Part shown: piece by piece, positions 1 to 32,416 of the stretch
How positions within the stretch are numbered: the stretch's first letter is position 1
Layout of the letters: each line of letters begins with the position of its first letter
Source: an uncultured Bacilli bacterium
GTDB lineage: Bacteria; Bacillota_I; Bacilli_A; RF39; UBA660
Length of the DNA stretch: 32,416 nt
NCBI GenBank assembly: GCA_944372215.1
Contig: CALVYL010000005.1
Coordinates: 1-32,416 of the forward strand
Reading direction: 5' to 3'
Notes under the pieces: generated by a model
Database searches by the model: none
Told to the model about the DNA's origin: nothing
Seen by the model: the letters and a program-made list of their open reading frames with translations, nothing else
Program-made: the position numbers and the translations under genes

Positions 1-267
1 ATTATTATTTATTATATAGTAATAATTAGTTATGGGATTAGTTCCTGTAGTTGTTGATATATTTATTGTTATACTATTATTTGTTGTTTCTACTAAATTA
101 ATACTATTTATTACTGGTTTTGTATATATATCAAAATATATATAACATCCATCTGATTTATTATTATATAATATTACTTTATTAGTAGTTCTATCAAATG
201 CTAATTCTCCCCCATTTTGACACAGATTTAAGGTCGAGTTGTGAAACTTCGAGGACTTAAATCTGTG
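1..267 (-). pseudogene. Start-less fragment of a surface-type protein, runs off the left edge
   Basis: The minus strand is open from an in-frame TGA (268-270) to the window edge, and the residues from about position 213 leftward read like a real protein: they are rich in Thr, Asn, Ile and Tyr, with stretches such as NSINLVETTNNSITINIS typical of extracellular Ig-like or fibronectin-like beta domains. No ATG, GTG or TTG lies in this frame, so the 5' end is missing. The open frame begins inside the inverted repeat at 217-271, as if the gene were cut there by an insertion, a rearrangement or a contig join. The product cannot be named. It could also be a chance open frame in AT-rich DNA, but the composition argues mildly against that. 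Confidence 0.4.
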
Positions 268-271
268 TCAA
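217..271. repeat. 55-bp inverted repeat with 16-bp perfect arms
   Basis: The arms TTGACACAGATTTAAG (217-232) and CTTAAATCTGTGTCAA (256-271) are perfect complements around a 23-nt centre. The centre can pair further (TCGAGTT with AACTTCGA, one bulge). With a 2-nt bulge the outer flanks CCATT and AATGG also pair. No T-run follows, so it does not look like a simple terminator. It could be a miniature transposable element or a fused pair of insertion-sequence ends; the GACACAG-like ends recall some IS families, but no transposase is nearby. Confidence 0.7.
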
Positions 272-284
272 TGGTTTTATTTAA

Positions 285-310
285 AAAAGTATAACTTTCC
301 TATTATATAA
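285..310. repeat. Copy 1 of a 26-nt dispersed repeat
   Basis: The 26 nt here match 21923-21948 with a single mismatch (25 of 26), in the same orientation on the plus strand. The core AAAGTATAACTTT is itself an inverted repeat. Both copies are in non-coding DNA close to the 3' end of a minus-strand unit. Function unknown; possibly part of a dispersed intergenic element. Confidence 0.55.
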
Positions 311-330
311 TTATGTAGAATTCTACATAA
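311..330. repeat. Perfect 20-bp palindrome
   Basis: TTATGTAGAATTCTACATAA is identical to its reverse complement. It lies between the 26-nt dispersed repeat and the frr terminator in gene-free DNA. A protein binding site or a short cruciform is possible; nothing nearby identifies a regulated gene. Confidence 0.6.
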
Positions 331-340
331 ATATAAAAAA

Positions 341-381
341 AGTAGCTATAAAACTGGATTACGCCATATTTTATAGCTACT
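341..381 (-). terminator. Intrinsic terminator after frr
   Basis: A 13-bp perfect stem (AGTAGCTATAAAA at 341-353 with its complement at 369-381) has a 15-nt loop and, read on the minus strand, is followed by a run of seven T. It lies 42 bp past the frr stop and ends the frr transcript. Confidence 0.9.
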
Positions 382-423
382 CGTTTCACTAATATTATAG
401 CAAAATTTTGAAAAAATTTCTAA

Positions 424-954
424 TCAAACTTGCATTAATTCTTCTTCTTTTTTCTTTATTTCTTCATCTACTATTTTATTATATTTAATAATTAGTTCTT
501 GTATTTCTTCTAAATACAATTTTTCTTCATCTTCAGGATATTCTTCCTTTTTTATCTGATTATTAGCATCTTGACGTATGTTCCTTAAAGCCACTTTTGC
601 TTCTTCACCAATAGCTTTAGCTTGTTTTACATAATCTCTTCTTCTATCTTCTGTTAAATCGGGAACTGTTAAAATAATAATTTCCCCATTATTTGTTGGT
701 GTAATACCAATATTAGCTTCATTAATAGCTCTTTCGATATCTTTAAGTGTCGATCTATCATAAGGCTTAATAAATAATTGTTTAGCTTCTGGTACTGTAA
801 TATTGGCAACACTCTGAATTGGTGTTGGAGTACCATAGTAACTAACCATTATACCATTAAGCATTGCTGGATTTGCTCGACCTGCTCTAATTGTTATTAA
901 TTTCTCTTGCAAACTAGTTATTGTTTGCTCCATCTTTTTTTCTGTTAAATCCAT
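424..954 (-). CDS. frr: Ribosome recycling factor
   Basis: RRF works with EF-G to split the post-termination ribosome. At 176 residues it is slightly shorter than the usual ~185 but collinear: it opens with MDLTEKKMEQTITSLQ, has the RAGRANPAML segment near residues 24-33, and ends in the long charged helix with DANNQIKKEE (about 128-137). The ATG at 954 follows AAGGAG at a good distance. It is last in a minus-strand run behind two exported proteins, 12 bp after the stop of the nearer one. In most bacteria pyrH would lie directly upstream; here those two small proteins occupy that position. A strong terminator follows. Confidence 0.97.
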   Translation of the reverse strand: MDLTEKKMEQTITSLQEKLITIRAGRANPAMLNGIMVSYYGTPTPIQSVANITVPEAKQLFIKPYDRSTLKDIERAINEANIGITPTNNGEIIILTVPDLTEDRRRDYVKQAKAIGEEAKVALRNIRQDANNQIKKEEYPEDEEKLYLEEIQELIIKYNKIVDEEIKKKEEELMQV

Positions 955-966
955 AAATTCTCCTTT

Positions 967-1743
967 TTAACTAATTGTTATAGTATCATTATAATTGATT
1001 CTGTTAGATATTACAATAAAATTCAATTCTAATTCACCAGTTTTACTAATACTAAGAGTTTTTTCAACACCATATTCCCCATTAACAACATTATCAATAG
1101 TACCATCAATATCAATTACTTGAACATCGCCATCTAAAACTTGGGTATCATGTAATCTATCTTCAACTAATGTTCTAATCTCATCATCAGTCACTTCAAA
1201 TATTTCTAATAATTCTTCAGCAGTATAAGCTGTTCCTGTTTCTCTATTAATAATATAACCTTTAATATTTTCAATTTCACTACCATTCAAACAATTATAA
1301 GTAAAATCATTTATTACTAAACTAATATAATCTCCGAAAACATTATATGTATATTCACGATATGGAAAACTATATAAATTTGCTTCGTTAGTACACGTTT
1401 GGCCTTCTTCAAGTTCGACATTATCTAAATTTACATATTCATTAGTAAAAGATTCTAATTCATTATGTAGTTCATTATTTATATTTTCAAATCCTTTAAT
1501 GTTAATGATGACATCTTGTTCAGATATATGTTCTTCATGTAATATGTCTTCAATATTTTCAAAATAAACGTATTCTTTAGTAGAATCTATTCTTATTTCT
1601 TTTAATTCTGTTACACCATTATTCGATTCATTGTTTTTATGATTATTTTGCATATAATCCATTAAGAAATAACCACCAACAATAAAGAATAATAAAACAA
1701 ATATAAAAATAATTAAGCCTATAATATTTTTTGTATTATCCAT
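967..1743 (-). CDS. Membrane-anchored exported protein, possibly DUF3298/RsiV-like
   Basis: This 258-residue protein has one N-terminal membrane segment (about residues 8-30, GLIIFIFVLLFFIVGGYFLM) followed by an Asn-rich linker and an acidic extracellular domain of about 215 residues. In the second half, a stretch with GDYISLVIND and then INRETGTAYTAEELLEIF resembles the pattern of DUF3298 domains (found in RsiV-type proteins), where a beta strand is followed by a 'TGK.. T..DLF' motif; this is a weak, by-eye match. It starts 8 bp after the stop of 1752-2363, behind a GAGGTAG-type ribosome binding site, and frr follows 12 bp later, so the three genes are probably cotranscribed. No function is assigned. 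Confidence 0.75.
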   Translation of the reverse strand: MDNTKNIIGLIIFIFVLLFFIVGGYFLMDYMQNNHKNNESNNGVTELKEIRIDSTKEYVYFENIEDILHEEHISEQDVIINIKGFENINNELHNELESFTNEYVNLDNVELEEGQTCTNEANLYSFPYREYTYNVFGDYISLVINDFTYNCLNGSEIENIKGYIINRETGTAYTAEELLEIFEVTDDEIRTLVEDRLHDTQVLDGDVQVIDIDGTIDNVVNGEYGVEKTLSISKTGELELNFIVISNRINYNDTITIS

Positions 1744-1751
1744 TATCTACC

Positions 1752-2363
1752 TCAACTTTCTAAATATTCTTGAAAAATTACAGTCAATTCTTGTTTTTTA
1801 CTATTAATATTAAATGTATTCCAATATTCACTTGGGGCTATATTGCCATTTCTAAAAGCAGTTTCCGTATCGAACAGTATTACCTCGTCATTGCAAACAA
1901 CTAAAAGTGACGGAGCATATATTTCTGCCACTCCATAATCATTATATGTTACATAATCAGATAATCTTTCAACAATTGCTTCGTATGTGCCATTATTATC
2001 TTCCCTGTTTTTAACAAAGTCATAATAATATATTTTTTCTATTCCAGTAGCTTTAGCCACATCATTAACTATATTAGCATAATAATTTACCCATTCACTA
2101 TTAATTGTTCCAAATAAAACAATACCTTTAGTACCATTTGCTATCATTAAAGCTGTTGTTGCATTAATATATTCGTAAACATTATCTTCACCAACTAAAT
2201 TAAATTCGGATGCAAATCTTTCATTATCAGGTAAATCTGGGTTATAATCTTGCATACCAATATAAATAAATGCTCCAATTAATATAATAAACAAAAATAA
2301 ATATATTACCATTTGCAATTTACTTGCAAATAGCGTTTCATGTTTAACTTTTATCTTTTCCAT
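1752..2363 (-). CDS. Membrane-anchored thioredoxin-fold-like protein without catalytic cysteines
   Basis: This 203-residue protein has a short cytoplasmic N-terminus, one membrane segment (about 17-37) and an extracellular domain. The pattern of a beta strand ending KGIVLFGTINSEWVNYYA, a helix, then IEKIYYYDF and later YAPSLLVVCNDEVI is what one expects from thioredoxin-like proteins: the active-site loop after the first strand and the 'cis-Pro' before the later strand (APS) are recognisable. The CxxC that should sit at the loop is replaced by SEWV, so it should not be a disulfide oxidoreductase. The assignment rests on pattern reading, not a search. An extended -10 promoter lies just upstream, so it probably heads its own transcript with 967-1743 and frr. 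Confidence 0.7.
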   Translation of the reverse strand: MEKIKVKHETLFASKLQMVIYLFLFIILIGAFIYIGMQDYNPDLPDNERFASEFNLVGEDNVYEYINATTALMIANGTKGIVLFGTINSEWVNYYANIVNDVAKATGIEKIYYYDFVKNREDNNGTYEAIVERLSDYVTYNDYGVAEIYAPSLLVVCNDEVILFDTETAFRNGNIAPSEYWNTFNINSKKQELTVIFQEYLES

Positions 2364-2378
2364 AATTACATCAATAAT

Positions 2379-2387
2379 ATTATACCA
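2379..2387 (-). promoter_or_regulatory. Extended -10 promoter for the 1752-2363 gene
   Basis: On the minus strand TGGTATAAT gives a perfect -10 with the TGn extension, 15 bp before the start codon. No good -35 is spaced correctly. It lies between the tsf terminator and the gene, which fits a separate transcription unit. The very short leader is the main reason for caution. Confidence 0.5.
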
Positions 2388-2440
2388 TTATTTTCGTACT
2401 TTAATAAATATATTTATTAAAAATTTGTCAAATTATAGTA

Positions 2441-2464
2441 AAAACCAAGCCATTGCTTGGTTTT
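2441..2464 (-). terminator. Intrinsic terminator overlapping the tsf stop codon
   Basis: AAAACCAAGC and GCTTGGTTTT pair perfectly around a 4-nt loop; read on the minus strand the stem is followed by TTTTTAC. It overlaps the last two bases of the tsf stop codon region and should end the rpsB-tsf transcript. Confidence 0.85.
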
Positions 2465-3341
2465 AGTTTCCTTTCACTTGATTCATTACTTCTTCAGCAA
2501 AATTATCATTTCTCTTGGCCATACCTTCACCAACCTCATAACGAATCATACTTTTAATTTCTCCACCATTGTTAGTTACATATTTTTCTACTGATAAATC
2601 GCTATCTTTAATAAATGCTTGTTCAGATAAACAGATTTCTTTATAGAACTTTTTAATACGGCCTTCAACCATCTTTTCAGCAATATCTGCTGGCTTTCCT
2701 TCATTCATTGCTTGTTCCTTTAATACAGTTCTTTCATTATCTATTACATCAGCAGGAACATCACTTGGAAAACAATATAATGGTTTCATGGCTGCAGCTT
2801 GCATTGCTACATCTTTAGCGATTTCTGAATTTGCTCCTTTAATAACTGTTAGTGCAGCAATTTTACCACCCATATGAATGTATGAACCAAAATATTCATC
2901 ATCACTTTTATTAACTATTGCAAATCTTCTTAAAGATAATTTTTCACCAATTTTAGCTGTTTTATTAACTATTAATTCACCAATAGTGCCATCAGTAGTC
3001 ATAAGTTCTTTAGCTTCATCTACAGTTTTTGCATCACTTTTAAGTAAAGTTTCACCAATTGTATCTATCATACTAACGAATTCTTCATTTTTACTTACAA
3101 AGTCAGTTTCACTATTAACCTCAACTATAACAGCTTTGTTGCCATCAATATAAATATTTGCTAGACCTTCGGCAGCAATACGACTTTCTTTTTTAGCAGA
3201 TTTAGCAATACCTTTTTCACGAAGCCAATTGATAGCTTCATCCATATTACCGTTAGTTTCTGCTAAAGCCTTTTTACAGTCCATCATTCCTGCACCAGTA
3301 GATTCCCGCAAATCTTTAACCATACTTGCTGTAATTTCCAT
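2463..3341 (-). CDS. tsf: Elongation factor Ts
   Basis: EF-Ts is the nucleotide exchange factor that regenerates EF-Tu-GTP. The 292-residue product has the typical N-terminal UBA-like module (MVKDLRESTGAGMMDCKKAL at about 7-26, then the NMDEAINWLREKG helix) and the core with VEVNSETDFVSKNEEF, which contains the Thr-Asp-Phe-Val contact to EF-Tu (around residues 78-84). Length is normal. It starts 11 bp after the rpsB stop behind an AGGAGG-type site, giving the conserved rpsB-tsf pair. A terminator at its stop codon separates it from the genes downstream. Confidence 0.98.
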   Translation of the reverse strand: MEITASMVKDLRESTGAGMMDCKKALAETNGNMDEAINWLREKGIAKSAKKESRIAAEGLANIYIDGNKAVIVEVNSETDFVSKNEEFVSMIDTIGETLLKSDAKTVDEAKELMTTDGTIGELIVNKTAKIGEKLSLRRFAIVNKSDDEYFGSYIHMGGKIAALTVIKGANSEIAKDVAMQAAAMKPLYCFPSDVPADVIDNERTVLKEQAMNEGKPADIAEKMVEGRIKKFYKEICLSEQAFIKDSDLSVEKYVTNNGGEIKSMIRYEVGEGMAKRNDNFAEEVMNQVKGN

Positions 3342-3352
3342 TTTTATCCTCC

Positions 3353-4297
3353 TTATTTACTCAAAATTTCAATTAATTCATCTTTTTTCATTGATGAATA
3401 TCCTTTTATTTTATTTTCTTTAGCTAGTTTTTTTAATTCTGCTAAAGTTTTTGATTCTAATTCATCAACTTTTTCCATTTCTTTGATTTCTTCTAAAACA
3501 GTTTCATCTACTTTTACTTCTTCTATTTCTTCTTTTTTAGTATCCTTTTTTACTTCGCTTTTTTCCTTAGAATTTTCTTCTTTCTTTTCATCTTCAGTAA
3601 CGTAATCAACAATTTCTAAACCATTTGCTTCACAAATAGCATTATTTAAAACACCTAACATGACTTTAATTGAACGAACCGCATCATCGTTGCCTGGAAT
3701 AACAAAATCCACATCATCAGGATCACAATTTGTATCAACAATACCAAATACGGGAATATTTAATTTTCTTGCTTCTCTGATTGCATTAATTTCTTTTTTA
3801 GGATCAACAATTATTAATGCTTGTGGTAATTTTTCCATATTTCTTATACCACATAGTACTCTGTTTAATTTGTCATATTCCTTTTTTAAACCAATAACTT
3901 CTTTTTTAGGTAAAACATCAAATGTACCATTCTTTTCCATTTCTTCAATTTCTTCAAGTCTTTTAACTCTTCTTCTAATGGTTCTAAAATTAGTAAGTGT
4001 TCCACCTAACCAACGTTCTGTAACATAATAGGAATTACTTCTTGTTGCTTCTTCAACACAAACATCTCCTGCTTGTTTACGGGTTCCAACAAATAAGAAT
4101 TTTCCACCATTTTCCGCAATTGTTTTAATTTCAGCATAAGCCTTTTCTAAACAATCCTTTGTCTTTTCCAAATCAATGATATAAATATCATCCCTTGAAG
4201 TAAAAATATACTCTTTCATTTTTGGATTCCATCTTTTTGTTTGATGACCAAAATGAACTCCTGCTTCTAATAAGTAACTCATAGAAACTACTGCCAT
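3353..4297 (-). CDS. rpsB: Ribosomal protein S2 with an added C-terminal Rho_N-like domain
   Basis: Residues 1-225 are ordinary S2: [19 protein letters not shown] near the N-terminus, [13 protein letters not shown] around 94-106, and the [17 protein letters not shown] strand near 180-196. The protein is 314 residues, about 60-80 longer than most S2. The extra part is a Lys/Glu-rich linker (about 228-275) followed by a terminal module, [20 protein letters not shown] and a leucine/glutamate helix. That module matches the Rho N-terminal/HeH (SAP-like) helix-turn-helix fold, which in other proteins binds nucleic acid. It starts at the ATG at 4297, 8 nt after AAGGAGGG. It has its own promoter and a leader of about 115 nt. 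Confidence 0.96.
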
Positions 4298-4414
4298 AAA
4301 TAAATCCCTCCTTTGTTTTTCTTCTTGATATTTCTAAATTTCTACACCTTTTTAGGCACTCGCAGAAAAAATTCATATCAATGTTTATTTCGCATTTACA
4401 GCAATTTAAATTCT
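4298..4414 (-). promoter_or_regulatory. rpsB leader (5' UTR)
   Basis: About 115 nt lie between the predicted rpsB start site and the ribosome binding site. S2 leaders in other bacteria bind S2 to repress translation. Short possible stems are present (for example around the GTGCCTAAAAAGGTGTAG part), but I cannot see a known leader consensus, so autoregulation is only a suggestion. Confidence 0.3.
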
Positions 4415-4421
4415 ATCAAAT

Positions 4422-4449
4422 ATTATGCCATTTTACAAGCATTTTTCAA
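4422..4449 (-). promoter_or_regulatory. rpsB-tsf promoter
   Basis: On the minus strand TTGAAA (4444-4449), a 16-bp spacer and CATAAT (4422-4427), which is preceded by TGG and so has an extended -10. It lies between the yqeY terminator and rpsB. Confidence 0.7.
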
Positions 4450-4515
4450 TAATTTTCTATAAAAGTTAGCTAATTATAACGAAATCTAGTATAAAATATT
4501 TTTGAATATAAAAAT

Positions 4516-4542
4516 AAGAGCCTATTATCAAAATAGACCCTT
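4516..4542 (-). terminator. Intrinsic terminator of the rpsU-yqeY transcript
   Basis: On the minus strand AAGGGTCTATT and AATAGGCTCTT form an 11-bp stem (two G-U pairs in RNA) with a 5-nt loop, followed by ATTTTTATA. It is about 100 nt beyond the yqeY stop codon. Confidence 0.75.
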
Positions 4543-4641
4543 AAGTTTAAAACAAAAGGAGATTTCGCCATTTGTATTCCTACTTCACAGAAACTTTTAG
4601 CTTCTCCATAGGCCAATTTCGGATACGCAATACCCTACTAA
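4543..4641 (-). other. Structured non-coding stretch after yqeY, possible small RNA or 3' UTR
   Basis: This ~100-nt segment is less AT-rich than other spacers and can fold: AGAAGC/GTTTCT makes a hairpin, and GGAGA (in CCTATGGAGAAGC) can pair with TCTCC further on. CCTA also recurs as TAGG on the other side of that hairpin. It ends in the terminator at 4516-4542. I compared it by eye with 6S RNA, SRP RNA and common riboswitch cores and could not match any. It may be a processed 3' UTR RNA or an unrecognised non-coding RNA. Confidence 0.35.
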
Positions 4642-5085
4642 TTATTTACTCAATTTTTCCTTAACTAAACTGCTAACTAATGCCATATCAGCATTTTTAG
4701 ATGCTAATATTTCATTTAATTTTCTCATAACTTTTCCCATTTCTTTAATGCTTTCTGGAGATATTTCGGCGATTACATCATCGACAATTTTTGCTAATTC
4801 TTCTTTACTCATTTCTTCTGGTAAATATGAAGATAATATTTCTATTTCATGTTGTAAATCTTTTACCGAATCATCCTTACCATATTTTTGATATTCTGCA
4901 ATAGAATCTTTTCGTAATTTAACTTGTTTTTTAATAACATTAGATATTTCGTTATCATCAAGTTCATGTTTTTTAGCGATTTGTTCTAATTGCATTGAAC
5001 TTTTTAACATTCGTAAAACGGAAAGCTTGAAAGTATCATGCTCTTTCATAGCAGTTTTTAAGTCATTATTAATTTTTTCTAACAT
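4642..5085 (-). CDS. yqeY: YqeY/GatB-related family protein
   Basis: This 147-residue protein matches the YqeY family in length and in features: a helical N-terminal half with LSVLRMLKSSMQ and the KKQVKLRKDSIAEYQKYG segment, then EIEILSSYLPEEMSKEEL and a C-terminal KEMGKVMRKLNEILASKNAD stretch with the Lys-Val-Met-like core seen in the GatB tail domain. The family is thought to act as a tRNA-associated factor related to the tail domain of GatB; its exact role is unsettled. The ATG follows GAGGG. It starts 3 bp after the rpsU stop, so the pair is cotranscribed from the rpsU promoter, as in many Firmicutes. Confidence 0.93.
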   Translation of the reverse strand: MLEKINNDLKTAMKEHDTFKLSVLRMLKSSMQLEQIAKKHELDDNEISNVIKKQVKLRKDSIAEYQKYGKDDSVKDLQHEIEILSSYLPEEMSKEELAKIVDDVIAEISPESIKEMGKVMRKLNEILASKNADMALVSSLVKEKLSK

Positions 5086-5088
5086 AAT

Positions 5089-5274
5089 CTACCCTCTATT
5101 TCTTTTGTGTGAATTCTTAATTCCTTCTTTAATTTCATTTCTTCTACGAACACCTGGCTTTTCATAGTGTTTTCTTTTTTTGATTTCAGAAGGGACTCCG
5201 CTGCGGGCGAATTTTGTCTTAAATTTTTTTAATGCTAAATCAACGTCACCGTTTTTTACTACTACTTTGGTCAT
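5089..5274 (-). CDS. rpsU: Ribosomal protein S21
   Basis: S21 is the small, highly basic 30S protein near the 3' end of 16S rRNA. The 61-residue product begins MTKVVVKNGDVDLALKKFKT and continues with the typical RSGVPSEIKKRKHYEKPGVR core. The ATG at 5274 was chosen over an upstream in-frame ATG at 5334 because it follows GGGAGG at the right distance, gives the normal S21 N-terminus and leaves the promoter at 5306-5334 outside the gene. It lies 68 bp downstream of the last bacteriocin-type peptide gene. Confidence 0.97.
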   Translation of the reverse strand: MTKVVVKNGDVDLALKKFKTKFARSGVPSEIKKRKHYEKPGVRRRNEIKEGIKNSHKRNRG

Positions 5275-5305
5275 TTTTTTACCTCCCTTCGCTTTTCTAT
5301 AGATT

Positions 5306-5334
5306 ATTATAACATCAGCATGATACCTTTTCAA
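5306..5334 (-). promoter_or_regulatory. rpsU promoter
   Basis: On the minus strand TTGAAA (5329-5334), a 17-bp spacer and a perfect TATAAT (5306-5311). It falls in the 68-bp gap between the last double-glycine peptide gene and rpsU, so the housekeeping genes need not depend on bacteriocin-locus transcription. I see no terminator between the peptide gene and this promoter. Confidence 0.85.
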
Positions 5335-5342
5335 GCATTTTC

Positions 5343-5483
5343 TTAACTAAACAATCTTTTTAATTGCCTTCCCACTGTTTTGCCTATTTCAAAAATCGTT
5401 TCAACTAAACCCGAGATGGCATTTAAAAGTGAACCAGATATTCCCCCAACAATAGATACTAATTCTTCTTTTTGTAAATACAT
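5343..5483 (-). CDS. Double-glycine-leader peptide 4 (bacteriocin-like)
   Basis: A 46-residue precursor. The 14-residue leader MYLQKEELVSIVGG fits the consensus for peptides cleaved after Gly-Gly by C39-peptidase ABC exporters (Leu at -11 from the cut, Glu-Leu pair, small-hydrophobic-x-Gly-Gly). The predicted 32-residue mature peptide (starts ISGSLLNAISGL, ends GRQLKRLFS) has no Cys, can form an amphipathic helix and ends in a cationic tail, as membrane-active peptides do. The ATG follows TAAGGAGG at 5 nt. It is last of four such genes and lies 15 bp after peptide 3. Antibacterial activity is inferred, and a signalling role is possible. Confidence 0.88.
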   Translation of the reverse strand: MYLQKEELVSIVGGISGSLLNAISGLVETIFEIGKTVGRQLKRLFS

Positions 5484-5498
5484 ATTACCTCCTTACTA

Positions 5499-5615
5499 TT
5501 ATTCAAAAAAACCACAAAAAACTCCTAGTAAAAATACTACTACACCGCCAAGACCTAACCAAAAGGTAGTACCTCCACCTTGAATTTCGTGTAATTCCGT
5601 ATTGTTTAAAGTCAT
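5499..5615 (-). CDS. Double-glycine-leader peptide 3 (bacteriocin-like, very hydrophobic)
   Basis: A 38-residue precursor with leader MTLNNTELHEIQGG, matching the others in length (14) and in the Glu-Leu and Gly-Gly positions. The predicted 24-residue mature part is almost a single membrane helix with closely spaced glycines (WLGLGGVVVFLLGVFCG) and one Cys, ending Phe-Phe-Glu. Glycine-spaced helices are common in two-peptide bacteriocins. The ATG follows AAAGGAGG with a 6-nt gap. Thirteen bp separate it from peptide 2 upstream. One unpaired Cys could support dimerisation. Confidence 0.87.
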   Translation of the reverse strand: MTLNNTELHEIQGGGTTFWLGLGGVVVFLLGVFCGFFE

Positions 5616-5628
5616 TTTATCCTCCTTT

Positions 5629-5775
5629 CTACATTGGGCAAATGCTATTAAAGATTAATCTACGAATGCTGCTACCCAAAGCAACACCCCAATTAAAAAT
5701 TCCTTTACAGACATTCAATAAAGAATTAATAAATCCTCCTTTGGTGTTTAATAACTCTTCTTTACTTAAATACAT
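5629..5775 (-). CDS. Double-glycine-leader peptide 2 (bacteriocin-like, two cysteines)
   Basis: A 48-residue precursor with leader MYLSKEELLNTKGG. The predicted 34-residue mature peptide begins FINSLLNVCKGIFNW and ends SSIRRLIFNSICPM; its two Cys (residues 23 and 46 of the precursor) could form a disulfide. The start at 5775 follows AAGGAGG at 5 nt; a longer in-frame reading to 5838 only runs into the preceding peptide gene in another frame and is not supported. It sits 10 bp after the stop of peptide 1. Confidence 0.88.
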   Translation of the reverse strand: MYLSKEELLNTKGGFINSLLNVCKGIFNWGVALGSSIRRLIFNSICPM

Positions 5776-5785
5776 ATTCACCTCC

Positions 5786-5929
5786 TTAATTTCTACTTTT
5801 ACAATAGCTTGGATTTGTATAACCATGGAGAAATCCACTAATAAATATTGAAATGCCTAATAAAGCTATTGTCCCTATAAAACCAAACCCACCACTAATT
5901 TTACTTAATTCTTCTTTTTGTAAATTCAC
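5786..5929 (-). CDS. Double-glycine-leader peptide 1 (bacteriocin-like)
   Basis: A 47-residue precursor starting with GTG directly after the TAA of the adaptor gene, behind AGGAGG. The leader NLQKEELSKISGG (after the initiator Met) fits the double-glycine consensus. The predicted 33-residue mature peptide begins with a hydrophobic stretch (FGFIGTIALLGISIFISGF) and ends in a polar tail with one Cys (HGYTNPSYCKSRN). It is first of four adjacent peptide genes behind a dedicated exporter. The GTG start, the SD only 4 nt away and the abutting stop suggest translation coupled to the adaptor gene. Confidence 0.86.
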   Translation of the reverse strand: MNLQKEELSKISGGFGFIGTIALLGISIFISGFLHGYTNPSYCKSRN

Positions 5930-6331
5930 TTAACCTCCTAGTACAATTTCTTTTATTTTAGTTTCCACTTTTTCTTTATCATGATAAACAGATATATCTA
6001 CTATACTATTTTCGGATAAATTACTATCAATATTTAAAACAATTTCTTGATAATTTATGTTATTGCTCAATAATACATCACTTATGTTAGCAATTTTAAA
6101 TTCATATTTTTGCTCATCAATTATTAAATATTCGCCATTGGTTATCGTATCAGAGTGTTCTATGGGAATATTTAATATTAAATTGGAATTTTTAATGTAA
6201 CCCTTGGTATTATATACATCATATACCTCAATTCTTGTAATATAAATGCTAGCAATAATAGTTATTATTACTAAAACAATAAATATTCGGTAAACATTAT
6301 ATTTAATATGAATTAGCTCATCATAATTCAT
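5930..6331 (-). CDS. Short HlyD-like exporter adaptor (membrane fusion-type) protein
   Basis: This 133-residue protein has one N-terminal membrane segment (about 13-32) and a beta-rich extracellular part. The pattern of NTKGYIKNSNLILNIPIEHS, a strand with TNGEYLIIDEQKYEFKI and a final strand pair resembles the beta-barrel end of HlyD/MesE-type adaptors that accompany C39-peptidase exporters. Those are usually 400-470 residues with a long coiled-coil hairpin, which is absent here. Its ATG overlaps the exporter stop (ATGA), and peptide 1 starts right after its own stop, so it belongs to the export locus. It could instead be the immunity protein, since no other candidate is present. Confidence 0.65.
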   Translation of the reverse strand: MNYDELIHIKYNVYRIFIVLVIITIIASIYITRIEVYDVYNTKGYIKNSNLILNIPIEHSDTITNGEYLIIDEQKYEFKIANISDVLLSNNINYQEIVLNIDSNLSENSIVDISVYHDKEKVETKIKEIVLGG

Positions 6332-8370
6332 TTTGTATCACCTACATACACAATTTTATCAAAAATATTATCATGGTTTTTATGAGTAATATAAATAATT
6401 GTTTTATTTTTGAATTTTTCGCGAATATTTTTCATAATTTTTTCCTCCAAAAAGTAATCAACCTCACTTAAAGCTTCATCGAGTATGAGAATTTGAAAAT
6501 TGTTGAGCAAGGCTCTTGCTAAAATTATTCTTTGCATCTCACCTCCCGAAATATTACCAATATCTTTGCCAATAATGGTATTATATCTTAAAGGCTTTTT
6601 CTTAACTATTTCATCAATTGCACATAACTTACATATTTGGAAAAATTGTTTTTCTGATACATTTCTATCAAGAATTATATTATTTCTAATAGTGTCAGTT
6701 AATATATTTTCATTTTGATTGACATATAAAATATTTTTCCGAATTGTAGCTAACGAAAGATCTTTGATATTAATAGAACCTATTAAAATATCACCCTTAT
6801 AGTCAGTAATATATTTATCTAACATTTGGCAAATTGTTGATTTACCACTACCACTAGGGCCCTTTATTGCTACAAACTCCCCACCTTGAATATCTAAATT
6901 AAAGTTGGTAAAAATATTATTAATATTATCATATGAATAAGTTACATTTTTTAAGCAAATACTATTATCTTTTAAAAGTGTAGCTTTTCCTTTAATCTCT
7001 TTATTATTACTTAAAAAATCATTTATTTTTTCATAAGTTGCTTTTAAGAAATTATATTTTGGTATACTATCTATACTATTTTTTATTGGATCTAAGAAAA
7101 AGCCTAATAAAGTATTGAATGTAACTAATGCCGTTATTTCTAATTCATTATGAAATATTAGATAAAAGCCCCAAGTATTAATAACAAAAAAGCCTAGCTC
7201 ACTTATCCAATTTTTAAGTGTTCGTTCTTTATTTAAAAAGTTACTTAATAAAAAGTTATCATACAAAAAGTTACATAAACTTTTTTCAATACTTTTTAAA
7301 CAAGAATCAGTTAGATTAAGATTTTTAATACTATTTATCATATTAATATTTTCGAGTAAAGTATTATTAAAATTAGCTTCTAACTCGATATTGTGATATG
7401 CCTTTTTAAATATCAGTTTGCTAGATATTAAACCGATAATTAAGTATAAGATTAGACAAAGAAAAAGGGCCAAAAATAAATTCTTACTTATACTCATAAG
7501 CAAAGGCACTGATGCAAACATTAATAAAAAATCTAAAATGAATGAGACAAATATTTCAGTAAACAAACTTTTTATATTAGATAATTCATTAACTCTAGTT
7601 ACTATCTCTCCACTAGTTCTACTAACGATTACATCTAAAGGGAGGTTAAAGGTATGTTCTAAAAACGAAGCATTTAATAGACAATCAATATTTTTATTTA
7701 AGTGATTTTCTAGGTAATTTCTAAGATATGTAAATATAAGCTTTAATATAACTATAATAGCAAATATTAGTACAAAAATTCTTAGATATTTCTCATAATA
7801 ATTAGCAGTTATGCCATCAATCATTACTTGAAAATAATAACTACCCGCTATAGTAAAAATCATCATAAATATACTCATGAGAATGATATAAATTAACAAC
7901 TTTTTTTCTTCTAACAAAACTTTTAAAAATATACTTAATAAGCTATTTTCTTTTTTGAAAGAAATTATTTTAATCCGCGGATACATTATTAAAAGAATTT
8001 TGCTCCATTGTTGATAAAATTCATTTTTGTTCATTACAACCTTACCTTTAGCTGGATCCATTAATATTACTTTATTTTTGGTAATTTTGTAAATTACAAC
8101 ATAATGTTGGAAGCCATTTTTTAAGTTAATGTGTGCTATCGCTGGCAATTTTATTTTTTTATCATCTAATGATTTTACTTTAATGCCTACGCTATCAAAG
8201 CCGTATTTTTTACTAGCTTCAATTAAATTTAAGGCACTTGTCCCATCATTAGATGCTTTTACATCAAGTCTTATGCGTTCGAGTGAAACATAACCACCAT
8301 AATGTTGAACAATCGATGCCAAAGCACATACTCCGCAATCTTTAAAATCTCGTTGTCTAACAATTTTCAC
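6328..8370 (-). CDS. Peptidase-containing ABC exporter (C39 protease, double-glycine peptides)
   Basis: This protein cleaves double-glycine leaders and exports the mature peptides. From the GTG at 8370 it is 680 residues. The C39 peptidase is at about 1-130 with Cys12 (RDFKDCGVCALAS), His89 (QHYVVIY) and Asp105 (MDPAKG). Six membrane segments lie at about 140-420. The ATPase has Walker A GPSGSGKST (about 503-511), signature ISGGEMQRI (about 600), Walker B ILILDEALSEVD and the H-loop ITHK. The GTG was chosen because GGGAGG lies 9 nt upstream and it gives the standard KIVRQRDFKDCG beginning; an ATG 66 bp further upstream has no ribosome binding site. It heads the peptide operon. Confidence 0.96.
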   Translation of the reverse strand: MKIVRQRDFKDCGVCALASIVQHYGGYVSLERIRLDVKASNDGTSALNLIEASKKYGFDSVGIKVKSLDDKKIKLPAIAHINLKNGFQHYVVIYKITKNKVILMDPAKGKVVMNKNEFYQQWSKILLIMYPRIKIISFKKENSLLSIFLKVLLEEKKLLIYIILMSIFMMIFTIAGSYYFQVMIDGITANYYEKYLRIFVLIFAIIVILKLIFTYLRNYLENHLNKNIDCLLNASFLEHTFNLPLDVIVSRTSGEIVTRVNELSNIKSLFTEIFVSFILDFLLMFASVPLLMSISKNLFLALFLCLILYLIIGLISSKLIFKKAYHNIELEANFNNTLLENINMINSIKNLNLTDSCLKSIEKSLCNFLYDNFLLSNFLNKERTLKNWISELGFFVINTWGFYLIFHNELEITALVTFNTLLGFFLDPIKNSIDSIPKYNFLKATYEKINDFLSNNKEIKGKATLLKDNSICLKNVTYSYDNINNIFTNFNLDIQGGEFVAIKGPSGSGKSTICQMLDKYITDYKGDILIGSINIKDLSLATIRKNILYVNQNENILTDTIRNNIILDRNVSEKQFFQICKLCAIDEIVKKKPLRYNTIIGKDIGNISGGEMQRIILARALLNNFQILILDEALSEVDYFLEEKIMKNIREKFKNKTIIYITHKNHDNIFDKIVYVGDTK

Positions 8371-8430
8371 AATCTTTTTCCTCCCTTCGCAATATATATT
8401 AGACATTTTTACCCGATTTTCTTTTTTTTG

Positions 8431-8476
8431 AGGCAAAAATTTTTCATATTTTTTTGTTACCCCCGTTTTTTTGCCT
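8431..8476. repeat. Inverted repeat in the exporter leader
   Basis: AGGCAAAAA (8431-8439) and TTTTTGCCT (8468-8476) are perfect 9-bp complements with a 28-nt spacer. They lie in the 5' leader of the exporter gene and could form a hairpin or be two half-sites for a regulator. Confidence 0.4.
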
Positions 8477-8502
8477 AAAGTTAGCCAAAAAATGGCACAA
8501 AA

Positions 8503-8540
8503 AAAACAGTGTAAATATTTACGGTTATTTACACTGTTTT
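8503..8540 (-). terminator. Strong intrinsic terminator between tRNA-Arg and the bacteriocin locus
   Basis: A perfect stem of at least 13 bp (AACAGTGTAAATA, 8505-8517, with its complement at 8526-8538, extendable by A-T pairs) has an 8-nt loop. On the minus strand it is followed by TTTTTTTT. It should end the ileS-tRNA-Arg transcript. A promoter-like sequence at 8582-8610 lies between the tRNA and this hairpin, so it might also act as an attenuator for the exporter operon. Confidence 0.85.
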
Positions 8541-8581
8541 ACATCGTTTTTTTAATAAAATTGAAAATTTTTCAGCACAAA

Positions 8582-8610
8582 TTTAGAACATACTTTTAAT
8601 ACTTTGTCAA
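8582..8610 (-). promoter_or_regulatory. Possible promoter upstream of the bacteriocin locus
   Basis: On the minus strand TTGACA (8605-8610), a 17-bp spacer and TCTAAA (8582-8587, four of six matches). Transcripts from it would run into the terminator hairpin about 40 nt later before reaching the exporter start at 8370. If genuine, it implies a conditional terminator in the leader. Confidence 0.4.
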
Positions 8611-8653
8611 GCATTTTTGTACAATTACAATAAATTTGTTCAGACAATAAAAA

Positions 8654-8730
8654 TGGTGTCCATGATGAGATTCGAACTCATGACCTTTACCTTCGGAGGG
8701 TAACACTCTATCCAGCTGAGCTACATGGAC
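8654..8730 (-). tRNA. tRNA-Arg (anticodon CCG)
   Basis: The 77-nt gene folds as a full cloverleaf: acceptor GTCCATG/CATGGAC, D arm starting TAGCTCAGCTGGATAGAG, anticodon stem TTACC/GGTAA with loop CTCCGAA (anticodon CCG, 8694-8696), T arm ATGAG-TTCGAAT-CTCAT, discriminator A and an encoded CCA. It reads CGG, a rare codon in such an AT-rich genome. It starts 17 bp after the ileS stop and is probably cotranscribed with it. Confidence 0.96.
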
Positions 8731-8747
8731 ACACATTCATTTTAACA

Positions 8748-11700
8748 TTATTTTTTAGAAATAGCAATTAATACTTTTTCTTCATTAACACTAAATTCTT
8801 CACCATCTGTTACATCAGTTGTAATTGCATCTGCTAAAGTTTCTTTTTGGATGTAATCCGTAAAAGCAGCAACTGCTGATTTTATCTTATCACTAGCATT
8901 GTAGCTAATAATTATTCTATCAGTTAGTTCAAGATTAGCATTTTTACGCATTTGTTGAACTTTAGATACTAATTCTCTAGCAATTCCTTCATTAATTAAT
9001 TCATCCGTTAAATGCGTATTTAAAATAACATATTCATTATTTTCCATACCAACATTAAATCCAGTTTTAGCATCAATTCTAATATCTACCATAGTTGAGG
9101 TAACCTCTAATGTTTTACCAGCGATATTCATGGTAATTTCCTCATTTTTGCGCAATTTATTAATATCGTCAATGGATAATTCTAATAATTTTGCTTGGAA
9201 TTCTTTTAAATCTTTACCCAATGTTTTACCTACCTCTTTAAAGTTTGGTCTAACAGTAAAGTTCATATAAGTTTGGGTATCATCAATAAATGTTACTTTT
9301 TTAACATTCAATTCTTCTTTAATTAAATCGGTAAGATTGCCAATTAGTTGTTCGTTTTTACCATCAAGTAAAATTTCTGCAAGCGGTTGACGAACTCTAA
9401 TCTTATTTTCTTCTCTTACATACCTACCAATACTGATTAAGTCACGAACTTTATCCATCTTTTCTTCCAATAATTCATCGATTAAAGATTCATCATATTT
9501 AGGGAAATCAGATGTATGAACGGAATATTCACCAGTTAAATTAGTATAGATTTCTTCAGATAAGAATGGTACAACTGGAGCCATCATTTGTGATAATCCT
9601 ACTAATACCTCATAAGTTGTAATGTATACTGATTTTTTAGAATCATTAAGTTCAGAACCCCAGAAACGATCTCTATTTCTTCTGATATACCAATTAGATA
9701 ACTCATCTGATACAAAGTCTGTTAGAGCTCTAACTACTTTATTTAAATCGTATTCGTCGTATGATTCAGTTACATATTTTAGTAATTTATTATATTTACT
9801 GATTAGCCAACGATCAATTTCTTCCCGATTTTCTACTGGAATATTGCAATCCTTAATATCGATATTATCAATATTGGCATACATTGTAAAGAAATTATAT
9901 GTGTTTCTTAAAGGATTAAAGAATTTAGAGTGAACCTCTTTTAGACCATTAATATCAAATTTAAGTGGTATCCATACTGGAGAGACATAAGGAAGATAAA
10001 ACCTAACGGTATCAGCACCATATTCTTTCATTGTAGTAAATGGTTCAACTATATTACCGCGGCTTTTACTCATTTTTTTGCCTTCAGCATCCAGTAATAA
10101 GTCATTTACTAATACATTTTTATAAGGGGATACACCTTTGACAAATGTCGAAATAACTATTAAAGAATAGAACCAGCCACGAGTTTGATCGATTCCTTCA
10201 CAGATAAAATCTGCTGGGAATTGCGATTCAAATAATTCTTTATTTTCAAATGGATAATGATATTGTGCAAAAGGCATAGAACCTGAGTCAAACCAGCAGT
10301 CTAAAACATCTGGAATTCTGCTCATAGCTTCACCGCACTTTGGACATTTAATATGGATTTCATCAATATAAGGACGATGTAGATCAAGATTATCTATATC
10401 TACATTTTCAATAGCTTTTTCTTTTAATTCTGCAATAGAACCAAGCATTTCGGTATGTCCGCAAGAACAAGTATAATAAGGAATTGGGCATCCCCAATAA
10501 CGAGATCTTGATACGGCCCAGTCTTTTAAGTTTTCTAGCCAGTTACCAAAGCGCTTTTCTCCAACATAAGCCGGATACCAATTTACTTTTTTATTTTCTT
10601 CAATTATTTTATCTTTATATTTTGTTACAGCGATATAATAACTTGGTAAAGTATAATAAATTAGTTTAGAACCGCATCTCCAACAATGAGGATAGTTGTG
10701 CGTAATTCTTTGCTTTTTAAATAATTTATCATTTTCTTTTAAATATTTAATTACCCCATCATCAGTATCAAAAACTAGCATGCCTTGCCATGGTCCTTCG
10801 GTAAAACAACCATCTTTACCAACAGGATTTACATAAGGTAAGTCATATATTTTACCAACACGAGCATCATCTTCACCGAAAGCTGGTGCCATATGAACTA
10901 CACCAGTACCAGAATCAACTGTAACATATTCATCACAACAAACATAGAAGGCTTTGCCAGGGACTTTTAATTCCGGTATTAGTTGCTCATATTCCATGTA
11001 TTCTAAATCTTTACCTTTATAAGTTTCCTGTATTTTAGCTTCACTACCTAAAACAGCATTTACTAAAGCTTCTGCTAAAATGAATTTATTGCCGCGAGAT
11101 TCACATAAACAGTAAGTTTCATTAGGATTTACACATAGTGCTACATTAGAAAGTAGTGTCCATGGAGTTGTTGTCCAGGCTAAGAAATAAGCGTCTTTAT
11201 CTTTACATTTCATTGGAACAATAACAGTATCAGTTTCCGTATCTTCATAACCTTGAGCTACCTCATGAGAAGCAAGTGGTGTGCCACATCTTGGGCAATA
11301 TGGAGTTACTCTAGTACCTTCATAAAATAAACCTTGTTCAAAATATTGTTTTAAAATCCACCATTCTGTTTCAATATATTCATTTTTATATGTTAAATAA
11401 GGATTTTTAACATCAACGAATTGACCCATTTTATTGGTTAAATCAGTAAAAGCTGCTTCGTTTTCCATAACACTATCATGACAAGCTTTGTTAAACTTTT
11501 CAATACCTAAAGCTTCAATATCTTTTTTGCTTTTTAAACCTAACTTTTGTTCAACATGATTTTCAATTGGCAAGCCATGAGTATCCCAACCGATTTTACG
11601 AATGACTTTATGGCCAGTCATAGCATGGTACTTACAAATGATATCTTTAAGGTTCTTAGCAATCATGTGGTGTAAGCCCGGAAAACCATTAGCAAAGGCT

Positions 11701-11846
11701 GGTCCATCATAAAATACAAAGGTTGGATCATCTTTATGAGCTTCTAATTGTTTTTCATAAATTCCTTGAACTCCACCCCATTTCTTCAAGATATCTTGTT
11801 CTACCTCAAAATAAGGTCTTTTGTCTAAACTTTTAAACTTTTCCAT
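8748..11846 (-). CDS. ileS: Isoleucyl-tRNA synthetase, long (IleRS2-type) with GLHH in place of HxGH
   Basis: The enzyme charges tRNA-Ile. At 1032 residues it has the long, eukaryote-like IleRS2 architecture. The first signature is DGPAFANGFPGLHHMIAKNL: residues 57-60 are Gly-Leu-His-His where class I enzymes have His-x-Gly-His. The second signature, GKKMSKSRGN (Met592), is intact. The CP1 editing domain is present with AWTTTPWTLLSN near 223-234, and Cys pairs (CPRCG, CPKCG) mark zinc-type knuckles. The tryptophan-containing ENEAAFTD...WW segments and the C-terminal anticodon domain follow. In published work on IleRS2/MupA, the GxHH swap gives very strong mupirocin resistance. It is preceded by an Ile-type T-box and followed by tRNA-Arg. 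Confidence 0.97.
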   Translation of the reverse strand: MEKFKSLDKRPYFEVEQDILKKWGGVQGIYEKQLEAHKDDPTFVFYDGPAFANGFPGLHHMIAKNLKDIICKYHAMTGHKVIRKIGWDTHGLPIENHVEQKLGLKSKKDIEALGIEKFNKACHDSVMENEAAFTDLTNKMGQFVDVKNPYLTYKNEYIETEWWILKQYFEQGLFYEGTRVTPYCPRCGTPLASHEVAQGYEDTETDTVIVPMKCKDKDAYFLAWTTTPWTLLSNVALCVNPNETYCLCESRGNKFILAEALVNAVLGSEAKIQETYKGKDLEYMEYEQLIPELKVPGKAFYVCCDEYVTVDSGTGVVHMAPAFGEDDARVGKIYDLPYVNPVGKDGCFTEGPWQGMLVFDTDDGVIKYLKENDKLFKKQRITHNYPHCWRCGSKLIYYTLPSYYIAVTKYKDKIIEENKKVNWYPAYVGEKRFGNWLENLKDWAVSRSRYWGCPIPYYTCSCGHTEMLGSIAELKEKAIENVDIDNLDLHRPYIDEIHIKCPKCGEAMSRIPDVLDCWFDSGSMPFAQYHYPFENKELFESQFPADFICEGIDQTRGWFYSLIVISTFVKGVSPYKNVLVNDLLLDAEGKKMSKSRGNIVEPFTTMKEYGADTVRFYLPYVSPVWIPLKFDINGLKEVHSKFFNPLRNTYNFFTMYANIDNIDIKDCNIPVENREEIDRWLISKYNKLLKYVTESYDEYDLNKVVRALTDFVSDELSNWYIRRNRDRFWGSELNDSKKSVYITTYEVLVGLSQMMAPVVPFLSEEIYTNLTGEYSVHTSDFPKYDESLIDELLEEKMDKVRDLISIGRYVREENKIRVRQPLAEILLDGKNEQLIGNLTDLIKEELNVKKVTFIDDTQTYMNFTVRPNFKEVGKTLGKDLKEFQAKLLELSIDDINKLRKNEEITMNIAGKTLEVTSTMVDIRIDAKTGFNVGMENNEYVILNTHLTDELINEGIARELVSKVQQMRKNANLELTDRIIISYNASDKIKSAVAAFTDYIQKETLADAITTDVTDGEEFSVNEEKVLIAISKK

Positions 11847-11860
11847 AATTTCCTCCCTAA

Positions 11861-12076
11861 AAAAGGGATAGTACCAAAAGGAGTGCTAATGCACGGTACC
11901 ATCCCTTAAATTTTCTTAATTATCTTAACGCGATTAACGAAATAACTTACTAACTTTCAGCTATTTAACTCCCGAGTGATTTGTATTTTTTCTAAAATAT
12001 TCTACTCACACCTAACAAGAACTCTCTTAAAATTATCCAAAATACACATGTCTCGTTCTTCGTTTTTAATAAAACT
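11861..12076 (-). promoter_or_regulatory. T-box riboswitch of ileS
   Basis: The ~215-nt leader has the hallmarks of a T-box: stem I parts GAACGAGAC, AGAGAG and GTGAGTAGAA, then the conserved T-box stretch GGGATGGTACCGTGC (11891-11905), which can pair as an antiterminator or fold into the terminator. Uncharged tRNA-Ile should stabilise read-through. The specifier is in the GAATATTTTAG part, where Ile codons ATA and ATT can both be read; I could not fix which one is used. Confidence 0.92.
11865..11905 (-). terminator. T-box terminator hairpin
   Basis: GGGATGGTACC and GGTACTATCCC pair over 11 positions with one mismatch, and on the minus strand the stem is followed by TTTTTT just before the ileS ribosome binding site (GGGAGG). 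Confidence 0.88.
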
Positions 12077-12082
12077 GTATTA

Positions 12083-12111
12083 ATTATAATATTTTATTTT
12101 ATTTTAGTCAA
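12083..12111 (-). promoter_or_regulatory. ileS promoter
   Basis: On the minus strand TTGACT (12106-12111), a 17-bp spacer and a perfect TATAAT (12083-12088), placed about 10 bp before the start of the T-box leader. Confidence 0.88.
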
Positions 12112-12142
12112 TACCTATTATCCATTTTAATAAAGGCAAAAA

Positions 12143-12952
12143 TCATAATAATTTATCAATTTTTTCTAAAAATAATGCAACGCCATCTTCATTATTATCA
12201 TAATCGGTAATATATTTGGCACTATCTTTAATTATTTGGGAAGCATTTTTCATCGCAATACCACAGCCTGCATTTTTTATTATTTCTTTATCATTTAAAT
12301 TATCACCAAAATAAATCACTTGAGAAAGTTGAAGATTTAATTTATTACAAAGATAACTTATAGAATTATATTTGTTAGTTTTCGATGGCATTATAACTAA
12401 ATGGTTTATATTTTTAAGTTTATTATTCATTGTTATACAATTGAGATTTTGAAAATTTCGACTGATTATTTTTTCGGCTTCTTGGAGATAATTTACATTA
12501 TCAAAAAAAGCATTTATTCTAGCAATATTAATATTTTTTATATCTTCTATTTTTGTGATTTTTATTTCAAAATCTGAATTTTTACTTTCATTTAATTTAC
12601 TATAAAAATAATAATTATATATTCCGCAAAAATCAATTTTATATACAGCGGGCTCTAATATTTCAAATATTTTTATACAAAAATCATAAGATAATGATTC
12701 GGTAAATATTATTTTATTACTTTTAACATCATATATATTTAAACCATTATTTAGTAACAAATAGTCAAATAAAGAAATATCAACATTATATTTAACGCTA
12801 TTTAATGTCCTAGCAGTAGCACCAATTAAATAGTAACCATCTTCCCTCTTTTTGCGCAAAATTTCGATTGTTTTTTTGGTTAATTGTTTTTTATCATTTA
12901 ATAATGTACCATCAAAATCTACAGCAATCATTTTAAATTTTTTTCTAACCAT
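12143..12952 (-). CDS. Cof-type HAD-superfamily phosphatase
   Basis: This 269-residue soluble enzyme is predicted to hydrolyse a small phosphorylated metabolite. HAD motif I is AVDFDGTLLND (nucleophile Asp12, Asp14), motif II is the Thr in GATART (about 44-49), and the C-terminal motif III/IV stretch is YFGDNLNDKEIIKNAGCGIAM. The inserted C2B-type cap lies between them, as in the Cof/YidA group. The start has no clear Shine-Dalgarno and lies 3 bp after the stop of the aldolase-like gene, so translation is probably coupled. It is the last gene of the six-gene operon; no terminator is evident before the ileS promoter. The substrate is unknown but is likely an intermediate of this operon. Confidence 0.88.
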   Translation of the reverse strand: MVRKKFKMIAVDFDGTLLNDKKQLTKKTIEILRKKREDGYYLIGATARTLNSVKYNVDISLFDYLLLNNGLNIYDVKSNKIIFTESLSYDFCIKIFEILEPAVYKIDFCGIYNYYFYSKLNESKNSDFEIKITKIEDIKNINIARINAFFDNVNYLQEAEKIISRNFQNLNCITMNNKLKNINHLVIMPSKTNKYNSISYLCNKLNLQLSQVIYFGDNLNDKEIIKNAGCGIAMKNASQIIKDSAKYITDYDNNEDGVALFLEKIDKLL

Positions 12953-12955
12953 AAA

Positions 12956-14227
12956 TCATTCACTTACACTTTCATATAATTCTAATACACTAGCAATATT
13001 ATCCATAATTATATTATCTACTGTATTATCTAGTAATCCCTTCTTTATTTTTAAATATTGTTGAGGAAAAAAAGTTTCAACCAAATATATAGGAATTTCC
13101 ATATTTGTTAAATTTTCTTTTAATTTGTAAATAGCGGACTGAACATTTTGGTTTTCTAAGTAATATCTAGTTCTATCAGAAAAAGAATATAATAATTCTG
13201 CTTCAAAATATTTATCCGTTTTATTGTAATATTGATTAAAATACTCCGGCTTTTTTAGCATTTCATTTTTTAATATTACATCTAAATTTGATTTATCAGC
13301 AACAGGTAACATATTTTCAATATACTGTAAAAATAATAAAGTTTTTAAATAAGTACGTGTTAATATAGGTCCAATTTTTAAAATTTTAAAATTATTATCC
13401 CGTAATAATTCTAAGTTTTTTTTATTCTGATAATCTGTAGAATGGGCTTCTAAAAACAAATTATGGAAATCATATTTTTTTTCTATAGTATCTATTTTTG
13501 ATGTTTGCACATCATTAATTCCAAAACTTAAACCAGTTTGGGCAACAATAGCTATAACATATTTCCATTTTTTTGGAATATGGCGTTTTTCAAATTCTTT
13601 CTTATACAATTCTATATCTTTATAAATATTTTCAAAATCTATTTTTGTCTTTGAATTATTCGTATTATTTTTATATCCACCAGCAAACGGAACCTCACTA
13701 CCCAAAACATAAAATGGATGAATATAATCTTTCGTTTCTGCCATTTTTTGTTCTATTATTTTTTCTGAATATTGTATTAAATCAACAGTCCTTTTAACTA
13801 TAACGTCCTTATCAAATATTATATCATCTTCCAATTTCATACTACAATCTATATGAATTTTTGCATAACCTGCATCAATACACAACTTTATTAAATCTTG
13901 AGCATTTTTCATGGCAATATATTCTTTTTTATCACACCAAGGAAGAGGACCTAGATGATCACCTCCAAAGATTATATTTTTAACTGGATAATGTACCTTT
14001 TCAGCTAATTCTAAAACCATAGTTTTAAATTCTAAAGGATTTAATCCCGTATACCCACCATATTGATTAACCTGATTAGATGTTGATTCAATTAATATGC
14101 ATTTATTTTTATTTTTTTGGGACATTAAAATGTTTTTTAAAACCTCTTTATTTGATGTACATATGGAAAGCATAATATTGTTTGGTGATCGATTAATGAA
14201 CTTTAATTGTTTTTCTAATAAATTCAT
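12956..14227 (-). CDS. GatZ/KbaZ-like class II tagatose-bisphosphate aldolase homologue
   Basis: This 423-residue TIM-barrel protein matches the 'non-catalytic subunit' family of tagatose-1,6-bisphosphate aldolase. The hallmark blocks are IESTSNQVNQYGGYTGLNP (about 47-65), FGGDHLGPLPW (about 88-98), the KIHIDCSMKLEDD block and VLGSEVPFAGG. In GatZ/KbaZ these proteins support the true aldolase (GatY/KbaY), but no such partner gene is here, and no other galactitol or galactosamine genes are seen. The protein may therefore act alone on a phosphorylated ketose, or have another role. ATGA overlap with the peptidase-like gene upstream and a 3-bp gap to the phosphatase place it firmly in the operon. 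Confidence 0.88.
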   Translation of the reverse strand: MNLLEKQLKFINRSPNNIMLSICTSNKEVLKNILMSQKNKNKCILIESTSNQVNQYGGYTGLNPLEFKTMVLELAEKVHYPVKNIIFGGDHLGPLPWCDKKEYIAMKNAQDLIKLCIDAGYAKIHIDCSMKLEDDIIFDKDVIVKRTVDLIQYSEKIIEQKMAETKDYIHPFYVLGSEVPFAGGYKNNTNNSKTKIDFENIYKDIELYKKEFEKRHIPKKWKYVIAIVAQTGLSFGINDVQTSKIDTIEKKYDFHNLFLEAHSTDYQNKKNLELLRDNNFKILKIGPILTRTYLKTLLFLQYIENMLPVADKSNLDVILKNEMLKKPEYFNQYYNKTDKYFEAELLYSFSDRTRYYLENQNVQSAIYKLKENLTNMEIPIYLVETFFPQQYLKIKKGLLDNTVDNIIMDNIASVLELYESVSE

Positions 14228-14916
14228 TTAGCATCATCTTTGACTTTGGGAATAAATTTTTCTACCTGGCCATAAAACTCAATTTCTTTGGTTAGTCTAT
14301 TATAAATAATTGCCCCATCATCAAATATAGCATAAACATTTTTGTTTTTTTCATTAGCTACATTTTGAAGCTTATCAAAATATAATTTATTTCTTATAGA
14401 ATGAACATCTAAATAAAATGGATCATCTAAAACCCCAAACCCATCATAAAATGCAAAATATTTATAATAATTATTTTTAGCAGTAATAAAATACCTTTTC
14501 AATTGCAAATCTGCACCAGCACTAAAACCTATAATTATACCTTTATAATGTTTTATATTATAAAGAAGTTCTGTTTCTTGAACAACTTTACTATACAACA
14601 TCTCTGGATTACCTCCGGTTAAAACTAAAATGTCACTTTCATCTATATATGTTTTAAAATTCGCTAAATTATTTTTATCATAACAATTTAATACCATTAT
14701 ATTTTTAGGATTTACACCTAAGTTAATTAAAGATCCAACGTATTTTTTTTGTCTTCTTTCATTAAAAAATTCGTTTGCAAATTTCTCATAATCCAACTCC
14801 GTGGGAAAAGCCCATGCAATAATAACTGCCTTAAAATTTGATTTAATAATTTTTTTTAATCTATCCTGAACAAGATTCAAGCCTTTTTCGTAATCACTCA
14901 ATAAAATACTATACAC
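14224..14916 (-). CDS. Peptidase S51 / dipeptidase E-like protein
   Basis: This 230-residue protein has the class I glutamine-amidotransferase-like fold of the S51 family (peptidase E, cyanophycinase). It shows VLTGGNPEML (about 98-107), the nucleophile elbow IGFSAGAD with Ser132, and YLDVHSIRNKL with Asp170 and His172, which corresponds to the family's His motif. Known members cleave Asp-X dipeptides or cyanophycin, but many are uncharacterised. It starts with GTG behind GGAGAT, 2 bp after the synthetase-like gene, and its stop overlaps the aldolase-like start by 4 bp. In this operon it may release or recycle an aminoacylated product; that is inference only. Confidence 0.85.
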   Translation of the reverse strand: MYSILLSDYEKGLNLVQDRLKKIIKSNFKAVIIAWAFPTELDYEKFANEFFNERRQKKYVGSLINLGVNPKNIMVLNCYDKNNLANFKTYIDESDILVLTGGNPEMLYSKVVQETELLYNIKHYKGIIIGFSAGADLQLKRYFITAKNNYYKYFAFYDGFGVLDDPFYLDVHSIRNKLYFDKLQNVANEKNKNVYAIFDDGAIIYNRLTKEIEFYGQVEKFIPKVKDDAK

Positions 14917-14918
14917 TT

Positions 14919-15989
14919 TTATCTCCTTTCTCTTTTCAATACTTTTACACTATTTTGCATATTAAATTGATTTTTAATAATATAATCTACACTTTCAACT
15001 AAGTTTGTATTAATCCCATTTCCATTACAAATTATTGAATATAACAATTCTAAGTCAGCATTGGTCAATTTTTTCAAATATTTTAAAATAGTATCATCTA
15101 TTTTTATATTTTTATTTTTCCATTTCATACTAAATAAAATTGCTAGCTTTCTAAAGGTATTATTTTCCAAAAAATTAGGGTTATCTGAAATTTGTTTTAA
15201 GTTATCAATGTAAGGAGTTCCTAACAGAACAGTTTTTGAATCATTCTGTAAACATTTTTCTAAAACTCCAACTAAAAATAATTGATAAACCATTTTATTA
15301 CCACTAACAACTACTTTTTCGGTATTGGGAAAATTAGCAAGATATGTTGCCCATAAAAAATCAATATCAATGTTATAACATCTACCATTAAAATCAAATT
15401 GGACTCCTGTGTTTCTATCTCTGGAAATAGTTAAATAAGAGTTTAATACTGTTTGTTCATATGTTTTAATATCTCTATTTAAATAATCTGGTAAGAAAGC
15501 AATGGCTTCCCTTTTGATGCCATTTGGAGTAAAAACTAATATTTTTTCTGAATACTTTTGGCATTTTGAACCACAAGTTTTACAATACATTTCTCCATCT
15601 TTGTAGGTAAATTTCAAATTATTAGGATTGCAAGTAGCGATTTTACTTTCTTCAATTTCAACTACCCCACAATCACATTTATAAACACTGGAAACCATCT
15701 CACTTATATATCCAAGTTGTACTAATTTTTCTATGTTGTTTATTAAAATATCTTTGTTTTGATTATCATACCATAGTGCATCATATTTAATGCCATTGCT
15801 ATTTAAAGATTTTATATAACCATCTAGCATTTGACTCCGGTCATTAAATGAATCCAACAAATTTACGCAATGGTAATATTTACCATTTAATATATTACGC
15901 AAAGCTTCACAAATTATAGGTGTTACAAATTTACCATAATTTTCGCCATCAACTGGCATCATAGGTAAAGTTAATATTATTTTTTCCAT
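14919..15989 (-). CDS. Class I aminoacyl-tRNA synthetase-like protein with degenerate signatures
   Basis: This 356-residue protein resembles the catalytic part of MetRS-type class I synthetases. It opens with LTLPMMPVDGENYGKFVTP, the first strand and signature region, but the HxGH is Asn17-Tyr-Gly-Lys20. A zinc-type knuckle follows (Cys105, Cys107, Cys120, Cys136, Cys139, Cys143). The LTISRDRNTGVQF stretch (about 186-198) matches the MetRS 'ISR..WGI' block. The KMSKS region is not recognisable. No anticodon-binding domain is evident, since full MetRS needs about 500 or more residues. It may aminoacylate or adenylate a small molecule or carrier, or bind a nucleotide without catalysis. It starts inside the nucleotidyltransferase gene (41-bp overlap) with its own AAGGA site. 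Confidence 0.75.
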   Translation of the reverse strand: MEKIILTLPMMPVDGENYGKFVTPIICEALRNILNGKYYHCVNLLDSFNDRSQMLDGYIKSLNSNGIKYDALWYDNQNKDILINNIEKLVQLGYISEMVSSVYKCDCGVVEIEESKIATCNPNNLKFTYKDGEMYCKTCGSKCQKYSEKILVFTPNGIKREAIAFLPDYLNRDIKTYEQTVLNSYLTISRDRNTGVQFDFNGRCYNIDIDFLWATYLANFPNTEKVVVSGNKMVYQLFLVGVLEKCLQNDSKTVLLGTPYIDNLKQISDNPNFLENNTFRKLAILFSMKWKNKNIKIDDTILKYLKKLTNADLELLYSIICNGNGINTNLVESVDYIIKNQFNMQNSVKVLKRERR

Positions 15990-17145
15990 ATTTCTTCCTT
16001 CTTTCTATTAAATCTTTTTTTATTTTATCAACCACTAGTAACCATTGTATATCTAATTCTGTAAAATTATATTTTAAAACATTATCATTGTGCAATCCAT
16101 AAGGAATATTTTGGATAATACAATAATTTGACAATTTTTCTACTAACCAAAAATATTTATATATTTCATAAAATACATCTTCTTGTTGATATTGAGACAT
16201 AATTTCTAACAAATTAAAATATTGAATTTGTTTACCATCGTTTATTAAAATATATCTTAAAATTGAAAAATATTTAAATATAATATTAAAATGATGGCTT
16301 TGATAATAATGTTTTACATCACAAATCTTATTACTTTTTAACTCATATTGTTCTTGCAACTCATTTATAAGTGAATCGATTTTTTGAATAATATAATTTG
16401 TAGTAATCAATTTACATTCTTCAGCAAAAACTTGTTTATACATTTTAGCAAAAGCTTTCTTTCCATAAATTACATCAAAACAATGAGTATATTCTTCATC
16501 TTCCATTTTTATTTTTTCTATTAAATATTCTTTTAAATCGGAAAGATTTCGGGAATTTAAATATTGTAAATAAAATCGTCTTTTTTTGGCACTAGAATAT
16601 GTATAATTAAGAATTTCATTTTTAGTTATCAATTGAATTTCTAAAATATTATTGTCCATTAATTTAGTAATTTTATCTTTATTATCATGAAAATTTAAAA
16701 TAAATGTTGGATCTATACTATCTCTTCTTTTTCGTAATATTTTTGCAACTATAAAGCAGATAATTTCCTCATATAAATAATCATCTAATGGGGCGCTATA
16801 GAAAAAATGTAAATCTAAATCACTAGCTAATTTATTTGTTCCCCGGGCATAACTACCAGAAATAAATACACATTCCAATTTTTCGAGCTTCGTTTGATAT
16901 AAAGTAATAACATCATTAATTATACTGATAACAATATTTTTACATTTTGTAATATGATTTAACATCTCCTTAAATGAATAATTTTTTAATTCATTTTTAT
17001 CAATATTAAATAAATAATCAAGATTTTTCTTATACTTTTTTTGTAAATACGATATATTATTTGTTAATTCTCTATAATCTGTAATACTCAAGTTTATTTT
17101 GACTGTCTCATTAAAATTTATTTTATTTATATTTAACTGTTTCAT
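15949..17145 (-). CDS. Polymerase-beta-type nucleotidyltransferase
   Basis: This 398-residue protein has the core motif of the nucleotidyltransferase fold, FISGSYARGTNKLASDLDLHF, with Gly-Ser at 97-98 and the metal-binding Asp109 and Asp111. A third acidic residue may be Glu169 in ILEIQLI. About 95 residues precede the core and a long helical region (about 180-390) follows, unlike short MNT-type antitoxins and closer in plan to DUF294- or aminoglycoside-transferase-like proteins. It would transfer a nucleotide monophosphate to a small molecule or protein. It begins in an ATGA overlap with the rel gene and overlaps the next gene by 41 bp, so it is translationally coupled on both sides. Confidence 0.82.
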   Translation of the reverse strand: MKQLNINKINFNETVKINLSITDYRELTNNISYLQKKYKKNLDYLFNIDKNELKNYSFKEMLNHITKCKNIVISIINDVITLYQTKLEKLECVFISGSYARGTNKLASDLDLHFFYSAPLDDYLYEEIICFIVAKILRKRRDSIDPTFILNFHDNKDKITKLMDNNILEIQLITKNEILNYTYSSAKKRRFYLQYLNSRNLSDLKEYLIEKIKMEDEEYTHCFDVIYGKKAFAKMYKQVFAEECKLITTNYIIQKIDSLINELQEQYELKSNKICDVKHYYQSHHFNIIFKYFSILRYILINDGKQIQYFNLLEIMSQYQQEDVFYEIYKYFWLVEKLSNYCIIQNIPYGLHNDNVLKYNFTELDIQWLLVVDKIKKDLIERRKKYGKNNINFTYDAS

Positions 17146-18575
17146 TTTTTACTAAATTCCTTTATTTTTCTTCTAGCTCTAGTAGTCTGCACTTTATCTA
17201 ACCACTCTTCTCTAGGCCCAAATGATAATATATCTGTAATTATTCTCACTCTATCTTTATTATGCAAAATACAAACTGGATCAACTACTCTATCATTTAC
17301 TACAGCACTAACCATGGTATTACCTAAATCAGTATGAATTTTATAGGCGAAATCAATAGCAGTTGCCCCAATAGGCAATTCAATTATATCCCCTTTAGTA
17401 GTATATACATATATTTTATCAGCAAACAATTCCGATTTTACTTGTCTTACAAATTCTTGATTATCAGCAAAAACACTATTAATTTCTACAAGTGATTTAA
17501 AAAACTGATATTTATTTTTCAAATCATCTTGCATAATATCCCGAGCATTTCCTCTATTAATATCCCAATAAGCAGTAAGACCAAAAGAAGCTATTTTATC
17601 CATTTCAAATGTTCTTATTTGCGTTTGGACCAATCTTTCATCACTACCAAAAACAGTTGTATGAAGAGATTGATACATATTTGTTTTAGGGTTATAAATA
17701 TAATCTTTAAATTTATCATTTATCGGGTGATATTTAGAATGAATTAATCCCAGTGTTTGATAACAATTAGCTATACTATCAACCATTATTTTTAATGATA
17801 ATAAATCGTGAATGTCAGCTATTTTATGACCGGTCTCTAACCTTTTATAAATTCCATAAATATTTTTGGTTCTAACCTTTATTTCATGAGGTATATTATT
17901 ATTACTCATAATTTCATTAATTGTTTGAAGCATTTCCTGTAGACAACTCTGACTATCCTCTTCAATTTTAAATTTAATTTCTTCAATTCTTTTGTATTTA
18001 TCTGGATATAAATATTGTAATGACAAATCCTCCAACTCTGATTTTATTCTATATGCACCGATATAATAAGCAAGGGGAACAAAAATATCCATTGTTTCCA
18101 TTGCATTTTCTTTTTGTTTAAATTCACTTTTAAATTGTAATGTTCTCATATTATGTAACCTGTCAGCCAGTTTAATTATAATTATTCTCACATCTTCTGT
18201 TATACTTGTAATTATTTTCCTAGTGTTAGCAACATTTTGATCTTCTTTGCTAGAAAAATTTAACTTACTAATTTTAGTAACACCTTCAACTAAATTAGCC
18301 ACGGTTTTATTGAAATTTTCAGCAATGTCTTCTTTAGTAGCTATTGTATCCTCTAAAGTATCGTGTAAAAGTCCTGCGCAGATAGTATCAACATCAGCAT
18401 GCATTTCCGACAAGATATAAGCAACATGAAGTGGATGAGTTATATAAGATTCTCCGCTTTGTCTATACTGTCCCAAATGGTGTTCAGATGCATAATCATA
18501 AGCTTTTATTACATCTTCAATTCTTGCATCATCATATAATATAACATTTGCAATTAAATCTTTTAATGTTATCAT
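17142..18575 (-). CDS. Rel/SpoT-family protein, likely (p)ppGpp hydrolase only
   Basis: At 477 residues this is a shortened Rel: HD hydrolase domain, synthetase domain and TGS domain (KIYVYTTKGDIIELPIGATA, about 387-406), ending soon after GPREEWLDKVQTTRARRKI; the zinc-finger/helical and ACT domains are missing. Hydrolase residues are present: Arg38, His47 (YITHP), His71-Asp72, Glu75-Asp76 (LLHDTLEDT) and Asp138 and Asn142 (KLADRLHNMRT). In the synthetase domain Asp257 (HDLLSLK) is kept, but the catalytic Glu of the ExQIRT motif is Gln327 (QTQIRT), the usual Arg after DLLxL is Lys, and NGYQSLH is NMYQSLH. Synthesis is therefore probably lost or changed. It is the first large gene of the six-gene operon. 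Confidence 0.93.
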   Translation of the reverse strand: MITLKDLIANVILYDDARIEDVIKAYDYASEHHLGQYRQSGESYITHPLHVAYILSEMHADVDTICAGLLHDTLEDTIATKEDIAENFNKTVANLVEGVTKISKLNFSSKEDQNVANTRKIITSITEDVRIIIIKLADRLHNMRTLQFKSEFKQKENAMETMDIFVPLAYYIGAYRIKSELEDLSLQYLYPDKYKRIEEIKFKIEEDSQSCLQEMLQTINEIMSNNNIPHEIKVRTKNIYGIYKRLETGHKIADIHDLLSLKIMVDSIANCYQTLGLIHSKYHPINDKFKDYIYNPKTNMYQSLHTTVFGSDERLVQTQIRTFEMDKIASFGLTAYWDINRGNARDIMQDDLKNKYQFFKSLVEINSVFADNQEFVRQVKSELFADKIYVYTTKGDIIELPIGATAIDFAYKIHTDLGNTMVSAVVNDRVVDPVCILHNKDRVRIITDILSFGPREEWLDKVQTTRARRKIKEFSKK

Positions 18576-18576
18576 A

Positions 18577-18735
18577 CTACCTCCCTAAAAGAAAAACATG
18601 ACAAGTTTCTTCAGAAAGCATTGTCATGTTTTTAATAACCACATTATAAATAACCATACAAAGAGAAATCATATAGAATGAAAAGTATATATAAATAACA
18701 AAATTAATATTAAATATATTTACTTCTTTTGCCAT
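18577..18735 (-). CDS. 52-residue hydrophobic leader ORF upstream of rel
   Basis: The ORF starts at an ATG 8 nt after an AAGGGA site and ends with a TAG only 1 nt before the rel ATG; its last codons (GGG AGG TAG) are the rel ribosome binding site. The peptide starts MAKEVNIFNI, has one strongly hydrophobic span (about residues 11-34, with VIYIYFSFYMISLCMVIYNV), and ends in a short polar tail with Cys46. The codons from about 35 to 48 lie in the terminator hairpin. A promoter 33 bp upstream supports expression. It could be a small membrane protein of the operon, a leader peptide that controls it, or both. Confidence 0.6.
   Translation of the reverse strand: MAKEVNIFNINFVIYIYFSFYMISLCMVIYNVVIKNMTMLSEETCHVFLLGR
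18592..18633 (-). terminator. Terminator-like hairpin inside the leader ORF
   Basis: AAAAACATGACAA (18592-18604) and TTGTCATGTTTTT (18621-18633) form a perfect 13-bp stem with a 16-nt loop. On the minus strand it ends in TTTTTCTTTT directly before the rel ribosome binding site. Ribosomes translating the 52-codon ORF would cover it, so a translation-dependent attenuator is plausible. Confidence 0.75.
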
Positions 18736-18767
18736 AAACTATTCCCTTTCAATAAAATATTTATATT

Positions 18768-18796
18768 AAAATACTACTTTTACAAGTAAATGTCAA
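18768..18796 (-). promoter_or_regulatory. Promoter of the leader-rel operon
   Basis: On the minus strand a perfect TTGACA (18791-18796), a 17-bp spacer and TATTTT (18768-18773, four of six). TACTT-TTAC-AAGTA, a small inverted repeat, lies in the spacer and could be an operator. The start site would be about 25 nt before the leader ORF. Confidence 0.65.
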
Positions 18797-18896
18797 CTAG
18801 TTTTATGTCATTTTTAAAAAATACTTATAAAAATGTAATTATAAGGAATATATAGTGTTTATAGCAATCTATTTATCATATTAATATTTAAAAACT

Positions 18897-19541
18897 TTAA
18901 TCAACGCAATTACCATTACAAAATACATAATTAAAACTATTCATGGCCAAACCTTCATATATATCATAACCAGTAATAGTATAATCATATTCACTATTAT
19001 AATAATAATTGCCAAATTCGGTTTCATATACGGTGAATGCATCACTATTTAAAATATTTTCAATTTCGTTTTTTAATTGATTAGAATTTTTAGGGCTATT
19101 AAACTGCATCAATTCCCCCCAATTAGTACCTAAATAAATCGAATAACTTGGTATTGGTATGGATATACTTTTATTATCATTTGAAATATAATATTCAAAA
19201 TTATCAGTACTTTCTGGGTATACATTTTTAGCATCGTAAACATCAATTAAAATATTTTTAGTGATACTTAAAGTAATAATTAAAATTATAACTAAACTAA
19301 ATATTACTATTAATTTAATTTGATTGGCTTTTTCTAAATATTTTTTATCTATTTTTTTCTTTTTCCTCTTCTTTTTTACAAATCTACTAATAAGTATTAC
19401 CACAATGCATTCAAAGAATGCTAGCATTATAAATAACCAAAATTCTAAAGTAGTAATATTAATGGGATAATTCATTATAGCAGATGTTATAATTATTAAT
19501 ACACCACTAATTCCAATTTCCATTATGGGCTTTTTTTTCAT
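18897..19541 (-). CDS. Membrane protein of unknown function
   Basis: This 214-residue protein has two N-terminal membrane segments (about 9-24 and 32-53), a basic cytoplasmic loop (KKKRKKKKIDKKY), a third segment (about 74-98) and then an extracellular domain of about 115 residues rich in Tyr, Asn and Ser. The last residues contain two Cys (CNGNC) that may pair. I do not recognise the family. The ATG follows GGGAGG at a good distance. It lies 29 bp downstream of the phosphohexomutase gene with no clear terminator between, so it could be on that transcript. No clear terminator follows before the promoter at 18768. Confidence 0.8.
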   Translation of the reverse strand: MKKKPIMEIGISGVLIIITSAIMNYPINITTLEFWLFIMLAFFECIVVILISRFVKKKRKKKKIDKKYLEKANQIKLIVIFSLVIILIITLSITKNILIDVYDAKNVYPESTDNFEYYISNDNKSISIPIPSYSIYLGTNWGELMQFNSPKNSNQLKNEIENILNSDAFTVYETEFGNYYYNSEYDYTITGYDIYEGLAMNSFNYVFCNGNCVD

Positions 19542-19570
19542 TATTATACCTCCCTGTTAGTCATATTTTA

Positions 19571-20950
19571 TCACAACATATCAATATTTTCACTATTTTT
19601 CTTTATTAGAGGTATATAAATATTTTCTAAAGCTTTGACTCCCGCTTCACTAGTAGCTTCTCCTCTAAATGTGACATTCGGACCAGTATTACTAGCTCTA
19701 ACTAATGCCCAACCATTAGTATAAGTTATTCTAACGCCATCAATATCATTAATGGGATAATTCATGGACTTAGCATACTCTTTTACTTTTTCAACAACAT
19801 TAAATTTTTGTTCATCACTAACAGGTATTTTTATTTCTTCTGTCGCATAATATTTGGGAAAATCTTTAATCATTTTACTTAGTTTCTCATTAGTCTTGCT
19901 CATGATTTCTAAAAGACGTAAGGTAGCATAAATAGCACTACCACAATCGGCATCACGATCGCGAAAATATAGGTGTCCTGAATATTCTCCACCGAATGGT
20001 AAATCATCAGTGTGAACTTTATATTCCGTATAGCTAGCTCCAGTGCGATACATTATTGGGCTACCACCGAGCGTTCTAATATAATCATCAACTGATTTAG
20101 AACATTTTATATCGTATAAAAAGCTCTTTTTAGGTACATGAGGATACATATCTTTGATAAATATTATCATAAGATACTCAATCGGCAATATCTCCCCATT
20201 ATCCATGACAACACCAATTCTATCACCATCACCATCATAAGCTACACCAAAATCAGCTTTATTATCTTTAACCGCTTTTTGTAATTGAACCATATTTTCT
20301 TTCACAGCGGGATCAGGATGATGATTAGGAAAATTACCATCCATTATATCATTAATGTAAATTGGATGACAAAATGATGAATCAAATACTTTACGAACAA
20401 TTAAAGCTGTCGCACCGTTGCCGGGGTCAATCACTATTTTTCTTTTGTTTTTACCATATTTAATAGAATATTTTAAATATTCAATGTATTTATCGACTAT
20501 ATTACTATTGCTAATATTTCCTAAACCGCTTTTAAAATTACCAGCAAGAGTATATTTTTTGAAATCTTCAATCATTTCTCCCCGAGCATTTATCATACCA
20601 TCAAAGGAAAATTTAAAACCATTGTCATTCGCCGGATTATGCGAGGCAGTTACCATAATACCTGGCATTTGATTGAGATATCTGGCATAATAATTCATGG
20701 GTGTAGTTGTTAAATTATAATTAATTATATTACAACCACTAGCAGTTATTCCCTTAATTAAATTTTGAGATAATGCTTCACTAGAAAGACGATTATCATG
20801 CGAAACAATACAAGTGTTTTTGTTATACTTTTCTTGCAAATACGATCCGTAACTTTTTCCTATTGTATAAGCGGTTTGTTCATTTATTTCGCTTGGATAT
20901 ACACCCCTGATATCGTATGCTCTAAATATTGTCTCATTTATATTTTCCAT
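19571..20950 (-). CDS. Phosphomannomutase/phosphoglucomutase (alpha-D-phosphohexomutase family)
   Basis: This 459-residue enzyme interconverts a hexose (or pentose) 1-phosphate and 6-phosphate (5-phosphate). It has FRAYDIRGVYP at the N-terminus, the phosphoserine loop GIMVTASHNPANDNG (about 94-108, Ser in TASHNP), the metal loop AYDGDGDRIGV (about 237-247), the sugar loop GGEYSGHLYF (about 318-327) and the C-terminal phosphate-binding loop RASNTGPNVTFRGEA. GEYSGH is typical of the bacterial ManB/AlgC branch. It starts 20 bp after deoD. That neighbour gives ribose/deoxyribose 1-phosphate, so phosphopentomutase activity, known for some family members, is worth considering; no deoB is seen here. 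Confidence 0.93.
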   Translation of the reverse strand: MENINETIFRAYDIRGVYPSEINEQTAYTIGKSYGSYLQEKYNKNTCIVSHDNRLSSEALSQNLIKGITASGCNIINYNLTTTPMNYYARYLNQMPGIMVTASHNPANDNGFKFSFDGMINARGEMIEDFKKYTLAGNFKSGLGNISNSNIVDKYIEYLKYSIKYGKNKRKIVIDPGNGATALIVRKVFDSSFCHPIYINDIMDGNFPNHHPDPAVKENMVQLQKAVKDNKADFGVAYDGDGDRIGVVMDNGEILPIEYLMIIFIKDMYPHVPKKSFLYDIKCSKSVDDYIRTLGGSPIMYRTGASYTEYKVHTDDLPFGGEYSGHLYFRDRDADCGSAIYATLRLLEIMSKTNEKLSKMIKDFPKYYATEEIKIPVSDEQKFNVVEKVKEYAKSMNYPINDIDGVRITYTNGWALVRASNTGPNVTFRGEATSEAGVKALENIYIPLIKKNSENIDML

Positions 20951-20970
20951 TTAACTCATCCCTTTTTTCT

Positions 20971-21708
20971 TTATTTTGTTATAGCTTCTAAAGCTAATTT
21001 AATCATATCATTTAATGATTTTTGTCTATCTTCAATTGACATTACAATGTTGGAAAATTTAGAATCAGCAACTGTAGCCATAGCAGTAGCCTCAGCATTC
21101 AGGCTGTTGGCAACATGAATTAAAGCAAATGCTTCCATTTCTTCTCCAAGAATGTCATATTCACTAGGTATTCTATTTAAAACCCGATCATAATCAATAT
21201 ATGGTCCGTACACATCCATTGTCGTAAGCATTCCTTCATGAACTCTATCACTTATACCTAGTTCAGCTGCAGTAGTTTTAATAACTCTATTCAATTCTTC
21301 ACTAGCCTTAACAACATGGTCCTTATAATCGTTATAAGTATACGCAAAATTTGACTCACTATATACTTTATCACTTAACAGGATTTCGCCAACACCAGCT
21401 TTTGGACTTACGGCTCCACAAGTGCCAATTCGAATTATTTTTTTGACACCAAAAAAGTGAATCAATTCAAATGCATAAATACTCATACTAGGCATTCCCA
21501 TGCCACTGCCCATTACTGTAACTTTAAGGCCATTATAATATCCAGTAAATCCTAGCATATTGCGAACACTAGTAACAAGTTTGGCATCAGTTAAAAATTC
21601 TTCTGCTATATATTTTGCTCTTAAGGGATCGCCTGGCATTAAAACAATCTTTGCAATATCTTCCTTATTTTCCACTTTAATGTGAATAGGTTCTTCACCA
21701 ATAAACAT
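20971..21708 (-). CDS. deoD: Purine nucleoside phosphorylase, DeoD type
   Basis: DeoD splits purine (deoxy)nucleosides with phosphate into base and (deoxy)ribose 1-phosphate. The 245-residue product has VLMPGDPLRAKYIAEEFL (about 24-41) with the phosphate-binding Gly-Asp and Arg, VMGSGMGMPSMSIYAFELI, RIGTCGAVSP and the catalytic Asp in ATVADSKFS near residue 210. The first residues (MFIGEEPIHIKVENK) are slightly longer than usual for this family but keep the conserved His-Ile. An AGGAGG site lies 11 nt before the ATG. It heads a unit with the phosphohexomutase and has its own promoter. Confidence 0.95.
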   Translation of the reverse strand: MFIGEEPIHIKVENKEDIAKIVLMPGDPLRAKYIAEEFLTDAKLVTSVRNMLGFTGYYNGLKVTVMGSGMGMPSMSIYAFELIHFFGVKKIIRIGTCGAVSPKAGVGEILLSDKVYSESNFAYTYNDYKDHVVKASEELNRVIKTTAAELGISDRVHEGMLTTMDVYGPYIDYDRVLNRIPSEYDILGEEMEAFALIHVANSLNAEATAMATVADSKFSNIVMSIEDRQKSLNDMIKLALEAITK

Positions 21709-21736
21709 ATAATTACATTCCTCCTATTTTCATACT

Positions 21737-21766
21737 AAGAACAAAGTTCTCAGTTATTTTGTTCTT
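21737..21766 (-). promoter_or_regulatory. Hairpin or operator in the deoD leader
   Basis: AAGAACAAA (21737-21745) and TTTGTTCTT (21758-21766) are perfect 9-bp complements with a 12-nt loop. AGAAC-AAA-GTTCT (21738-21750) makes a second, mutually exclusive pairing. The site is just after the promoter, so it could be an operator or a leader switch. Confidence 0.45.
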
Positions 21767-21772
21767 ATATTT

Positions 21773-21801
21773 ATTATAAACTATTTATATTTTTTTTTAA
21801 A
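21773..21801 (-). promoter_or_regulatory. deoD promoter
   Basis: On the minus strand TTTAAA (21796-21801), a 17-bp spacer and perfect TATAAT (21773-21778). Confidence 0.6.
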
Positions 21802-21922
21802 CCCTTAAACACGATATTTATATTAGCTTATGTAAATGAACAAAGGTATTTCTTTTTTTATAAATACTTTTTATATTATTTGTTTTATAACTATTACCTA
21901 TATCTTTATTTTTAAATTTAGG

Positions 21923-21948
21923 AAAAGTATAACTTTTCTATTATATAA
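21923..21948. repeat. Copy 2 of the 26-nt dispersed repeat
   Basis: Matches 285-310 with one mismatch. Here the inverted core is longer (GAAAAGT-ATA-ACTTTTC). It lies just beyond the terminator of the 21958-22788 gene. Confidence 0.55.
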
Positions 21949-21950
21949 AA

Positions 21951-21974
21951 AAGCAACTTAACTAAAAGTTACTT
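21951..21974 (-). terminator. Intrinsic terminator overlapping the end of the 21958-22788 gene
   Basis: On the minus strand AAGTAACTT and AAGTTGCTT form a 9-bp stem (one G-U pair) with a 6-nt loop, followed by TTTTTTATA. The stem includes the last codons and the stop codon. Confidence 0.7.
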
Positions 21975-22788
21975 TTAAATATTCGTGTTTCTTTTGATCG
22001 TTTATAATATCTATTAATATTTTTTGGGATAAAGTATCACTATTATTGCTTATATATTTATTAATTATATCATCTAATACTGGTAATAAATTTATGCTAC
22101 CTAAGGAATATATGGCAATTAAAATATTCTTTAAAGTAATATAATATTCTATATCTTGTAAAATTTCCTTATCACTAGCCATAACAATAATTTCTAGTAA
22201 AGATTTAAAGCGATATAAAAGAATTTTATCCTTATATTTTTCATGATATTCATCACTAATACCATACATAGTTTTAATAGTTTCATTATAAACCATTGGT
22301 GATTGCGATATTTCAAAATTATTATGTAATAAAGCTTGTTCAATATCTGGCACTAAAAAACTAATGTGATATTTCATACTACTTTGGGGATTAAGACTTA
22401 AAGCTAAAGATAATTCATCAATTGTTAAATATTGTCCTAATCCTCGTTCATATTCTTCTTTATTTAACAAAATTGCTTCAATAGATAATAATTCATTCAT
22501 AACTCTTATAGCTACTTGAAATTTAGTCCTAAATGTTTGGGGCGTAATGGAAATACCATTTTTTAAAAATGGATATATTTCCTTTAGCTCCTTAATCATT
22601 TCGGCAATTTGAGTACGATTAATATTTTTAATATTTAATAAAGTTTTTTCAGCTTTTATTTCTTTTTTCAGTTCTTCAACTAGCTCATTATATTCTAATG
22701 GATTTTTTTGCTTATTTTTTTCTAAATATTCTATTTTTATATATAAATATTTAATATAACTAGCTATGTATAATAAATCTGTAATCAT
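21958..22788 (-). CDS. All-helical protein of unknown function
   Basis: This 276-residue protein is predicted to be soluble and almost wholly helical, with a charged coiled-coil-like N-terminal part (EYNELVEELKKEIKAEKTLL, about 37-56). No Cys/His metal site or known catalytic motif stands out, and I do not recognise the family. It is a single-gene unit with its own promoter and terminator. A 9-bp-arm inverted repeat covers the -10 region, the ribosome binding site and the start codon, so expression is probably controlled by a repressor or by RNA structure. Confidence 0.8.
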   Translation of the reverse strand: MITDLLYIASYIKYLYIKIEYLEKNKQKNPLEYNELVEELKKEIKAEKTLLNIKNINRTQIAEMIKELKEIYPFLKNGISITPQTFRTKFQVAIRVMNELLSIEAILLNKEEYERGLGQYLTIDELSLALSLNPQSSMKYHISFLVPDIEQALLHNNFEISQSPMVYNETIKTMYGISDEYHEKYKDKILLYRFKSLLEIIVMASDKEILQDIEYYITLKNILIAIYSLGSINLLPVLDDIINKYISNNSDTLSQKILIDIINDQKKHEYLKVTFS

Positions 22789-22813
22789 AATAACCCCCTT
22801 TAGTGGTTATTAT
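22787..22813. promoter_or_regulatory. Inverted repeat over the start region of the 21958-22788 gene
   Basis: ATAATAACC (22787-22795) and GGTTATTAT (22805-22813) are perfect complements with a 9-nt spacer. On the minus strand the repeat runs from within the -10 to the start codon, and the GGGGG ribosome binding site is in its second half. Confidence 0.6.
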
Positions 22814-22840
22814 ATTATCACATTTTAACTATTATTTCAA
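22812..22840 (-). promoter_or_regulatory. Promoter of the 21958-22788 gene
   Basis: On the minus strand TTGAAA (22835-22840), a 17-bp spacer and TAATAT (22812-22817). The start site is then only about 15-20 bp before the start codon, giving a very short leader. Confidence 0.6.
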
Positions 22841-22848
22841 GATAAAAT

Positions 22849-23706
22849 TTAAATAGGATTTACATGAATTATAGTTACATATATATCATCTAAAGCACTT
22901 ATTTCTTTTTCTAGTCTATTAGCAATTTCATGAGAGGCAAAGGTTGATAAATTGCCATCGACAAAAATGGTAAAGGATACTTGATATAAGTAACCGACTG
23001 GAGTAGCATTAAAATGTTGTATTTTTTTTACCTCTTTATATTTTTTGATTATATCCATAACCTCTTTTTGTGTTTCCTTATTCATGGCCTTATCCATTAA
23101 AATATCATAACTTTGAATAAATATTTTAATACCTGTAATCAAAATAAATATTGATATACCTATACCAACTATACTATCAACAAAGTTGAAGCCATAATAC
23201 ATAAATATACCAGATACTAGTGTAAAAAAAGTAACAATCATATCATTACGATGATCTTTAGAATTAGCCAACATTAATAAATTATGATACTTTTTGGCGA
23301 CATTACTAGTGTATAAAAATAAACATAGTTTTATTATAATAGTTATAATACAAACTATTATATACCAAATTGAAAAATTAAAAACATTGTTATCAAACAA
23401 AGCAAATACAGAATCTTTAAATACTGTAATTGCTACTAACATTATCAAAACGCTGATTAGCATAGAATAAATATATTCAGCTTTACCATGACCTAAATGG
23501 TGATCTTCATCTTTAGGTTTACTAGCAATTTTATTACCAATATAAGTAAGAATTGAAGATATTATATCACTTGCACTATTAATACTATCAGCAATCATTG
23601 CTTGACTATTAGTTATTAGCCCTACAATTCCTTTGATAATGAGCAAAAAAAGATTGCCAAGTATACCAAATACACTAGCAATTTTTACTACTTTATATCT
23701 ATTCAT
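22849..23706 (-). CDS. Cation diffusion facilitator family transporter
   Basis: CDF proteins export divalent metals (Zn, Mn, Fe, Co) in exchange for protons. The 285-residue product has six membrane segments followed by a cytoplasmic ferredoxin-like domain (from about 205). Metal-site residues are recognisable: AMIADSINSASDIISS in segment 2 (Asp39, Asp46; the His of zinc types is Asn here) and NSKDHRNDMIVTF in segment 5 (His and Asp four apart). The His-rich loop is short (DEDHHLGHGKAEYIYS). The Asn change suggests a metal other than zinc, perhaps manganese or iron. It starts 15 bp after the ProX-like gene behind TAGGTA and is last in the kinase-containing run. Confidence 0.92.
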   Translation of the reverse strand: MNRYKVVKIASVFGILGNLFLLIIKGIVGLITNSQAMIADSINSASDIISSILTYIGNKIASKPKDEDHHLGHGKAEYIYSMLISVLIMLVAITVFKDSVFALFDNNVFNFSIWYIIVCIITIIIKLCLFLYTSNVAKKYHNLLMLANSKDHRNDMIVTFFTLVSGIFMYYGFNFVDSIVGIGISIFILITGIKIFIQSYDILMDKAMNKETQKEVMDIIKKYKEVKKIQHFNATPVGYLYQVSFTIFVDGNLSTFASHEIANRLEKEISALDDIYVTIIHVNPI

Positions 23707-23721
23707 GTTAATTACCTACTT

Positions 23722-24177
23722 TTAAAATACTAAATATTGATGTTGTAAATATGTTATATATTTAATTAAATCATTATAATTTATAGATATTGTTTTAGTG
23801 TTAGTTTCTGTATGCATTAATAATAATTTATTTACTAAATTGTGATCAATAATAATAATGACTTGGTTATTAGTATCATTTATTATACCTAAAGGAGTTA
23901 CTCCCCCGGGTAGCAATTTTAATATATTATTTAAAGCAGTTGAACTGGCAAAATGAATTTTAGCATTCAAAAATTTTTCTAAAGCCTTAAGATCAGCTCT
24001 TTTAATATCTTCCAAAATGTATAAATAATATTGACCATTATTACTCTTTAAAAATAAATTTTTACACCCTATTCCTTTTATTTCTTCTTTAATAAATTCT
24101 GCTTCTTGGGCCTTAAATACAGGTTTATGAGAAAAACTATCGTACTTAATATCTAATTTATTTAACAAATCCTCCAT
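23722..24177 (-). CDS. YbaK/ProX-type aminoacyl-tRNA deacylase
   Basis: This 151-residue single-domain protein belongs to the YbaK/EbsC/ProX group, which hydrolyses mischarged tRNA such as Ala-tRNA-Pro or Cys-tRNA-Pro. Visible features are GIGCKNLFLKSNNGQYYLYI (about 36-55), with the Lys typical of the group, and the loop KLLPGGVTPLGIIND (about 88-102). The length and sequence are closest to ProXp-ala (PrdX). Its start is 2 bp after the Hpt-receiver stop, with no Shine-Dalgarno, so translation is likely coupled. It has no obvious functional link to the kinases upstream. Confidence 0.9.
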   Translation of the reverse strand: MEDLLNKLDIKYDSFSHKPVFKAQEAEFIKEEIKGIGCKNLFLKSNNGQYYLYILEDIKRADLKALEKFLNAKIHFASSTALNNILKLLPGGVTPLGIINDTNNQVIIIIDHNLVNKLLLMHTETNTKTISINYNDLIKYITYLQHQYLVF

Positions 24178-24179
24178 AA

Positions 24180-24959
24180 TTACATTATATTATTTAAAGT
24201 TTTTTCTAATATTTTTTTTACATCTCTTTCATTAAATGGTTTAAGTAAAATATCAATTATAGGATATTTATAAGCTTTTTCAATAGATTCTTTATCATCA
24301 ACACCAGTTATAATTGAGGTTGGATATTTTTTGAATAAATCATTACTTTTAAAATAATCTAATACCTCAAAACCATTAACATTAGGCATATTTAAATCAA
24401 GTAACATTGCTTTTATTTTACTATTTTTTTCGGGATTATTTATAATATCTATAGCTTCCTTGCCATCATTAGCAATTATGACCTCAAAATCATCTTTAAA
24501 AATTTTCAAAATAAAGTTTCTAATTATATTGGAATCATCTACAACTAGTATCGCTTTATCATGATTGGTTTCTTTTTTATATGATTCTTCGGAAACGGAA
24601 CCAATACCCATGTATTTTTTAACTAAATTTACTATTCTATTTGCTTCAGTCATGAGTTCATCAAAATGTTCTGTAACAAAGTACATATCATTTTCTTTAC
24701 TCTTAAGTTCATGTTCATAGGCTATTTCTGCTAGTTTTTCAAAGCCAAAATAACGAGCATCACTTTTTAAAGAATGAACTTGAATAGCATAGTTAGCCAT
24801 ATCACCAATTTCTTTATAATTTTTAATTTTTTGGAGTTTATCAGGTACTTCACTTAAAAAGGTACTTAAAGTATCATCATAAGTTTCCATATCTCCGAAT
24901 AGTTCTAAAGCTTTTTTGACATTTGCGCCATTTTCAATTAATAAATTTACATCTTTCAT
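24180..24959 (-). CDS. Hpt-receiver two-component protein
   Basis: This 259-residue cytoplasmic protein has a histidine phosphotransfer domain (about 10-117) with the phospho-His in QVHSLKSDARYFG (His62), then a short linker and a receiver domain (about 134-257). The receiver has the acidic pair VVDDSN (141-142), the phospho-Asp in LLDLNMPN (Asp188), a conserved Thr/Ser in SIITG and Lys in LLKPFN. There is no DNA-binding or enzymatic output domain. It starts 11 bp after the hybrid kinase, behind AAGGAGG, so phosphate probably flows from the kinase through its receiver to this Hpt and then to this receiver. The final target is not in the window. Confidence 0.93.
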   Translation of the reverse strand: MKDVNLLIENGANVKKALELFGDMETYDDTLSTFLSEVPDKLQKIKNYKEIGDMANYAIQVHSLKSDARYFGFEKLAEIAYEHELKSKENDMYFVTEHFDELMTEANRIVNLVKKYMGIGSVSEESYKKETNHDKAILVVDDSNIIRNFILKIFKDDFEVIIANDGKEAIDIINNPEKNSKIKAMLLDLNMPNVNGFEVLDYFKSNDLFKKYPTSIITGVDDKESIEKAYKYPIIDILLKPFNERDVKKILEKTLNNIM

Positions 24960-24970
24960 GAATATCCTCC

Positions 24971-26797
24971 TTAATCATCATTTAAATATTTATTAATTAC
25001 TCTATTTAACTCTTCTTTATTTATTGGTTTAGCTAAATAATCATCAAAACCATCATTTAAATATTTTTCTTTCATACCTGTTAAGGCATTAGCGGTAAGA
25101 GCAATGGTAATGATATTAAAGCCTGGGATTTCTTTTAATTTTTTTAGAGTTTCGACTCCACTCATCTTAGGCATCATATCATCTAATAATATCATATCAT
25201 ATTTTTCACCATTTTGAATCTTTTCTAAAGCGGCGAATCCACTTTCGACACTTTCAGTGTCAATACCATAAGATTCTAACAATCTCTCAGCTACTTTTAA
25301 ATTAATTTTATTATCATCAACTAATAATACTTTTTTATTATGGGTTATTATTTTTTCACTTAAATCTTGAGTTTCTTCTAATTTAATTGTTGGATTTTTA
25401 ACAATCCTTTGATCAATACTTACCGTAAATTTAGATCCTTTACCAAAAACACTTTGAACAACTATTTTACCATTCATCAGTTCTACTAGTTTTTTAGTAA
25501 TGGCTAAACCTAAACCTGTTCCTTCGATAGTGACATTTTCCTCTAAATCAAGGCGTTCAAATTTATTAAACAACTTATCTATATTTTCCTTTTTTATTCC
25601 AATACCAGTATCTTCAACAGATATAATCAGTCTACATACATCATTTTTAATAACCCCACTTATTTTAAATTCAATCCAGCCTTCTTTAGTGTATTTGATA
25701 GCATTAGTCAAGATATTTACACATATTTGTTTAATACGACTCGAATCCCCATATAAAACATTAGGAATAGATGGATCAAAGTTAGTTTTAAATTCAATTG
25801 GTTTGTCACCAAGTCTTCCTTTAGATAAAGCAACAAGTTCTTCACACATTTTTTTAAAACTATATTCGGTATTAACTATTTCTAATTTATTAGCTTCAAT
25901 TTTTGAAATATCCAAAATCCCATTAACAATTTCTAATAAGTTATCTGCAGACATAACAATATCTCTAACCTCATCTTTAGCAGAATTGGGAACTGATTTA
26001 TCTTCAAGTAAGAGGTTACTAAAACCTACAATCGCATTTAGAGGGGTTCTTATTTCATGAGACATATTAGATAAAAAGTCCGTTTTAGCCTCATTAGCTT
26101 TTTCAGCTGTATCTCTAGCAATATTTAGTTGTTCAATCATTTTTATATCAGGATTTTCAATTGTAAAGTACATTACCATCAATGTAATAACCCATGATGG
26201 ATTTACCAAATAATTAAGTTCCGGATAAAGAGCTTGTAAAATAATCATCGTAATTGCTTCGATTATAAGTAATATAACAGGAATGAATTTTTTATTTTTT
26301 AGATTTTTTAAATCTGATAATACCAAAAACATCAAAAATAAATATACTAGACCAAATACAGCCAAAGTATAATTCATTGCCATTCCGCTGGTCATAGAAG
26401 AATCTCCTATTGAATCAACATCTAAAGGTAAAAATGCTACCATTAAAGAATTAAGAATTGCGAAAAACACAAAAAGTCCATTGACTTTTTTGCTATTATT
26501 TTTAAAATACCTTGAAATACAATATGTATAATATGCAAACAAAGTCAATGAAACTATTAGTAAAATTAAATAAACTTTATTAACGCAAACTATGATAAAA
26601 TCTTTATATTCCCAGTTAACGTCAAGCATTAATCCCAAAATTAAACCAATTAAATTAGTTACAAATATTAATTTTAATAAATTACCATAAATATTATCTT
26701 CAGTATGATGAACTCTTTCTTTGCTAAAAAACACTATAATTAATATTAATGCAATAATTAAAGAAAAAGTATTTAAGACAATAAAACCAGAATTCAT
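24971..26797 (-). CDS. Hybrid sensor histidine kinase with receiver domain
   Basis: This 608-residue kinase has about seven membrane segments (residues 5-210) with little extracellular sequence, so it probably senses the membrane or a hydrophobic signal. A short coiled linker ([20 protein letters not shown]) leads to the dimerisation/phosphoacceptor domain with [16 protein letters not shown] (His247). The ATPase domain has the N box ([12 protein letters not shown]), G1 (VEDTGIGI) and G2 (EGTGLGLAI). The C-terminal receiver has [28 protein letters not shown] (phospho-Asp) and YLAKPI. All key residues are present. It pairs with the Hpt-receiver protein 11 bp downstream, and a promoter candidate lies just upstream. 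Confidence 0.95.
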
Positions 26798-26823
26798 ATT
26801 TCAACACCCTCAATTATATCTTA

Positions 26824-26852
26824 ATTGTATCACATTTTTTGTTTTATTTAAA
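26824..26852 (-). promoter_or_regulatory. Candidate promoter of the kinase operon
   Basis: On the minus strand TTTAAA (26847-26852), a 17-bp spacer and TACAAT (26824-26829). A perfect TATAAT lies a few bases further on but has no -35. A 15-nt direct repeat (TTTTTGTTTTATTTA) occurs twice here, 20 bp apart. Confidence 0.4.
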
Positions 26853-26863
26853 TGATTTTTGTT

Positions 26864-28816
26864 TTATTTATTTCTTGTTAAAGTTTTCACTTTTTCCGGC
26901 GGGATTATTTGAATATTTCCAACAGATAGGTTAGTTTCTTCTAAAACTACTGTTATTTCTTCACCAGTCAGTTCTTCATTAGCCAAATAATTAAAGTCTA
27001 CTTTGCCATTTTTAGTTTCTGGTAAAGTATCTCTAATGATAAACTTAGAAGGTAATTGTCTTGAGGAAACATCAGGATTTTTAATAAAATATTTATCTAC
27101 TAATTCTCTAACAAAATCAACTTGTTCATTATTTGATAAACTTATTCCATCCTCTAAAACTATTGTAGCTTTAATCATTAAACCATAATTTTTACTATCA
27201 AAGTATGGTGATATAATACAAGACTTTATCCTTTCATCTTGTTTTAAAACATTTTCTATTTCATATGGTTTAACCTTAAAACCATCATATCTTGTAAATG
27301 AACGGTCAAGTCTACTTAAAAATTTAAGTTTCCCATTACGATCCATTCTAGCTAAATCTCTAGTATAAATGAAATCCAAGCCATCATAATTACCATGAGG
27401 AACTATAACCTCACCATTTAAAACTCCTCCAGTTATTGCTGGTGATGAAATTATTAATTCTCCTTCAAGATATTCATCATTTTTTCCGAATCTTTTTAAT
27501 TCTTTTGTTTCTGGATCTACCACTGCATAAATAGTTTTAGGCATAGGTATTCCCATAATACCAATATCATTGTAATCATTTGTTGCATAAGAAGCACAAC
27601 CACTGGTTTCGCTCATTCCATGACCTTTAGTTACGGAAATGCTACTATTATGTTCTTGTAAAAATTTATTTAAATTGATCTCATCATCGTATTCCATTGA
27701 ATCCCCGCCATAAGTTAACATTTTTAAACAAGACAAATCAGCATTTTTTAAAATTGGATCGTCCATCATATTAATAAACCATGTTGGTGTACCAATAATT
27801 ACTTGTGGTTGATGTTGTACAATTAATTTTCCTAAATTTGCTGGAGAAAATTCTGGAATTTCAATTAATTCCCATCCGCGACACAAACCTGCATGTAAAA
27901 CATTGGCAAGGCCAAAAGCTGCAAAATAAGGTAAAATATGTAATCCTTTATCTTTTTCTCCCATATTCATATTAGCTCCATATGTTTGATGAACATATTT
28001 ATTTAAATTGTCATTAGTTAAAGGAATTGGTTTAGGTATCGGACTACTTGTACCAGATGTATGGGTTATCGCATCAATTTTATTAGGAATATATGGCGTT
28101 TTTTCAAAAGTAGTAAATTTATTATCCACAACTAAATCTTTATAACTAATTACATTTAATGGCGAATTACTCTTAGCCATTGCTATCATTTCGTCCATTT
28201 TTTTCATTTGCATTAGCTTTTGTTGCAATGCACTCATTTCTTCTTTAGTCATATTTTGAGGTAAAACATTTGTATCTAATTTCATTGAATCTTTAGCAGA
28301 TACAATAACTACATTTTCTATTCCCAAATCTTTTAATTCATTTTCAATGGGCTTAATCATCGCTAAATAACATTGATCTAGTGCAACAATCATTTTAATT
28401 TTTTCACGTATAACCATTTTCAATAATTTTTGAGCACTAATATTTAAATCAACACTATCGGGTCTTGGATCAACATAATCTGAAATGCCTCCAACTTGTG
28501 AGGTTCCATAAAATAAATAAGCTGTTTCAGGAATATTAGGCATTAAATACATTACTTTGTCATCATATGAAACTCCTAATGAACTTATAACTTTAGAAGC
28601 ATTATCAATATTTTCATACAATTCGCCATATGATATTTTATTACCATAATAATTAAAAGCCGTATAATTATCAAAGCCTTTAGTTTGAGTTTTTAAATAT
28701 CCTGTCAATGTATTTTCAGGAAGAGGTTGTTTCAAAAACTCAGGATCATAATACTTTTCCCACATTCTATCAATATGGGGATAACCAGTTAATTTTTTTT
28801 CTTGATTTTGTTCCAT
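26864..28816 (-). CDS. AMP-forming acyl-CoA synthetase-like enzyme (ANL superfamily)
   Basis: This ~650-residue enzyme activates a carboxylic acid as acyl-AMP, probably then to CoA. The ATP-binding loop THTSGTSSPIPKPIPL, the HGMSETSG motif, the YTRDLARMDRNGKLKFLSR segment (Asp that binds ribose), TRYDGFKVKPYEIENVL (hinge) and ETKNGKVDFN with the C-terminal catalytic Lys are all present. The substrate cannot be read from sequence; a fatty or aryl acid is likely. The Met at 28816 is preferred over the one at 28834 because AAGGAG lies between them, at the right distance for 28816. It has its own promoter, divergent from the Xre gene. Confidence 0.92.
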   Translation of the reverse strand: MEQNQEKKLTGYPHIDRMWEKYYDPEFLKQPLPENTLTGYLKTQTKGFDNYTAFNYYGNKISYGELYENIDNASKVISSLGVSYDDKVMYLMPNIPETAYLFYGTSQVGGISDYVDPRPDSVDLNISAQKLLKMVIREKIKMIVALDQCYLAMIKPIENELKDLGIENVVIVSAKDSMKLDTNVLPQNMTKEEMSALQQKLMQMKKMDEMIAMAKSNSPLNVISYKDLVVDNKFTTFEKTPYIPNKIDAITHTSGTSSPIPKPIPLTNDNLNKYVHQTYGANMNMGEKDKGLHILPYFAAFGLANVLHAGLCRGWELIEIPEFSPANLGKLIVQHQPQVIIGTPTWFINMMDDPILKNADLSCLKMLTYGGDSMEYDDEINLNKFLQEHNSSISVTKGHGMSETSGCASYATNDYNDIGIMGIPMPKTIYAVVDPETKELKRFGKNDEYLEGELIISSPAITGGVLNGEVIVPHGNYDGLDFIYTRDLARMDRNGKLKFLSRLDRSFTRYDGFKVKPYEIENVLKQDERIKSCIISPYFDSKNYGLMIKATIVLEDGISLSNNEQVDFVRELVDKYFIKNPDVSSRQLPSKFIIRDTLPETKNGKVDFNYLANEELTGEEITVVLEETNLSVGNIQIIPPEKVKTLTRNK

Positions 28817-28858
28817 TTTTATCTTCTCCTTCATAAAAAAATATTATCTTTCAATCTA

Positions 28859-28887
28859 AATATAAAGCATAAATCTAAATATTTCAA
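28859..28887 (-). promoter_or_regulatory. Promoter of the acyl-CoA synthetase-like gene
   Basis: On the minus strand TTGAAA (28882-28887), a 17-bp spacer and TATATT (28859-28864). The sequence AATCTAAATAT occurs twice here, 18 bp apart, overlapping the -10 and the -35. Confidence 0.7.
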
Positions 28888-28898
28888 CTATTATTTTT

Positions 28899-28926
28899 AA
28901 TATTGTATCAAATATGATACAATATT
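28899..28926. promoter_or_regulatory. Operator-like perfect inverted repeat before the Xre gene
   Basis: AATATTGTATCA (28899-28910) and TGATACAATATT (28915-28926) are perfect 12-bp arms with a 4-nt spacer. A further half-site TGATACAA lies at 28933-28940, next to the Xre start. It lies between the two divergent genes and is probably bound by the Xre regulator. Confidence 0.7.
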
Positions 28927-28940
28927 GTTAGGTGATACAA

Positions 28941-29195
28941 ATGGATTATGATAAAAATTATATTGAAACAATTTATGATGCTTTTGAACTTAATGAAATA
29001 TTTATTAAAGAATTTATTCAATTTCGGAAAGAAAACAATTTAACTCAAGAATTATTTTCTAAATACTCTAATGTTCCACGAGAAAAAATAGCCAGGATAG
29101 AATCCGGCTACTCATCTCCAAGTATACTTAGTTTACTTAAGATACTTGCTCCAATTGGTTATACTATAAAGATTGAAAAAGTAAAAAAAGAATAA
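28941..29195 (+). CDS. Small Xre-family helix-turn-helix regulator
   Basis: This 84-residue protein is the only plus-strand gene here. It has a helical N-terminus and an HTH_3/Xre domain (about 27-80) with FRKENNLTQELFSKYSNVP as the first helix and turn, then REKIARIESGYSSPSILSLL as recognition and following helices. A GTG 9 bp upstream in frame is possible, but the ATG at 28941 has the better-placed site (TAGGTG). No toxin-like gene is adjacent. The perfect operator-like repeat directly upstream suggests self-repression and perhaps control of the divergent acyl-CoA synthetase-like gene. Its stop is 3 bp from the stop of the convergent phosphatase-like gene. Confidence 0.9.
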   Translation: MDYDKNYIETIYDAFELNEIFIKEFIQFRKENNLTQELFSKYSNVPREKIARIESGYSSPSILSLLKILAPIGYTIKIEKVKKE

Positions 29196-29198
29196 AGG

Positions 29199-30314
29199 TC
29201 ATTTACACTCAATACAAATAACTGGTACTAACATTTCATCTTCTAGTATTCCCCCATGATTAGCAACCATAGGCTTATCTTTCTTACCAGTAGTAGTATA
29301 ACTAAATGATAAATTTGATGTGCTAATAAGTACATAATCACCAAAGAAATCATCAATTCTTTTATGTTTAACTCCCATACCTAGCAAACCACTATTTAAA
29401 AATTCTTCTTTAGTATATAAAATATATTTACCTTTGAAATGTTTATCTAAAGATTTAACAAATTCTTCATGCATACCATCTTTAATAAAAAATGTTACAA
29501 ATCTAAATTCTATAGATGGTGGCATTTTTAGGCAAGCATCAATATCTGGATAATCATTTAAATATATTTCTTTTATATTAACTTGACCATGATCTGCAGT
29601 AATAATTATTAAAGTATCATCTAACTTTTTAGTTAATTCCTCTAAATTTTTATTAATGTTTGTTAAAACATCAAAGCTTTCTTTACTTCCTACTCCAAAT
29701 TCATGCATTGTCGTATCAAATTCATCCCAATAAGCTGATATTAAATTGTGCTCTTTATTGTTACAAGCATACTCGATTTTTCCACATAATTCTTCAAATG
29801 TTTTAGAACCATTCGGCGCAAACTCCGGAAAAAGCAAATGGAAATTAATATCACTATTTTTAGAACATATTAAATCATATATTCTAGTATATTTTAAATC
29901 TTCTTTATAAGAGTTATCTTCAATTACTTTTCTAGTGTAAAAATCTCTTCCCGAAAACATTTCAAGCATACAATTATTTTCTTTTATATATTGCATCCAA
30001 CCTATCCAACCGCTCTCTAAGGGTGATAAGCCAGAATGAATGGCTGTTGTTGCTGGTACAGTTGATGAAGGCAATACTGTTGTAACACTTGTTAATGTAT
30101 GTTTATTTAAGAAAGAATCATTGCTTAAAGTAGAACGCATTATATTATATCCCAGACCATCAATAATTAAATATACAATATTTCGATATTTTTTGCTTAA
30201 TATATCATCTAATTCCTTTAAACTTTGATAATTACTATCAACATTATAATATTTCATAATCGATGAAGATATTGATAAAACGCTCCTATTATAATCTGGT
30301 TTTACTATATTCAT
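29199..30314 (-). CDS. Alkaline-phosphatase-superfamily phosphodiesterase/pyrophosphatase-like protein
   Basis: This 371-residue enzyme matches the nucleotide pyrophosphatase/phosphodiesterase branch. It has a metal Asp in VYLIIDGLGYN, the nucleophile Thr in LPSSTVPATTAIHSG, an Asp/His pair in SAYWDEFDTTMHEFG, ITADHGQ and, near the end, ANHGG. No signal peptide or membrane segment is seen, so it is probably cytoplasmic. The substrate (a nucleotide or a phospho-sugar/lipid diester) is not determined. It starts 14 bp after the 32-residue ORF, behind AAAGGA, at the end of a run with the RNHCP and NUDIX genes, which hints at nucleotide or RNA-related metabolism. Confidence 0.9.
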   Translation of the reverse strand: MNIVKPDYNRSVLSISSSIMKYYNVDSNYQSLKELDDILSKKYRNIVYLIIDGLGYNIMRSTLSNDSFLNKHTLTSVTTVLPSSTVPATTAIHSGLSPLESGWIGWMQYIKENNCMLEMFSGRDFYTRKVIEDNSYKEDLKYTRIYDLICSKNSDINFHLLFPEFAPNGSKTFEELCGKIEYACNNKEHNLISAYWDEFDTTMHEFGVGSKESFDVLTNINKNLEELTKKLDDTLIIITADHGQVNIKEIYLNDYPDIDACLKMPPSIEFRFVTFFIKDGMHEEFVKSLDKHFKGKYILYTKEEFLNSGLLGMGVKHKRIDDFFGDYVLISTSNLSFSYTTTGKKDKPMVANHGGILEDEMLVPVICIECK

Positions 30315-30328
30315 AATTAATATCCTTT

Positions 30329-30427
30329 CTAATCTTTATTTATTAAATGCATAAATTCTTTAGATTCTATAACCTTAAGTAACACTTTGGGTTTAAAATT
30401 TAGCTTTTTTAATTCATCAATACTCAT
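30329..30427 (-). CDS. 32-residue ORF coupled to the RNHCP gene
   Basis: The ORF begins at an ATG overlapping the last codons of the RNHCP gene by 11 bp, 3 nt after AAAGGTG, and ends 14 bp before the phosphatase-like gene. The peptide (begins MSIDELKKLNFKPKVLLKV, ends HLINKD) is soluble and mainly helical. It could be a small protein or a translational coupler. The tight fit between two genes is the main support. Confidence 0.45.
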   Translation of the reverse strand: MSIDELKKLNFKPKVLLKVIESKEFMHLINKD

Positions 30428-30737
30428 TTACACCTTTCATTATTTCTAATAACTTATCAAAGTTATCATCTCTAGCTGCAACATTTCTTTTAATCATTCC
30501 ACACTTATTACATTTATAGATTATTTTTAAAGTGTCTTTTCTACCCTTTTCTACTCCGATAGGTTCAAGCACTCCTAAACAAGCACATAATCTATCGCCA
30601 GGATTTATATCGACATGCAAGGAACATAAACAATATGGACAGTGATCTCTGGCACTATAGCCTAATTTTTCCACCATTTTGCCACAGACAACACATTTAA
30701 AATTCTCATCAATCATTGTAAATTTAGCACTATTCAT
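30417..30737 (-). CDS. RNHCP-domain zinc protein
   Basis: This 106-residue protein matches the RNHCP domain family. It has FKCVVCGKMVEKLGYSARDH, with a Cys pair, then CPYCLCSLHVD (the RNHCP core reads RDHCP here), PGDRLCACLGVLEPIGV, and a second CxxC in IYKCNKCGMIKRN, then ARDDN. The Cys and His residues form zinc-binding sites. The family is of unknown function but is often near nucleotide- or RNA-related genes. It starts 2 bp after the coiled-coil gene and its 3' end overlaps the 32-residue ORF. Confidence 0.92.
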   Translation of the reverse strand: MNSAKFTMIDENFKCVVCGKMVEKLGYSARDHCPYCLCSLHVDINPGDRLCACLGVLEPIGVEKGRKDTLKIIYKCNKCGMIKRNVAARDDNFDKLLEIMKGVNEY

Positions 30738-30739
30738 AG

Positions 30740-30946
30740 TTATCTTCCTTTTTTACTATTTAATTTTGCTTCACCAAGTTTTGTTCTTTCTATCTTTAAC
30801 AATCTATATTTATTTTTTAAATCAGCTACTAATTTATCTCCTTCTTCTGTTCCCATTTTGTGATAAGATAAGGTAAGTTCATATTTTAACTTTTGCATTT
30901 CTTTTCTTAAAGATTCTTCTCGTAATTTTATTTCCTTTTCATTCAT
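30740..30946 (-). CDS. Small charged coiled-coil protein
   Basis: This 68-residue protein starts MNEKEIKLREESLRKEMQKL and is strongly helical and charged throughout, ending in a Lys-rich tail (LNSKKGR). No catalytic motif is seen. The ATG at 30946 is chosen over one 12 bp upstream because GGTGG is placed correctly for it. It overlaps the NUDIX gene by 8 bp. The family is not recognised. Confidence 0.75.
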   Translation of the reverse strand: MNEKEIKLREESLRKEMQKLKYELTLSYHKMGTEEGDKLVADLKNKYRLLKIERTKLGEAKLNSKKGR

Positions 30947-31442
30947 TATTACCACCAAAAACTATGTCTTCGAAATAAGCATTAGCCTCAAACATATTAT
31001 TATCGAATAACTCTTTTATTTTATCAATACTGGCCCACATGACATCATTTACTTCCTCTTCTTGAATTGAAACATCACTAATATCACAATCAAAATCAAA
31101 TAAATAGACATCTAATATATCTGGACAATTCGGATAATATCTTTTAGTAGAACCAATAAACTTATAGGGAGCTTTACTTATATCTACTCCTAGTTCTTCT
31201 TTGGCTTCTCTAATTGCTGCCATATAAGTATCTTCTCCTAAAACTGCTGAACCACCCGTACATTCCCACATCAAAGGATGAGCTTTAGTACTAGACCTTT
31301 GAGTAATTAAAAACTCTCCTTTACTATTTTTAATCCAAGCATTAGTAACTAAATGATATTCATCATCATTTAGCTTATCTCCCATTTTTAAGACTTTACC
31401 AGTCTTATTTTTAAATTCATCATAAATATCCCAATATTCCAT
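30939..31442 (-). CDS. NUDIX hydrolase (IPP-isomerase-like/YfcD-type)
   Basis: This 167-residue enzyme has a complete NUDIX box, GGSAVLGEDTYMAAIREAKE followed by ELG (about 63-85), with the Arg-Glu and Glu-Glu metal-binding residues. Before it is ITQRSSTKAHPLMWECTGGS, the pattern of the subgroup related to IPP isomerase and YfcD. It would hydrolyse a nucleoside diphosphate linked to another group; the substrate is unknown. It is upstream of the coiled-coil, RNHCP and phosphatase-like genes and is probably cotranscribed with them. Confidence 0.93.
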   Translation of the reverse strand: MEYWDIYDEFKNKTGKVLKMGDKLNDDEYHLVTNAWIKNSKGEFLITQRSSTKAHPLMWECTGGSAVLGEDTYMAAIREAKEELGVDISKAPYKFIGSTKRYYPNCPDILDVYLFDFDCDISDVSIQEEEVNDVMWASIDKIKELFDNNMFEANAYFEDIVFGGNNE

Positions 31443-31504
31443 TTTATTTTCCTTTCCTTTTTAATGTCTTTCTAGCAATATTTTATTATGTAACTTTCTT
31501 TTTA

Positions 31505-32416
31505 TTAATTTAACAACATGGTCATATATATAGGTAAATATAAAATGTCATTTTCAATTTTTAAATCACTTGTATGTAATATTATTGGTTGGGCTAAATA
31601 ATCATTATATTTATCATATAGTTTTTTTAATGATGAATAAGTATAGTTTTTACCGGATTTAACTTCAATAGGAATTATGTTGTGTTTTGAGGTAATTGAT
31701 GATTTAGATATTAGAAAATCAATTTCCATTGCATCTTTAGAATTTTCTTTATTATATTTAGAAAAGAAATACAATTTATTTCCTGATGCCGTCAATAATT
31801 GAGCAACCATATTTTCCATAATCATTCCATTATTAAATGCTAGTTTATCAAAAAGTATTTTTTTATATATACCTTCACTTATTATTTCTTTTTCATTAAA
31901 GGTCATTGATAATAATAATCCTGTATCACTCATATAGCATTTTAAAGCATTAGAATCTAATCTTTGACCAAGGCCTATATTTGGTTCAGTTGTATTATAG
32001 GCAATATTTACTAATCCCGCATCTTTAAGCCAGTAAAAGGCCCCCTCAAATTCTCTATACCTGGCATTTTCATCTAAGCTTGCTAAATTAAACTTTTTTT
32101 CATGCTTTTGTAGTTGAGATGGTATTGTATCAAAAATTTGTTCCACTTTCAAATTAATTTCATCAGCATGCTTTCTTATATCATCTCTATATAAACTAAT
32201 AATATTTCTCTTCACTATATCTACAGATTCAAAATTTTTAGTTTTTATATATTCTTCAACTGCTTGGGGCATTCCTCCAACTATCATATATTCTTTAAAA
32301 TAATCCATAATTTTGCGATGCATAGCTGGGCCTAAAGGCAGTTTATCATTATAATGACTCCGAATAAAATCCATAAGAGTATTTCTTCCCATTGCCCACA
32401 AAAACTCTTCAAAATC
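31505..32416 (-). CDS. AAA-type ATPase with DUF4143 domain, 3' part only
   Basis: The open frame runs to the right edge, where it reads DFEEFLWAMGRNTLMDFI; 'DFEEFLWA' is the usual end of the AAA ATPase core in this family, so the N-terminal ATPase half (Walker A and B) lies outside the window. The visible ~300 residues contain the winged-helix part (YRDDIRKHAD, about residue 75 onward) and the C-terminal DUF4143 restriction-nuclease-like fold with ENMVAQLL, EIDFLIS and IPIEVKSGKN (the Asp and Glu-x-Lys of a PD-(D/E)xK-type core). The function of this large family is poorly known. The gene has a 62-bp gap before the NUDIX gene. Confidence 0.9.
   Translation of the reverse strand, partial: DFEEFLWAMGRNTLMDFIRSHYNDKLPLGPAMHRKIMDYFKEYMIVGGMPQAVEEYIKTKNFESVDIVKRNIISLYRDDIRKHADEINLKVEQIFDTIPSQLQKHEKKFNLASLDENARYREFEGAFYWLKDAGLVNIAYNTTEPNIGLGQRLDSNALKCYMSDTGLLLSMTFNEKEIISEGIYKKILFDKLAFNNGMIMENMVAQLLTASGNKLYFFSKYNKENSKDAMEIDFLISKSSITSKHNIIPIEVKSGKNYTYSSLKKLYDKYNDYLAQPIILHTSDLKIENDILYLPIYMTMLLN

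Follow-up and report, generated by a model that had tools for sequence, protein, structure and literature searches.

Class I aminoacyl-tRNA synthetases carry HxGH at their first signature motif. A variant in which signature positions 1 and 3 are swapped, the G/AXHH motif, was described in 2023 by Brkic et al., who found it in 86 of 163 type 2 isoleucyl-tRNA synthetases (IleRS2) and in none of the type 1 enzymes (IleRS1) (PMC10485003). GxHH in IleRS2 gives mupirocin Ki values in the millimolar range with little catalytic loss. The natural ALHH enzyme of Deinococcus radiodurans has a Ki of 6.6 mM (6600 uM), which becomes 8.1 uM when the motif is changed to HVGH, and the opposite change from HVGH to GVHH raised the Ki approximately 175-fold in TtIleRS2 and approximately 430-fold in PmIleRS2 (PMC10485003). 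The motif is displaced in IleRS2, where a histidine at the third position is tolerated and substitutes for the lost first histidine, and in a model this third-position histidine clashes with mupirocin (PMC10485003). The G/AXHH enzymes of D. radiodurans and Streptomyces griseus keep KMSKS, and such an enzyme can be the sole housekeeping IleRS (PMC10485003).

The window analyzed here, a stretch of 32,416 nucleotides from an uncultured gut-type Bacilli bacterium, contains a complete type 2 ileS of 1032 aa on the reverse strand (8748..11846), as assigned by TIGR00392, Pfam, and PDB matches. The open reading frame scores 922.9 bits against the TIGR00392 ileS profile, compared with a cut-off of 621.4, and encodes the domains tRNA-synt_1 (PF00133), Anticodon_1 (PF08264), and DUF5915 (PF19302, residues 840-1031), while zf-FPG_IleRS was absent from the Pfam domain search. 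The DUF5915 C-terminus is also found in MupA, whereas the IleRS1 control from the same family (L110) possesses zf-FPG_IleRS instead. Editing-domain motifs are located at residues 225 (TTTPWT) and 313 (GTGVVHMAPAFGEDD). The top PDB matches are chains of Priestia megaterium IleRS2, aligned over residues 14-1029. In a tree of 174 rows (a quick build under LG+G4, with SH-aLRT support only), the 18 IleRS1 rows, among them E. coli, are all separated at 100% SH-aLRT from IleRS2, the side on which the window enzyme lies. Long branches were flagged for E. coli and for a divergent KFSKS group, and the placement of the latter was left unused. A tRNA-Arg(CCG) gene (8654..8730, reverse strand) lies directly downstream of ileS, as a neighbor outside the mechanism considered here.

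At the first class I signature (residues 57-60; 11667..11678, reverse strand), the codons GGC TTA CAC CAC encode Gly-Leu-His-His in place of HxGH, and the second signature reads as a canonical KMSKS (residues 591-595; 10062..10076, reverse strand). GLHH aligns without gaps onto HVGH of the P. megaterium chains 8c8u and 8c8v, as well as onto GVHH of the motif-swapped chain 8c8w, which is the highest-scoring PDB match. The same register is obtained in a 185-row alignment, and alignment with MupA and IleRS2 rows places GLHH at the HxGH site, with no canonical HxGH there. The P. megaterium IleRS2 (8c8u, 8c8v, 8c9d; GVHH mutant 8c8w) is the best solved homologue, although its wild type carries HVGH and exists beside an IleRS1, whereas the GLHH of the window is natural and belongs to the only IleRS found. 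An AlphaFold model of the window enzyme reached a pLDDT of 80 overall and approximately 57 around the motif, which is too low for the geometry of His59 to be read. The first-pass annotation had described Gly-Leu-His-His at residues 57-60 of an otherwise complete enzyme of IleRS2 length with an intact KMSKS, and all of these points hold; the span it gave (11664-11681) is the motif with one flanking codon on each side.

A T-box leader RNA precedes the gene (11876..12069, reverse strand). Its score against RF00230 is 83.4 bits (E 1.4e-18), below the gathering score of 93, and for this reason the default Rfam scan missed it. The leader of a congener (L180) exceeds the gathering score with 93.1 bits, and 13 of 20 related ileS loci pass it, IleRS1 and IleRS2 both being represented. 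The specifier AUC (Ile), at 11978..11980 on the reverse strand, is invariant in 13 aligned ileS leaders from genes of both types, and the UGGUACC bulge is nearly so. By direct reading of the sequence, the bulge (UGGUACCGUG) and an overlapping terminator hairpin, GGGAUGGUACC...GGUACUAUCCC-U6, occupy 11853..11903 of the reverse strand. The earlier placement of the gene under a T-box is therefore supported by the E value, the passing leader of the congener, and the conserved specifier and bulge. As is typical of the T-box family, uncharged tRNA-Ile would act on the leader RNA to raise ileS expression.

The source draft genome comprises 1.01 Mb in 68 contigs and is 73.5% complete, and owing to this incompleteness eight congeners were also examined for copy number. 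Only the window gene passed the ileS cut-off in the 73.5%-complete draft, where no second ileS was found; the other PF00133 matches were considered for this role and rejected, as contig 11 encodes a ValRS and the match on contig 39 is part of a LeuRS. Each of the eight congeners (92-100% complete) possesses exactly one ileS above the cut-off, of type 2 size. One IleRS per genome in both the draft and the congeners agrees with the earlier description of the gene as housekeeping. Because it is apparently the only IleRS, the window enzyme would have to be active, and its aminoacylation activity is presumably retained.

The trait carried by the window gene is an already known mechanism and is explained by published work, and the earlier statement that some IleRS2 enzymes carry GxHH with very high resistance and preserved catalysis agrees with the published kinetics (PMC10485003). 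By homology, the GLHH enzyme would work like the published GxHH IleRS2, and high intrinsic resistance to mupirocin at the target level is expected of the organism. Transfer of the mechanism to the window enzyme is strong because the enzyme type and motif are the same, KMSKS is intact, and no other IleRS is apparent; judged from its sequence, strong mupirocin resistance is well predicted. The natural non-canonical enzymes that have been measured (D. radiodurans ALHH, S. griseus) come from other phyla than the window organism, for which resistance is a prediction, and the T-box lies outside that work. We are highly confident in regarding the gene as the sole, chromosomal, T-box-regulated IleRS2 of an uncultured gut-type Bacilli lineage, with a GxHH motif that is a family-wide trait and with predicted target-level resistance. 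The reach of a resistance mechanism already on record would thereby grow to include a large gut lineage that is uncultured. If most members of the lineage survive mupirocin, as predicted, the compound is a possible selective agent for cultivating them. Our literature search, in a limited library, found nothing relevant on RF39 and mupirocin.

The distribution of the motif was examined at several levels. Among relatives with a readable motif (genome_contigs), 77 of 78 carry GxHH, and the remaining one (L074) carries HIGH. A survey of the GTDB family of the window drew 117 genomes, nearly all from different genera, from which 100 ileS loci were fetched. All 76 readable IleRS2 in this survey carry GxHH. 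A further 17 loci encode IleRS1, 16 with HxGH and one with HIGT (L112), four belong to the divergent KFSKS/KFSKT group, and three are fragments without the motif site. The 17 genomes with IleRS1 (L101-L117) possess this enzyme, with its HxGH and zinc-finger C-terminus, in place of IleRS2. The family IleRS1 performs the same job and is likewise under an AUC T-box, but it is approximately 905 aa long, carries HxGH and a zf-FPG_IleRS C-terminus, and is approximately 29% identical to the window IleRS. IleRS1 and IleRS2 replace each other within this family. In a draw of 392 genomes of the class, the GxHH DNA pattern was present in 14 of 19 genomes of the family of the window and in 0 of 373 genomes of other families. 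Within the sampled part of the class, the GxHH IleRS2 is characteristic of a single family, in which certain genera rely on IleRS1. The motif is common to most of the family and was not recently acquired by the window genome.

The near-universal presence of GxHH among the IleRS2 of the family also fits another account, in which the swapped motif is an active-site alternative that is neutral or became fixed historically and resistance is a by-product, as gut Bacilli may rarely meet mupirocin. Such an account is consistent with the sister genera that rely on a sensitive-type IleRS1 as their sole enzyme and with L074 (gene 260-3202), which combines HIGH with KMHKS, is nested among GxHH/KMHKS enzymes, and apparently represents a natural return from the swapped motif. 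However, the swap requires several nucleotide changes and has been gained at least twice in IleRS2 (PMC10485003), which points to selection. We consider neutral or historical fixation a serious contender that falls somewhat short of an even chance, and it bears on why the motif persists and not on the effect of the motif.

Predicted target-level resistance of a resident housekeeping enzyme must also be weighed against an acquired or mobile determinant of the MupA kind. The first-pass annotation had grouped the motif with MupA-type enzymes and had suggested that the gene could be a reservoir of resistance, and neither suggestion withstands comparison. MupA and the window enzyme are alike in being type 2 IleRS with DUF5915. 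However, they are 39% identical, and MupA is encoded by a plasmid-borne extra copy. The staphylococcal mupA product carries a canonical HTGH at the first signature, so MupA resistance cannot rest on GxHH, which corrects the idea that it does; a plasmid IleRS2 of Sutcliffiella carries HAGH at this site. The window IleRS scores 869 bits against the NCBIfam MupA profile NF000257, under its cut-off of 1900. The window ileS is chromosomal, single-copy, as in the congeners, and T-box-regulated, and it lies in an ordinary bacterial gene neighborhood, around which no mobile element was seen. In the plasmid collection, no match to the window IleRS exceeds approximately 54% identity, and mupA reaches 39%. 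The 54% match comes from NZ_CP154629.1 of Acetoanaerobium noterae, a replicon of 2.6 Mb that is labeled a plasmid and is probably a chromosome. Its clostridial GIHH IleRS2 (L088) falls inside the clade of the gut Bacilli family, which suggests ileS2 transfer between classes; ileS2 has thus probably crossed taxa at some point, which favors mobility to that extent. A mobile or MupA-like origin was nonetheless rejected on identity, motif, and context, which already contradict it, and we regard it as very improbable; the window ileS is a lineage-wide trait and not a mobile resistance gene. An error of sequencing or assembly at GLHH, or a pseudogene, might be imagined for a draft in 68 contigs whose near relatives are mostly metagenome assemblies, but this reading is refuted to the point of near impossibility by the intact 1032-aa frame and the recurrence of the swap in genomes that many studies assembled independently (77/78 relatives and 76/76 family IleRS2).

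The relatives also exhibit variation at the second signature, in which the window enzyme takes no part, as it carries neither KMHKS nor KIHH. KMHKS replaces KMSKS in 49 of the 174 tree rows, with at least seven His/Ser changes on the tree. The corresponding DNA pattern was present in 73 of 288 genomes and 28 of 102 genera in a draw of the order, and in the 392-genome draw of the class it was found in two genomes, both from the family of the window, and in none from other families. Loci with KMHKS include many of L042-L084, together with L121, L126-L131, L136, L137, L143, L147, L149, L152, L155, L163, L165, L166, L172, L174, L179, L185, L189, L191, and L199. The divergent KFSKS/KFSKT group carries HVGH, GIHH, or KIHH at the first signature. 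KIHH, with lysine at the first position, occurs in KFSKT-type IleRS (L140 of G070, L218, L219, and L221) of four species of one genus; in three of them the ileS is complete and the sole one over the cut-off, and in the fourth it is cut by a contig end. Two genomes contain pieces of two IleRS, with KMHKS and KMSKS in G085 (L152/L153) and with KFSKS and KMHKS in G095 (L159/L160), and these represent either real paralogues or mixed bins.

In the published IleRS1 structure, the backbone NH of a KMSKS-loop lysine binds the nonanoate of mupirocin, and in IleRS2 the nonanoate tail occupies the cleft that separates the two motifs (PMC10485003). KMHKS would place a second extra histidine beside the cleft that holds this tail, and because of the position of the tail by the motifs, KMHKS could affect the binding of inhibitor or ATP. 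The family of the window may offer a natural test bed in which both class I signatures have been rewritten in an essential enzyme, and KMHKS might modulate ATP binding or contribute to resistance, a proposal for and against which we see equal weight. Our literature search, restricted to a limited library, found no description of KMHKS or KIHH and nothing relevant on KMSKS substitutions; such sequences may already lie in databases without having drawn comment. This side result has more novelty than the GxHH of the window gene itself. KMHKS and KIHH sharpen the question of how far both signatures can change while a class I synthetase stays essential and active.

Two further loci of the window deserve mention. 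Upstream of ileS, a cluster on the reverse strand (12143-17145) encodes a HAD-IIB phosphatase, a GatZ/KbaZ-like protein, an S51-peptidase-like protein, an orphan protein, and a nucleotidyltransferase. The orphan (14919-15989, reverse strand; 356 aa) matched nothing in Pfam, NCBIfam, or the PDB and has three clear relatives only, at 28-30% identity, among 119 genomes. It contains a Cys-rich knuckle, and on visual inspection its sequence resembles the core of a class I synthetase in degenerate form; its AlphaFold model, built from a single sequence, has a pLDDT of 36.5. On the other side of ileS, also on the reverse strand, lies a bacteriocin-type operon (5343-8436), composed of a C39-peptidase ABC exporter (6328-8436), an accessory protein (5930-6331), and four small open reading frames with double-glycine leaders (5786-5929, 5629-5838, 5499-5615, and 5343-5483).
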